Part shown: positions 1 through 64,000 of the stretch, in pieces
Position numbering within the stretch: position 1 is the stretch's first letter
How the letters are laid out: the number at the start of each line of letters is the position of its first letter
Assembly (NCBI GenBank): GCA_026770025.1
Contig: JAMXDE010000017.1
Coordinates: 248,001-312,000 of the forward strand
Direction of reading: 5' to 3'
From: Craspedostauros australis
Lineage: Eukaryota > Bacillariophyta > Bacillariophyceae > Mastogloiales > Achnanthaceae
Length of the DNA stretch: 64,000 nt
Notes under the pieces: model-generated
What the model saw: only the letters and a program-made list of their open reading frames with translations
What the model was told of the DNA's origin: nothing
Databases searched by the model: none
Position numbers and translations under genes: made by a program

Positions 1-3000
1 AGAATGCCGCAGAGGACATTGGCGCAGCTGTTGCCGTTGCTGCTGCAGCAGCTGTCAAAGTGGCTGCAGACGATCCGGATCGTCCTGTCGATGGTCGCAC
101 AGCCACTTCTGTCTTTCCAGAAGTTGTTGTTGTTGCTGCTGCTGCGGGTGTGGTTGCCGTCGGTGTCCTGGCGTTCGTGTTCACTTCGGCTTCGGAACGG
201 TCCACAAAGTCCCGCTCCACTCGTGGAGACATCATTCCGAGCGGCGACACAATCTGTGTCTCGCGATTGTCTGCTGGCAACCGTTGCTTGGTGGGAGTTG
301 GGTCCACGCTGATCCTGGTTGGCATGGGATGCCGAGGTGAGGATCGTTTACCGCTGTAATTGCTCCTTTCTTCCACACTTGACTGCTTCGTGGCAGTGTC
401 ATCGTCGCCCCAGACCTGCGAGTTGGCACCCGGCATGCCCGCGTGGTCGCCGACGTACGGGTTGGGAAGGACGATGGCATCGGGGTCGATAGAATTCCGG
501 CTTCTGGTGGATGCCCCACCTCGTCGAGACGAGTTTCCATCGTATTCTTCGGTGCGGGTGCTGCGGATGCTTCGGACACTGCGAGTGCTGCGCCGACTGC
601 TGCTTCCTCCAGTGTTGGCTCGTTTCCTTCGTGTTGACGAGTTGTCGTCAGCTCCATCTAATGTCCAAGAGTCGTCGTTGTCAAGCTCGAGCAGTTCGAA
701 CACCTGCGGTTCTTGCATCGCAGTCCAATCGTCATCGCGTGAGACGGCAGAGATGATCGCATTGGCGTCGTCACCGTCGCGGGCTTTATCATCGTCTCCC
801 AAGGACGGGTTCGCAGGCAGACTGACGTCGCTGTCTTGATCCGGCAAGTTTGATGTAATTGTCACCGATTCGGTTGCTGCTGTTGTGGCTGTTGCTTCGA
901 ATTCCGACGCTGGTGCTGAAGTTGGTGCAGCGCCCATGCCAGCCGCCGCTGCTGCGGTTGTTGTTGTTGCAGGGACTGCACTCAGTTTGGCAACAAGGTT
1001 GATCGCTTGGACTTCGTTGCGCCCGCTTGATGGTCCGGTTGCCGACACGGCCTTGGCCTTCGCTTTCACCTTGGCTCTGCGTGTTGTACCACCGCCTTGA
1101 GAGTTTGCGCTGGTGGCGCTCTGGTTGGACAGCGACAACGTCGATCGCTGGCTGCGAGTTGAGTTGTTGACTGAAGCTCCTCCAACGCCAGCAGCTTCTC
1201 GCGTCGATGAAATCTGGCGCCGTCCAAGTGGTGATGAGGTGGTGCTGCAATCGCTTGTGGACTCCTCGTTGGTGTTCGAGCTCTCAATGTCGTCGTGGTC
1301 GTTTCTGGTGTCACCGTGGCTGCCGACGTCTTCGTCTTCGTCATCTTCCTCGTTGGTCGTGACGATGGCCAACCCTGGTCTCTCCTTACGCGATCGCGAC
1401 GCACCTGCTGCGCTCTTTTGCGTGGAGTGTGCATCAGCTGGGTTGAAGCTGGCACGGTTGTTAATCATGGACGTTTTGCGAGAAGAGACGATTGGGGAGG
1501 CTGGTTGGTGGTCACTATCGTCGACATGGACACCGACATTGGCATTGACATCATCACCGCCGTCAATTTCTTCAATTTCTTCAATATTTGCATTGCCTCC
1601 ATTGTCCTCCTCCAGTGCACCGTCAAACCTGCTGAGAGATCGTGGAGATGTTGCACATGCTGGAGTTGTTGATGTCGATGCAAGCGCTTGCGCCTCGGTA
1701 TCTTCCTCCGTCACAATACCGATTACAGCATCGCTTGTCTCTCCAACCTGAGCTCGACGAGGCGTGGATGGATACTCGAAACCACGGCTGCGACCGATGC
1801 TGCTGCTGCCGTTGACGTTGTTCACGCGACCGTCAGCCTTGGGCGATGCGAGAACCTCATCAAGCTGCTGGGCGATTGCGGCGTCTTCCCTCTCGCGTTC
1901 CGAGACGGCATCTACTTCTCGCATGGCTTCCTCGAAGAGCTCATCCGCATCGATGGAACCGCCTGCATTGATAAGGTCGGACTCATTCTCTCCGCTGAAG
2001 AATGCGGATCCGATCGCGTCGTGATATTCGTCGCCAACATCTTCTTGGCCTTTGCGTTCGTCGCCCTCGTGTTCATCCACATCCACATCCACATCAACGT
2101 CGACGTCCACATCCACACGCTCGTCCTCATCACTGTCGCAATGATTATGATATTCTATCACTGGCGTCCTGCTCCTTGGAACTGTCGTTTCTGGAATGAT
2201 CTGCTCCGCCGCATCGTTCCGCACCACGCTGACAACAACGTTGCGCACGCGGCGATTGTGGTTGGTGATGGAGTGATTCTCCTCATCGAGATGGCTGTAA
2301 ACGGTGCTGGCACGGCTTCGCGTCGATCGAGTCGACCGCTGGCTGCGGACCGATCGAGAGGTGTTGGCGGAAAGTCGAGATGATGTTGTGGAGTCGTCAT
2401 TGCTGGATCGTGCATCAGCATCGTCGTCGTCGTCATCCTCGGACTCGATGTGGTTGAGGATGCGGAATCCTTCGGCGTTGTTCTCGTCGGCGATGTGGCT
2501 TTCCAGGATGATCATGGTGTGATTTTCTGCTGCTCCGCCGCTGCCTTGCGTCGTTGCGAAGTGGTGATCGTCTGCAGTGGTTTTAGTTGATTGACCTGAT
2601 GCCGACAAGCTGCCGTCCTCGTGACTGGCATCGTGCCCGGTGTCGTGCCCACCATCGCTCCTGCTGTCGGTTAGCTCGAGCATACGCACGCTGCGTTGGG
2701 ATGAGGGTGGTGAGGGTTGGATGGGGAATATCTTTGTGCTCACCACGCCCGTCAGGTCGATGGGGGGCAATACCGAAGGATCGCTGCGCGAACCGTCCGA
2801 CACCACGCGGCGGCTCCCGCTGCTGCCGAGACTCTTGTGGCTGCCGTCTCCATCTATGCTGCCGTTGCCATTCTCGTCGTTGCTACTTTCGTTGTCATCG
2901 TCGAGAGGTGCGATGTGCTGCACGACGCGTGCGATGCTGCTGCTGCCTTGGCTGTATCCCCCATCCGTTGTCACGCCTTCTTCCTCGCTCTGGATGTGGC

Positions 3001-4255
3001 TGTTGCCGTTGCCGTTGTCGTCCACCTCGTCATCTTCGCGGTCGTCATCGGTTTGGTCCGCTCGACGTTGCTGCGCTCGTGGGTGGGTGTCGCGGGCACG
3101 GAACAAGATGTCATCACCTTCGATGTCGCTATTCGCAGCGTCCAAGTACGATTTCATTGAAATGGTGGAGCTGGATTGACCGCCAAGCGAACGGCCTCTG
3201 CGATGAGCGATGGGAGGGTACTTGAGCTTGGACTTGGCGTTGGACAAGGGTGGTCGCATCGTCGACACCGTGAGAGAGCCATCAGAAGAACCCACGGATG
3301 GCTTGCCAGAAGATGCATCAGACGAGTAGCTTGCGTGGTTGCTCCGCGAGGGCACCGGACGTGGTCGAGTGTTCCTGTCGGCTCTGCTTGGCGTGGCCGT
3401 GCTCTCGGTTTCATTGGCATACATCAGCAGGCCCCGATCTGTTGCCAGCGCTTGACGAGTGGCGGTTCCATCTGCAGATTTCTTTTTGCTATCGATCTGG
3501 CGTCGATCATCATCGCTGGGGGTCGCTTCCGATGTGTCGTTGGAGGATCCTCCAGCGCAGCCGAACCGCTCCAGGTGGGAGGGGTCTAGGAGGCCCTTGC
3601 GTACGAGACGCCGCTTGCGCTTCTCATCCGCGTCGGCCAGTGATAAGGACGCCTTCTCTTCGCTCGACAATCTGGCCAGGACCGGGATGGTCTTGATCTT
3701 GCTCTCCCGAAGCAGAGAAACCTCCTTGCCGTCGGCCATCAGACCGAAGCAGGCGTTCTGCCTGTCCATCCACGAACAGTAGGCGTCGATGATGCCACCG
3801 AAGACGCTGTACTTGTCATTCGCCATCTCATCCTCGATTGATTTCTCGCTGTCATCCCTCGATTCTACGAGCTCATGATGATGGAGACGGCGACGGTGAT
3901 GGTGACCATCAACATCCTCGTCGTCGTGGTCGTAATCATCCTCGTCGTCTTCATCGGACGAACGTGACTCGTCCGACATGTCCGAATCTGATTCCGAGGC
4001 AGACGAGCTTTCTTCCGAAGACTCGTCTTCGCTGTCGCTGGAGGATGTGAGGATGGAGTTGTCCTCCTGGTCCCTCGACCGGATCGGTCCACCTTCGCTG
4101 CTCGTGCGGCTGGAGCTGACGCCTTCGCTGAGCGCCATCTGCACGTTGTACCGATTCTGCGGTGGGATGCTGGTGTCATCGCTGCGAGTCGTGAACATGT
4201 CGGGATTCATCTGCTTCGGCACCACGCCGTACTTGGTCGTTTTCTTCTTCACCAT
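1..4255 (-). CDS. Large acidic Ser/Asp-rich protein, 3' end beyond the window
   Basis: Read on the minus strand from the ATG at 4255, the frame stays open to base 1: about 1,418 codons with no stop, so the C-terminus lies outside the window. The start is the first ATG after an in-frame TAA at 4384-4382, in a good context (ACCATGG). I recognise no known domain. Residues 1-60 are basic then mixed (begins MVKKKTTKYG). Residues 65-120 are an acidic Ser/Glu/Asp tract followed by a His cluster. Residues 140-235 look like the only folded block (DKYSVFGGIIDAYC, ending LDPSHLERFGC). The rest is low-complexity Ser/Asp/Asn/Thr with three Arg-Ser modules of the type RSxRST, near 2300-2365, 1118-1162 and 540-615. 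A nuclear or scaffold role is a guess only. Its 5' end faces the SDR gene at 5371 across 1.1 kb (divergent promoters). That the frame is coding is well supported by length; the function is unknown. Confidence 0.8.
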   Translation of the reverse strand, partial: MVKKKTTKYGVVPKQMNPDMFTTRSDDTSIPPQNRYNVQMALSEGVSSSRTSSEGGPIRSRDQEDNSILTSSSDSEDESSEESSSASESDSDMSDESRSSDEDDEDDYDHDDEDVDGHHHRRRLHHHELVESRDDSEKSIEDEMANDKYSVFGGIIDAYCSWMDRQNACFGLMADGKEVSLLRESKIKTIPVLARLSSEEKASLSLADADEKRKRRLVRKGLLDPSHLERFGCAGGSSNDTSEATPSDDDRRQIDSKKKSADGTATRQALATDRGLLMYANETESTATPSRADRNTRPRPVPSRSNHASYSSDASSGKPSVGSSDGSLTVSTMRPPLSNAKSKLKYPPIAHRRGRSLGGQSSSTISMKSYLDAANSDIEGDDILFRARDTHPRAQQRRADQTDDDREDDEVDDNGNGNSHIQSEEEGVTTDGGYSQGSSSIARVVQHIAPLDDDNESSNDENGNGSIDGDGSHKSLGSSGSRRVVSDGSRSDPSVLPPIDLTGVVSTKIFPIQPSPPSSQRSVRMLELTDSRSDGGHDTGHDASHEDGSLSASGQSTKTTADDHHFATTQGSGGAAENHTMIILESHIADENNAEGFRILNHIESEDDDDDDADARSSNDDSTTSSRLSANTSRSVRSQRSTRSTRSRASTVYSHLDEENHSITNHNRRVRNVVVSVVRNDAAEQIIPETTVPRSRTPVIEYHNHCDSDEDERVDVDVDVDVDVDVDEHEGDERKGQEDVGDEYHDAIGSAFFSGENESDLINAGGSIDADELFEEAMREVDAVSEREREDAAIAQQLDEVLASPKADGRVNNVNGSSSIGRSRGFEYPSTPRRAQVGETSDAVIGIVTEEDTEAQALASTSTTPACATSPRSLSRFDGALEEDNGGNANIEEIEEIDGGDDVNANVGVHVDDSDHQPASPIVSSRKTSMINNRASFNPADAHSTQKSAAGASRSRKERPGLAIVTTNEEDDEDEDVGSHGDTRNDHDDIESSNTNEESTSDCSTTSSPLGRRQISSTREAAGVGGASVNNSTRSQRSTLSLSNQSATSANSQGGGTTRRAKVKAKAKAVSATGPSSGRNEVQAINLVAKLSAVPATTTTAAAAAGMGAAPTSAPASEFEATATTAATESVTITSNLPDQDSDVSLPANPSLGDDDKARDGDDANAIISAVSRDDDWTAMQEPQVFELLELDNDDSWTLDGADDNSSTRRKRANTGGSSSRRSTRSVRSIRSTRTEEYDGNSSRRGGASTRSRNSIDPDAIVLPNPYVGDHAGMPGANSQVWGDDDTATKQSSVEERSNYSGKRSSPRHPMPTRISVDPTPTKQRLPADNRETQIVSPLGMMSPRVERDFVDRSEAEVNTNARTPTATTPAAAATTTTSGKTEVAVRPSTGRSGSSAATLTAAAAATATAAPMSSAAF

Positions 4256-5370
4256 GGTGCTGCGATGTGTTGCGTTGCGCTCAACTGTGCACAATGTGTC
4301 TTCAAGTTGGCCCGGCTTGCCACTCGTTGACAAAGCTGTTGCCAGGATGGACTGTTCACGATGGTGTCCAAAAGACACAAGTTATGGACGGGAACGTGGA
4401 TCTGTGTTGATGCGATGCGACGTTCCCAGGTGATCTTGATGTGATTAGTGTGTGTGTGTGTGTATGTGTATGTTTGGTTTGGTTTGGTTTGGTGTGGCAT
4501 ATGCTCACGACACCTGATGTGTCTCTGGACGTCTCTCTTCGTTCCGCGAAATGTCCGTCCGCCTCTTCCAACGCAGAGAGAAAGACGATGGCGATGGCGA
4601 CGTCGATAGCGATGGCGATGTCAATGATGGCGACCTCAGAGAATCGGCGCTGTGCGGAGAACTGGCGGCTGTGGACTGACTGAGCCACATCCAAACACTG
4701 AAACTTTCTGCGTTTCTTCCGATTGTTACCGTGCGCGATGATAGGGACGATGTTGGTACTCCACAGTGCTAATGTTCTTGACGATGGTGTCCACAACGAC
4801 GACGGTGTCCACTGCCAACAACGCGATGTGGCTTTGTGAGCGATCGAAACTGGTGTGTCGGCGCGTTTGTCACATGCAATTTCCACTTAAGGCGATTGGC
4901 GACGAGACGAGAGCGCGTTGTTTTCGCCAATTCACTGTGAACGTAAGAACATGGCAAATATCCCTGATTGGCGACCTGCAGCCTGCATACCCCATTGTAT
5001 ACATGTTTGTATATATTCATATACAGTATCTTGGAGCAACATTCTCGCATCCGACCAATTCGATCCTTCGTTTCCCAACAACAAGAAAAACACGAACACC
5101 ACGCCAAGAGAGAGATCGGCAAGGAGAAGGACCGACCATGGCGGAATGCTCCGCTCGGTCAGTTCTTCCGGCGTTCGCCAGCGCAGGAGAGATGGGGAGC
5201 AAAAGAATGCGTATTGCTACCATGCTAGTGTTATTATGACATATTGGTGCGCAGCGTACTCTATACTCCACGTGAGGCGAACAGCGCTTGCCTAAGAATT
5301 GTATGGTAAAGTTCGATGGCACATACTCCGCTCGTGTGATGTTATCATTCGGAAAGGTATGAATTGAATC
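4256..5370. promoter_or_regulatory. Divergent intergenic region
   Basis: About 1.1 kb between the divergent starts at 4255 (-) and 5371 (+), so it must hold both promoters and 5' leaders. It contains a GT microsatellite running into TTTGG repeats (about 4448-4494) and short alternating GATGGC-like repeats near 4586-4630. No ORF in it is convincing and I see no defined promoter element. Confidence 0.4.
4448..4494. repeat. GT / TTTGG microsatellite
   Basis: About eight GT units run into ATGTGT and then four TTTGG pentamers. Simple sequence upstream of the acidic-protein gene. Confidence 0.8.
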
Positions 5371-6723
5371 ATGCCCCAACAAGCCGTCCCCTCCTCAGAG
5401 GTCGGGAGCGTATCCGAATCAGTGTCAACGCCAATGATATCTTGCAGTGATGGTGCCCCAACGATCCTCTGGTTGGGTGGATCTTCCTGTTTGGCGCGGA
5501 CGTTCCACAACACCTTTGATCGAGGCGACGGAGATGAATGGGGACATAGTAGTATCGGAAGGGAGCATAGCACATCTCGCGACACCTGCGAGAGAAACGG
5601 AGAAGGAATTGTTGACCAAGTGAACGCGAATGTCGGTGCGAGGATGAGGACGGAAACGAATCCGAGATGGAATTTGATCTATTCAGGCAAGGAAACGAAT
5701 CGTCCAGATTGGTTACGTGAAACCAGACCATTTCGCACGCTGGACCTCTCCGACGTTGGCATCCGCGCTGGCATTGGTACGAAGGCAAGCACATCATGGA
5801 GACCCGCACCCAACACTGTGCAAGTATTCATCGTCGGCATCAGACCCAAGCTGTTCGCGAGGCAGATCCATGAAGAGGAGGAACACCAAGCGATACTGAA
5901 GGGATTGGAGACGTTGATTCGTGAACAATCCGGTTCGCTGCGCTACATCCTGCACATCTCGTCGGTCGCGGCGGCGGATCATTTGAAAGCACAACGATTC
6001 GAATCAGAATGCTCTCCAGCATCGCCGCGCCCTTCGGCGCCCTACGATCGATTCAAGTACGACTGCGAACAGCTTCTCAACACCGTTGACATCCCTTGCA
6101 CGCATCTGCGACTGGGCGCCATCTTCTCAGATGACGAACGATGCATCCAATGCAACGCGCTGGGGCTGCAATCGCGCATCGGATCGTACCTGCCGATTCC
6201 AATCGACTGCAATTCCAGCCGTAACGTGGCCTGCGCCATTCACCACCTGCTGCGTTCGCGCCGTCACGATGCAGTGTACTACTACACGCGACCGCTCCAC
6301 CTACCACGGCCCGTGGCGTACGGGTACTACCTCGACCAATACCGCGCCGCCCATGAGATCCGACATTGGATCACCGTGCCGCAATGGTTGGTTTCGGGAT
6401 TCACGCAGTGCGTGCATGCGTTGGCGAGATGGTTGCCGCGCGTTCCGTACCTGGATGCCGCCGATTACCTCCTGCAAGTGGCAAGCCGCGAGCATTCCTT
6501 CGACTGCAGCAAGATGAAGGCTGACTTCCCGACTCTCGTCGATCACGAGGAAAGTATCGTGCAGTGCTTTCGCAGGCGGCGGCGGTGGCTCATGCTGCAA
6601 CAAAGGAAGCGTGGGCCTACTGTTCCGAGACGACCAGATGAGGCATCTCGAACTGCCGGGTCAGCGACCGACTTCCACCGCAGCGAGACTGCGAGCATTT
6701 CCAAGCAGAACAAAAGTGCATGA
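5371..6723 (+). CDS. Extended short-chain dehydrogenase/reductase (epimerase-like), NAD(P)-binding
   Basis: A 450-aa ORF from an ATG at 5371. It has an N-terminal beta-strand/turn ILWLGGSSCLAR (about residues 32-43) in place of the classic TGxxGxxG nucleotide loop. It also has an SDR active-site pattern: S197/S198 in HISSVAA and Y225/K229 in YDRFKYDCEQLL, followed by HLRLGAIF, the substrate-side strand typical of extended SDRs and 3-beta-HSD/epimerase-type enzymes. Residues 360-395 contain Trp/Arg-rich segments; residues 410-450 are Arg/Ser-rich and probably disordered. No clear targeting signal is visible. The substrate cannot be told. The first 120 residues contain a long low-complexity stretch, so the true start could be later or an intron could be missed. 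The gene is convergent with the HSF-type gene, 157 bp away. Confidence 0.65.
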   Translation: MPQQAVPSSEVGSVSESVSTPMISCSDGAPTILWLGGSSCLARTFHNTFDRGDGDEWGHSSIGREHSTSRDTCERNGEGIVDQVNANVGARMRTETNPRWNLIYSGKETNRPDWLRETRPFRTLDLSDVGIRAGIGTKASTSWRPAPNTVQVFIVGIRPKLFARQIHEEEEHQAILKGLETLIREQSGSLRYILHISSVAAADHLKAQRFESECSPASPRPSAPYDRFKYDCEQLLNTVDIPCTHLRLGAIFSDDERCIQCNALGLQSRIGSYLPIPIDCNSSRNVACAIHHLLRSRRHDAVYYYTRPLHLPRPVAYGYYLDQYRAAHEIRHWITVPQWLVSGFTQCVHALARWLPRVPYLDAADYLLQVASREHSFDCSKMKADFPTLVDHEESIVQCFRRRRRWLMLQQRKRGPTVPRRPDEASRTAGSATDFHRSETASISKQNKSA

Positions 6724-6880
6724 TTCCCATTACTCCATAATAATAATCCCTAAACGTGTTTTATCGTCATTAAGTACAATAATACTCCAGAACACAGACT
6801 GCGCCGGCGCAAGGAAATCAATTGTACGGTATGCTACCCGTGCGCTATTTGCCTTCCGATGAACCAAGAATCTGCTCTAA

Positions 6881-9298
6881 CTACCATCCTGGAGCCAGGT
6901 TGAGGGGAACCCGAGAGCATCGTCCGACGCCGTGCATGATGCTCCGGTCATGCTCGGTCGGGTCCATCGATATCTTGGGCACGGCGCACGGATCCTTGCG
7001 GAAGTCGAATTCGTCAGAGACGGATGCCTCATTCTTTTGTTCCGCCTGTGGTCTATCGCACGTTGTCGGCATCGGCAAAGGCATCGGCGTGCCGAAGGTT
7101 GCGGGTTGTGTGACAGCCGCCGGTGGCGGAAAGAGCATCTGCGGCTGCGTGCCCGGAAGGAAGTTCATCAGCTGCATGCCCGCCGCCATGCCGTTCGGGC
7201 CTGCCATGAGCTGCGGTTGGTACGGCATATATTGTACTATGATGGGCGTGCCATCAGGTCCCGCCATGTACATGGGGGCCGTCATCATGGGCGGCGAAGG
7301 AGCTGCGTGCTTCCTCTGGCGGCGCTTCTTCTTGCGTCGGCGGCGTCGTGATGGCGGCGTGACGGGACAGGTCGAATAATCCTCGTCGCTACTGGAGGTG
7401 CTGTAACTGCTCTCCGATCGCGTGCTGTCGTCCGCAGAAACATGGCTGTTGTGGGGTCGGCCGTTTTCTTCGTGGTTGACGCGGTCAGACCTGCGGGCGA
7501 CGGAGAGGTGCCGTGGATGGTGATGGTCGGTGGACTCGGAGCCTTCGGATGACGAGCAGTTCGAGGAGGCGGACGAAGAGGAAGTGGTGGATGTGACGGA
7601 TCGCGACAAGCTCGCATGTTGCTTGTTTTGTATGGTGGGTTGTGCTGATGCCATTGGCTTATACGGAAGGTTGATCATGGGCCTGAAGTCGGATATCTGC
7701 GCTTGCGTGGCAACAAGAGCGGGATCGCCCAGCTGTGCATGTTGGAAAGCCGGCGTGGCCACAGGTGCAACCTGTTTTGCGGTCACGGAAATGTTGGCAG
7801 CAGCAGTTTCTGCCATAGCAACCGCAGCATCCGACTGACGCTGCGCGGCCACTTGATCCGGAGTGGCTCGATCGTAGATCTCATTCGCTGAGCGACCGAC
7901 AGGTGCCAGTCGATCGACTTTTGGTGCCGATGGCTTAGCTTTGTCTTCGGCAGCCATCGGTTGTTTCTCAGCAGGAGGCCTGGTCGTGTTCTGCTTGCGC
8001 CTCCTCCGGATCGTGGCGATCTTGCGTGGCAGGTTGAGGGCGCGGGCCTGCTTGCTGGCATTGAGCTGCTGGACGCGTTCGATCTGCAGCGATGAGTTTG
8101 GATCGCCGCGCTTGAAGATGCGCTGGTAGTGCTCGAATCGCTTGGGCTGGATGGGGAACCTCTTGGCTCTGCCCTTGGAATTGAAGCCACCCATGAGTCG
8201 ATTGAATCCCCAGATGTTGAGCATGCGCTCGAAGGAGCGCAAGGAGGAATGGTTGGGAAAGAAGATGCGCAGGAGGCTGGCGGTGAACAGGGGCGGGTCG
8301 TTGATGACGAAGGAGGAGTCGTCCGCCCATGCGAGCTGGTTCATGAAGCCGAGCTCCTCCGCGTACACGAGCATCCAGTACAGGAGCTCCGGGAATCGGA
8401 GGCGCTTGCAGGCCAGCGGATCAACGATTCCGTCCTTGTCGTAGGGCGGGTTGGAATCGAAAACTGTCTTGCGCTGTCGCTTGCGTTGTCGCTTGCGTTG
8501 TTGTTGATTGGTTTTGCTCAGCTCGAAGCGCGGGTCACCCTCGTACATCATGCAGTGACTCGGTTCGGTGATACCGTTCGTTTGTGGCTTAGCTGTTGTT
8601 GCTGTTGCTGTTGCTGCTGATGGTTTCGTTGCTTGTGCTGCTGGTTGCTGTGTCGTTGGTTGCGGTGCTGCCGACTTCTTTGCTTCTGCCGTGCCCGTAT
8701 CCATCTCGGCCGCCGCTATGGCTGCGGCTTCTGTGTTCGGTGCTGTTACTGTTGTCGCTGTTGATGCGGCAACTGCCGGTGCTGCGATTGGCGCAGATAC
8801 CACTGGGGTTGGAACGGGCATGTTCGATTGCGCGAACGGTGTTGTTCGTGGTGCTGTTGCTGCAGTAGGTGCTATCACGCGAGGTGCCGTGGCCTCCATT
8901 CCAGCCATTGGATAGAAGGGAAAGTTCGCCTGGGGTTTCAACTGCATCGCTGGGGCCGCCATTCCGCTTACGATGCCATTGTTGATACCGTTGCTGATTC
9001 GATTGGCCTTGGCAAACCAGGTTCGATTATGGGAGAGCATCAGCTGCTGTCGTTGTTGCATTTGCATCTGGAGCTGCTGCAACCGAATGCGTTGATGCTG
9101 TTCTTGATGTTGCGTGAAGAAGTTGGGGCCGAACGCAGCTGGGGCTTGCGCCGTGTTGGTACTGGTGTTGGTATTGAGAGCCGTTGTTGTTGTTGTTGTT
9201 GTCCCTGTTGTGGGCATTTGGTTCCCCAAGAGACCAGAAGGCTTGCTCTTGCTTTGTGCGTCCACGAACATCATGGCAGAGAGGTTGTTTGTGGTCAT
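6881..9298 (-). CDS. HSF-type DNA-binding domain protein
   Basis: An 805-aa ORF from ATG 9298. Residues about 300-395 match the heat-shock-factor winged-helix domain: FPELLYWML, then the W..DSSFVINDP strand-turn, LLRIFFPN, and the recognition-helix region SFERMLNIWGFNR. Compared with typical HSFs, which read F..FVRQLN.YGFRK, the core helix reads FERMLNIWGF, so the RQ pair is changed and DNA contacts may differ. Residues 1-290 are rich in Gln, Ala and Thr, including poly-Thr from (TGT)n. A basic cluster (KRQRKRQRK) lies near residue 275 and another (RRRRKKKRRQRK) near 660, likely nuclear localisation signals. I see no heptad-repeat trimerisation domain right after the domain. HSF-type genes are greatly expanded in diatoms (general knowledge). 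Role: probable nuclear transcription regulator; target unknown. Confidence 0.75.
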   Translation of the reverse strand: MTTNNLSAMMFVDAQSKSKPSGLLGNQMPTTGTTTTTTTALNTNTSTNTAQAPAAFGPNFFTQHQEQHQRIRLQQLQMQMQQRQQLMLSHNRTWFAKANRISNGINNGIVSGMAAPAMQLKPQANFPFYPMAGMEATAPRVIAPTAATAPRTTPFAQSNMPVPTPVVSAPIAAPAVAASTATTVTAPNTEAAAIAAAEMDTGTAEAKKSAAPQPTTQQPAAQATKPSAATATATTAKPQTNGITEPSHCMMYEGDPRFELSKTNQQQRKRQRKRQRKTVFDSNPPYDKDGIVDPLACKRLRFPELLYWMLVYAEELGFMNQLAWADDSSFVINDPPLFTASLLRIFFPNHSSLRSFERMLNIWGFNRLMGGFNSKGRAKRFPIQPKRFEHYQRIFKRGDPNSSLQIERVQQLNASKQARALNLPRKIATIRRRRKQNTTRPPAEKQPMAAEDKAKPSAPKVDRLAPVGRSANEIYDRATPDQVAAQRQSDAAVAMAETAAANISVTAKQVAPVATPAFQHAQLGDPALVATQAQISDFRPMINLPYKPMASAQPTIQNKQHASLSRSVTSTTSSSSASSNCSSSEGSESTDHHHPRHLSVARRSDRVNHEENGRPHNSHVSADDSTRSESSYSTSSSDEDYSTCPVTPPSRRRRRKKKRRQRKHAAPSPPMMTAPMYMAGPDGTPIIVQYMPYQPQLMAGPNGMAAGMQLMNFLPGTQPQMLFPPPAAVTQPATFGTPMPLPMPTTCDRPQAEQKNEASVSDEFDFRKDPCAVPKISMDPTEHDRSIMHGVGRCSRVPLNLAPGW

Positions 9299-11966
9299 TG
9301 CACGATACTCGATTCTGTTCTGCTCTGTACTCGCTATTTGCTGTCTGGCGTCTGTTGTCCGCTGCGTCTCTCCGATGATGTTGCTTGGCTTCCGTTAGAG
9401 TCCTCTGCTGTGGTTGTGTTTCTTTCGGCCTTCCGCTGTTGAATCTTCTCTGTTTGAAGCGAGAAGAGTTGGAACGTCCGTGGGAGTCTGCTGCGATTGA
9501 TTTGTTGTGATGTGGTGGGATGCCTCGCAGCAAGCAGCTTTTCTGTTTGAGTTGTGGGACGTCGTGGGATGGGGTGTTTGCATGCGCCCCGAGTTTTGTC
9601 CCTTTGTGTCCAAAATGCGAGTGTGAATGGCTGTTCGATTTGTTTGGACCGGGAATGGTGGGAAATGTGAATGGAGTTTCGACAGAGAGAGCCGGATGTG
9701 GTTGCGGTTGTTGATTGCAGCTTAGTTGCTCTCTTGTTGCTCCCTTGTTGGTATCGTTGATGCTGTTGACAATGTATTATATTATATTTCGTTTCTATTG
9801 TCGCTGTTGTTGTCGGTTGTTTTGGTTGTCAGCAGAGAGAGGATGTTCATGGTGGGGCAGTTCCTCTCTTCGGGGGTGTCGTTCTGTGCATCAGCTGTGG
9901 GATGGGGGATGTTTTGGTTCCTGTTGGCTGGCGGATTTTTGTTCTGTGCCGCATTGCTGTGCTCGTTTCCTCGCGTTGTGTTGTTTTCATTGTGCCGGTG
10001 AGATACTGTGCCCGCATTTCTGCCCAAAAAAGAAGAAGTGAACGACTGTCCGGTTGATCCCTTCCGCGTCCCACGGATTCCTCCATAATTGTCAAAGTCG
10101 AGTTCACTTATCGCAATCCCGCAGTATTTATGTGTGCGATGGTGTCAGCGGAATTATCTTCGCCAGGTTTCCGATCGTTCGGGAGGGGGTTGGAACGCAC
10201 CCGCAACAGAACCTCCCACAATGAAGTCTGTGCTAGTACCTTACATAACGTCAGGCACGCAGGCGAGCAGCAGTACTGGTTAGATGTTCACGAACGTTTC
10301 GTACGTGAGAAGATCTGTGGTGTTGTTGTTGATCTGTTTTCGTCCGCCTTCCCACGCACAACGTTGTGTCGAACAACGATACCAGTCAGCTTGCCCCACA
10401 CAGGACGCGTGGTTTGGTGCAACCACGTGGGAGTGGGAATTGAAGATGGTTGGGCTTCGCATCCTTTGCCAACACTAACGCTCGGCACAGGCGTGCCTGT
10501 CGGTGTAGCCACGGATACAGACGAAGATGCAGACAAGGATACGAGTTGCAGACTTCTATTACAAGATCATACGCTGGCTCTTGAAGCAGAATGTTATTAT
10601 ATGTACGCATGGAGAGAGAGAGAGGGATTGTTGAGGTGGTGCGTCTGCGTAGAGGACGATTTGGAACTGGTGCTACTCTCGAGAATAGTACAAACCCTTT
10701 CACAGGTGAAGTATTCGTAGCGGCACTTTGACGGTGCGAAATACATTGCTACGTTATCATGAACACCAGAAACACCACTCGCAATGGAGAATACCTTGTG
10801 AAATTCGAAGGAGAAGTTGCTGTTTCCGCCACTGTCGCCGCCGGCGATGTTGGTACCAACTCTGATGTCATGCATAGAATAGGTCGTAACAGTAGCCGGT
10901 AAACTCCACTCGCGCTCCATGCGTACGAGCTGCGAGCGTGGTGCGCGAGCTGTCAGTCCCATGCCACACTCGAATCGTCGCAATGCACTTCCTGCATTGA
11001 AGGTGAGGATGGATCGAATGCATTGTGCACATCTGCAGTTGTAGCGTCGTATTATGCCACACACAATGCACTCACAGAGGACGCCATTTTGTCGAAGCTG
11101 AAGACCATACAGAGCATGGTATGGAAAGTCGAAGTGAATCCGATCACAACCAGAGTCAAATGGCACCAGCGCTTGGTGAGAAGTTCCTCTCAAAATTCAG
11201 ATTGCAACTCGCAGTCGACCATCTCTGGTTGAAATGGTATGGAAGTGAAGTTTACTTGCTGCACAAGAGAGTGGGAGAGGGATGAATTGCTCCCAAGGCG
11301 TCATGAACAAAGCAACTCCTCTGCCGGAAATCTAACCAGCAACAAAGTCAGATTTTGTCTGGCGCGAGCACAACTGGGATGCATGTGCGTGTGTGTCTCT
11401 CTCTCTCTCTCCTTGATGCAATTCGCACGTCGTTGCGCAGACGAGAAGGCTGCTTGTGATGGATCTTCTTTCACACATGACCATGGTAGGAGATGACGAA
11501 CGTTTCATCTCGACCAATTCTCCCGTTTGCGACTTTCTGGTCGTGTTTTGTGGACGGCTCATGCCGTCATTCGACGAATACTCTGGGCGTCGCGGAGCCC
11601 CATTCTTGTGCGGAAGCCGGAATGTCTTTACTTTCGCCACAGAGAAGATGAGAAACGCAATCCAATCCAACACTCGATCTCCAAGGCACGCGTGCGCATC
11701 TGGAACCGCCAGAGAAAGAGAAAGGAGACAAGGCGCTCGTGATCATGCTACGCAGAAGCAGAGCTTGGTTTGCCGCGGGGGCGAGTTCCGTACTATTATG
11801 ATGTCATGGTAATAGTACTTTGCCAGCGCGCACAACAATACAGCACCCCAAAACATTGCTTACTCAATAGGATTGGAGTGCTGCGAGGGCGTCGCGTCAC
11901 ACCACGGCACAGGACAAGACATCGCTTGAGAGGAAAGTGCCATGAGTCTACTCTCCATCATAGAAT

Positions 11967-12004
<38 letters not shown>

Positions 12005-12049
12005 CGTGCGGAGAAAAGCCGTCTGGGAGAACCGCGGCAGATACAATTT
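9299..12049. other. Long region without a convincing gene
   Basis: 2.75 kb upstream of the HSF-type gene and downstream of the plastid membrane-protein gene. It holds T/G-rich low-complexity DNA (9300-10050), a short CT tract (11395-11412) and a pure TG microsatellite (about 11969-12004). Open frames of up to 198 codons exist (10130-10720 +, 10597-11193 -). They overlap each other, have compositionally odd products and no recognisable domain; the second begins at a TTG codon. It probably contains the HSF-type promoter and leader. Confidence 0.4.
11969..12004. repeat. (TG)n microsatellite
   Basis: An uninterrupted run of TG dinucleotides followed by CGTGCGTGCG, about 45 bp beyond the stop codon of the minus-strand gene ending at 12050. 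Confidence 0.9.
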
Positions 12050-13150
12050 TCATTTGGAGCTGTTGCCATACCCCAGCATGGTGTTCATGATGAAGCGCCA
12101 CAGGATGAGGACCGTCAAACTATCGACGATGTACATGACGTCCGCCTTGGTGATCCAATGCTCCTGCAGACACTCCGTGCAGCCAATGCCCAGCAAATGC
12201 TTGACCATTGGCAGGTGGCTGACCAACTCGCTGCATCCGGCGACCGCCAACGTGAGCAGGATGCCGCAGGTGATCCATGTCTCCAACGTCTTGGTCAAGG
12301 TGTGAGACGTGTCGCACTCCAGCGTGTTGCGGAACAGGAACGCCTTGTGCACGTACCCCGCGAGCAGCCAGCAGGTGGATATGGCCACGAAGGCAGTGCC
12401 GGCCGTGGAGAAGAGCGGTGACCAATGATCGAGGAGGTCGTGTCGCAGACCGGCGAGCTGGACCTGCTGCTGGATGTGCTGCGGCTGGTCGCTGAGCCAG
12501 ATGGGGATGTTGAGGTTGGTGATCTCCTGCATGGGATCCAACGCGAGCAGGGCATCCTCGAGGCTTTCCGATGTGCGCAGGACGTTGTTGACGATGAAAT
12601 CATTCAAAAAATGAGACGAAAAGGCGTAGATGAAGAGAGAGGAGAGATCGCCGATCATGGTGAATTGGTCCTCCGGTGGTGGCGGGATCAGATCCTTCCA
12701 GCTCGGCAGCCGTTTTCGCTGTTGCTGCTGCGATTTCTGGGTGATGAGGGCCTGGTCGCCGTTACTGGCGTTGCTGCTGCCGTTCATGGTGGGTTCTTCG
12801 GATGAAACGCTGCCAAGGGTATCCTTGGTTGACGCTTTGCCATTCTTGCGCTTGCTCGTGGCCGTATCCTGTGGGAGGTCCGACATGAACAGCCGCGTCG
12901 AACGGACGGAGACAGGGTGTGGTTGTGACGCTGTATTTCCACGCTCACCATTTCTGGCATGGCTGCTGATCGGTGCTAGCGATGATGATGGTGCATTCCG
13001 AAGCGATAGCCGTGATGCAGCATGAAATGTTGCCGATTGGAATTGGAATGCACCGCACTGGTGGTGCGTCGCTGTGAAGACTGCGGCAATCAATGCCAGC
13101 GACAGCATCGAGCAATACGCTGGTGGCCGGTTTCCGTTTGATAATCTCAT
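12050..13150 (-). CDS. Plastid-targeted multi-pass membrane protein, unknown function
   Basis: The start is the ATG at 13150 (366 aa); the longer open frame begins only with a TTG codon. It begins with a hydrophobic signal peptide (MLSLALIAAVFTA) ending CGAF/QF, so a Phe follows the predicted cleavage. This is the diatom plastid-import signature and is followed by a Ser/Arg-rich transit region to about residue 110. Residues 110-155 are polar with a poly-Gln run. After that come about four membrane segments: the IGDLSSLFIYAFSSHF region, FVAISTCWLLAGYV, WITCGILLTLAVAGC and YIVDSLTVLILW. A conserved-looking soluble loop carries IPIWLSDQPQHIQQQ. I do not recognise the family. Likely in a plastid envelope or thylakoid membrane. 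Confidence 0.7.
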   Translation of the reverse strand: MRLSNGNRPPAYCSMLSLALIAAVFTATHHQCGAFQFQSATFHAASRLSLRNAPSSSLAPISSHARNGERGNTASQPHPVSVRSTRLFMSDLPQDTATSKRKNGKASTKDTLGSVSSEEPTMNGSSNASNGDQALITQKSQQQQRKRLPSWKDLIPPPPEDQFTMIGDLSSLFIYAFSSHFLNDFIVNNVLRTSESLEDALLALDPMQEITNLNIPIWLSDQPQHIQQQVQLAGLRHDLLDHWSPLFSTAGTAFVAISTCWLLAGYVHKAFLFRNTLECDTSHTLTKTLETWITCGILLTLAVAGCSELVSHLPMVKHLLGIGCTECLQEHWITKADVMYIVDSLTVLILWRFIMNTMLGYGNSSK

Positions 13151-14208
13151 TGTGCTGCTGTTGATGTTTGTGCTGTTTGTGCTGTTGCTTGTGCCGTTTG
13201 GAGTTGCGATGATGTGGAGGAAAAAGAGGAATGGAGAGAGACGGATGACTGCTGCAGTTGCCAATGACCGGCTTCTTGCGATGACGGGAACGTCAAACAA
13301 AAGTGGGAGAGTTACGCTCTGGCTTCCTTGGCCTTTGCCGACCTGGATGCTTGCGTCAATTCTTCGTCTTTCCTGTTGCTGTTGTTGCTGTTACTGATGA
13401 TGATGCTGATGATGATGATGACGACGGCAATGATGATCTTCCGTTGTGTTGATGGCATCACCTCAGGATCCTTCTTTCTTCTTCGCTCTGTTTGGCCAAA
13501 CCACAACACAGAACAATCCGAAGAATGAAAAAGTCGACAGCCAACAACAGAGGAACGAGATCCGCAGATGGACGATGTCAACTCGGGAGACGTGACGTTG
13601 CCTCCGCTCTTCTGTTTCCCAACTCCAAAGAACGAAGCCATCAAGAACAAAATGTGGGAGCACGGTTTGACATCTTTGCAACGTCAGATTATGATACATA
13701 AAGATCTCAATAATTTTGAATGATTCTGGAGAAGCACGCAGAACATGTTCAGATAAAAAATACAGTGGACTGGATTTCTGTGACAGATGTCAAAACAGAA
13801 TTTCAGCTTTGCGCGCCAAATCCGGGTTATTTGCTTCTGTTGCCGAAGATCTGCCAATCGTGGACTTGCATTCCCACGAGCAGGTCGTACTTGCGCGACG
13901 AAGCCACGGTGATAGTTCAAAGCCGATCTCCCCGCAGTCGATCGCAAGCATCTCCGTATTGTTTGAGCAATATTCCAGACGCTCCTATGTATTATACGAA
14001 CCATGTATTATATGCAGAGAGATCTCAACGGGCACCGATCATAACAGTAGAGTGCTGTATTGTAGAATATTGTGTAATATTAAAGAGTATGTCACAATAG
14101 TAACTCTGTGCGTGTAGAGAGATGCAAGTTGATGGCTAGGTTTGAGGTGAGGCGAACAAATCCCCTGGCCCAAGGTTTCACTTGCTCTGATCTGCACTAA
14201 TACGCACA
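13151..14208. other. Intergenic region, no gene seen
   Basis: About 1.06 kb. It contains the 5' leader of the plastid membrane-protein gene, a GATGAT/TGCTGT microsatellite-like patch near 13375-13430, and an AT-rich stretch at 13690-14100. Short open frames in several phases have no supporting features. Confidence 0.4.
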
Positions 14209-15396
14209 CTAAACGTATGTGGTCGTCCGCGTCTCGCCGAAGGAGGCATGGATGTCGGAACCGAACGTCAGGATGAGACAGGATTCATCACCAGTGTACG
14301 ATTGGGAGATGGAACCGACGGCGTGCATTCGACAATCTCCTGATGACATGCATGGCTCGCATTCCTCCCATTCCAGATTGCGGAAGAACCGATCCACGAC
14401 ACGTTGCTGTCCCTCCTTCGCATCGCTTTGCGTACCAGCACTATTGTCCGACGCATCTGTGAGGATCTCCACGACGTTTTGTGACAGATACTGCCGGATC
14501 GTTCGCATCTCGTCGGCAGTTGGCAGTTCCTCGAATGTGTTCAATGCGGAACCCCAGGTGTGCTGTGGCAGTCGCTGAAATACGTTGTCATCGATGTTGG
14601 GAACGTACTCGTTGCCCTCCTGTATACTGCCGCCATCATCCCACATGACATTCCATGACGGTTCGCGTACGTGCAGTTGTCCCAACAGCACCACGTTGAA
14701 TTCCAACGCAGCATGGATCTGAAGCGGCAACACCGTGTGCGCGGGAATGTGCTTCAATTGAAATCGCAGGGGGTGCGTGTTGGACTGTCCAGATCGCAAG
14801 GTCCAGGCAAGCTCCGGGTTGTTGGACATGGATCGCAGGTAGGCGTAACGCCATTCGAAATCGAACTTGGCACACTCTGGTTCGGTCGTGAAGAATTGTG
14901 GTGACGCATCCTTGTGGTGCGGATGCAGCAGTTCGGACGCAAGAGTGTTGACTATCTCCGCAGTGGAGGATGTGAGCAGGTCTCGTTGGATCCAGTGGGA
15001 AGTGGATGTGATGTGCGGCGGTTGCAGTGGGTTGGCGCCCTTGCCACTTTGTTGTTGTTGAGACTGTTGCTGTGGTTGTTGGTGCAGTGCGTCCAAGCAT
15101 CCCAGAATGGTGTCCTTGCGCTCGAGAAATGGCGTTGTGTCAACGCGAAGAGGCACTGACCATGGCATCGCATCCTTGCTTGCCTTGACATTGGCATCCG
15201 CATCGATCCTGCGTGCGATACCATCGTCGCCATCGTCCTCGATCCCACCATTCTCATCACGATCGTTGCGGTACCTGCAGGCCACATTCCTTCCACGAGA
15301 CGGCGTTTGCTGTTGCCGCAAATCGAAGGAATCCACTTGCGTGAAGGCCATGGCCATCCATAACACGCGGGAGAGCATTCGAAGTGATCCTGTCAT
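14209..15396 (-). CDS. Secretory/plastid protein with cupin-like C-terminal domain
   Basis: 395 aa from ATG 15396. An in-frame ATG at 15456 would add 20 polar residues and spoil the signal peptide, so the later start is preferred. The N-terminus (MTGSLRMLSRVLWMAMAFTQ, ending VDSF/DL) is a signal peptide followed by Phe; plastid import is possible but the motif is less typical. Residues 45-140 are low-complexity with a poly-Gln run. The C-terminal half has a strand pattern of the kind LKHIPAHTVLPLQIH..LEFNVVLLGQLHVREP, which resembles the His-x-His...Glu...Gly metal-site motif of cupins. A late Cys pair (EECEPCMSSGDC) is present. Function unknown. The cupin reading is an inference from a short pattern. 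Divergent from the coiled-coil gene at 16065. Confidence 0.65.
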   Translation of the reverse strand: MTGSLRMLSRVLWMAMAFTQVDSFDLRQQQTPSRGRNVACRYRNDRDENGGIEDDGDDGIARRIDADANVKASKDAMPWSVPLRVDTTPFLERKDTILGCLDALHQQPQQQSQQQQSGKGANPLQPPHITSTSHWIQRDLLTSSTAEIVNTLASELLHPHHKDASPQFFTTEPECAKFDFEWRYAYLRSMSNNPELAWTLRSGQSNTHPLRFQLKHIPAHTVLPLQIHAALEFNVVLLGQLHVREPSWNVMWDDGGSIQEGNEYVPNIDDNVFQRLPQHTWGSALNTFEELPTADEMRTIRQYLSQNVVEILTDASDNSAGTQSDAKEGQQRVVDRFFRNLEWEECEPCMSSGDCRMHAVGSISQSYTGDESCLILTFGSDIHASFGETRTTTYV

Positions 15397-16064
15397 GGCT
15401 TTGTCAATTGAGAGAGTTGTTCGTCGTTCTTTGTGAGAGGGAGGCCAGGGCTTCATTGCGCTGTTGGTTGGCCGCTTCTTGAAATGTTTGGAATGACGAG
15501 GATGAGGATGATGAGCAGGAGGACAGCGCCTGCGTCTGCGCAAGAAGAGAGGATGGAGCGGCGACAGGGATGGAGGCAGTACTCGCTGCGAGAGAGGGAC
15601 GGAATGGAGCGCCCACGGGAGACATCTGCATCATGTGCGGCAGTTGTTGCTGTTCGTTTTCATGGCTTCGCGACAGTGTTGCAAGATGTTGTGTTTGGGT
15701 ATCTTTCAATCACGTTGACAGCATTCGTGATTCGGGACCGCTCGCATTCTCAAACGATCCTTGGATCGCTAACTTCGTAAGTCTAAAAATGGTCTCGTCG
15801 ATCGTGCGTGTGTTGACACAAATCGAACACCAAAGAAGAACAACACGACAGTTCCCCAATCCACATGACCACACCTGCACCAACGGTACTTGATGTGAGC
15901 AGATCCTTGTCTCGCAGGCACTCACCTCTGCTGTCACCACAAACCTCGTCGGCACACCAACACCAACACCAAGCACCAACTGTGTTACCATCGCAGACAC
16001 AGCAATTGAGAATACAAATAGCACTCCACTCCACTCCCCTCCACTCCCTCCAACCACCAACACT
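15397..16064. promoter_or_regulatory. Divergent intergenic region
   Basis: 668 bp between the start at 15396 (-) and the start at 16065 (+). The last 100 bp before 16065 are CA/CCA-rich and pyrimidine-poor on the plus strand, as expected of a 5' leader. No element could be named. Confidence 0.4.
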
Positions 16065-17357
16065 ATGGCCCAAGCCAGCGGAATGGCCGCGGCGATCCGC
16101 GGATCGACGGAGAGCGACACGTTCGATCTGGCCGGTCAGAATGTGTCGACCATCCGCAACACCATGCAATCGGCATTCCAGGAGGCGTTGCCCATCCAGG
16201 ACATGATCCGCATCACGTTCGTGACGGGCGCCGGCAAGCTGGGCCGTCAGAAGTACGACGACGGGGCGGCCAAGGCCGTCACGGCGGCCCTGCGCGAGCT
16301 GTCCTTCGAGGAGGATCGCGGGGCCAGCTGCGTGCGCGAATGTGCCGGCAGCTTCAAGATGCAGCATGACACGGGCAAGAACCTCAAGACGGTCGTCGTG
16401 TTCCCCAACATCCAGGCGGCCGATGCGGGCGGCGACGATGCGCAGAACGGTGCCGCGGGCAGCACGCAGAGCCCGGTCCTCAGGAAGAACAGCCCCGAGG
16501 AGATGATCGCGCTGTCTTCCGTCAAGGTCTTCGAGACCATGATCAAGAGCCGCTGCGCGTCGTGGAGCCAAAAGAAGGGAGCCGTGGCTGCGCTGACGTC
16601 CGTCCAGGCCATCATCGATGGCTACGATCAGAAGCTCCTCAAGGGCACGCCGCTCGAGGACAACGAGCAGGATCTGTACGACACCGCCACGGCGCTCGAC
16701 GAGAAGATCACGCTGCTGCGCAACCAGATGCACCAGCAGGTCGACGATGGCAAGCTCACGCAGCAGGAGAAGGAGATGCTGCTGCAGCAGGTCACGGAGA
16801 AGTTGGAAGCGGCCACGAAAGACAACAAGCCAAAGCTCGTGCAGAAACTGCAAGCACGAAAGGCCAAGCTCACCGACATCAGCGCGTCCACGAAGCAGAC
16901 GCCGCTCAAATTCCAGAATGAGATCCTCAAGTTGAACTTGGAGCTGCGTCCCTTGCTGGCGTTGGAAGAATCCACGAAGGGCCGCTTGCTCAGCATCAAG
17001 GAGACCCAAACGCTGGCGCGCAAGGATGAGATCGACGACGAGATATTGGAATACGAACGCAAGAGCCGCGGTTGGTTCGAGGATGATGTCGGTTTCGAAG
17101 CGCGTGTGCAGGCCTGTCGCGATGTCTGCGCGTCGCGTAACAAGACGGCTGCCAACAAGAAGAAGGGGAAGAAGGCAACGCCAGCGGCATCGTCGGCGTC
17201 CACGAAGGCATCCTTTGGCAGCGCCTGGACATCGGCACCCAGCAAATCACGAGGGCGGTTGCCAGCTGCTGCGAGACGGCCTGTCGCCAAGAGCAGCAAC
17301 AGCAAGGGCGCCAGTGGTCTTTTCGCTGCCATGATGGGTGATAGCGACAGCGATTGA
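16065..17357 (+). CDS. Conserved-looking coiled-coil protein, unknown function
   Basis: 430 aa from ATG 16065, a single exon with codon use clearly richer in G/C-ending codons than the flanks. Residues 15-140 look like a compact alpha/beta domain (ALPIQDMIRITFVTGAGKLGRQKY, then CVRECAGSFKMQHD and LKTVVVFPNI). Residues 165-340 are strongly heptad-like and charged (TALDEKITLLRNQ, KEMLLQQVTEKLEAA, LKLNLELRPLLALEE), that is a long coiled coil. The C-terminus is Lys/Ala/Ser-rich and basic, ending in the acidic GDSDSD. No signal peptide or membrane span, so probably cytosolic or nuclear. I do not recognise the family. Minus-strand and other-frame ORFs across this gene are shadows. Confidence 0.75.
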   Translation: MAQASGMAAAIRGSTESDTFDLAGQNVSTIRNTMQSAFQEALPIQDMIRITFVTGAGKLGRQKYDDGAAKAVTAALRELSFEEDRGASCVRECAGSFKMQHDTGKNLKTVVVFPNIQAADAGGDDAQNGAAGSTQSPVLRKNSPEEMIALSSVKVFETMIKSRCASWSQKKGAVAALTSVQAIIDGYDQKLLKGTPLEDNEQDLYDTATALDEKITLLRNQMHQQVDDGKLTQQEKEMLLQQVTEKLEAATKDNKPKLVQKLQARKAKLTDISASTKQTPLKFQNEILKLNLELRPLLALEESTKGRLLSIKETQTLARKDEIDDEILEYERKSRGWFEDDVGFEARVQACRDVCASRNKTAANKKKGKKATPAASSASTKASFGSAWTSAPSKSRGRLPAAARRPVAKSSNSKGASGLFAAMMGDSDSD

Positions 17358-17892
17358 TGACGCAAGTAACGGCGATAGTCGTGCCCATGGTCATGAACGC
17401 AGCAGCAATCGCGTCGGAAGGAGGCATCTGAGATGCGCAGCCTTGTACACGCGCACACACACGGAGGCGACCCATGCCTCGCTCAATAGCTCCGCACATC
17501 CTCGCATCACCATCCAGATTCGAGACGAGGCGAACCGAGTGAAGCAGAGTTAAGAAAAGTTAATGCAGTACCATACTCTGCTCTGTCTAAATCCAGGTCA
17601 TCGACTAAATCAGACTCTCGAGAACACCTGCGAGAGAATTCGGTTGGATGCACTTGTACGAGTACATGTAGGATCCCATTCTGCCTTCCACTTGCGAAAT
17701 GGGCGGTTGGATGGATGAGTGGGTGAATGAGTGGATGGATGAATCAAATACTGAAATGAATGAGTATCGTCAATATCGACGTCTATGTGTGTGTGTGTGT
17801 GTGGTGTGCTCGCTGTGCTTTGTTCGTGTGCGCTCTACCACTACTGACGTGCATGTTGGAATGAACGCGCAATCGAGCACGGTTCGAAGCGT
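17358..17892. other. Convergent 3' intergenic region
   Basis: 535 bp between two convergent stop codons. It contains repeated TGGATGGATGAGTGGG-like units (17700-17745) and a TG microsatellite (about 17786-17804). No gene seen. Confidence 0.5.
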
Positions 17893-19595
17893 TTACCAAT
17901 CTGGATTGAGAATCTGATTGATTGCAAGTGGCAGCTGCTCCATCGACACGATCTTTTTGTCCACCAGCTCCTTGGAAGCCTCGTTCATTTTGATACGGGC
18001 GACCAGCTCGCTCGGTGTCGTGGTGGCCCAGCTTGGCTGATCGATCTCCGTGTCGAAGCGGTACGGCGCCGTCTGTCCCAAATCCTTGGACAGCTCGACT
18101 AGAATCGTCTTGGCACCGCACGCGGAACTGCCGCCGACATCGAACGCGAGATCGTCACCCACGTGCAGCCAAGCCAAATCGTCGTAGGTCTCAGGGTACG
18201 TCAGCGGTGGAATCTTGTCGTCCGTCTCGTCCTTCTTTATCAATCCGTCCGACGCCTCCTTCAACAGCGCGTACTTGTGCCTCGCGGCTTCGTAAATCCA
18301 GTTCAAATCGGCCTGTCCATCCACGGAGTCCAGCTCCTTGAAGAATTGCCTACGCCCGCCCTGCTCGTCCTCCCAGCTCATGCAGAAGTCAAAGTACGGC
18401 GCCAACGTGAAGGTCATGAGCTTGGGATTGGCGCGCCCGTCGGTGACGGCGCCGATGATGACCTGCGGGTGCTCCTCCTTGATCTTCTTGAGGGAATCGA
18501 TGACGCTGGGGAAGAGGTGGCGTTCCGCGGCATGGTGGCGTTCCATCTCCCATGCCGAAAGGACAGCCTGCACGACGCTTTCCGACACGGCGTTCTTGGC
18601 CCATTTCTTGGCCGATGCTACTATGATGGGTGAGAGCGAGTCGACCTGCGTGGCCCAATCGTCCGCGGTTTCCTGCAGCTTGCGTTCCAGAATGATCTTC
18701 TCCATCTCCTCGCGGATGGCGAGCTCGCGGATCTCCGTGTGCGTCCTGTCGATTCATTTCATTGAATTCCATTGAATTCCATTGCATTGCGCAATTGGGT
18801 GATTGGTCGATTCGTTGATGGAATGAATGATTGATCGATCGATCGGTTGATGGTGTTGAAATGTGAGATTTCCTGGCGCGTATCATGTGTGTGAAAATAA
18901 GGGGCAGTTGTGTGCAAGCATGCAGGTGTCACGTCACAACGATGCATCATTTCCCAATCACAGGGCATCAGCGCCCATGCGACAGATGATACCATTCGCC
19001 TTTGATGACAATCACATCATCTACACGGCCATCCATACCATCACCGGCGTGCACACGCGATCATATTGCACAATGCACGTTGACGACACAACTTACAATG
19101 TGGCGGCATCGATCGGATCGGTCTTGGACATTTCTTCCCGGATCTCCTTGCCTGTGTTGACGATGTCTTCTGGATTCAATCCAGTGTATCCGAACTTCTC
19201 CATGGCTTTGACGAATGCATCTGCAAAATGGAATGGAACCAATCGAAGTGGAGCGAGATGAAGCGAAAAGAAGCTAGTGTGAGGGTGCGAACATCATGCA
19301 CACATTGTTCACAACAACGCATAGGCGCAGCAAACACGCACAGCACCAGACACATACCATTCGCCTCCGACAGCACCTTGTCGATGGGATAGAGCGTATC
19401 ATCGAGATCGAAGGTCAGCAGACCGATTTGTTTCGTAACTGCCTCTTCCTGCTTGGGTTCCGCGGTCGTCGTGCTTTCTTCGCTTGCCGCAAATGCCGCA
19501 GTGGCGCGAACTCTCGCAGCACGCGGCACGGTGAAGGCATGCACGACGGAGTCCGTCAGGACTAGCACGGCGGCGGCGATGGTTGGGATCTTCAT
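17893..19595 (-). CDS. Plastid-targeted HAD-superfamily hydrolase, three exons
   Basis: Exons complement 19595-19358, 19220-19097 and 18745-17893; introns of 137 and 351 nt have GT-AG ends (GTATGT...TTGCAG and GTAAGT...GACAG). The spliced frame is continuous, 404 aa. Residues 1-21 are a signal peptide ending HAF/TVP, with Phe at +1, followed by an Ala/Arg-rich transit segment, so plastid import is likely. HAD motif I is LLTFDLDDTLYP (about residue 60). Exon 3 supplies motif II in GAVTDGRANP, a Lys-rich stretch, and motif IV in WLHVGDDLAFDVGGSSACG. These are the nucleophile Asp, the acid/base Asp two residues on, and the Mg-binding Asp pair of phosphatases. The cap (exons 2-3) is all-helical (type C1-like). 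Substrate unknown; could be a phosphosugar or nucleotide phosphatase. The second intron holds TTGAATTCCA and GATC repeats. Confidence 0.85.
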
Positions 19596-20107
19596 TGTCT
19601 CTTCTTCTTGTCGTGTTCGTGGGATTATGGTGGTGATGTGATTGTGACCAAACTTGACGTGGGTTGTGTTTGGATCGTTCGCTGGCGAAGATTGTCGAAA
19701 TTCCCCGTAGTCCTAAAAGTAACGTGCTCCTGTAACGCTCAGGAGTGATCGATCATGCGCTTGCCACGTTTACGATAGGGGGGTATTTGTTGTTTCTGTA
19801 CTCTATTTTGGTTCAGTCCCGTACAATCGGGAATTACTGATGTCACACATTTCGACAGAAGATTGCTTTGTTCTGTGGTCCAGTGAATCAAATTATGTCA
19901 TGACGTTGCAGCAATTCGGGATTGGAGTGAGCCGTTTTGGCGCCAAAATCACGTTCTCCGCTTCTTGGTGATGCCAACCAGAACCAACAAGCGTACAGGA
20001 TTCCCGTGCACAGCTCGTACGAAGAGTGCGCCATTGTTATAATTATGAATGCAAATGTGAATGCGATCATTGTACCAGTAGGTATAATAATATTTTACAT
20101 GACACTG
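19596..20107. other. Intergenic region, no gene seen
   Basis: 512 bp between the HAD gene start and the stop of the 784-aa membrane protein. It must include the HAD promoter. An AT-rich stretch near 20030-20100 may be the terminator side of the downstream gene. Confidence 0.4.
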
Positions 20108-22462
20108 CTATACTTCCATCGTCATCGGCGGTTGCACACGCCGCCGTTGGCGTCCCATGAGTCTGCGATCGTCATCTTCCATGGCCCTGCGGATTTCATC
20201 GGCGCGGCTGAAACCCGTTAAATCTTGGTCGTTGCGCTGCGTCTGCTTGTCGTTCATTTCGTCAGAGGGAAGATCGTCATCGATGGTCGTCAGTGGATAC
20301 TTGTTCGTCATGGGAATAAAGGCTTCGTCCTCTTCCTCCGAGTCGTCCTGACGGAAGGCACCGAGAGCGCTGCTGTCGCCGACCGTCGTGTAGACGTCGC
20401 TCATGCCGGAGTAGATGCTGGAGGTCTCCTTGTGAGACGACGGTGCTTCGGAGATGATGGAGGCGGATTCGCTGGCATTGTCAAAGTAGACCTCGTGGCC
20501 TTCCTCCTTCGGTTCTTCCGCGCGCGTTGCCTTCTTGGGCGTCGTGTCGAGCACTGCAACGTTGGGCGGCTTCTGCGGCTGCTGCTGCGGCTTCGTCGGT
20601 GCAGTCACGGATCCGTTGAAACCGCGTTGGAACCAACTCATGGGCCCGGCTGTGGCTGCTGGTTGGGTGCGGTTGGCGGTCTTGAGCATATCGGCATCGA
20701 CAATGACGGTGTTCTTCTCTTTGGACTCCATGGTGGCCAGTGAAAAGCCTGCCATGCTCTCCTCGTCGTTGGAAAACATGGATGCCACGGTCCATGACTT
20801 GTTGTCATCGAATTCCACGGGTGGCTGTTTCACGGTGGTGGCGGCGGCGGCAGCGGCGGCGGGTGCGTTGTTGGATTGCCGACTCGTCTTGCTGCCGGCA
20901 TCCGTGTCATCGTCGCTCATGTCATCGGCCAAGGTCTTGGGCATGAAGACGGCGCTGGGCTGCACGTCACTGCGCTTCTTGACAACTGGAATAGGAAAGA
21001 GTCTCTGGTGATCCGGCGATGAGTCGACCTCGGCCTTGAAGGTTTGGACCTCCTTGCCTCGCGGCGGCGTGCTGGGTTTGGTCAAGTAAATGACGGCATC
21101 GGGTTCGCTGAGCGTGCTGGCATCCGCGACGGAGACCTCGAGGTCACCGGTGGAACCATCGATCATGGTGGGATTCGCAGCCCACGATTCCTTGTTCCTT
21201 TGCAGCTTCTGTTTCTTCGCGGCCGTTGCAACTATCGCCGTATTCGTCAGTGCGGCAACGTCGATGGAGGCGTGGGTCGATTGCGAAGCTTCGCGAATGG
21301 TGGCGAGCTGGTGGCTTTCGGGCGTGACCGGAGCCGAGTAAACTGATTTTGGCGCGGTCTCCAAATCATCCAGAATGTCATCGGACGTCTTGTCCGTCGT
21401 GGCCGAATCCGGAGTCTTCGACGCATCGCGCAGCACCACTTCGGCATCGTCCGCATCGAAATCCGGAATCACCTCCACCTCATAGGGCGGAGGCGGTGGT
21501 GGCGGCAGCTCCCGACTCGAGAAGCGGCGGTACGTGAGCATTCCGGCAACCAGCAGCGCGAAGCACGCGGCAACGACCAAGCCGACGATCAGACCAGTTC
21601 CATTCTTGCTGTCCGAACCACCGCCACCGCCATTCGCTTCCGGCACAATGCTGCGCGCCGAATCGACCGTGACGGAGACGGCCGACACGCTGGGATTCGC
21701 GCCCACAAGCGCGGTGGCCACCTTCTCGCCATCCTGCAGCGCTTCCTCTTGCGCCGTCACCACCTGCCCGCGATCGCCCTCAAACGTCGCTGGCATATTG
21801 ACAATGCCGCGGAATTGTCTCGCTTCCGTCGTTTGCAATTGACGACGACCATTGTCGGCCGCCAGATCGACGCTGACGGCGTCCAGGTTGTCGGCCAGAT
21901 AGAGCTCGAGGTTCGCGCGCAGTGCGTCCCAGTCATCCACGGTGCCGTCGACGGCGATGGAGAACGGAGAAAGTTCAAAGACCCTCGGAGGGGATGACGT
22001 GGGGGCGGAGGTGGGGGTGGCGGTGGGAATGTCTGTTGCAGGGACTGCATCCTCCTTCGCCGCAGTTGGCAGGGCGGTGGGGGCGGAAGTTCGACCAACC
22101 GTGGGTACTTGTGTCGGTGCCATCGATGAGGATCCGCTCGGAGCTGCGGTTGCCAGCAACGGTGTCGGCATGAACGTGGGAGGTGTCGTGGGCATGGCCG
22201 TCGGCTGCGAGGTGGGCGGCGAACTCGGTGCCTGCGTCGGCGCCTGCGTCTCAGGTGCTTCGGTGGGTGCGCGTGTCTCACGATTCTGCTTCAAGTGCCG
22301 CCGTTCCAACAGCAGGCGCTGCAACTCCTGTTCGCGCAGGTTGGTTGAAGAGCGGTATCCTCGCACGCGGCTGGTTGAGGGCGCCGCCAGAGTGCTGCTG
22401 CTAATGAGCAACAGCATCAGGGCCATGCAGCATCGTGTCGTTGTCATTGTTCTCGTTGTCAT
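20108..22462 (-). CDS. Single-pass membrane protein with Pro/Thr-rich stalk
   Basis: 784 aa from ATG 22462, chosen because it gives a proper signal peptide (MALMLLLISSSTLAA core); upstream in-frame Met codons would bury it. Residues about 60-130 are repeats of the PTxAP/TPP kind, a likely O-glycosylated stalk. Residues 165-265 form a small domain (FSIAVDGTVDDWDALRANLELYL ... IVNMPATFEGD ... VSAVSVTVDSA), which resembles the juxtamembrane modules of diatom receptor-like proteins. One membrane span lies near residues 285-308 (GLIVGLVVAACFALLVAGML), followed by a Pro-rich linker and a long acidic, Ser-rich cytosolic tail (about 475 aa) with no enzyme domain. It may sit in the plasma membrane or Golgi and act in signalling or wall contact; that is inference. 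Confidence 0.7.
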   Translation of the reverse strand: MTTRTMTTTRCCMALMLLLISSSTLAAPSTSRVRGYRSSTNLREQELQRLLLERRHLKQNRETRAPTEAPETQAPTQAPSSPPTSQPTAMPTTPPTFMPTPLLATAAPSGSSSMAPTQVPTVGRTSAPTALPTAAKEDAVPATDIPTATPTSAPTSSPPRVFELSPFSIAVDGTVDDWDALRANLELYLADNLDAVSVDLAADNGRRQLQTTEARQFRGIVNMPATFEGDRGQVVTAQEEALQDGEKVATALVGANPSVSAVSVTVDSARSIVPEANGGGGGSDSKNGTGLIVGLVVAACFALLVAGMLTYRRFSSRELPPPPPPPYEVEVIPDFDADDAEVVLRDASKTPDSATTDKTSDDILDDLETAPKSVYSAPVTPESHQLATIREASQSTHASIDVAALTNTAIVATAAKKQKLQRNKESWAANPTMIDGSTGDLEVSVADASTLSEPDAVIYLTKPSTPPRGKEVQTFKAEVDSSPDHQRLFPIPVVKKRSDVQPSAVFMPKTLADDMSDDDTDAGSKTSRQSNNAPAAAAAAATTVKQPPVEFDDNKSWTVASMFSNDEESMAGFSLATMESKEKNTVIVDADMLKTANRTQPAATAGPMSWFQRGFNGSVTAPTKPQQQPQKPPNVAVLDTTPKKATRAEEPKEEGHEVYFDNASESASIISEAPSSHKETSSIYSGMSDVYTTVGDSSALGAFRQDDSEEEDEAFIPMTNKYPLTTIDDDLPSDEMNDKQTQRNDQDLTGFSRADEIRRAMEDDDRRLMGRQRRRVQPPMTMEV

Positions 22463-22960
22463 TGTTTTGATGCCTTGCGGAGTTGCAGGTCTCTCCCTCA
22501 TCCTTGCCATGATCATGGTCATGATCCGATCCACTCTGCGCTGAAGCTCTTCGCTCTGCAATTGAAGCAATGCAATCGTCGCCTCACGATACTTCCGTCA
22601 AATGCAATCAACTTGAACTCAACTCAAACAAATGAATCCGAACTGAGGCGAAGAATGAGAAACGACGCAAGTCACAGCAACTTGGTGGAAAGCGCGAAGC
22701 CAGCGGGTGGGTGGGAAGAGGTGAATGTTGGCACCGAGCTGCTCCGTCACGCAGTGCGCCAAAACGCATCAAAATTTCCAACAGGACTGATGCGTTGGAT
22801 GGACATTGGTTTCCGTTGGAGCGTGTCACACGACTTGGTCGGACGATGCGACAAATGTAGCTTGGAGAAATCACTCGGGACTTGTCAAGACTACGCGTGA
22901 CTCAAAGCATCATGTTGTCACAAGGAATCGTCATGATTTTGACATCACAGAATTCAATGC
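22463..22960. other. Promoter-side region up to the left edge of repeat copy A
   Basis: About 500 bp between the start at 22462 (-) and the point where homology with copy B begins. Short open frames only; no recognisable gene. Likely 5' flank of the membrane-protein gene. Confidence 0.4.
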
Positions 22961-23615
22961 TACGGAGGGTACGGAGGAAGATACCGAGGAGGAAGATACT
23001 GAAGTGGATGACCACGTCCTGCACAAGGAGGCAACTGAGGATAGCACACAACATGGAACACCAACAGGCTGGGCGAAACACCACGAAGTAGGCATTCCAA
23101 GCCCTTCCCAACCACACCAGAAGCGAGGGAAGGACAGACCAACCAGATGGACTCACTGGGATACACAATGGTCGCGCAGGAACAGATCAAGAACAACCAC
23201 AAGCCGACCTTGGCTGGACAGTGACAGGATGCACAGAACAGGATAGAACAACAACCTGTTCATTGTGAATCGCTCCCCACGAGTAATATCACAAATATCA
23301 GAAATCTACCATGTTACATATATAGCACACCCAAAACCACATGGTTTGATGATGGTTCCTTGTCGACTTCACAGATGCTGTGCCACATCACTCCAATGTC
23401 ATGGACCGCCCCTCTGTCACCACATCTTCAACCCTCTTGCATCACCCATCGTGGACGTGGTGGCATCAGCTGAGTGGTTCCACTTCCACACTGTCCTGCA
23501 TGCAGTCTGCATTGGCACTGGTTCTCACCACATCCACATTCCACCACTGTTGCCTCCAGCCACCTCCTGTTCTCTGTCGTTCCATTCACTTCGACGATGT
23601 GTGTCGGAAGCCGGT

Positions 23616-26600
23616 TCAAGCTGAAGAGTACTTCAACTGGACACCGAAACTCTCGGTCTTCCCATGCTCATCACGGTGAATACCCGCGTCCGCCAGCACC
23701 TTCGAAGATGGGGACTTGCCGATCGGTACGGCGAAGTCTGGCGCAAGGTGGGTCTCATCAGCTTCTGCTTCTGCTATGGCTGCATTTCTGGCTTTCTCCT
23801 TGGTCACTCCCAGCTCGGATTTGATCTTGGCGTTGACCTTGCTCTTGAATCGCCGAATCAACCTGGTTGGATCAAAGGCCCGAACCCAAGAGTATACCAC
23901 TTCTTTCATCTCTTCCATGACGGCAGCCTTCGTCACGATGTCGCGTTCTTTGCGCAACGCATTGGCGACAGCGCGCTTACCAACATCTTCATCTCTTTCG
24001 CGTTTGGCCTCAGCAACATTGGCTTGGGTCATCGTTTGATTCACAAGACTTTCTGGTCGGCTCGCCGCACAGTACACACGATCTTCGCCAAATGGAATGT
24101 GGAGGAGCTCGTGAAGGACCTTGTTCTTGTTGTTGTGGATGTCTTCGTTGGAAATCTTCCGATCGTTTGATTTATCCTTTGCCTGGATGCAGATGGTGAC
24201 GAGCTTGAGGTTCTCCCACACGGTCTTGTTGTTGACCACCTCCTTTTGAGCAACCACGACGGACACGTATCCGTCTGCCAAGTTACTGCTGCCTTCTGCG
24301 ACGCTTGCGATTGGAGGGTGGAACGCCTGCGTCCCTTCCTCCAGCGTTGGTTTTTCCATGATGGCGTATCGCAGAACCCAGAGTCCATTGAGGTAGTCCT
24401 TGTCAATGGTCAGCGTGTCTTCGCTACTATACTGGAGAGGGGTATACTGCGTGAGTTGATTGGTGTCGGCGAAGGGAGTACGATTGTTGTGTTCGACCTC
24501 CCAACCTTGCAGATCTCTCCAGTAGGTTTGGTTCTCTTTCTCCTCTTTTGGGCTGCGTTGTGGTTGTGTTTGCCCCAATGACAAGCCCATGGGTGACTTC
24601 TGAAGGTACATGCCCTCCATGGCAAACTCTGATGGAAAAGCAACAGGGTACCATCCGCGAAGCCCTTCCCACGAGTCTTCTATGTCCTTGTCCATGAATA
24701 GAGATTCGAGAGTACCACCATCGCCTCTCACTTTCGATGCATACATCGCAGCGCCATCCTCGAGCATCGATTTCAGATCCTTTCGATCTTCTGGTTCCAC
24801 AGTCGTGGCTGCTGCTATCACACTGGAGAGGAATTGGACTGCGAGTGCTTCATATGCGAATGGTGTTGTCCCCAAGGCTTCATCGGCATGCGCCATGACT
24901 TCTCCACCAGCGATCAGCCAGCCACAGAGCCGCTGCATGGCAGGATCCATGAGGAAAGGGTACATCTCAACTCCCCTGTCTTCCTGTTCTGCCTCGGAGG
25001 AGAAATCCGCGAATGATTGGGTTGTCAGGAGGCCAAACTTGCCAAGGAGATTGCGTATCTTGATGTGGCGCTTACCAAATTGTTGGAAGCGGATGGCATC
25101 TTTCAGAGCCTTCTCTCGGATGACATGGGGAGCGTCACCAGGATACACCGTGATCTTTTTCTGGAAGAGGAGGGCAGCGTAAGCGCTTGCTGCAACCTGT
25201 AAGCGAAAGTTTGGGTTCTTCCACACGGACGACATGCCGTTGGTTGTGCAGTATTTCTTGAAAACAGTCGTGATGATCTTGGCTTGATGGCGGGGATCAC
25301 CATATGAGAAGTTTGTGGTTGCAAGCTGGAACACCAAGGCAGAGGTCATTCTTGAGTTGTGATGGACGATATCGTTGAGGAGGGGATATTCTGGAAGCTG
25401 TTGAAAGGGTGGAAATTTGTGCCACAAGCCTGGATACTCTTGGCAGAGAACCTTGTAGACATCTCCAACCTTTCTTTTGGCAATTGGTTGAAGTTGCTTG
25501 AAGTTCTCATGCACGGTTCCTTCCATGTCACCATGGAGGCCTGTCCCTGCAATGGAGAACACCACCTGCAGTGATTCCTTCTGCGTCTTCTTCCATTCCT
25601 TCTCATTGAGACGGTTTCCGCTTTCGTCTGGGTTGTTGCATCCCATCATGATGAATGCAGCAAGATCCTCACCAAGATCTTGGTAGTTGCGGATGATCTC
25701 ATTGACGAGGTTGGGTCGGGATCCTGCTTCATCGATGGCGACGACGATTCGCACCTTGTCTTCCTTGGTGCTGCGGTCCTTGATCATTTGAGCGATCTCG
25801 ACAAAAAGAGCTCGGGTGCCCTTGTCTTGATCCACGAGCTTGTCGATGGTTGTCTTGAGACTGATTCGTGCTTCACGTTGTCGCTCATCGCCGCGTTTAG
25901 CAGTAGGAATGTCCTTTTCGACATCCAGATGGATGGAAAAGGCAGCATCTCTCGAGAACGCGCTCGCTGCGAGCTCGGCTGTCTTGCCACTCCCGCTGGC
26001 AGAGCAGTACAGCAACACCAGGTCGCGGTCTGCCTCGTCAGTTGTCTTTTCCATGTACAGCTGCGGTGGCGATCTTCCATCTCTGGCTTGATGTCGGAAC
26101 TGAGGGTTGCCGAGGTAGAAGACCTGGTGAGAAGAATACGAATCGCTGTGTCCAGTGGAAACTTTCACTTGATGGAGTCTTTTTGTTGTATCGTCGCTGA
26201 TGGCTTGGTTCAACTTGTTGATGATGGCATCTTGGAGTGATGCTGGTGAGCCTCCGCTGAGGGGTGGGAGTCCTGTGAATGATTGGTGAGCAAACTCGAT
26301 GTTATTGACGTTGCAGAGCCAATGATGAATTGTGTCGGTCTTTTCGCTTTCAGAACAACGTGTTGCCATTTCAAGCACTTTTTGTTGGTAGTCTGTGTCA
26401 TTGAACATCGAGGTGTACACGAGTCGCGAGTCGACCGCTGCCCCGACAGCAGTGAGATCGAAGCCTTCACGTGTCAAACGGTCTTGAAGTCCCTTTGCGG
26501 TCCATCTCGCATCCCAGAACCTGGCATCTCTGAATACCGATTCCCATGGAGGAGGTGACATTGTGCCAGATCCGTTGGAGAGAGGCTTGGCGACAGTTGC

Positions 26601-26759
26601 TGCAAGTACGCTGCCTTTCTGGTCATCCTGTGGATTGGCGGAAGAGGAATCCATTGGGGGAAGTTTCTGCTGGCTGCTATTGCTCTCGTTGTCGTTGTTC
26701 TCCCCCGTTGTTGTGAATGTTCTTGCGGAGTGTGGTATTCCAACTCTTGGGGGTGTCAT
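23616..26759 (-). CDS. Large P-loop NTPase, copy A (STAND/RHS/Crinkler-like architecture)
   Basis: 1,047 aa from ATG 26759, no intron needed. An ATPase core lies in the first half. Walker A is CSASGSGKTAEL near residue 252, with Ser replacing the first Gly of GxxxxGKT. A basic/acidic helix follows, then Walker B VRIVVAIDEAGS near 340, and a sensor-like strand FIMMGCNNPDESG. This is followed by long helical regions (LQVVFSIAGTGL, HKFPPFQQLPEYPLLNDIV, FAYEALAVQFLSSVIAAA), as in STAND-type NTPases and in the NTPase of RHS/Crinkler proteins. I see no LxLFLAK-type Crinkler N-terminus or signal peptide, so the family label is tentative. The C-terminal 130 aa are Lys/Glu/Ala-rich. The N-terminal 160 aa and a block near residues 918-995 differ strongly from copy B, while the core is nearly identical. 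Confidence 0.7.
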   Translation of the reverse strand: MTPPRVGIPHSARTFTTTGENNDNESNSSQQKLPPMDSSSANPQDDQKGSVLAATVAKPLSNGSGTMSPPPWESVFRDARFWDARWTAKGLQDRLTREGFDLTAVGAAVDSRLVYTSMFNDTDYQQKVLEMATRCSESEKTDTIHHWLCNVNNIEFAHQSFTGLPPLSGGSPASLQDAIINKLNQAISDDTTKRLHQVKVSTGHSDSYSSHQVFYLGNPQFRHQARDGRSPPQLYMEKTTDEADRDLVLLYCSASGSGKTAELAASAFSRDAAFSIHLDVEKDIPTAKRGDERQREARISLKTTIDKLVDQDKGTRALFVEIAQMIKDRSTKEDKVRIVVAIDEAGSRPNLVNEIIRNYQDLGEDLAAFIMMGCNNPDESGNRLNEKEWKKTQKESLQVVFSIAGTGLHGDMEGTVHENFKQLQPIAKRKVGDVYKVLCQEYPGLWHKFPPFQQLPEYPLLNDIVHHNSRMTSALVFQLATTNFSYGDPRHQAKIITTVFKKYCTTNGMSSVWKNPNFRLQVAASAYAALLFQKKITVYPGDAPHVIREKALKDAIRFQQFGKRHIKIRNLLGKFGLLTTQSFADFSSEAEQEDRGVEMYPFLMDPAMQRLCGWLIAGGEVMAHADEALGTTPFAYEALAVQFLSSVIAAATTVEPEDRKDLKSMLEDGAAMYASKVRGDGGTLESLFMDKDIEDSWEGLRGWYPVAFPSEFAMEGMYLQKSPMGLSLGQTQPQRSPKEEKENQTYWRDLQGWEVEHNNRTPFADTNQLTQYTPLQYSSEDTLTIDKDYLNGLWVLRYAIMEKPTLEEGTQAFHPPIASVAEGSSNLADGYVSVVVAQKEVVNNKTVWENLKLVTICIQAKDKSNDRKISNEDIHNNKNKVLHELLHIPFGEDRVYCAASRPESLVNQTMTQANVAEAKRERDEDVGKRAVANALRKERDIVTKAAVMEEMKEVVYSWVRAFDPTRLIRRFKSKVNAKIKSELGVTKEKARNAAIAEAEADETHLAPDFAVPIGKSPSSKVLADAGIHRDEHGKTESFGVQLKYSSA

Positions 26760-28752
26760 CTGCTGTATATTGTGGGTGGACGGTTGCAGGCTTCCTGTGA
26801 CGTTGGAAAGAACTGTGGGATATGCGCTGCATGTCTTGAGGAATCAGTGAGAATGGTCAAGAGAGAAAACGCGACAGAGACGATGGGGATGACGAAGCTC
26901 AGCAACAAGCAACAGCATACAACGAGCAACAGGTACAGTTGAAAAGAAGCACAAGAGAAAGACAGATCGTGAGAGATGGATGTCAGTTGGTTGGATTTGG
27001 GATGGCACGATCAACTCCCTTCCCACAACGGATGGGTCTCCAGTACAGTACAATACAGCACCATACCAACATTCCATCCTCTCGAATTGAACAACCCTGA
27101 CACAAGGCCAATCTCCATCACAACGAGGAGACACCGTGGTGGGCCTTCCTTGTCAGTGTGAATGTCATTGGTAGTGTCAGTGTGGATGTGAATATCCGTT
27201 GGTGGGGTATCGATTCGTTCTCTCAGTTCGACAAAGTTGGAATGGTTTGAAGTGCAATACGATGCCAGGCCTGCATCCAACCATATACTGACCTTTGATC
27301 TCTCCCAGAGACTTGCGTTTGCTATGCTTGCTGCTTGTGTTGCTGGGGTCGTGACCAGCACTGAGGCTCGCATCTTCACTCGCTTCTTCACTCGCTTCAA
27401 GCGTGGCAGAAAGCGCCGACATCCAATCATATCCTTGCCTTTGTTCTTTCCAGAACCTTGAGTTTGCTGTGTTTGTTGTTGGTTGTCAGAGTTGTGGCCA
27501 GCACTGAGGCTCGTTGCTTTGTTTGCTTCAAGTGTGGCAGAAACGTGCCAAGATGCGGACTTCGTGGTTGCCACGCCAAGAAAGGAATCAAGACAGTGGA
27601 TTGTCCTGTCTTGCTGTTGTCACGACAGTCGTCTTGTTGGAGGAGTTGGTGCTCTGTGGATGCTGGTGATCCTTTCGCTGCTGATTGCAACTGTCGTTGT
27701 TACTGGCGACAATGCAGATGAAGATGCAGACGAAGATGATGACGAGGAAGATGGCCTTGCTTCTGAGGAAGATTGATGTTTGTGGTCCTGTTTGATTGAT
27801 GTCTGCAATTGTGTTTGATTGCGTTGTTGTGTTGTTGTTGTTGTTGTTGTTGTTTCTTTCGCCACCACGAACATCTGGTGTCCTGAAACGCTCTGCGGTT
27901 CACAGGTTCTCTGTGTAACCTTGGGAGTTGTCAGGTTCTGGTGCGGTCTCTTCGAACCCTGTGTTACTCCCAGTCTTTGTGTTCTGAAACGTTCTGTGGT
28001 TCACAGAGGATCCCATTTCTTCGTTCTTCGAAGTTGTCAGGTTTTGGCGCAACCTCCTCGAACTCTGTGTTGTTCCAAGTGTGACGCCAACAAGAAAACG
28101 GCGACGATTGATCAATCGCCACATTTGAGTGGAGATCCAGGTTCAAACCCATGCCACCTCCACTCACATGAACATGTTGGCACGAGGATGTTGCGCACAG
28201 TGATTGAGCAGTTGCAACATGCCATGCGAAGTGCCGTGTTGTGTTGTGATGTGCTCTCCTGTGTTGTACTGTGCTGTGTTGTGTTGTGCTGTGTTGTGCC
28301 ATCATCCAGTGTCTGTGCTCGAACAGGTCCATTCTCACGTGTTCGTCAACCAGTGGAACCAGTACCAAACAGGATAGAGCACAGCAGAATAGAACCCAGG
28401 ACGGTTGGGTTCGTTCTGGCTCACGGAGGAGTCATCCACTCGAGGCGACAGTGCTGGGACCGGGTGCAATGCTCACTCGTGTAGAATACAATTCCACCAT
28501 ACTATACCATACGGTAATACACCATAACACACTCTGCAATACAACACAACACAATCCAATGCAGCTCCATATCTACAAGCACATGGACCAATGCAGCAGA
28601 GTACTCCAAACACACACATCGACTCGTACTGCATCAGTCTACACGATCGACTCTGCTCTATTCTAATCCACTCTGCTCTATTCTATTCCATTCCATTTTA
28701 CAACGTTCCATTCTACGACATTCCATTCTACGACATTCCATTCTACGACACT
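26760..28752. other. Conserved spacer of repeat copy A
   Basis: About 2 kb between the NTPase start and the reductase stop, closely matched at 44615-46570. It contains two tandem repeats: a unit of about 147 bp seen at 27301 and 27448 (core CCAGCACTGAGGCTCG), and a unit of about 100 bp near 27880 and 27985 (core TTCTGAAACGxTCTG then GGTTCACAG). A TGT microsatellite (27822-27853), CTACGACATTCCATT repeats (28695-28752) and a 9-bp-stem hairpin (28126-28166) also occur. A minus-strand frame at 27011-27574 stays open in both copies despite four indels that are all multiples of three. It starts only at a GTG codon, so I do not call it a gene. Confidence 0.6.
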
Positions 28753-29579
28753 CTACAAATCAGAATCCACCGCTGGACCACCAACGATGCTGTACCTGCC
28801 ATCCACATTGATCGTCTGACCTGTGATTCCCGTCCCACCCATCGACAAGAATGAAACCATGTCCGCAACCTCATCCGCTGTCACATTGCCCAACGGTGCA
28901 CGCTCCTGCATCTCCTGTCGCATAGCTCCAGAGTTGGCAATGTCACCCTTGGCCACCACCGTGTTCAAGGGACCCGCGCTGACCGCGTTGACGCGCACAG
29001 GTACCATCTCCAGTGCCAGACCGCGCACGATGGATTCCAGGCTGGCCTTGGCCGGTCCCATGACATGATACAATGGGATGGCGCGCACTGATCCCAAGTA
29101 CGTCAAGGCTGTGATGGTGGAGTGGCGTTCCATGTGAGGCTGTGCATGTCGTGCCAGTTCGATGAGGGAGCATGCTGAGATGGCATGGGCCTCTTGATAC
29201 AGTAGTCTTCCAAGGTGGTATTCAGCAAGGGTCGGTGCAGGTTGTTGGCAAATGCCACGGAATGCACAATGGCATGCAATGGACGATGGTGTTGTGACAC
29301 GTGTTGAAAGAGTTTTGGGATATCGTGTTGGACATCGCAGATGAGGCCTGTCAATGACGGATGTTGTTGTTGCTGTTGTGCATTATGTTGTTGTTGCTGC
29401 TGTCCGATGTGCTTGTACATCATCCGTTCCACCTTGGCGCCGATCTTTTCATTCTGATACATGAGGATGACATCGTAGTTGTTGTTGAGAAAGGAGCGGA
29501 CGCAGCTCCATGCGATGGATCTGGCATTCGCAACCCCCAAGACCAATGCGAGCGGTCGTTGAGCTTGTTGGATGCTCAT
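28753..29579 (-). pseudogene. fabI-like: FabI-type enoyl-ACP reductase-like, frame broken, copy A
   Basis: The N-terminal part starts at ATG 29579 with a FabI-like nucleotide fold, LVLGVANARSIAW, then DVILMYQNE, a His/Gln-rich insertion, LTGLICDV and LHAIVHSVAFAN. The C-terminal part runs in another frame: HAISACSLIEL, ALTYLG, then YHVMGPAKAS with the FabI Tyr-x6-Lys catalytic spacing (the first conserved Tyr is in TYLG), VRVNAVSAGP, and GITGQTINVDGRY. The switch of frame lies at about 29190-29206 and is shared with copy B. Family role: last reduction of type II fatty-acid elongation, normally plastid-located in algae; here no targeting peptide is seen. Either a duplicated pseudogene, or the break is bypassed by a very short 26-nt GT-AG segment, which would delete part of a conserved helix. 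Full length would be about 275 aa, normal for FabI. Confidence 0.7.
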
Positions 29580-29780
29580 TGTTGTGGTGTGCTCTGCAGC
29601 GAGAGTTGCGGATGCAGAGCGACTCTCTCATCTGGAATGCTTCGTGATGTGGTCTCCATTGGAGATGATCACCCTCGCAGCCATGTCCAACGCAACGCAA
29701 TGCAACGCAACGCAACTCCGATCTCAGTCACAACCACGAAGATCACAGATGTGTTGATGATGTTGATGGTTTGGTTGGAG

Positions 29781-30696
29781 TCGAAAGATCTCTTTTTCTG
29801 AGATTGTTCGATTTCGTCGAATTTTGTGTGACTCGTGAATGGACCCACCTGAGTAAAATCGAGTCCGGTGACGAACCCGACGTCATCATTGACAGAATAC
29901 GTCATCTATCATTGAAGATCCATAAGTAAGATGACGTCGTGTGAATAGGTGTTCGCATGTTGAGAAAGAACAATCAGCGACAGCTGGGAACGAAATGGTT
30001 CTTGTGTTGGAAAGAACCGACGTGTGCGTGTCCATGGCGGAGAAACAACGAAGCACATCAATTCCGATCAACGAGGGAGACAACGCGAAAGACCAGATGG
30101 CACTGTTGCGGATTCTTGGAGACTCCGCGATTCGCATGGAACAGGAGGTGAAGACAACCGACACTCAGACAGCTGATCAGATTGGATGCAGAGGAGCATT
30201 GGTATGAGAAGGAGCGTTGCGGCATTCCCGGGAGTCTGAGGTGTTGGCCCAGTTGGTGGATTGGGACATAGCCTCTCCATTTCCTGCGTGGTTGTTGGTA
30301 CCTTGTGGACGTGGCTGATTGAGCGATCGTTGAAGTTGCGCAAAGAGGGCGTTCTTCGTTACTCTCTCGCTTTCTGCTGATCTGTTCAGCTTTGGAGAGG
30401 AGGGAAGGGAGACAGAGATGCAGAGAGATAGCTTCTGCTGACTCTCTGTTGTGACAACAGCGAATCACTATCACTGCTCCGCACTCTGCGATCCTCAAAG
30501 CAACCACTGTCGCTGTGATTCCTACTATATTCTGCACATCTCTCAGATCGCACTATCGATACAGTCACGCACAAGTGACAGGCCATCCGTGAGAACTCTC
30601 TCTCTCTCTCTCTCTCTCTCGACAGAAGAACAGCACAACATCGGCACAACGTCGACACCACCGTAAAGACAGCGATAGATCTTGCCTCATGCAACC
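29781..30696. other. Unique region between copy A and the 286-aa gene
   Basis: About 0.9 kb with no convincing gene. It has a CT microsatellite (about 30596-30620) in the leader just upstream of the plus-strand gene starting at 30697. Confidence 0.45.
30596..30620. repeat. (CT)n microsatellite
   Basis: A pure CT run of about 12 units ending 77 bp before the start codon at 30697. Pyrimidine tracts of this sort are common in 5' leaders. Confidence 0.85.
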
Positions 30697-31557
30697 ATGT
30701 CTGGCGTTGCTCACAATTCAATGAACCCCGCAACGATGACAAGCGCCACAGCCAACGTGAACAAGAGCTCACAAAAAGCAACCACAACAAACGAAAAAGG
30801 AACACAAAGACGAACAAGAATGAGAACCTCAGGAGCATACTGGATCGCCCTCGCGGGTGCTGTTTGGGCGGTGAGTTTGGCCTCGGCTTCCCTCATGCTG
30901 CGTCCGGATTCGGGATTGGCGATGATGCAAGTTGATCATCCCAGCAGCAGCTTCCTCAATGGCAGTGCCTCCCTCAGCAGCTGGTGGCTGCAGATTCGCA
31001 CCATCATGGGACATGAGGCTGGGCAGAATGAATCGCAGGAAGACATTTCGAACTGGATTGATGACACCATGTCGCTGCAACCCAGCATGTTCCTCGTTGA
31101 GAACCTCCGCGAATCGGATGTCCTGAAGCACATGGAACCCATCTTGCCGACGTCGTTCGCTGGCAAGGTCGTCCTGGCCACCGAGCTCACGATGCTCATG
31201 CTGTTCCCGATGCAGCGGGCGTCCATCGTCTCTGGCAAGCTGGCGCTGCAGATCAGCCGCGGCCTTGGCTGGTCCGCCAACCTGGGTCGCTCCGGCAACC
31301 TTGTCCTGCAATCCAAGCTCGTGCGCGCCGTGACGCGTCCTGTGGTCTCCCTCGCCAAGACGGTGCGCTCAATCTACAAGAACAGATCCAAGCTCTCCGT
31401 CGTCAGCGAGATCACCTACTACGCCGATCTGCCACAGCAGAACGCTTCCACGGAGATGTCGCAAGATGAGCAGCAGCAAGACGAGGAACAGCCCGTCGGT
31501 TCGCGGAGAGAGGACTACAACCTCTTCAGCGCTTACAGCAAACCAATGATCATCTGA
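30697..31557 (+). CDS. Membrane-anchored protein, unknown function
   Basis: 286 aa from ATG 30697 (ACCATGTC context); the open frame extends five codons further only with a TTG start. Residues 1-40 are polar, then one strong membrane segment (YWIALAGAVWAVSLASASLML, about 41-61, interrupted here for length), followed by a Ser-rich lumenal-like stretch. A second hydrophobic segment lies near residues 156-170 (KVVLATELTMLMLFPM). The C-terminus is basic and then acidic Gln/Glu-rich, ending NLFSAYSKPMII. Codon third positions are G/C-rich like the other host genes, which supports coding. No family recognised. It is the only unique gene between the two 6.8-kb repeat copies. Confidence 0.6.
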   Translation: MSGVAHNSMNPATMTSATANVNKSSQKATTTNEKGTQRRTRMRTSGAYWIALAGAVWAVSLASASLMLRPDSGLAMMQVDHPSSSFLNGSASLSSWWLQIRTIMGHEAGQNESQEDISNWIDDTMSLQPSMFLVENLRESDVLKHMEPILPTSFAGKVVLATELTMLMLFPMQRASIVSGKLALQISRGLGWSANLGRSGNLVLQSKLVRAVTRPVVSLAKTVRSIYKNRSKLSVVSEITYYADLPQQNASTEMSQDEQQQDEEQPVGSRREDYNLFSAYSKPMII

Positions 31558-31791
31558 ACATCTCCGAGCAGTTCACAAGAGCTTCCATCGCGCGGCGTCA
31601 GCCAAGGCGCACCATTTTGACAACTCACACACACACACCAGTGCAGTTCGCGCATCTCAGTCCGATACCTCCATACAGCACAACACAACACAGCAACACA
31701 CTGCACATACATACCATTTTTACATATTCATACATACCATACGATACACGATATGACACATCATATCACACTACAACACACCAATACAGAA

Positions 31792-31809
31792 GTACTTGCT
31801 CTACACATA
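31792..31809. repeat. Target-site duplication, left copy
   Basis: The 18-mer GTACTTGCTCTACACATA is repeated exactly at 40663-40680. The bases just outside each copy differ, so the duplication is exactly 18 bp and marks the insertion ends. Confidence 0.95.
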
Positions 31810-32058
31810 ATAATAATAACGCACTGATTATCCCCCCATCAGAGGGTTGCCTCGAACGCTTTAACGTCGCCGGCTTACAGCGAACCCATACGGGCCGACT
31901 GCGCTCGAACGACCTACCTAGGTCTCTCACTCCTGGGTCTACCGCTGGTTGCCACTCCACCAGGCCATAAAACATACCGCACTGGGCATCCGGAATCCTC
32001 CGCTATGCTCTTCACTCTCTTTTTGTAAGGCCGAAGGGCTGCTTGCCTGCTACCGCGC

Positions 32059-35000
32059 TTAACGCCGCGGCCTGACGCGCCTTGCCCTTCCTGCCACTGT
32101 TGTTGTCGAATCGGACCTCTTCCTTTTCCGTCTAGCACTGGCCGCCCGTGCCGCCTGCACGTGCTTCACCCACGTCAACTGATTCGCTGCCGATTGCCGT
32201 CTCACTGCCGCCTCCGTTGTGAGGGTCAGCAGCTGCGTGTCATCCCCCGTTAGGTTGCCCACGCCTTTCCTCCATTCTTTGCGTACTGCACGCGCCGCCT
32301 CTCTTGTCAACTTCGCTGCCGCGATCCCTGACTCGCTTTCGTGCAACACCTTGTTTCTCGCTTCCCACGCCTTCCACCGCACTTCCCACAACCCCACCAT
32401 TGCTCTTGCAATCCAGTTTGCCGCTGTCCCTGGCTGCTCGTGGAGCTCCATCGTCTGCTCTTGCATTAGTCCCCATTTCTTAGACCATCTGCCTCTCACC
32501 ATCATATTCCATCCTATACTTGCCTGCTCTGCAACTGCCTTGCCCAACTGTGGCCCTTGCTCGCCTTCCAGCCTCAGACCGTCACACCATGCTCCAACCT
32601 GCCTGACTAACTCGCGCACCATCAATCCGCTTCCTCGCCCTGCCCGCAGTCCTGTTTTCCATTCTTTCATAGCTGCCCGTCGCACCGCCACGGCCGTTGG
32701 GTGCTGACACTGCATGACATGATCCGTCGTTTCCTCGCACTGCCCGCATATTGGGCACAGATTGGTCGCCCAGAATTTCCACTTGTGCATATTTCTGCCG
32801 ACTGGCCCGAAGCTGCATGCGTGCTTTGCCACCCACTGCCTGCGCCTTGCCGTGAGTTGCCCCATGGCCAATCTCGCCGCCGTAATATCCACCGCCGACA
32901 TCTGCTCCTTACGGATGCGCCCTACTTTGCGCTGCCATCCTGTGGTCCGTTGGCCTTGTACATAGTTGCGGAGCGTCTCCGTCAAACTCGTGCATACTTT
33001 CTCACTGTCCAGCCACACCGACCACTCGTTGCAGCCTCCCTCATTGTCCCTCCACTCCGTTGCGCCCGACTGCGCTGCCCCGGCCTGCTTATCGACTTCG
33101 TCGTTCCAAAAGGCGAATTCGTCTCGTGCAACTCCTCGGTCTCTTTCCAACTGGTGGCCGTACACGTGCTTGTATTGCAGCCTCACGGGCAGCCTGCGTT
33201 GTATACCCCGTATCTCCCGGAGGATGTCGAAGTGCTGGACTGCCGTACCGACGTCTTGTGTGTATTGGACTGCGTGGATGCCTGCCATTTTGTTGTCGCA
33301 TGCCACAACCACCGTTTTGCCGGCTATGTCGTGACACTGTCGGTCGCGCCGCATGATGCTCTCGACTCGTCGCAACGCCTGGAGTATCCCTCCTAACTCT
33401 GCGCGGTACGCACTCTGCACTTGTTTGCGGCCTTGCACCTCTGCTGCTGCTGTCACCAACCCCTTGCGCCGCCCATGTCTGTTGAGTGAGTACACTGCCG
33501 TGCTTCTTCCGTTTTTGAACGATCCGTCTGTACTCACTACTGCATCTCCTGCAGCCACTGCCTCCAGCCACTGCTTTTCCGCCCTGCTTAATCGTTTGTC
33601 TGATTTTGACTGACTCCGCTGGACCCTGCCGCCTGTTCCAACCACATATATCTCCTGACGTATTTCTTGCACGAACACTGCTCGCCCGCCTTCCGGTGGA
33701 CTACTCGATGCTCGTTGCGCGCGTTGGTATCGCTCCATGTCCGGAACCATTCCTTCCTTGCTTCTCCATTCAGCCCACTCTTTTGGTCCCTCGCGCGTCC
33801 ACAGCTTTCTTCCGTTCTCGGCCCGTACCGCGCTGACCTGTTCCCATTCCCACTCCTCACTGTGCCTTGCTGTCTTTGCTATGCGCGTCATAGCCTGATT
33901 CCACAGCGCCCAGTCTTTCCGTGGCACTGGGCCCTGTCTTGGCCATTGGATGTGCTCTCTTCCTCTCCACTTGCTTCCTTCTTCCATTGGATTTCTCGCC
34001 ACTGCTCGTCGGCTCCTTGCTTCCACCACATCTGCCACACTAACCGCCTTCATCACTATCCTGCACCTATTCAGTCGGATCCTTTGCTCCCTGCTATATC
34101 CTTCTCTCGTTAGTGCCACCATCAACCATTCATCTCTTGCATGGACCGGCCTGGCCGTGTCTGTTTTCTCCTTCAGTCTGATATTGCACTCATGCGTTTC
34201 TCGCCAAACCGTCTTGATCCAGCAATCTGTCGCTAAAAATGCCCACTGATTGAAATCGATCTCAAACGCCGAGCTGCCTACGCCCACTTCAGTTTTCATT
34301 GCCTGTATGCTGCCCCTTAGCAACCGGCCTGTCATGTTGTCCCTGCTTCCGTGCTCCAGTACCATCTTCACGTGTTCCACTACCTGTGTGGTGTGAAGCT
34401 CATGCATATTGGCCCCAAGCCATTCATGCGACGCGTACGCCATTGCTCTGGGGAATCCTTTGTTGAATCCGATTTTTGACATCATCGTTCTCCATACTGG
34501 GCGCATCACATTGTCGCATTGCGTTCGTGAGAGCTGCGCCACCGGCAGAACGTATTCCAATTTCTTCATCAACACTGTTCTCATTGCCACTTCTGCATCC
34601 TCTTTCCTCATTCGCCATGCCCGTACCAATGCCACCCATTTCTCGGCCTTGTCCTGCAGCGTCGATTCAATCGCAGACCCATTTCCGTCCGGAGCGAGTT
34701 TGACACCGAGTGTCTCGAATGCCTGACTCGCCTCACTTCTTGGCATCTTCTGTAGCTGCCCGGTCGTCCCGCGCATCATCAAGCTTGCCGGGTTCTCGTC
34801 ATCCTCTGCGTACCTCCATGATCCATCTTCTTCCCATCTAAAGTCGATCGCCCACCACATGCATTTTTCGACGACTAGCGCTCCTCCTGTCGCTCTCGCC
34901 AGGCTTTCCCACCTCGTCACACTTTGTTGCATGCGCTGGATTGCCTCCTGTATGCCTTCCCCTTTTCGCGCATTCACCACGAGATCCGTGTCGTCCACAA

Positions 35001-36174
35001 ATGCATATCCTACCATCTGCACGTCTTCGCCGCTCACCGCTGTCGTAAATCGCGCGGTGTGCCCTTCCTTCTTCATCACTTCCAGTATGGGCGATGAGAT
35101 CACTGCCCATATGACCGGCCCTGCTCCGTTTCCTTGGTAAATGCCTTGCATAGGCACCACCCATCCGCTTCCTCCGTACGTATGCTTGGATTCGCCATAC
35201 GCCGTTCGGATGTAATGCTCAAGGTGTTGGAGCGTGCTGAACATGCACACCACTTCCGACTGCGCTATCCCTTGTCGCTGCAATCCTAACGACGCTATCG
35301 AGTGCACGATCCGATCGTAACAGCTCTTTAGGTCGTTTGTGCACAGTACTGTCGGGATCCTTGTTTGTCTTGCCCAATCCATTGTGAGTTGTTTGTTCAG
35401 CGCGTGATCAATGGCACGGTGTCTTTTCCGACTTCCGTATTGTTCTTCTGCGAATCCTTTCTGCTGCTCTGCCTGCTTCGCCGCTTTCCTTCCGATGGCT
35501 TTGTTCGCGAAGTTGAAATCGGCTTCGAACAGAACAATCGTTCTTAGCTTGTCCACGCGAAAGCTGTTGGCCTTCTTCATGATCTCCACGTCAGTTCCTC
35601 TCCGCCATCGCTTATACAAGTACCCACTCTTCATCGCCACCGACGTCATGCTGGCTTCGAAATCCGAGTTGGATCGATGGTAAGCGATGGCCTTGAAGTG
35701 CCCGAAGTGTAGTCCTGATGGCCCTGCGGAGGTATCTTCCTTGGCCTTCTTCCATCCTTGCTGGAATTCATCGGTTGTCATTCCGGCTGGGATTTGCTGT
35801 TTGGCTACAGATTTCAGCCCTTGTAGTAATCTTTTTGCTCCTTCGTCGACCCATGATTTCGGCTGATAGTCTCCCTTCAGCGTTCTATCGGCCGCCTCGG
35901 TTACTCCTAGATACCCGAATTCCTTCGCCAGGGTTCCGTGCATGAATGGCGTTTCCTCCGTTTGCCTGAATCTCCTTTTGTTCTCTTCCATACATCCTTT
36001 CTCGATCTCCTCCTTGCCCGTCCGCTCTACCCAATTTCCTTGGCCATCCGGGGCTATCACCATTGATATGCCCGCCGCTGTATTGCTTCCTGTGGCTGTT
36101 CTGATCCTTTTGTATGTTGCCCTCACTCTCTCTTTCTTACGTAGCTGTCGTAGTTGCTGCTCGGTCGCCTCCAT
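32059..36174 (-). CDS. Reverse transcriptase - RNase H part of retrotransposon ORF2
   Basis: 1,371 aa from ATG 36174. RT core: SAGPSGLHFGHFKAIA (near residue 140), LCTNDLKSCYDRIVH with the first catalytic Asp, GIYQGNGAGPVIW, and YAFVDDTDLVV (near 388) with the DD pair. RNase H motifs follow: VVSTDGSF, YRAELGGILQAL, VVVACDNKMAG and WNDEVDKQAG, giving the D-E-D-D set. A CPICGQC...DHVMQC zinc-binding segment is C-terminal. Role: target-primed reverse transcription and removal of the RNA strand. It is in the same frame as the endonuclease ORF (36592-37794). The 417 bp between them read as continuous RT-linker sequence apart from stops, so this ATG is probably not the original start of the protein. 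Confidence 0.93.
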   Translation of the reverse strand: MEATEQQLRQLRKKERVRATYKRIRTATGSNTAAGISMVIAPDGQGNWVERTGKEEIEKGCMEENKRRFRQTEETPFMHGTLAKEFGYLGVTEAADRTLKGDYQPKSWVDEGAKRLLQGLKSVAKQQIPAGMTTDEFQQGWKKAKEDTSAGPSGLHFGHFKAIAYHRSNSDFEASMTSVAMKSGYLYKRWRRGTDVEIMKKANSFRVDKLRTIVLFEADFNFANKAIGRKAAKQAEQQKGFAEEQYGSRKRHRAIDHALNKQLTMDWARQTRIPTVLCTNDLKSCYDRIVHSIASLGLQRQGIAQSEVVCMFSTLQHLEHYIRTAYGESKHTYGGSGWVVPMQGIYQGNGAGPVIWAVISSPILEVMKKEGHTARFTTAVSGEDVQMVGYAFVDDTDLVVNARKGEGIQEAIQRMQQSVTRWESLARATGGALVVEKCMWWAIDFRWEEDGSWRYAEDDENPASLMMRGTTGQLQKMPRSEASQAFETLGVKLAPDGNGSAIESTLQDKAEKWVALVRAWRMRKEDAEVAMRTVLMKKLEYVLPVAQLSRTQCDNVMRPVWRTMMSKIGFNKGFPRAMAYASHEWLGANMHELHTTQVVEHVKMVLEHGSRDNMTGRLLRGSIQAMKTEVGVGSSAFEIDFNQWAFLATDCWIKTVWRETHECNIRLKEKTDTARPVHARDEWLMVALTREGYSREQRIRLNRCRIVMKAVSVADVVEARSRRAVARNPMEEGSKWRGREHIQWPRQGPVPRKDWALWNQAMTRIAKTARHSEEWEWEQVSAVRAENGRKLWTREGPKEWAEWRSKEGMVPDMERYQRAQRASSSPPEGGRAVFVQEIRQEIYVVGTGGRVQRSQSKSDKRLSRAEKQWLEAVAAGDAVVSTDGSFKNGRSTAVYSLNRHGRRKGLVTAAAEVQGRKQVQSAYRAELGGILQALRRVESIMRRDRQCHDIAGKTVVVACDNKMAGIHAVQYTQDVGTAVQHFDILREIRGIQRRLPVRLQYKHVYGHQLERDRGVARDEFAFWNDEVDKQAGAAQSGATEWRDNEGGCNEWSVWLDSEKVCTSLTETLRNYVQGQRTTGWQRKVGRIRKEQMSAVDITAARLAMGQLTARRRQWVAKHACSFGPVGRNMHKWKFWATNLCPICGQCEETTDHVMQCQHPTAVAVRRAAMKEWKTGLRAGRGSGLMVRELVRQVGAWCDGLRLEGEQGPQLGKAVAEQASIGWNMMVRGRWSKKWGLMQEQTMELHEQPGTAANWIARAMVGLWEVRWKAWEARNKVLHESESGIAAAKLTREAARAVRKEWRKGVGNLTGDDTQLLTLTTEAAVRRQSAANQLTWVKHVQAARAASARRKRKRSDSTTTVAGRARRVRPRR

Positions 36175-36591
36175 TTCACTCTTCTCTGTGTTCGGTTGTT
36201 ATTGTGGTCCCGCTCTCCCTCTTGCTATCGCTAACCCCTCCAGCCAGTTCTCTCTTGCCTTCGTAGCTCTTGTTCGGAATGTTCGTAGTGCCTCGTACGC
36301 CGCTTGTTGTTCCTTCGTCAAGTCCTCATCGTTCACTCACATCAGTTCCTTCACTTGTCTGTCTTCCTGAGCCCGCTTCGCAAGCCGTACGATGGTGGTG
36401 GACGAAATGTTGGCTCCTTTCCTTTTTCTGACGATGTTGTTCCACATGCCTATCCGGGCTTCGACTGCCTTGTACTCCCTGGAATACGGGATTCCTCCCA
36501 TCCTCAACCTTCGACAAGCTTTGTCGGCTTTCCAAATCCCTTCTACCCTGATTCGATCCAACCGTTCTGCTTCTTTCTCCATGTCCGCCGT
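36175..36591 (-). pseudogene. Linker of retrotransposon ORF2, cut by stop codons
   Basis: In the frame shared by the endonuclease and RT ORFs this stretch reads as Arg/Lys/Ala-rich helical sequence (ADKACRRLRMGGIPYSREYK, then TKARENWLEGLAIARGRAGP) typical of the segment before the RT fingers. It is broken by TGA at 36339-36337 and TAA at 36201-36199, with another TGA at 36594-36592 just upstream. Each could come from CGA or CAA by one C-to-T change. Either recent inactivation or readthrough. Confidence 0.75.
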
Positions 36592-37794
36592 TCATTCTGT
36601 TGCTGCTTGTCGTTCCAACCGGAATGCTCTCTTCCTTGCTTTGTGCAATTTCAGATGCTTTGCGTAGGCAATGTTGAATCTGTCGACGATCCTTGGGTCT
36701 TCCGTCTTCACTCTTCTTGTCACTGCTTTCCTCAACGTCGCCATCGATTGTCCCAGCACTGCCTCCATGCTTATGTCTATCCACAGGCATCGGTGGTCTG
36801 CCTGTCGTATTTGTATTCCTTCATCCCAGTTGCTCATTCCGGCTCCTTCCACTTTCACGGCTGCGGTTGCAAATATCCCGTCGATCGGTACCTTCCCAAG
36901 GCGGTGAGTTGGCATCCGTCGCACATCGTTGCCTGCATTCTCCATAGTGTTGTGAAGCCCTGTTGCTGCTCTGAATCTTGTCATTGTGGTTGAATCCGTG
37001 TCTTCGTTGCAGTCCATTATCACTATGATGTGATCTCCGTCGCTTCGCCACTTTATGATTTCCTTTTGCAGATCTTCCATCATCGCTGTTCTTGGCTCCC
37101 TGTCTTTATCCCGCTCGTTGAAGTATCTTCGTTGCTGTGCATGTGTATTCAGGAACCCTTTGCTTCGTGGCCTGCACGGTCTGTATGCCGTCACCACTCG
37201 TAGCGTTTGTTGTTGTGCTCCTCGGTATCGTTGCCAGACCCATCTTTCCAGTTTCGTGCCGTCTTCCCCTTGATCCATTATTTGTATTGCAGCTTGGAAT
37301 CTGCTAATCATAGCGACTCCTCCCCATTGTTTGCCATGAACAGGTTCGCTGGTTTGATTGTTCGCCGTTCGTGCCACTGCCGTACCTGTGGGCCACCATT
37401 CTTGTATCCTTCCTTTGAGTGAGTTCTCTGTCGTTGTCGTTCTCCAATCCACATTCACCTCCGTTATTCCGAAGATGTCGAACTCCCCTTCATTCATCCA
37501 TCTCTTCAGTCCTTCATCTACATCGCCTGCTTTGCTTCTCAGCCCTCCGAAGTTCTGTAGTCCGATTCTTAGTTGTCCTGTCTGCTTTCGCAGCATGTTC
37601 CTCCTCACCCTGCTCATCCGTCCCCCTCTGCTTCCCTCGTCCTTTCCACGGTCTTGCTGTTGCGGTATAACATTGTCGTCCGTGGGCGCTCGTTGCGGGC
37701 TCTGATGCGGTCGCCGTGCTGCCACTGGCTGTCGATCTTGCCCTGTGGGTCTAACCCTTCTCCAGGTCACCTTGCGGTTCCCCGTTCCCTTCAT
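36592..37794 (-). CDS. APE-type endonuclease part of retrotransposon ORF2
   Basis: 400 aa from ATG 37794, overlapping the end of ORF1 by 44 nt in another frame. After a basic Gln/Arg-rich lead it has endonuclease/exonuclease/phosphatase-fold motifs: IGLQNFGGLRSK (Asn), FDIFGITEVNVDW (catalytic Glu), HIIVIMDCNEDTD (Asp-x-Asn), GKVPIDGIFAT and a final RQADHRCLWIDI (Asp-His). Role: nicks the chromosomal target for target-primed reverse transcription. It stops at a TGA (36594-36592), beyond which the same frame continues into the RT linker. Confidence 0.9.
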   Translation of the reverse strand: MKGTGNRKVTWRRVRPTGQDRQPVAARRPHQSPQRAPTDDNVIPQQQDRGKDEGSRGGRMSRVRRNMLRKQTGQLRIGLQNFGGLRSKAGDVDEGLKRWMNEGEFDIFGITEVNVDWRTTTTENSLKGRIQEWWPTGTAVARTANNQTSEPVHGKQWGGVAMISRFQAAIQIMDQGEDGTKLERWVWQRYRGAQQQTLRVVTAYRPCRPRSKGFLNTHAQQRRYFNERDKDREPRTAMMEDLQKEIIKWRSDGDHIIVIMDCNEDTDSTTMTRFRAATGLHNTMENAGNDVRRMPTHRLGKVPIDGIFATAAVKVEGAGMSNWDEGIQIRQADHRCLWIDISMEAVLGQSMATLRKAVTRRVKTEDPRIVDRFNIAYAKHLKLHKARKRAFRLERQAATE

Positions 37795-40021
37795 TGTCGT
37801 GCACCTCGTCCTGGTTGTCGCCCATTCTGATGGCTAATATATCGCACTGGACCGTCAGTGGTCTTACATCCGTCCGTTCTTGCACTTCTTGCCTCTCGGA
37901 CCTGAGTTTTGCATTCTCCTCATTCGTTGATATCAACATTCTTTGCATCTCCTCCATCTGTCTCTGCATCGATGCCATCATCGCCCTTGTCGTTCCTGTC
38001 GTTCGGCCTGTGCTTCCTGAGAGTGTCGATGTTACTGACCCTTGTGCTCTCGCTTCCAGTATTTTCCCCATCTGTTCTTGCAGCATCGCCACTTTCTCTC
38101 GTTGTGTTCCTGTGGTCTGTCTGCTTCCTTCTGTGATAGATGATGCTACCGAAGCCTCCTCTTCCTTCTTCTTCTGCGCTTTCTTTCTTTGTGCTGTCTT
38201 CGTCTCCTTGATTTTTCGCCATGCCTTCTTGTCTCTCATGGATGGAATCGTGTCTTCTTCTCCGTAGTCTTTCTCTTTTCTGACGTTGCTCTCGAATCTC
38301 TCCTCCTCCTCGTCGCTGGACTCTTCTTGTGTCTTGTCTGTTATGAAGTGCATGTCCTCGTCGATGGTCATCGCCGCTTCGACCTCTTTGTCCTTTTCCA
38401 AGATCACTCGTTTGGACTCTTCGTCCCATCGCATCGTCCTTGATTCCACGCGGGCCATTGAAGTGAACACTCGTTCCACATCACTCCCGTAGTCGGCAGC
38501 CAGTTTTACTAGCAGTCCTTTCACGACCATTCTGGCTTCTACTGCTTTGTCCGGGTGAAATTGGAGCACGTATCCGTTTCCTCTCCATTGTTTGTCCACC
38601 GAGGTGAACAGAGGCGTTCGAACGTTGCCTGAGGTCGACTTGATTCTTATGATCATCTCTTGAAGTGTTAGGTGCGATCCTTCTGGGATCTCCTGCAGGC
38701 ACTCCGGGATGATGTCGTATGTTGTCATTGCGACTACATTCAGGCACCATTCCATCTGCCTTTCTCTCAGCTCAAACCATCCTTTCCTCATGTCGGTGTT
38801 GACGATTCCTGAGAGGGGTGTGATGATTCGCATGCGTACCCCCAATGGGAACTTCTTCGCCTGGGTGCTGTAGTACACTTCGAGTACCTTTGCCACCAAA
38901 GCTCTGTCTTCTGTGCTCAACTCCACATGCAACGCCCGGGGATCTTTCTTTGTGTCCCGGTTCGGGTCGTATTTCTCTCCGTCCGAGATCCTTTTCCACG
39001 TGATTGCGACCTGCGTCTTCACAAGCTTGGTGAGCTCCTCTTCCAGGGCGTCTGCGTCCATCTGTTGTGTAGAATACAGCAGCCAACCGAGCGTTGCTGT
39101 GGATGGTGCCTGGATTTTGGCTACTTCGAACCTTCCTCCCACGTGCTGGAAGTAGTCAGTCAGCTCTGTTGTGATTTTGCTGATCTGCCCTTTTGCTTCG
39201 ATCTTCACCTTCAAATATCCTTTCTCTCGTGCTGCCTTGTAGATCGGTCGTACGCCTTTGAAGAATTTCTTCAGGTTGGTCATGTCGGTGGGGAATGACT
39301 CCATGGCGTGGACGATGGTCTGATCTTCATAGGGGTTCCATGGGATGAGCTTTGCTGTCGCATTCACTCTTTGAATCGATTGTAGAAACTCCTTGCATGA
39401 CGCAATGGCCGCGTCGATCGCCGTTCCTGCGTCGTTCACCCCGTCTCCTCCCTCTATCATCATTTGTACATCGCAGTACCTCGTTTCCACCGCCTCGTCA
39501 CGGCCCGTTTGCCTCCAGTTCAACCCACTTTCATTGCTGCCTGCCTGTGTGGCATCATCACAATCCATGCTTTCTTCCGGTTTGTGGGGTTCCGCCGCCT
39601 CCTCTTGTTGTACCTCGCTGCCGCTACTGTTGATTGCGTTCTCCTTTGGTCCTTCTTGCTCCTTGTTCTTGCTTTTGTCTTCTTGTTTGGCTTCCTCAGT
39701 TTCCTTCTCTCCTCCCATTCTACGCAGGTCCTTCCTTTTGTGTGGTTGTTCCTCTTGCATCGCATGTCGTGGGCTTCTTGCAGTCCTCTTCTTATTCCCT
39801 CCTGTTGCACCTCCTTTCTCTCGTTGCGCATCCTCTCCTCCTCCTTTTGTAGTCTCTTCCCACTCGTCTGTCCATTCATTCTCATCTTCACTGCTGTTGT
39901 CCGCTCTCTCTGCATCCCTGCCTTCCTTGCCTGGCTTGCCGCTTGCCTCTGCGTCTGCTTCCCCATCCTCGTCGTTTGCTGTCGGTTCCTGTGACTGTGT
40001 CACCTTCTCGCTCTCTTCTCC
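37751..40021 (-). CDS. Retrotransposon ORF1 (gag-like), main part
   Basis: The frame is open for about 757 codons after a TAG at 40024-40022. It lacks an ATG near its beginning (an open-frame caller must use GTG at 40003), which suggests it was fused to the finger ORF upstream. The first 200 aa are acidic, Glu/Asp/Lys-rich and disordered. The middle (near 39400-38450) is folded: LIPWNPYEDQTIVHAMES, TTELTDYFQHVGGRFEVA, KKFPLGVRMRIITPLSGIV, GYVLQFHPDKAVEARMVV. The C-terminus has coiled-coil segments (MLQEQMGKILEARAQ, SMQRQMEEMQRMLIS). Probably binds element RNA and forms particles; no CCHC knuckle was seen. Confidence 0.8.
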   Translation of the reverse strand, partial: GEESEKVTQSQEPTANDEDGEADAEASGKPGKEGRDAERADNSSEDENEWTDEWEETTKGGGEDAQREKGGATGGNKKRTARSPRHAMQEEQPHKRKDLRRMGGEKETEEAKQEDKSKNKEQEGPKENAINSSGSEVQQEEAAEPHKPEESMDCDDATQAGSNESGLNWRQTGRDEAVETRYCDVQMMIEGGDGVNDAGTAIDAAIASCKEFLQSIQRVNATAKLIPWNPYEDQTIVHAMESFPTDMTNLKKFFKGVRPIYKAAREKGYLKVKIEAKGQISKITTELTDYFQHVGGRFEVAKIQAPSTATLGWLLYSTQQMDADALEEELTKLVKTQVAITWKRISDGEKYDPNRDTKKDPRALHVELSTEDRALVAKVLEVYYSTQAKKFPLGVRMRIITPLSGIVNTDMRKGWFELRERQMEWCLNVVAMTTYDIIPECLQEIPEGSHLTLQEMIIRIKSTSGNVRTPLFTSVDKQWRGNGYVLQFHPDKAVEARMVVKGLLVKLAADYGSDVERVFTSMARVESRTMRWDEESKRVILEKDKEVEAAMTIDEDMHFITDKTQEESSDEEEERFESNVRKEKDYGEEDTIPSMRDKKAWRKIKETKTAQRKKAQKKKEEEASVASSITEGSRQTTGTQREKVAMLQEQMGKILEARAQGSVTSTLSGSTGRTTGTTRAMMASMQRQMEEMQRMLISTNEENAKLRSERQEVQERTDVRPLTVQCDILAIRMGDNQDEVHDNEGNGEPQGDLEKG

Positions 40022-40546
40022 CTACAGTTCTTCTCCGTCCTTCGTCGTACCGTCGTCGTTGCCTTTCGCGTTCTTCATCTTGCCCCACTTCTTGCTCAAT
40101 GCTCTCCGGATGGCGTCTTCCGATGACCCCACGTATTGCTGTCCTGTTTTCTCTTTTTTGACTTCAATGCCTTCTTTTGCTATACATTGGTTGCAGATCA
40201 CCGGGAACCCTCTTGGTGTTGTCAGCCCTTCCTCTGGCCAAATCCATGCCCTGCACTCTCTGTGTGCCGGCTCTCCGCACGCAATGCACCTGACTGCTGC
40301 TGTCGCCCTTCCTCTTCCTTTGCAGTACTTCCCCGCTGCACACTCGACTTTTCGTGCCCCTCTCCCTTGCTTTCCATCGTTCTTGCCCGTTTCCTGTCCA
40401 ATTCTTCTCCTGCTCAATCCATCTTGCACCTCTCCATCTCTTCTATCCCCTCCTGTTGTTTTGTTGTTGTTGATTGCTCCTCGGATGTACGCTTCCATCG
40501 GCATTTGGCCCGACGGTCTCGTCATCTTGCTCCTCGGTGTCGTCAT
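40022..40546 (-). CDS. Retrotransposon ORF1 N-terminal part with PHD/RING-like finger
   Basis: 174 aa from ATG 40546, the first ATG of the element. It has Cys/His ligands in ECAAGKYC, then RCIACGEPAHRECRAW and ICNQC, that is Cx2C-x4-Hx2C ... Cx2C, an incomplete PHD or RING-like zinc finger. It ends at a TAG (CAG with one change), after which the same frame goes on as ORF1. Such fingers at the head of LINE ORF1 could guide chromatin or RNA binding (inference). Confidence 0.75.
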   Translation of the reverse strand: MTTPRSKMTRPSGQMPMEAYIRGAINNNKTTGGDRRDGEVQDGLSRRRIGQETGKNDGKQGRGARKVECAAGKYCKGRGRATAAVRCIACGEPAHRECRAWIWPEEGLTTPRGFPVICNQCIAKEGIEVKKEKTGQQYVGSSEDAIRRALSKKWGKMKNAKGNDDGTTKDGEEL

Positions 40547-40662
40547 CGTTGGTTCGTTGTTTTACTAGTTATTTTTGCTGTCTGTTGTCTTTCTTTGATT
40601 TGTTTATTCGTGTTTGTTTGCTGCGACAATTTCTTCCGGAATTTTGGTTCCTTTTGGAAATT

Positions 40663-40680
40663 GTACTTGCTCTACACATA
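40663..40680. repeat. Target-site duplication, right copy
   Basis: An exact repeat of the 18-mer at 31792-31809. The rebuilt empty site also carries an inverted pair, GTACTTGC ... GCAAGTAC, about 26 bp before the left edge of repeat copy B. Confidence 0.95.
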
Positions 40681-41365
40681 CTAGCGCAAGTACAACACCA
40701 TATAGTACATAGGAAGATACGGAAGAGGATACTGAACAGGATACTGAAGTGGATGACCAGGTCCAGCACAAGGAGGAAACTGAGGATACCACACAACATG
40801 GAACACCAACAGGCTGGGTGAAACACCACGAAGTAGGCATTCCAAGCCCTTCCCAACCACACCAGAAGCGAGGGAAGGACTGACCAACCAGATGGACTCA
40901 CTGGGATACACAATGACCGCACAGGAACAGATCAAGAACAACCACAAGCCGACCTTGGCTGGACAGTGACAGGATGCAATGCACAGAACAGCGGCCTGTT
41001 CATTGTGGACCACTCTCCACGAGTAATATCACAAATATCAGAAATCTACCATGTTACATATATAGCACACATGACACAACATGGTCTGATGATGGTTCCT
41101 TGTCGACTTCACAGATGCTGTGCCACATCACTCCAATGTCATGGACTGTCATGGACCGCCCCTCTGTTGCCACATCTTCAACCCTCTTGCATCACCCATC
41201 GTGGACGTGGTGGCATCAGCTGAGTGGTTCCACTTCCACACTGTCCTGCATGCAGTCTGCGTTGGCGTTGGTTCTCACCACATCCACATTCCACCACTGT
41301 TGCCTCCAGCCACCTCCTGTTCTCTGTCGTTCCATTCACTTCGACGATGTGTGTCGGAAGCCGGT

Positions 41366-44300
41366 TCAAGCTGAAGAGTACTTCAACTGGACACCGAAAC
41401 TCTCGGTCTTCCCATGCTCATCACGGTGAATACCCGCGTCCGCCAGCACCTTCGAAGCTGGGGACTTGCCGATCGGTACGGCGATGTATGGCGCAAGGTG
41501 GGTCTCATCAGCTTCTGCTTGTGCTATGGCTGCATTTCTGGCTTCCTCCTCGATTGCTTCCAGCTTCTTGTCGATCCCGTCTTTGACGTCTGTCAGGAAT
41601 TCTTGAAACTCCTGTTCTCGATCTTCCTCCGTCGCGTACTTGGGTGCCGCTTGTTCCATCACTTTGATGAAGTCATCCTTCTTCATGGCGTCGTGTTCTT
41701 TGCCCAATGCATCGGCGACAGCGCTATCACCAGCAGCTTGATCTCTTTCGCGTTTGGCCTCAGCAACATCGGCCTGGCTCATCGTTTGATTCACAAGACT
41801 TTCTGGTCGGCTCGCCACACAATACACGCGATCTTCGCCAAATGGAATGTGGAGAAGCTCGTGAAGGACGCTGTTCTTGTTGTCGCGGATGGCGTTGTTG
41901 GAAATCTTCCGATGGGTTGATTTATCCTTTGCCTGGATGCAAATGGTGACAAGCTTGAAGTCCTTCCACACGGTCTTGTCGTTGTCGTAGTCGTCGTCGT
42001 CGTCGTAGTCGTCGTCGTCGTAGTCGTCGTCGTCGTCGTCGTCATCGCCGTAGTCATCGCCGTAGTCATCGTTGTAGTCATCGTTGTAGTCATCCTCCTC
42101 CTTCTTTCGAGCAACCACGACGGACACGTATCCGTCTGCCAAGTTGCTGCTGCCTTCTGCAACGCTTGCGATTGGAGGGTGGAACGCCTGTGTCCCTTCC
42201 TCCAGCGTTGGTCTTTCGATGATGGCGTTTTGCAGGACCCAGAGTCCATTGAGGTAGTCCTTGTCAATGGTCAGCGTGTCTTCGCTACTATACTGGAGAG
42301 GGGTATACTTCCGGAGTTCATTGATGTCAGCGAAGGGAGTACGATTGTTGTGTTCGACTTCCCAACCTTGCAGATCTCTCCAGTAGGTTTGGTTCTCTTC
42401 CTCCTCTTTTGGGCTGTGTTGTGGTTGTGTTTGCCCCAATGACAAGCCCATGGGTGACTTCTGAAGGTACATGCCCTTCATGGCAAACTCTGATGGAAAA
42501 GCAACAGGGTACCATCCGCGAAGCCCTTCCCACGAGTCTTCTATGTCCTTGCCCACGAATAGAGATTTGAGAGTACCACCATCGCCTCTCACTTCCGATG
42601 CATACATTGCAGCGCCATCCTCGAGCATCGATTTCAGATCCTTTCGATCTTCTGGTTCCACAGTCGTGGCTGCTGCTATCACACTGGAGAGGAATTGGAC
42701 TGCGAGTGCTTCATATGCGAATGGTGTTGTCCCCAAGGCTTCATCGGCATGTGCCATGACTTTTCCGCCAGCGATCATCCAGCTACAGAGTCGCTGCATG
42801 GCAGGATCCATGAGGAAAGGGTACATCTCAACTCCCCTGTCCTCCTGTTCTGCCCGTCTGGAGAGATCCGCGAATGATTGTATTGTCAGGAGGCCAAACT
42901 TGCCAAGGAGATCGCGTTTGTTGACGTAGTGCTCATCAAAGTGTTGGAAGCGGATGGCATCTTTCAGAGCCTTCTCTCGGATGACATGGGGAGCGTCACC
43001 AGGATACACCGTGACCTTTTTCTGGAAGAGGAGGGCAGCGTAAGCGCTTGCCGCAACCTGTAAGCGAAAGTGTAGCTTCTCCCACACGGACGATATGCCG
43101 TTGGTCACGCAGAAGTACACAAAAACAGTTGTGATGATCTTGGCTTGATGACGGGGATCATCATATGAGAAGTTTGTGGTTGCAAGGTGGAACACCAAGG
43201 CAGAGGTCATTCTTGAGTTGTGGTGGACGATATCGTTGAGGAGGGGATATTCTGGAAGCTGTTGAAAGGGTGGAAATTTGTGGGACAAGCCTGGATACTC
43301 TTTACAGAGAACCTTGTAGACATCTTCAGCCTTTCTTTTGGCAATTGGTTGAAGTTGCTTGAAGTTCTCATGCACGGTTCCTTGCATGTCACCATGGAGG
43401 CCTGTCCCTGCAATGGAGAACACCACCTGCAGTGATTCCTTCTGCGTCTTCTTCCAGTTGTCCTCATTGAGACGGTTTCCGCTTTCGTCTGGGTTGTTGC
43501 ATCCCATCATGATGAATGCAGCAAGATCCTCACCAAGATCTTGGTAGTTGCGGATGATCTCATTGACGAGGTTGGGTTGTGATCCTGCTTCATCGATGGC
43601 GACGACGATTCGCACCTTGTCTTCCTTGGTGCTGCGGTCCTTGATCATTTGAGCGATCTCGACAAAAAGAGCTCGGGTGCCCTTGTCTCGACCCACGACC
43701 TCGTCAATGGCTTCCTTGAGACTGATTCGTGCTTCACGTTGTCGCTCATCGCCGCGCTTAGTAGTAGGAATGTCCTTTTCGACATCCAGATGGATGGAAA
43801 AGGCAGCATCTCTTGAGAACGCGCTCGCTGCGAGCTCGGCTGTCTTGCCACTCCCGCTGGCAGAGCAGTACAGTAGCACCCGGTCACGGAATGCCTCGTC
43901 AGTTGTCTTTTCCATGTACAGCTGCGGTGGCGATCTTCCATCTCTGGCTTGATGTCGGAACTGAGGGTTGCCGAGGTAGAAGACCTGGCGAGAAGAATAC
44001 GAATCATCCTGTCCAGTGGAAACTTTCACTTGATGGAGTTTTTCTGTTGTTTTGTTACGGATGGCGTTGTTCAACTTGTTGATGATGGCATCTTGGAGTG
44101 ATGCTGGTGGTCCTTCGTTGAGAGGTGGGGATCCTGTGAATGATTGGCGGGCAAACTCGATGTTGTTGACGTTGCAGAACCAATGATGAAGCGTGGGTGG
44201 GATTCTGCCTTCAGACCGACTTTCCGCTTCTTGACGCACTTTTTGTTGGTACTCTGTGTCATTGAACATCGGGGTGTATATGGATCGCGAGTAGACCACT

Positions 44301-44614
44301 GGCTCGACAGTAGTGAGACCAAATCCTTGATCTGTCAATTGTTGTTCAAGCTCTGTCATGGTCCATTTGTCATCCCAGAACCAGGCACTTGTGAATACCA
44401 ATTCCCATGGAGGAGGTGATACTGTGCCAGATCTGTTGGAGAGAGGCTTGGCGACAGTTGCTGCAAGTACGCTGGGTTGCTTTTCGTCCTGTGGATTGGC
44501 GGAAGAGGAATTCCCTGGGAGAAGTTTCTGCTGGCTGCTATTGCTCTCGTTGTTCTCCCCTGTTGTTGTGAATGTTCTTGCGTAGTGTGGTATTCCAACT
44601 ATTGGGGGTGTCAT
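41366..44614 (-). CDS. Large P-loop NTPase, copy B
   Basis: 1,082 aa from ATG 44614; same architecture as copy A (Walker A CSASGSGKTAEL near residue 250, Walker B VRIVVAIDEAGS). It is 35 aa longer, mainly from an Asp/Tyr run encoded by a GTC/GTA triplet tract. Residues 30-160 and about 955-1030 diverge sharply from copy A: here EDREQEFQEFLTDVKDGIDKKLEA replaces a basic segment in copy A. The sequence between them is nearly the same. Both copies keep full-length open frames, so both may be functional. The minus orientation and the reductase remnant upstream match copy A. Confidence 0.7.
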   Translation of the reverse strand: MTPPIVGIPHYARTFTTTGENNESNSSQQKLLPGNSSSANPQDEKQPSVLAATVAKPLSNRSGTVSPPPWELVFTSAWFWDDKWTMTELEQQLTDQGFGLTTVEPVVYSRSIYTPMFNDTEYQQKVRQEAESRSEGRIPPTLHHWFCNVNNIEFARQSFTGSPPLNEGPPASLQDAIINKLNNAIRNKTTEKLHQVKVSTGQDDSYSSRQVFYLGNPQFRHQARDGRSPPQLYMEKTTDEAFRDRVLLYCSASGSGKTAELAASAFSRDAAFSIHLDVEKDIPTTKRGDERQREARISLKEAIDEVVGRDKGTRALFVEIAQMIKDRSTKEDKVRIVVAIDEAGSQPNLVNEIIRNYQDLGEDLAAFIMMGCNNPDESGNRLNEDNWKKTQKESLQVVFSIAGTGLHGDMQGTVHENFKQLQPIAKRKAEDVYKVLCKEYPGLSHKFPPFQQLPEYPLLNDIVHHNSRMTSALVFHLATTNFSYDDPRHQAKIITTVFVYFCVTNGISSVWEKLHFRLQVAASAYAALLFQKKVTVYPGDAPHVIREKALKDAIRFQHFDEHYVNKRDLLGKFGLLTIQSFADLSRRAEQEDRGVEMYPFLMDPAMQRLCSWMIAGGKVMAHADEALGTTPFAYEALAVQFLSSVIAAATTVEPEDRKDLKSMLEDGAAMYASEVRGDGGTLKSLFVGKDIEDSWEGLRGWYPVAFPSEFAMKGMYLQKSPMGLSLGQTQPQHSPKEEEENQTYWRDLQGWEVEHNNRTPFADINELRKYTPLQYSSEDTLTIDKDYLNGLWVLQNAIIERPTLEEGTQAFHPPIASVAEGSSNLADGYVSVVVARKKEEDDYNDDYNDDYGDDYGDDDDDDDDYDDDDYDDDDDYDNDKTVWKDFKLVTICIQAKDKSTHRKISNNAIRDNKNSVLHELLHIPFGEDRVYCVASRPESLVNQTMSQADVAEAKRERDQAAGDSAVADALGKEHDAMKKDDFIKVMEQAAPKYATEEDREQEFQEFLTDVKDGIDKKLEAIEEEARNAAIAQAEADETHLAPYIAVPIGKSPASKVLADAGIHRDEHGKTESFGVQLKYSSA
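41975..42105. repeat. GTC/GTA triplet expansion inside the copy-B NTPase ORF
   Basis: A run of TCGTCG / TAGTCG / TAGTCA triplets. On the minus strand it codes for about 40 Asp and Tyr residues in frame. It is absent from copy A, where KEVVNNKT occupies the site. Confidence 0.9.
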
Positions 44615-46570
44615 CTGTTGTATGGTGTGGGTGGATGGTTGCAGGCTTCCTGTGACGTTGGAAAGAACTGTGGGATACGCACTGGACGTCTTGAGGAATC
44701 AGTGAGAATGGTCATGGGAGAAAACGCGACGGAGACGATGGAGATGACGAAGCTCAGCAACAAGCAACAGCATACAACGAGTAACAGATACAGTTGAAAA
44801 GAAGGGCAAGAGAAAGGCAGATTGTGAGAGATGGATGTCAGTTGGTTGGATTTGGGATGGCATGATCAACTCCCTTCCCACAATGGATGGGTCTCCAGAA
44901 CAGTACAATACAGCACAACACAATACCACACCATACCAACATTCCATCCTCTCGAATTGAACAACCCTGACACAAGGACAAGCAGAAGCAGAAGCACAAC
45001 GAGGAGACACCGTGGTGGGCCTTCCTTGTCAGTGTGAATGTCATTGGTAGTGTCAGTGTGGATGTGAATATCTGTTGGTGGGGTATCGATTCGTTCTCTC
45101 AGTTCGACGAAGTTGGAATGGTTTGAAGTGCAATACGATGCCAGGCCCGCATCCAACCATATACTTACCTTTGATCTCTCCCAGAGACTTGTGTTTGCTG
45201 CTTGTGTTGCTGCTGCTTGTGCTGTTGGAGTTGTCGCCAGCACTGAGGCTTGCATCTTCACTCGCTTCAAGCGCGGCAGAAAGCGCCGACATCCAATCAT
45301 CTCGTTGCCTTTGTTCTTTGCAGAACCTTGAGATTGCTGCGTTTGTTGATTATGTTGTTGGTTGTCAGAGTTGTGGCCAGCACTGAGGCTCGTTGCTTTG
45401 CTTGTTTCAAGTGTGGCAGAAACGTGCCAAGATGCGGACTTTGTGGTCGCCACACCAAGAAAGGAATCAAGACAGTGGATTGTCCTGTCTTGTTGTTGTC
45501 ACGACGGTCGTCTTGTTGGAGGAGTTGGTGCTCTGTGGATGCTGGTGATCCTTTCGCTGCTGATTGCGACTGTCGTTGTTACTGGCGACAATGCAGATGA
45601 AGATGCAGATGGAGAGGAAGATGGCCTTGGTTCTGAGGAAGATTGATGTTTGTGGTCCTGTTTGATTGATGTCCGCAATTGTGCTTGATTGCGTTGTTGT
45701 TGTTGTTGTTGTTTCTTTCGCCACCACGAACATCTGGTGTCCTGAAACGCTCTGCGGTTCACAGGTTCTCTGTGTAACCTTGGGAGTTGTCAGGTTCTGG
45801 TGCGGTCTCTTCGAACCCTGTGTTACTCCCAGTCTTTGTGTTCTGAAATGTTCTGTGGTTCACAGAGGATCCCATTTCTTCGTTCTTCGAAGTTGTCAGG
45901 TTTTGGCGCAACCTCCTCGAACTCTGTGTTGTTCCAAGTGTGACGCCAATAAGAAAACGGCCACGATTGATCAATCGCCACATTTGAGTGGAGATCCAGG
46001 TTCAAACCCATGCCACCTCCACTCACATGAACATGTTGGCACGAGGATGTTGCGCACAGTGATTGAGCAGTTGCAACATGTCACGCGAAGTGCCGTGTGT
46101 GTTGTGTTGTGCTCTCCTGCGTTGTCCTCTCCTGTGTTGTGCTGTGTTGTGCCATCATCCAGTGTCTGTACTCGAACAGGTTCATTCTCACGTGTTCGTC
46201 AACCAGTGGAACCAGTGCCAAACAGGATAGAGCACAGCAGAACCGAACCCAGGATCGTCCGATTTCGTTCTGGGTCAGGGAGGAGTCATCCACTCGAGGC
46301 GACAGTGCTGGGACCGGGTGCAATACTCGCTCATTTAGAATTCAACTACACCATGCTACACTATACTCTGCAATCCAATGCAGCTCCATATCTACAAGCA
46401 CATGGACCAATGCAGCAGAGTACTCCAAACACCCACATCGACTCGTACTGTATCAGTCCACACATTCCACTCTGTCCACTCTAATCCACTCTGCTCTATT
46501 CTATTCCATTCCATTTTACAACATTCCATTCTACGACATTCCATTCTACGACATTCCATTCTACGACACT
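44615..46570. other. Conserved spacer of repeat copy B
   Basis: Counterpart of 26760-28752: the same two tandem repeats (units near 45177 and 45322; 45740 and 45840), the same hairpin, and the same CTACGACATTCCATT repeats (46515-46575). Shorter TGT and TACAC tracts. No gene called; see copy A. Confidence 0.6.
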
Positions 46571-47397
46571 CTACAAATCAGAATCCACCGCTGGACCACC
46601 AACGATGCTGTACCTGCCATCCACATTGATCGTCTGACCTGTGATGCCCCTCCCACCCATCGACAAGAATGAAACCATGTCCGCAACCTCATCTGCCGTC
46701 ACATTGCCCAACGGTGCACGCTCCTGCATCTCCTGTCGCATAGCTCTAAAGTTGGCAATGCCACCCTTGGCCACCACCGTGTTCATGGGACCCGCGCTGA
46801 CCGCGTTGACAAGCACAGGTGTTGTCTCCAGTGCCAGACCGCGCACGATGGATTCCAGGCTGGCCTTGGCCGGTCCCATGACATGATACGATGGGATGGC
46901 GCGCACGGCTCCCAAGTACGCCAATGCTGTGATGGTGGAGTGGCGTTCCATGTGAGGTTGTGCATGTCGTGCCAGTTCGATGAGGGAGTATGCTGAGATG
47001 GCATGGGCCTCTTGATACAGTAGTCTTCGAAGGTGGTGTTCAGCAAGGGTCGGTGCAGGTTGTTGGCAAATGCCACGGAATGCACGATGGCATGCAATGG
47101 ACGATGGTGTTGTGACACGTGTTGAAAGAGTTTTGGGATATCGTGTTGGACATCGCAAATGAGGCCAGCCAGTGATGGATGTTTCTGTTGCTGTTGTGTA
47201 TCATGTTGTTGTTGCTGCTGTTCGATGTGCTTGTGCATCATCCGTTCCACCTTTGCATCGATCTTTTCATTCTGATACGTGAGGATGACATCGTAGTTGT
47301 TGTTGAGGAAGGAGCGAACGCAGCTCCATGCGATGGATCTGGCATTCGCAACCCCCAAGACCCATGCGAGCGGTCGTTGAGCTTGTTGGATGCTCAT
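46571..47397 (-). pseudogene. fabI-like: FabI-type enoyl-ACP reductase-like, frame broken, copy B
   Basis: Same layout as copy A: ATG 47397, LGVANARSIAW, a His/Gln-rich insertion, LICDV, HSVAFAN, then a frame change at about 47008-47026, followed by HAISAYSLIEL, ALAYLG, SYHVMGPAKAS (Tyr-x6-Lys kept), VNAVSAGP and GITGQTINVDG. The frameshift sits at the same bases as in copy A, so it predates the duplication. The catalytic residues are kept in both copies, with TYLG changed to AYLG here while its Tyr is retained. Family role as in copy A. Confidence 0.7.
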
Positions 47398-47579
47398 TGT
47401 TGTGGTGTGCTCTGCAGCGAGAGTTTCGGATGCAGAGCGACTCTCTCATCTGGAATGCTTCGTGATGTGGTCTCCATTGGAGCTGATCACGCTTGCAGCC
47501 ATGTCCAACGCAACTCCGATCTCAGTCACAACCATGAAGATCGCAGAGGTGTTGATGATGTCGATGGTTTGGTTGGAGC

Positions 47580-48074
47580 CTGTATGCCGCAAAAGAAAAT
47601 ATGTTCCACCGCAACTCCTTTTATCGATTCGTTCGACTAAAAATATATACTATTAATGGGTATATTGCCATGAATCCCTCGTTTCACGATTTTGGAATCT
47701 TCAGCTCCCGAATCTTCTTCCGGGTCGTTGCCAGGTAGTGCCCGGTACAGAATCTCGCATTGGTTTGGGAACTACGCCTCATCGCATGGTGTGCCATCAA
47801 CTATGGCAGTTCGATTCATTGTTGCCGTCGACAAGACCTTGCTTCGTCTACCCACCACGGATACTCTCTAATAAGAATCGCGTTGCTTGCTTGCTTGTAT
47901 GGATTGGAATGTTCTTATCTTGGCTTAAACTGTGTGCATGTGTCACGACGCCTCTCCTCCCGTTGCTCTTTCTATTGTATGGGTATGTATCGTTCGAGGA
48001 CTGAGATGATATAATACTTTTGATGCATTCCTTGTTGTTGGCCTTCCTCCTTTGTGCATGCCATTGGCATTTGC
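47580..48074. other. Intergenic region, no gene seen
   Basis: 495 bp between the right edge of copy B and the stop codon of the ABC transporter gene. AT-rich patches at 47640-47660 and 48005-48020. Nothing recognisable. Confidence 0.45.
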
Positions 48075-50357
48075 TTAATACGTCGCCTTGGCTCTCAGAA
48101 TGACAGCGGCGTTGGTGCGGAAGAAGAGGAACAGCGCGAACATGGACAGCCAGTACCACCATGTGTCATCCGGGTCGGTGTTGTTGTTCTCCAACACATC
48201 CACACAGAATTCTTCCGCCGCACCAGCCTCGCACGAACCGAATTCGTAGGCGAACATGAGACGGGAGGCGTAGGTCAGGGAGCACAGGTACTGTGCCCAT
48301 CGCACGAAGGGTGGAATGAGCTCGATGGCGATGAAGAGTCCGGAGAAGTAGAATTGCGGCACGACGATCAGCGTGAACAGGGCCGAGGAATTCTTTGGAT
48401 CGTCGAACATGGCTCCCAGGTTGATGGCGACGGCGGTCGAGGTCATGGCCAGGGCGTACGAGACGGCGAAGTATTGTCCGAATCCCATCTGGACGTCCAT
48501 CATAAAGTAGGTGATGATGCTCTGGATGATCATGGCAGCGAACGTGGTGATCGCTTCGCCCCAGAGATGCGAGATGACGTACGGGACGACGGAGTAGTGA
48601 TCGGTGGAGTATTCGCGCAGGAAGACGGGGCGTTCGAGCGCGAATGTGGCGAGGGCGGTATTGGCTTGTCCCATCATCGTGGAGATGAGGATGTTGACGA
48701 GGCCGCCGAGGATGGAGTTGACGACGGACTGTTGTTCGTTGCGTTAGAATTGCGTTGCGTGTGTGTTGGTGTGCGTGTGAAGGTGGATGGGAAGTACATG
48801 AAGTGTGAGAATATGATTTTTGGTTGTTCATCGTTGGTCGAAGACAGCCAGCATCAAAGGGAAATACATGAATGCACGCATGCTACTTACCGGCGATGTA
48901 CCACGATCCTTGCCAGCGATGCCCAAAAAGATGACACCGAAGACGAGAGACATGAAGCACGTGATGCAGACGTTGATGATGAGGGAGGTTGGATTGCGCA
49001 CCAACGAGATCATCTCTCTGTAGTTGAGCATGTTGAATTCGGTGAGCAGGGAGACGTGCTGACGGTCCGGCATCACCAATTCCGATTTTGGCTTTTCAAT
49101 GATGGTCGGCAGCTGCTTGCCGTTGTTGAAGAATCCTGCCACTTCGAGTTCTTCGACTTCATTGAGCTCCGCGACTTCGATGACGTGATCAGCGGGGTTG
49201 GTCTGATTTGGGATTGGGAATCCGCGCGCCGTGAAGTCCATGTCGAGCTCCTTGACCTTGCCCTGGTACATGACGCGTCCCTTGTTGAGAAGGAGGAGGT
49301 TGTCGAATTTGCAAAAGATGCGGGACGATGGCTGATGGATCGTGAAGAGGACCGTGTTGCCTTGCTTCGCGACCTGATCCAGCAGCCCCATGACTTGGCT
49401 CGCGGCGTGGCTGTCCAGACCCTGTGATTGCAGCGCGTTGATGATTGAGGTCGGCAAGATGGGATGGAATAGAATTGTTAGATCGCATGTCAATGAGGTG
49501 CATCGTGTCCGTCGCAAAATGGAAGGCAAAAACAGAACAATACTGCGCAATCAGTCCATGCAGGATGGCTCATGGCGATGGCAAGAAGAGCAAGACCGCA
49601 AACTCACCGACGTCGGTTCATCGAGAAAAATGATGCTGGGTGACGAGACCAATTCGACTCCAATCGACACGCGTCGCTTTTCGCCACCCGAAATTCCCTT
49701 CTGGTACTTGCCCCCGATGATGGTGTCGGCGGCGCGTTCCAGTCCCAAATGACCGATGAGCTCATCGACCAGCGAGTTGATCTTCTCGTTCGTGGTCGAC
49801 CGCGGCAACCGCAGCCTCGCGCTGAAGTAGAGCGCCTCGCGCGGCGTCGAACTCTCGTGCAGGGAATCGAACTGCGAGACGTACGCGAAGGAGTTGCGGA
49901 TGGCGACGTTGTTGGGATTGATCTTGACACCGTCCAGGTAGATGTCGTGCTCGATGTTGATCTTGCCCCTGCTGGAGATGCGCCCGGCCAAGGTGGAGAA
50001 GAGGGAGGTCTTGCCGGCTCCGGAGGCGCCCATGATGGCCGTGGTCTGTCCACCCGGCGCGCAGCCCCAGGCGTTGTTGAGGATGTACTTGTCCACCTGC
50101 TTCTTCTTGCCCATGAGCTTCATGGTGACGTTGCGCCAGCTGAGGTCCTGCTGCTTGTCGCATTTGAACATGCTGCTTTCCTGCATCATGGCGCTTTTCT
50201 CTTTGGTGCTGTCGAACACCAGTTCGGCCTCGTCGCCCAGCTCCAAGTCATTCACGACGTCGGATCCTGGCTGCTGCTCTTCCGCACCCATTTCGACGCC
50301 TTGGACGCTGGTGTCTTGGAGTTCTGTGTCAACTGGTTGTTCTGTGATGAGTGTCAT
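48075..50357 (-). CDS. ABCG-type half-transporter, three exons
   Basis: Exons complement 50357-49608, 49421-48891 and 48728-48075; introns of 186 and 162 nt (GTGAGT...CACAG, GTAAGT...AACAG), all phase 0. The spliced product is 644 aa, usual for an ABCG/WBC half-transporter. Nucleotide-binding domain first: Walker A GASGAGKTS (near residue 104), Q-loop YVSQFDSL, signature ISGGEKRRVSIG (near 217), Walker B IIFLDEPTS with the D-loop GLDS completed by exon 2 exactly at the splice, and switch His in TIHQPSS. The ABC2-type membrane domain follows (about six spans) with the ERPVFLREY motif after span 2. Exports lipids, sterols or other hydrophobic compounds in this family; the substrate is unknown and it should dimerise. 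The joint after GKDRG looks a little short compared with typical ABCG, so the second splice site could shift slightly. Confidence 0.88.
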
Positions 50358-52011
50358 TTTGTCTTTGGCTTTGTGGTGTGTGTGCGGATTGTCAGGTGTG
50401 GGAGCTGGTCAAGTGGTGGGCTCTTGTGTGTCTGTCGTTCTATTCTGTGCTGTTCTGCGAATGTGTGTGCTTGTAGTGACTTGGTTGGTTGTTGTCTGTG
50501 TTGTGGCAGTTGTGATGGTTGTGATGGTTGTTGTCTTCGCTGTGGGAAGTTTTTATGGACACCTCGTGTCTTTCTCTCTCTCTTTCTCTCTCCATCCACA
50601 CCACGACCACTGTCGTCTTTCACATCTCTTCCATCCTCCCGTGTCATCTCCTCCCTCCCTTTCTTCTTCCCATCATCACACACAAGTGTTGTTGGTGCGG
50701 TGTCGTCGAAGATCAGCTTCGGTGTTGCTGCGTGGAGCTTCTTGTCGTGGTTGGAGCAACATTGCATTGCTCAGCGATGTCACGCACACTTGAGCCATGC
50801 TCACTCTTGTGCATGCGTTGTTCGTCAAAGACGGACTGACGTGGGTCATCGAACAGTGCGTTGGACGTTGATAAATCCATACTTGACATCACTTAACGCC
50901 ATGCAGACAAGTTGTCACTGTTCTGTGACTCGTGGACTCGCATGATTCCCACATCGTTCTTCTAACAAACACTCTTGCAAACCGGTGTACCACGTGGTCT
51001 TCGTCAACTCTTGTTCAGAATGGTATCTTTGAGGGTACCGGTCATCACATTTGATGGTACTGCGGAAGTCCTCAATGCGGTTTTTACTTGTTTACTATTA
51101 CTGAATCGACTGCGATGACCCCAACTCTCGACAAACGTGAATGGTTTGGACCAAACAGCGCCAAAGCCAACAACAACAACAACGGTGGTGGCTGAAACAA
51201 ACAACGACAAGAACAACGAGGCAACAGAACAAAGTGAGACACTGCGAGAAGGTAAGGAACAGCGCCACCAGCAGCGCCAACAGCAGCAGCCAGCGCCGCA
51301 ACGGGAAGACCGAGGCAACGCAACGATACCAACATCACCATCTTGTCTGGAAGGTGTGTTGAACGATGATGCGTCGCGTGCTTGGGCTTGGCCTTCCTGG
51401 GTTGGATGGGGTGACGATGACGACCAGGACTACGACGACGATGATGATGATGACGGGGGCATGGGAGTGATGATCGTTTGGTGGAGGAGGAGGTGGAGCG
51501 TCGTGATGATGTCGATAGGCGGACATTGGAGACCAAGTGGATGTTGTTCATCAACCTGACGGCTTTCCTGTGTGACGCAGACCAACCGACTACCTAACGT
51601 CGACCACGGCACGGCGTCAGCGTTCGTAGACGATGATCGATGTGTGCCAGGAGATGGCGTTTGTTTGCAGCGAGCACATCACATCAATCCAACAACATCG
51701 GAGGACATTTTCTCACACCAACTTGTTGCTCATTTCTGGACTCATGCTCAATCACGTCATGCTGATGCAACCAACAAACGAACGCTTGGATGGATGGATG
51801 TGTGGCTGAATCAATTCATTGATGGACCGTCCCAATCAATACCTTGCGCCACTGGCTGTGCTCGTGCAATCATGTTGTCCAATCTCGACATGACTTGGTT
51901 GGTTGATGGCGCTTCCTGAAACTCTGTCTCAATCCACGATGATGACAACGGCGACAACAACAACAGAACACAACGAGTTTTTACACCAACACACAAATAT
52001 AACTGCACAAA
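50358..52011. promoter_or_regulatory. Long divergent region between the ABCG and RPL23 genes
   Basis: 1.65 kb that must include both promoters. It contains a TGTGTTG/TGATGGT-rich patch (50380-50550), CT-rich runs (50570-50680), CAACAA/CAGCGCCA-rich DNA (51165-51300) and GAC/GAT triplets (51410-51460). Several open frames of 100-150 codons follow these simple repeats and lack any domain. I call none of them. Confidence 0.4.
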
Positions 52012-52443
52012 ATGGTTGAGAAAGGAAGCCGTGGAAGATCTCTTGCCGCCGGAATCAAGCACAAGGTTTCGGCCGGTCTGCCAACCGCTGCCGTCGTGAA
52101 CTGTGCTGACAACTCCGGTGCCAAGAACCTCAGAATCATCGCTGTTTGCAATATTGGAGGACGCCTGAACCGTCTCCCAAAGGCCGGATCAGGTGACATG
52201 GTCATGTGCTCCGTCAAGAAGGGAAAGCCAGAGCTCCGAAAGAAGGTCCTCCCAGGTATCATCGTCCGACAACGCAAGTCCTTCCGACGCAAGGAAGGTG
52301 TCTTCATCCACTTCGAGGACAGCGCCGGTGTCATCGTCAACAACAAGGGTGAAATGAAGGGATCTGCTGTTTCCGGACCAGTCGCCAAGGAATGTGCTGA
52401 GCTCTGGCCACGTATCGCCTCCAACGCAGGATCCATCTTGTAA
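52012..52443 (+). CDS. RPL23: 60S ribosomal protein L23 (uL14)
   Basis: 143 aa in a single exon (140 is usual in eukaryotes). The uL14 signature is clear: [16 protein letters not shown] near residues 30-45, then [19 protein letters not shown] and [27 protein letters not shown] (given in part). The C-terminus [20 protein letters not shown] is the eukaryotic form. The protein sits on the 60S face near the sarcin-ricin loop and takes part in an intersubunit bridge. Codon use is strongly biased (CGA/CGC Arg, AAG Lys, TCC Ser), as for a highly expressed gene. The leader is A/C-rich just before the ATG. Confidence 0.97.
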
Positions 52444-52991
52444 GCGGCGACTCGAGCAAACAAACTGAAAACCTAAACAAATCCTATACCCCCACTTTAT
52501 CAGTCGTTGTTGCACAACCGTGTGCTGTGCAGCAGGAAATATGAACCGCAAGGTTGTACTCTATCCATGCCAGGGATGTTGCGGTGCATAGGGTTGCACG
52601 ACTATTCCACCTGCAGAGCATCAAAGCCAAGGATAGTACAAGAAACTCCAACACAATCCAATTGCCTGAATCCGAGTCTAATCTTACCTGTAGACATTGA
52701 TGGACACGATGGAACCAATCAACGATGAGAACCCTTCGGATGCAAAAAACGAAGTGATGCCAAACGGAACACTCCACATCAGCGTCACACAGCGCATCAT
52801 CCTCGCGGAAAGACGTCACTCGCGACGTTGCTGCACCGCGCAAGGGCGCAAATCCAAGGAGAGGGGCTGTATCTTTCCATTCTGCTGCTCAATCGTACTC
52901 CCGCAATCCACTGCATCACCCACAAATCAAAGACTTTGGCAATACATCATCTCCAGACGACTCTTCCTCTGCTCAAGTCCAATCCACGACC
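52444..52991. promoter_or_regulatory. RPL23 3' end and promoter of the pentapeptide gene
   Basis: 548 bp between two plus-strand genes. No ORF of note and no element that I can name. Confidence 0.4.
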
Positions 52992-53999
52992 ATGAAGTAC
53001 ACCATCTCCGCCGCGGCGCTGTCGCTGTTCCTGCTGTCTCTCGCGGATCCAACAACGGCCTTCCTTCCCATCGGCATGCACTCGTCGACACGATCCAGCA
53101 CAGCCCAGCATGCCTTCTGGAGGAATTCTGATGACGCAACTCGCAATGACGAGAAACGCAACACGCTGGCAGCCACGATCGTGATGGCCATCGCACTGAC
53201 GTGCAGCAGCCCAGCGTGGGCCGTCAGCGGAGGTGGTCTGGATTATGCCAACATCGACATCTCTGGACAGGACTTCGGTGACGGGTCCTACAAGGGCAAG
53301 GACTTCACCCAGGTCATTGCCAAGAACACCAACTTTGCCAAGTCCAATCTGCAAGGATGCCGATTTTACAAGGCCTATTTGGTAGGTTCGGTTGTTCTGT
53401 GGCGTATGTGTGTAGCGTGATGTGGTGTGTTGCAGTGCGATGCAGTGCGGCACATGGCGATGCGGGATGAGATGGCCTCGTGAGGTCATACTGAGTTCGG
53501 TGGGCACCAGAGCATACTGGGTTACGATTTGTTCAAGGACGGGATCTCATCTTCGTTTGCTTCCTTGCCTCCTTTCTCTCTATCTCCCCTGCTGTTTGCG
53601 TTCGCTCCGTGGGGCATGATGTGGATTCATCTCTTCTCTCTAACCCCACAAACTCAATCACAATGCAATCAACGCAATGCTCCAACACATACTGCATGCA
53701 TTTGAACCGCAAACTCACGCTCCCAACAAAAACAGGTCAACACCAACTTCGAGGCCGCCGATCTGCGCGGTGCCTCCCTCGAGGATACCAGCATGGATGG
53801 CGCCAACATGAAGGACGCCATCGCTGTCGGTTCCTATTTTTCCAAATCCATCCTCGATGTTGCCTCCGTGGAGAATGCCGATTTTACCGATGCTCAATTT
53901 CCGCTCAAAACGCAACCGCTTCTGTGTCTACGCAATGATCTCACTGGAACCAATCCTGTCACTGGCGCTGATACCCGAGAATCGGCGATGTGTCCGTAA
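52992..53999 (+). CDS. Thylakoid-lumen pentapeptide-repeat protein, two exons
   Basis: Exons 52992-53381 and 53736-53999; the 354-nt intron has GTAGGT...AACAG ends and is phase 0; 217 aa. The N-terminus carries three targeting parts in order: signal peptide (YTISAAALSLFLLSLADP), TAF/LP with Phe at +1 and a short transit stretch, then a second hydrophobic segment (TIVMAIALTCSSPAWA) ending AWA, a thylakoid processing site. This is the layout for lumen delivery through four membranes. The mature part has A(D/N)LxG-type pentapeptides: YANIDISGQDFGDGSYKGKD, NTNFAKSNLQGCRF, and in exon 2 NTNFEAADLRGASLEDTSMDGANMKDA. These repeats form a right-handed beta-helix. It resembles the TL15/TL17 lumenal pentapeptide proteins of plants; the biochemical role is unknown. 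Confidence 0.9.
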
Positions 54000-54235
54000 G
54001 CATTGATGGAGAGAGAGAAAAAGATAACGGCAAATCGCAATCGCAATCGTAATTCATTGGACAGCAGCTACAGCAAATGAATTATCGTCATGCATGGCAA
54101 TCACATAGTGCCACAAGACAAACAGCTAAACACACAGGCACACATACGCACGCAGACTCATGCACAAAAAGAGAGAGAAAGAAAGAGAGACAACATATTC
54201 TGCAAGAGGACGACACCTACTTTCTCATTGCTTGT
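54000..54235. other. Short convergent intergenic region
   Basis: 236 bp between convergent stops, with a GAGAGAAAGA-type purine run near 54170-54195. No gene. Confidence 0.5.
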
Positions 54236-57200
54236 CTATTCGTTCTGTATGCTCGCTTTGGACTCGTCGTCCGTTATCCCGAATAACTCGAGACAATGTT
54301 GATGATCGGCTGGATGTCCCCAGCCACCATACCCCTTGCGTGCCTTGCGAGTTTTTTTCACCGGTGGCGTGGAAAGATTGGCATTCGTCGGCACCTCGAA
54401 GCTCATCATCAGCTGTTTGCCCTTCACGATGTTGGCTTGTAGGCGTTTCATCATTGCATGCATGTTCTTCTCGTGCATGCCACCTTCCAATCCAATGTGG
54501 ATGGCCTGCGGTTTGGACGGCGATACAACGTATTCAGGAAGGATACCCTTGGCCATGAGATGGACCATGGACCAGTCCCTGTCGCAAAGTGTCACAGAGT
54601 AACGGAGAGCAGGGGATGTACGAATACGAAGGTTTGGTACCATGACGTTTGAAGCGCCCGGTGCCATACAAGACGAAAATGGAAGGAAGACAAGAAAGCA
54701 ACAGCAGCATCGCTGTGAGTTTGTGTGCTGTGATCGATCCCATGCGTGCACTCTGCCATGCACTCTTTCACCCAGCCAGCCACCCATTCGTTCATTCATT
54801 CATCTATTCATTCATCCGGTCGTTCATGATGCCCATTGATCAAAAAACAGCACCTACCAGTTGTAATCATCAAACGTGCAGTACTCTTTGGCACCCGACC
54901 GGATCTTGGCATAGATAGCACGATCGATCGCCATCGGCCCAGTCACGAACACCTTGTGAATGAACTTGTTCACTTCAAATCGTTTGCCCTTCAGCGTCGA
55001 TTGCATGAAGCCTTCGGTGGGATCCAACGTCACGCCAAAGTACCGTTCGCGGTATCCACCTCGATCGATGGCGCGGTAGGCCTCGACAAGGGTGCGATAG
55101 ATCATCGGCGCGATGACGTAATCCTCCTCCAAAAACAGAAAGGCACGCGCGTTGCCAAGTTTGACGCTGCCGAAGACCTGATTGAGTAACCACGTGAAAT
55201 GGTGCTTGCAGCATGTGATCTTGGCCTCGCGTTTGTGAAGGTAGGTGTCGCCAGCGTAGTCGATGTTCAATTTGGGATCGTCTCCAGGGAAGGTATCGGG
55301 ATGTTCCAAGCAGGAGAATGGATGAAAGACTTGGATGATATCAAACTCATCTTCTCGCTTCAATTCTTCGACGAATTCCACAACCTCCGCAACTCTGCCA
55401 TCGTGCGAAATGATGACGGGGACTCGATCTCGCGGAAAGTCGGACTGGCGCAGAGACGCAATGGCCTCCTTCAGATAATCCACGCGTTGGTACACCATGT
55501 ACACGAACGGAAATGTCTCCGTGGCAAAGTTGATGGGATCAGGTCCCGACGATTTCTCGACGGTCTTCTCCTTCTTGGCTGGCATGTTGACGGGGGTAAT
55601 CTGTCCCAAGTTGCTCGCATCGATCTTGAGATCCTCAAAGCTTGCTATTCCTCGCAATCCACCGGTACTTTTCGGTTGTTGCGTCACCTTGCCAAACATC
55701 TCCAACGGATGGTTCAATTCCTTCCACATTCGCTTGGCCAGCGGCGTGATAATGAACTCAGGTGCCTCGGTATCGTAAGATTTTCCGTCCTCAACTACGA
55801 CACGCAGACGCGTGCGTGTGGGCACGTTATCCGTCACTCCCTGCGCCAACCCACGCGCATCGTCCTGCTTCAGGCGACGGTCCAACCAAATGTCGATCGA
55901 TCCTTCCTGCAACGACGCCGCGCCTTGCGCATGTTCGCTGAGCACCGTCAGGCGCTGATTCGAATCTTCAATCGAAGCATGCGTTGGCATGGGGAAAACC
56001 TGGGACTGGATGGGCATGTCGTCACGGAAATAATGCGTGTCGAAGTTGTATCCATTCAAATCCGTGTGGAAGACTCCGGCATTGGCTATATCTCCCGAGA
56101 AGCGCACAAACCATTCCTCATTGGCCGTCTGCAAGTCGGTCTCGTAGATGAAATCGATGACCGTTGCAGATTCCCCATTCGGTGGTTTCTTCACGACGAC
56201 GGTGCGTTTCCAAAACTCCGTCTCAAGCACGTATCCATCCTCCGAGATGGTTGATTCCTGAACATCGTGATGTTGGAGCTTGCCGGGAAAGAAGAGGTAG
56301 GCACCGCCCTTGCTCACCTTCCAGACCATCCATTCCTCGCGGATGGGATGCGTCATGAGACCGTTCTCATCGAATTGAACCGTGCCTTCGCCGCCGCCAG
56401 GCACTTCGCACGGTAACTGCGCCAATTTCGTCTTGCGCGGCGGGACGACAACATCACCGCAGACTTGATCGAACTCCACCGGATTGTAGACAAGGATCTT
56501 TGCATCCGGAGCGCACAGATTCTGGCTCAACCCGCGCGGCGCATCGGACTGCCAGCACGCCTTGAGGGTATGCAGATCAAATCCATGCCCGTCCACATCA
56601 CCCAACAGCTGAGGTGCGATCTTGCTTTGCAACGATCCAATGGCGGCATGGATGCGCTTGGCGTAATCGAGGACGACGTGCGTTTTGGCCGTGCCCGTGA
56701 CGCCATCGTGATGCTGAAAGAGACTGAGCGCACGCCGTTCGTCTTGCAGATCCGTGCGCGAATACCCGAGCTTGCTGGCCGCGAAGAGAAGGCGTTCCAA
56801 TTTCCGATCCAACGCCTTGTCAAAGATGCGCGACGTGAAGTAGCCGCTCCAGTAGTCCTGCTCGCGGTCGGCGTACGTGAAGAAGCTGCCCTTGAGGATG
56901 GGTGGTTCGAATTTGCCCATGACGGCCTCGAAGTATTGCGACAACGTGCCAAACTGGATGGACACGTTGTCGACATTGTCGTTGATGTAATCAAAGATAC
57001 GCTGATAATTCTCAAACTGATAGTCGGCCTCACGCACGGATTGGTACCGAAAGTCATCGCCGAGCGGCGCCAGCACGACGTTGGATCGATACAGGTTGGC
57101 CTTCTTGCGGTACTGATCCAACAGCAGAAGCGACCGCTCCTCCACGTTGCTGTCATCAATCGGCTTGACGTTCTTCTTCCACGGACACTTGCCGTAATTG

Positions 57201-58525
57201 GCGAAGCCGCCCTTGTTCTTGCTACCGCCGTTGTGAAATCCTTGCACGCGCGCAAAATCGAATTGGCAGCACACGCTGGGATCGGGGCCACACGTATGCG
57301 GTACGTCGTACGAGAAGAAGGGCATGGTGTGCGTGAAAATATCGTGCTGACCATCGTTGTCCCACGTCTGGCGCCACATGAATTCGAGCTGCTTGTGCTT
57401 GGCCAGTTCCTTCTTGACGGCGTAGTGGACGCGCTGGATGAGCATGCCGTGGAAACCGTACTTTTGGAGGAGATAGGCCATGGTAGGGGAGTAACCGAAG
57501 GGATCGATGGACCAGCCGTATTTCGGCAGATATTCTTTGCCGCCAAAGGCGGACGTGATGAAATCGTGGCCTTCCTGCAGCTGGATCTCCATGGCGTAAA
57601 GCTGCGTATTGGCCTCATCGGGTTGCACCCACCCGCCCGTGACGAACTCGAGCTGTCCATTGGCCAACAGTTGCTTCGTGAGCTGCTGCACATCGGCTGA
57701 CTGCTCCTTCCACCACCATTCGAAGTAACTGATCTCGGCCCAAATGAACTTGCGCCGCGCATCCTTGGCCAACGACTCCACGACGCTGGATAGGATCGTC
57801 TTGGTCTGAGACTGGAAGTACTGATCGAACGTCTTGATCCAACCCGGATCGCAATGCGAATGCGGTACGACGAAGATCTGGAGGGGACGCGAGTCGTCGA
57901 CGGGTTGCACGTCCCATCCTTGCTTCCAGACGCCGCCGTCGGGGTTGTCGAACGGGAGCGTGCGCGCCATCTGTCGCATGTCGATCATCTCCTTGGCGTT
58001 GGGCGTGACTTTGGGTGTGGCGTGGATCGGTGACGTGTGCGTCGTTTGCGCGATCTGTGGCACTTTGTGCATGTCTCCCTTCTGCATAACTTGCTGGACG
58101 TTCGCGATCATATCGTTCGTATCCACATGCTTGCTCTTTGTTGTGCGCATGAGGAAGACGGTGAGGACGATCCAAATGCCAATGAGCAAGCAGAGGACGA
58201 GCACCATGCAGCATGTCAGCAGGCGACCCGACTTTTTGTTCCTGTCGGACTTCTTGCGCTTCTTTTTGGATTGTCGTTGCCGTTGTTTGTGGCCGTGCAA
58301 GTCTGCGTGCTGTTGGACGCTATTGTTGTTGTTTTTGTTGCTGTGACTGGCGGTGGCTGCATTGTGATCCGGCTGCTTCCCACTTCTGCTTTTGGCTTCA
58401 TTCCTGGAAGAAGGATGTGATACGTTGGAGGTTGGCGGAGTGATGCATGACAGATCGACGCTGTTGCCGCTGTTCACGCCAACATTCGCGTTGCCGCTGT
58501 TCTTCGTTCTCGACCGGATCGGCAT
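54236..58525 (-). CDS. Alpha-mannosidase II (GH38) fused to GlcNAc-transferase II (GT16), two exons
   Basis: Exons complement 58525-54858 and 54578-54236; the 279-nt intron (GTAGGT...GACAG) splits a Trp codon. 1,336 aa. ATG 58525 is used because the longer frame starts at TTG. Residues 1-100 are a basic cytosolic tail, about 103-128 a type II membrane anchor (TCCMVLVLCLLIGIWIVLTV), then a stem. GH38 part: VVPHSHCDPGWIKTFDQYF (zinc His/Asp, near 222), YGWSIDPFGYSPTM with the nucleophile Asp (near 338), HHDGVTGTAK (near 608) and beta domains to about 980. GT16 part from about 1005: VYMVYQRVDYLKEAI, VIISHDGR, VFHPFS, REAKITCCKHHFTWLL, FLFLEEDYVIAP (metal EED) and FDDYNW|DWSMVHL across the intron, ending with HIGLEGGMHEKN. 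ManII removes two mannoses and GnT-II adds GlcNAc to the exposed arm, so the two activities are consecutive in Golgi N-glycan processing. Confidence 0.9.
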
Positions 58526-59274
58526 GGTTGCGGATTGCCAATGAAGAGGGAAGAAGAGGAGGGCGCCGCGGAAGGAAGGAGAGAAAGCAGGAGTGCTCGT
58601 TGATGGATGCTGTCTCCTTCGCCTTGCACTCAAAGATTCAATGGCCTATTCTCCCCATCCAACGTCCCAACAAGGCAGTTTGCGAGAGAGTATTATACTT
58701 CGGAGCTTCACTCTGCCCTCTATCTCTCTGTCTCTCTGCTTGATGCCTGGGTTACGGATGACTCTATGTTGAATGTACAATACGAAAGATGTAATAGGCA
58801 AGACCAGTGGCAACCAGGTCTCGACACAGAGACGGAGGTGCGGGCTCTCCAAGGAGAGGTGATGGTGATGATGATGACTGCGTCTTGAGTGAAGGCTCTG
58901 CTCTTGTTTTCTCGCATTGTCGCTGGTTGGTTTTGTGTTGCTGTGAATCGTCACACCATTCATTTCTCGGTTTTTGGTTATCCACGACTCGGATGCTTCC
59001 AGTCTTTTTGCGACATTTTTCTTCCCTCTTGGGGTGGGGACTTGGTTCAATCCGAGCATCCAAGCACATCTCCTCCATCATTCATGTACAATCTGCTGCG
59101 AACGTATGACATGGGCTGCACTACATGGTTACATTTCAGCATAAGTTTATCACTATGCTGTGCTGCTGCTCCACATCTTCACAAAGTGCGGTGTTCCACC
59201 CAAGCACGATCTATGCATCGCAACCCAACACGGTCGTACTCGTGGATTTCATGCTATCGTTATTCTTCTCCAGT
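58526..59274. other. Upstream of the fusion gene; 3' side of the INSIG-like gene
   Basis: 749 bp containing the fusion-gene promoter and leader. Purine-rich near 58540-58600 and GATGGTGATGATGATGA near 58860. No separate gene seen. Confidence 0.4.
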
Positions 59275-60393
59275 TCAATCCGGCATGCGGGACATCACAT
59301 CGCGGATGATGGCGATATCGTAGGGATCTTCGTCATACCGATCGAAACAGCTGCGGCACATGACATACCCTCGTCCGCGACAGCTGGAGCACTGCACGCT
59401 GCGTCCACCCATGGCGACGTACGTTCCCACGCCGTCGCAGTTGGGACATTCTGCACGTCGTGTGTCATTGCACACTTGGCATGGCTCTTCCTTCTTCTTT
59501 TCTATGGTTTTCGCACCCAAATAATCCCAAAACCCGCGCGCCAAATTGCCGTTAGCGGGACCGCCCAGGAAGTAGACGGGGAGGATCCACAGCGGAAAGA
59601 ACCCCGTCTCGCCTGCATCCGTGTAGTGGTACTGCTGCAGCAGCGTGATCAATGCCACCTCTATCAGCGGCCCGCCCAGCCCCGTCGCGGCGCTCGTCAC
59701 GAATCCGCTGCGCGTGTTGTCCAATCGCCAGAATCCCACGGCCGCGATAGCCGACATCACGTTGAGGATTGTGGTGCGGTCGTATTCTCCAGAATAGAAG
59801 AGGATTCCGCTGAGCCAATATTGGAACGTGAAGATGGCGATGCCGACCATGATCTTGGGTCCGGATGGATGCAGCGCAGCGTCCGTCTTGTCCTCCAGGA
59901 TGTGATCCAACACGATGTAGAGCCAACCGATCAGGAAGCCGGCCAGTCCGAACAGTTCGGGGACCCACCAGGCCGTGGTCAGCGCCGGAAACTCGGGCGA
60001 TGTGCTCCACAGCTGGAAGATGATCGGGTTGTCGTATTGCAGCACGTGGAAGGCGCTGTGATAGGCATCGAGGAAGGGTCCCAGGATCGCGCCGGACAGC
60101 GTCATCAACAATGAGAATTGTGCGGATCGAACGGGACGTTCTGTGATGGCGGCGTGCCATGGCACATTGTTGTTGCTGTTGTTGTTGTCATTCGATGATG
60201 CCTGCAATGATGTTGATGATCGAGTGGACCACGATGGAATTGCCAATGTTGGTTGTGCGGCTTCTTGTGATGTTGCGATTCCTCTGTGTGGCCGAATCGG
60301 AAAGGATGTCACATCCGAAACAGCGGCAAGGCAGAGCAACGCCAACGGCAGCAGCAAGCACTTCGTACCATCACGATAGTTGCGCATCCGCAT
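59275..60393 (-). CDS. INSIG-like membrane protein with DnaJ-type zinc finger, plastid or secretory
   Basis: 372 aa from ATG 60393. Start chosen because it opens a signal peptide (CLLLPLALLCLAAV, ending VTSF/PIRP with Phe at +1); upstream frame is polar. Residues 85-290 have several membrane spans with GAILGPFLDAYHSAF, WWVPELFGLAGFLIGWLYIVLDHI, FTFQYWLSGILF and FWRLDNTRSGFVTSAATGLGGPLIEVALI. The last resembles the D-x-SRSG motif of the INSIG family, ER proteins that bind sterols and SREBP pathway partners in animals; similarity is by eye and partial. Residues about 305-352 have four Cys pairs: CQVC, CPNC, CSSC, CRSC, with the DnaJ/BSD2 spacing (CxxCxGxG-like). The combination with a plastid-type leader would argue for a plastid-membrane protein and not an ER sterol sensor. 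Confidence 0.7.
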   Translation of the reverse strand: MRMRNYRDGTKCLLLPLALLCLAAVSDVTSFPIRPHRGIATSQEAAQPTLAIPSWSTRSSTSLQASSNDNNNSNNNVPWHAAITERPVRSAQFSLLMTLSGAILGPFLDAYHSAFHVLQYDNPIIFQLWSTSPEFPALTTAWWVPELFGLAGFLIGWLYIVLDHILEDKTDAALHPSGPKIMVGIAIFTFQYWLSGILFYSGEYDRTTILNVMSAIAAVGFWRLDNTRSGFVTSAATGLGGPLIEVALITLLQQYHYTDAGETGFFPLWILPVYFLGGPANGNLARGFWDYLGAKTIEKKKEEPCQVCNDTRRAECPNCDGVGTYVAMGGRSVQCSSCRGRGYVMCRSCFDRYDEDPYDIAIIRDVMSRMPD

Positions 60394-61779
60394 GATGTCC
60401 TTGGTGTACGAGTATGCGTGGGTCTCATTCAATGTCTCTGTTGCTGTTCGCCTTTGGTTTGGATCGCATCGGCTTGAGTTGATTTGACTTGGTTGTCTGG
60501 TGATGCGACGATGTGTGGTTGGATGGTGTTTGTCGGGTGATGTCGGTGGACATTTCATGTGATGGTTTTCGATGGCGTCATATCCGAGTCTATGGAAGTA
60601 ATCTAGATGCTTTCGGCGTCGTACCATCGTGTCTACATCCACAACAACTACGACCTATGTACATCGAAATCAATTCCGACATCTTGTTACAGCATGTCTG
60701 ATTCTCCCATACCTCTCCGATCCACCACATCCATCACACCTTCACAGCACATGTGCAATCTTATTCTATATTGGATCGTTGCACTTCCGCCACACCGGGG
60801 CAGCATGCCATCGGCACGAAACGATGTCCAATTGACCTCTCACGCAGTGCCATCTCGCCTCCAAGATTGGAGTTGCTGAGGGTTTGACACGATTGCCACA
60901 TGCCATGGAATAGCGCCATCAGAGGACCTCTGGCAATCCATTTGGCGAGATGGCAATGGCCGATCTCCGTTGCGACCGAATGAACAACCGAGTCCAAGTC
61001 ATTACGAACACTCGTGATTGTGTCCCACTTCGCACCCCAAGTTTCTGGCGGTTTCTCTTCGTCCAAACGAGAGGCCTCCCATGTTCGTCGCTAGCAAGAT
61101 CGTCGATGCCCAGAGTGAACCCTGCGTCGCGACTCCGCCTGAAGTCTTGGCCGCATTACGCACGATCGACGTCCGAGTATCTTTGGCCACTCGCGGCCTC
61201 ACTACCTGCTGCTGATTTATTGTCTTGGATCGGGCGTCTGGCTCTTGATTCCGCCAAACAGTCCTCGTTGGAACATAGAAGAGCAACAAATCCACCACTC
61301 AGTGAATCTTGGATGTCAAGACAGAGCAATCCGTTCTGTTTCATTCTCACAAAATCCAATGCGAACGCAAACACAGATGATGCTAAGGACAAGGTCACGT
61401 AAGAGGTCCACGAACAGCACCGCAAAGAAGGCGAGCGTTTCTCATCTGATCGTCTGTGCACACGAAGCAATCACTATCCTCTCCTCTCCTCTGCTACATA
61501 CTCCACTCTGCTCTGCTCTACTCTGCTATACTCCAATCTTTCAACTCAACTTGACTTGCTTTAACTCACCTCCAGACTCATCTCAACTCACGCCAGCGCA
61601 CCGCACTCCAGCGTAGTTTCAATCTCTTTGCTTCTCCCTCTCTGCGGTGCTATGCCGCTCCCCAAAGAAAGTGAGCGATCTCTTCGCCGAGATTGCAAAT
61701 CTCAGCATGTCTGCTCATAAAATCTCGATCACAATTACAATCATCCACATCATCAATCACAACAGAACATCAATCCATC
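60394..61779. promoter_or_regulatory. Divergent intergenic region
   Basis: 1.39 kb between the starts at 60393 (-) and 61780 (+). It contains CTCTGCTCTACTCTGC-type pyrimidine repeats (about 61480-61540) upstream of the plus-strand gene. Open frames of up to 150 codons in it have no recognisable features. Confidence 0.4.
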
Positions 61780-63204
61780 ATGACCATCCTTAGCATCAAG
61801 AACGAGATCGTCGCATTGGTTGTGGCAAACAGCCTCTTCTTCCATGGCGTCGATGCGTTGCTGGACAACGCCGTCGCAACCGGTGACCACAACACCATCA
61901 TCGACGATGTGCATGCGTCTCGCAAGAAGCTGAGACACGGACTCACCAATGACCATGCGCACGTGCATAAGCACGACGGCTCCGATGGGCTGAATCACGC
62001 GGAGATGCTCGAAGCATACATGGCACAAGGCACGCAACTTCGCACCCCCGTTCGTCATCAGCAGGCATCGTTGTCAGTTGCTGGCGGAAAGCCATCTCAA
62101 CTGATTGACGTTGGCCGTTTGCAAGGAAATCCGGCATTCGATGCCGACGCCCCCACGTTGGATGCAACAGGTAAGCCCATGCCACGCAAGCTCAAAAGCT
62201 CCAAGCACTCGGCAACTGTGTCATCCAATGAAGACAACTCGGTCGACACGCCAACGCCGACTTCTTCCGGAGATCGCGCCTCGACAGGAGCATCGGGAGA
62301 CAATGGTATCCCAGTGGTCACCGGGCCAACTGGAACGTCCGGAGACGCTCCAGAAACCACGACGTCTCAAGATTCCTCCGGCGGAGACGCAACCTCGGAC
62401 TCGGGTGATGGATCGACCTTCTGCTTCACCGGAACGGCTACAGGCGTCACCGCAGCCTGTTCATCGGCCAATGTCAACTGCTGTGTCACACCAGATGGTG
62501 CCTCCCGCGATGCATGCGGCTGGGCCAGCCACCGACATGTGCGAGTCTGTGCCAACTCCTGCAACGGAGATGGAGCTTGCATGTTGGGAACAGATGCAAC
62601 CACCGACATCGGTTTTGGATTCGTTTCCTGCAACGGTGAGGACGCTTGCGCCAGCTCCGTCGGATACGTCGAGGCCAATTCCTGCAATGGCGATCGCGCA
62701 TGCAGTGGAAACTCTGGGGGTATCTCCAAGGGTTCCTGCATTGGCGAAGACGCTTGTGCGACCAACAAAGGCGACATCGATCCCAGATCCTGCATTGGGA
62801 TCAGCGCTTGTGTCTACAACTATGAAACTGTTGGGACAGGATCTTGCCTTGGCGAGAGAGCCTGCACCTTCAGCTATCGCGCAGTTGGTGACAACTCCTG
62901 TGTGGGACCATCTGCGTGCGAAGAGAGCTTGGGCGTAGTCACTGATGGCGCCTGCCAAGGTTCGAGCGCATGTCAGTCCAACGCTGGCCTCATTCATCTC
63001 AACTCCTGCATTGGGAACGAATCTTGCCGCTCGAATGGTGCTGACGTCGGCGAGGCCTCATGCCTTGGATACCGTGCGTGCCTCTCCAGTTACGCTGAGG
63101 TTGGCGATGAGTCCTGCGTGGGCACGAGTGCCTGTGAGATGAGCTCAGATGAGGTCAGTGATGGAGAGTGCATCGGTGCCGAAGTTTGTAAGAACGTCGC
63201 ATAA
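61780..63204 (+). CDS. Secreted Cys-repeat protein (twelve SCxGxxAC units)
   Basis: 474 aa from ATG 61780. The N-terminus (EIVALVVANSLFFHGVDA) is a signal peptide. Residues 30-140 are polar with a His/Asp-rich stretch (NDHAHVHKHDGSDG). Residues 140-215 are Ser/Thr/Gly/Asp-rich and probably disordered. From about residue 258 there are twelve tandem units of roughly 18 aa built on SCxGxxAC (SCNGEDAC, SCIGEDAC, SCLGERAC, SCVGPSAC and others), the last two ending CEMSS and ECIGAEVC. Each unit offers two Cys that could pair within or between turns of a solenoid. Similar repeats are frequent in secreted diatom proteins (general knowledge). Function unknown, perhaps cell wall, adhesion or mucilage. 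The repeat phase is kept at about 54 bp, pointing to expansion by unequal exchange. Confidence 0.8.
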   Translation: MTILSIKNEIVALVVANSLFFHGVDALLDNAVATGDHNTIIDDVHASRKKLRHGLTNDHAHVHKHDGSDGLNHAEMLEAYMAQGTQLRTPVRHQQASLSVAGGKPSQLIDVGRLQGNPAFDADAPTLDATGKPMPRKLKSSKHSATVSSNEDNSVDTPTPTSSGDRASTGASGDNGIPVVTGPTGTSGDAPETTTSQDSSGGDATSDSGDGSTFCFTGTATGVTAACSSANVNCCVTPDGASRDACGWASHRHVRVCANSCNGDGACMLGTDATTDIGFGFVSCNGEDACASSVGYVEANSCNGDRACSGNSGGISKGSCIGEDACATNKGDIDPRSCIGISACVYNYETVGTGSCLGERACTFSYRAVGDNSCVGPSACEESLGVVTDGACQGSSACQSNAGLIHLNSCIGNESCRSNGADVGEASCLGYRACLSSYAEVGDESCVGTSACEMSSDEVSDGECIGAEVCKNVA

Positions 63205-64000
63205 GATGTTGGCCGATTGATTCATTTGATACACGACAAGGCAATGCAATGCAACGCAATGCAGTTGACCATCCTCCGACGAGTAATTGCGTTCTTTCAG
63301 TGCTCGATCATCACCTGCCCACCGGTGATGAGGAAGTGAGCATTGGATAAGCACCAAAACTGAGCGCAAAGCTAAACCGTCATCATTGCCCACTCATCAG
63401 CAACGGATTGATTGGTGGGACGAAGAGAACGAGTACTCTACACTCTACTACACACTAATAGCCACAAATAACAGAAAATGCTCAGGTGTTCGAGTACACA
63501 TGTACGTATTGTGTTGCGCAATGCAAGTGCCATGTTACCACTCTGCCATAACTTGCACGAATGGAGTACTCAAATTGGTTGGACATGTCGTGAAGTTGGA
63601 TCGGCCCAGTGTTCTCATGTATTCGGATATTGCGGATCAAACACTGTGGGTTGTTGTTGAACAGCCAGACTCGTAAAATAGTTCTTTCGTCGATTGGGGA
63701 GGGCCTATTCGATGACACAACACGTGATGAACTGGTCAGGCTTGACAACTGACGATCTGTCCAGGTACTGCGTTGCGAGATAGGAAGAGAAGAGAGCCTC
63801 TTGTTCGATCGTCGGGCGGAGGGAAACGGAGATCGTGAACAAATCCGCTTCAAGGAGTTGTTCTTTTGACGAACAATGAAGAGGAACAACACAACACGAT
63901 TGAATTTTCGATGTCAAACAATGCGTTCTTCTCCTTCGCAACATCAAAGCGGACACAAACCAGCACGTGGCGATACACGCATTGTGATGCAAACACAAAG
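63205..64000. other. Right-edge region, no gene seen
   Basis: About 0.8 kb. Begins with GCAATGCAATGCAACGCA repeats (63240-63262). Open frames on both strands are short and overlapping. Probably the 3' end of the Cys-repeat gene and a downstream spacer. Confidence 0.4.

Follow-up and report, generated by a model that had tools for sequence, protein, structure and literature searches.

Can two consecutive Golgi enzymes, alpha-mannosidase II (Man II) and GlcNAc-transferase II (GnT-II), which animals and plants make as two proteins, be carried on a single polypeptide chain in a diatom? The question is raised by a gene of Craspedostauros australis that lies on the minus strand of the 64,000-nucleotide stretch of DNA analysed here (the window). 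Its features are as follows.

54236..58525, minus strand: coding region of the ManII–GnT-II fusion gene, with one intron and a 1,336-aa product
54858..58525, minus strand: exon 1, 3,668 nt, encoding residues 1–1222 plus the TG of the Trp1223 codon
58148..58222, minus strand: transmembrane signal anchor, residues ~102–126, predicted from hydropathy only
56873..57880, minus strand: GH38 N-terminal catalytic domain, residues 216–551 (PF01074, 259.7 bits, cut-off 25)
56624..56854, minus strand: alpha-mannosidase middle domain, residues 558–634 (PF09261, 60.5 bits, cut-off 31.1)
55853..56194, minus strand: GH38 C-terminal domain, residues 778–891 (PF07748, 49.5 bits, cut-off 25)
55520..55705, minus strand: inter-domain linker, residues 941–1002, of low conservation (0.25 over 941–995)
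54858..55519, minus strand: exon 1 part of the GT16 (GnT-II) domain, with Glu1133-Glu1134-Asp1135 (PF05060 match)
54579..54857, minus strand: intron, 279 nt, GT...AG, with an in-frame TAG directly after the donor
54236..54578, minus strand: exon 2, holding the end of GT16 with Asp1224 and His1250, then the stop codon
54293..54577, minus strand: exon 2 part of the GT16 domain, residues 1224–1318 (PF05060 match)

The two-exon model of the preliminary description, with its intron position and 1,336-aa product, was reproduced exactly by translation. The start codon lies at 58525, and removal of the intron joins TG to G, which restores Trp1223 within FDDYNW|DWS. The GH38–GT16 junction (~55520) falls inside a single 1,263-codon frame running from stop to stop, and GC3 is nearly level along the gene (0.64–0.77). 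All of the motifs named in that description were found, both those of the mannosidase (HCDPGW at residue 224, SIDPFGYSP at 339, HHDGVTGT at 605) and those of the transferase (FLFLEEDY at 1129, FDDYNWDWS at 1218, HIGLEGGMH at 1250). The intron place is common to relatives: among 149 relatives' models with a match to the motif, 26 mark the same position, 17 by stopping exactly at DDYNW or DEYNW and 9 by continuing as NWY, a read-through that would be expected from entering an intron of the same phase.

Frame, Pfam matches and hydropathy agree on a fusion of GH38 and GT16 in a single frame, preceded by one anchor. The most hydrophobic 19-residue segment among residues 1–180 begins at residue 107, with a mean of 3.07. 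PF01074 scored 259.7 bits against a cut-off of 25, and the MGAT2/GT16 profile (PF05060) reached 155.7 bits (cut-off 27) over residues 1003–1318, covering profile positions 25–349 of 349; the Pfam matches, at E values of 3.9e-77 and 2.3e-45, are far past chance. In an alignment of 46 rows, counting that of the window and leaving out P0050 and P0120, the mean majority-residue fraction was 0.68–0.80 in the GH38 parts and 0.47–0.61 in the GT16 parts, and the linker, at 0.25, was the least conserved luminal part. Linker length also varied, with a median of 55 residues (5–95% range, 28–122) in 47 full-length fusions that include P0050 and P0120. The extremes were 2 and 312 residues, the latter in P0120, where the linker contains a sulfotransferase domain.

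Comparison with known structures identifies the parent enzymes. The GH38 half matched Drosophila Golgi mannosidase II structures at E ~5e-168, jack bean alpha-mannosidase at 5.5e-66 and the lysosomal chain fragment 1o7d_A at 8.6e-39, values that place it with the Golgi rather than the lysosomal/vacuolar subtype, as far as sequence comparison can assign it. The GT16 half matched human GnT-II (5vcm) at E 3e-27 or 7e-29 in two alignments. Catalytic positions were mapped by structure–sequence alignments, and each count takes only those fused rows that have a residue at the position. For GH38 we take His90, Asp92, Asp204 and His471 to be zinc ligands and Asp341 to be the acid; these were kept in 70 of 70 (H90), 71 of 72 (D92), 72 of 72 (D204), 97 of 97 (H471) and 92 of 92 (D341) rows. 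For GT16 the presumed metal ligands Asp261 and His374 were kept in 108 of 109 and 82 of 82 rows, and the presumed base Asp347 in 79 of 87; the remaining eight rows read Tyr, which may be compared with the nine models reading NWY. In the C. australis protein the GH38 N-terminal domain holds His224, Asp226, Asp341 and Asp491, the middle domain carries the zinc ligand His606, and both predicted catalytic sets are intact.

The mannosidase part resembles the Drosophila enzyme (1ps3/6rpc) in all five catalytic and zinc positions and in its catalytic and middle domains, and differs from it at residue 225 (window 57851–57853), a Cys in HSHCDPGW that lies between two zinc ligands, where the fly enzyme has Asn91. 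Of the fused rows that reach this column, 61 of 71 have Cys, as do 30 of 35 GH38-only rows. The last 114 (6rpc) to 144 (1ps3) residues of the fly chain lie outside the match and only ~60 residues are left here ahead of GT16, which leaves no room for the last part of the fly enzyme. The transferase part keeps the EED, DDYNWDW and metal His of human GnT-II/MGAT2 (5vcm) but, unlike the human protein, has no anchor or stem of its own, its profile match starting at position 25 of 349.

The fusion is real, yet its kind had already been described in 2025. The preliminary description knew of no protein with this layout, a claim that falls with section 3.2.2 of the review PMC12507850 (September 2025). 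For Phaeodactylum tricornutum and five further entries from diatoms it reports a bifunctional Man II/GnT II, and Mayamaea pseudoterrestris is among the diatoms named; the layout is thus not new. The P. tricornutum enzyme is given there as 1,453 aa, with a single transcript suggested by the RNA-seq of Ovide et al. As far as the published description allows comparison, the C. australis product is shorter (1,336 aa) and otherwise alike, being one type II protein in one frame, with one predicted signal anchor, Man II at the N-terminal side, GnT II at the C-terminal side and the motifs of both. Passages of PMC9826595, PMC7140410 and PMC7773692 mention no Man II–GnT II fusion. The present analysis adds a further genome, a broader range of carriers and the finding that fused and split forms are intermixed; for the last of these we found no earlier account in those parts of the literature that were searched.

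Relatives also carry both domains. Clustering at 90% identity gave 192 relatives, 47 of them full length by the limits set; both domains are present in 110 of the 192 proteins, GH38 preceding GT16 in 110 of 110. Named carriers include the diatoms Nitzschia, Seminavis, Cylindrotheca fusiformis and Mayamaea, and in one relative (P0102) an MMETSP transcript ORF of 1,275 aa, labelled complete, contains both domains. A search with the GT16 region among fusion-length proteins, a length range that favours fused proteins, returned 77 matches, all 77 with MGAT2 and at least one GH38-family domain. The GH38-region search returned 2,099 matches; among the 120 listed, 85 carried GT16 and 35 did not, the latter including one protein from a nematode and some truncated at contig ends. 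These 35 indicate that the fusion is not indispensable. A search with GT16 alone gave 61 matches, in 14 of which BLASTP detected part of GH38. Two candidates for GT16-only proteins, P0139 and P0149, were rejected, as their N-terminal starts correspond to the GH38 domain end and mark them as pieces of fused genes. A PF03071 (GNT-I) match in P0043 was likewise rejected as a third enzyme, since it overlaps the start of the GT16 domain.

Profile searches of the C. australis genome covered 74.8 Mb in 90 contigs. Over this span no second GT16 match was found, and one further GH38N match, on contig C49, carries HTHDDVGWLKTVDQYYHG, which we take to be lysosomal-type motifs. Matches to GnT-I (one), GH47 (two), the GT10 family (12) and GH20 (one) indicate that partners of the pathway are present.

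These data make it very probable that the gene encodes a type II membrane protein of the Golgi whose lumen-facing part comprises two active enzymes working one after the other, connected by a flexible tether; activity and Golgi location in C. australis are inferred from sequence. After GnT-I had capped Man5GlcNAc2, the GH38 part would remove the two outer mannoses of the alpha-1,6 arm in a retaining, zinc-dependent reaction, and the GT16 part would then add beta-1,2-GlcNAc to the exposed alpha-1,6 mannose. The fusion would set a 1:1 ratio and a common location for the second and third steps and would anchor GT16, while the flexible tether could raise the local concentration of the intermediate without a rigid channel. 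The lower conservation of GT16 relative to GH38 counts against this proposal. So do the N-glycans reported for P. tricornutum, which are paucimannosidic and fucosylated, not GlcNAc2Man3; PMC12507850, which postulates the same pathway, supposes that a hexosaminidase would trim the glycans later.

Several other readings of the locus have to be weighed against the tethered pair. A true substrate channel, in which a fixed geometry would hand the mannosidase product straight to the GT16 site, could account for consecutive steps on one chain and for the similar LE-F/G-like GH38 end seen in GH38-only copies and in the eight fused proteins examined. We consider it unlikely: the linker shows little conservation of length or sequence, related diatoms also have split copies, and the substrate would be a glycan on a folded glycoprotein, which should be hard to pass between buried sites. 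Since the linker is so variable, a flexible tether is favored over a rigid channel, and tethering with a 1:1 ratio would most likely be the better fit. Alternatively, a fused precursor might be cleaved in the linker to yield two Golgi enzymes, as the lysine-containing, poorly conserved sequence around AKKEKTVEKSS might allow. The GT16 part so freed would be soluble, having no anchor of its own, whereas the GT16-only proteins P0145, P0162, P0166 and Attheya P0174 have hydrophobic, anchor-like segments, which suggests that anchoring matters; judged by conservation only, the 0.25 fraction also leaves no conserved cleavage motif apparent. Cleavage is accordingly a distinctly improbable account of the gene.

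It could also be argued that the mannosidase alone works and that GT16 is a relic drifting since the fusion, as GT16 changes faster than GH38 and GH38-only copies do without it. However, almost all fused rows that reach the metal and base columns retain these residues, and the fusion holds the sole GT16 match in the genome, so that we regard a relic as highly improbable. A gene-model or assembly artefact joining two neighbors has a negligible chance of being correct and is rejected, as one frame spans the junction and the P0102 transcript ORF is labelled complete over both domains; an assembly join in particular is excluded by the 110 of 192 relatives with both domains in the same order.

If the tethered pair is the working form, how do its split relatives relate to it? 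GH38-only copies adjoin fused ones or lie on a contig of equal size. Seminavis has the pair P0084/P0015, GH38-only P0087 and fused P0016 of Cylindrotheca fusiformis have consecutive gene numbers, and further pairs are SGBAC_005745/005744 (P0110/P0018) of Bacillariaceae and P0118/P0021. With the nematode left out, 18 of 34 GH38-only proteins end within 20 residues of the fusion-type GH38 boundary; others have longer tails, up to 188 residues, and P0114 stops short of the boundary. On the GT16 side, P0145 and the GH38-only P0091 each lie on a 7,163-base contig, perhaps the same one, while in Epithemia clementina the contigs bearing GH38 (P0111) and GT16 (P0176) differ in size, which places the two genes apart there. 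A search for homology between the anchors of GT16-only and fused proteins did not establish any, the best match (E 0.007) being a 28-residue stretch around the anchor.

Phylogenetic trees were built from rows with enough overlap (123 and 150), and subsets of 43 and 40 rows were picked after those. P0139 and P0149 were labelled solo in the 150-row tree and left out of the 43-row tree, and introns or contig ends may have truncated the models behind some other solo rows. In the 123-row tree, solo copies of Seminavis and of Cylindrotheca/Bacillariaceae fall together with fused copies from their own clade. For the 43 GT16 rows, a single fused clade was rejected (p-AU 0.0004), as was a single solo clade (p-AU 0.0015); seven solos without Attheya as one clade were not rejected (p 0.15). 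For the 40 GH38 rows a single fused clade was rejected (p-AU 7e-55), and the tree needs eight state changes, at least five of them by starred branches. The architecture is labile: across the sampled trees it has switched between fused and split more than once. The fused rows take the deepest places in the rooted GT16 tree (43 rows), which suggests an early fusion with later splitting, but the deepest row, P0126, and the outgroup have very long branches flagged by the program, and repeated origin of the fusion is possible.

One lineage may have gone further. P0120 (1,720 aa) has a sulfotransferase domain between GH38 and GT16 (residues 1012–1131, PF13469, 31.7 bits, cut-off 27), and its 220-aa tail after GT16 (1501–1720) gave no Pfam match even at E values as high as 1. 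Its tree sister P0124 has an insert of ~190 residues within the GH38 part (residues ~644–845) that is absent from P0120 and whose match to LicD is weak (PF04991, 23.7 bits) and spans just 33 residues. The sulfotransferase and the possible LicD-like insert hint at multi-step Golgi polypeptides. Tentatively, and with slightly more doubt than conviction, we view the fused enzyme as an old diatom Golgi platform that was re-split more than once and to which one lineage added enzyme domains; re-splitting would have proceeded by partial tandem duplication and through GT16-only genes with anchors of their own.

With two consecutive Golgi steps on one chain, these proteins offer a natural test of whether co-localisation alone sets the N-glycan outcome, and diatoms with split genes provide matched comparisons. 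The arrangement is also relevant to glyco-engineering in diatoms, although the basic fact is already in print.

Two observations concern other glycosylation genes of the genome. A 1,987-codon frame for a GH47 mannosidase (L011, G000:C29:235500-245300), presumably an EDEM3-type protein with a protease-associated domain, adjoins the GnT-I gene in divergent orientation. Among the 12 PF00852 (GT10 fucosyltransferase-family) matches, four lie within 250 kb on C7 and another two, on C31, are separated by ~2 kb; the GT10 family may have expanded in this genome.
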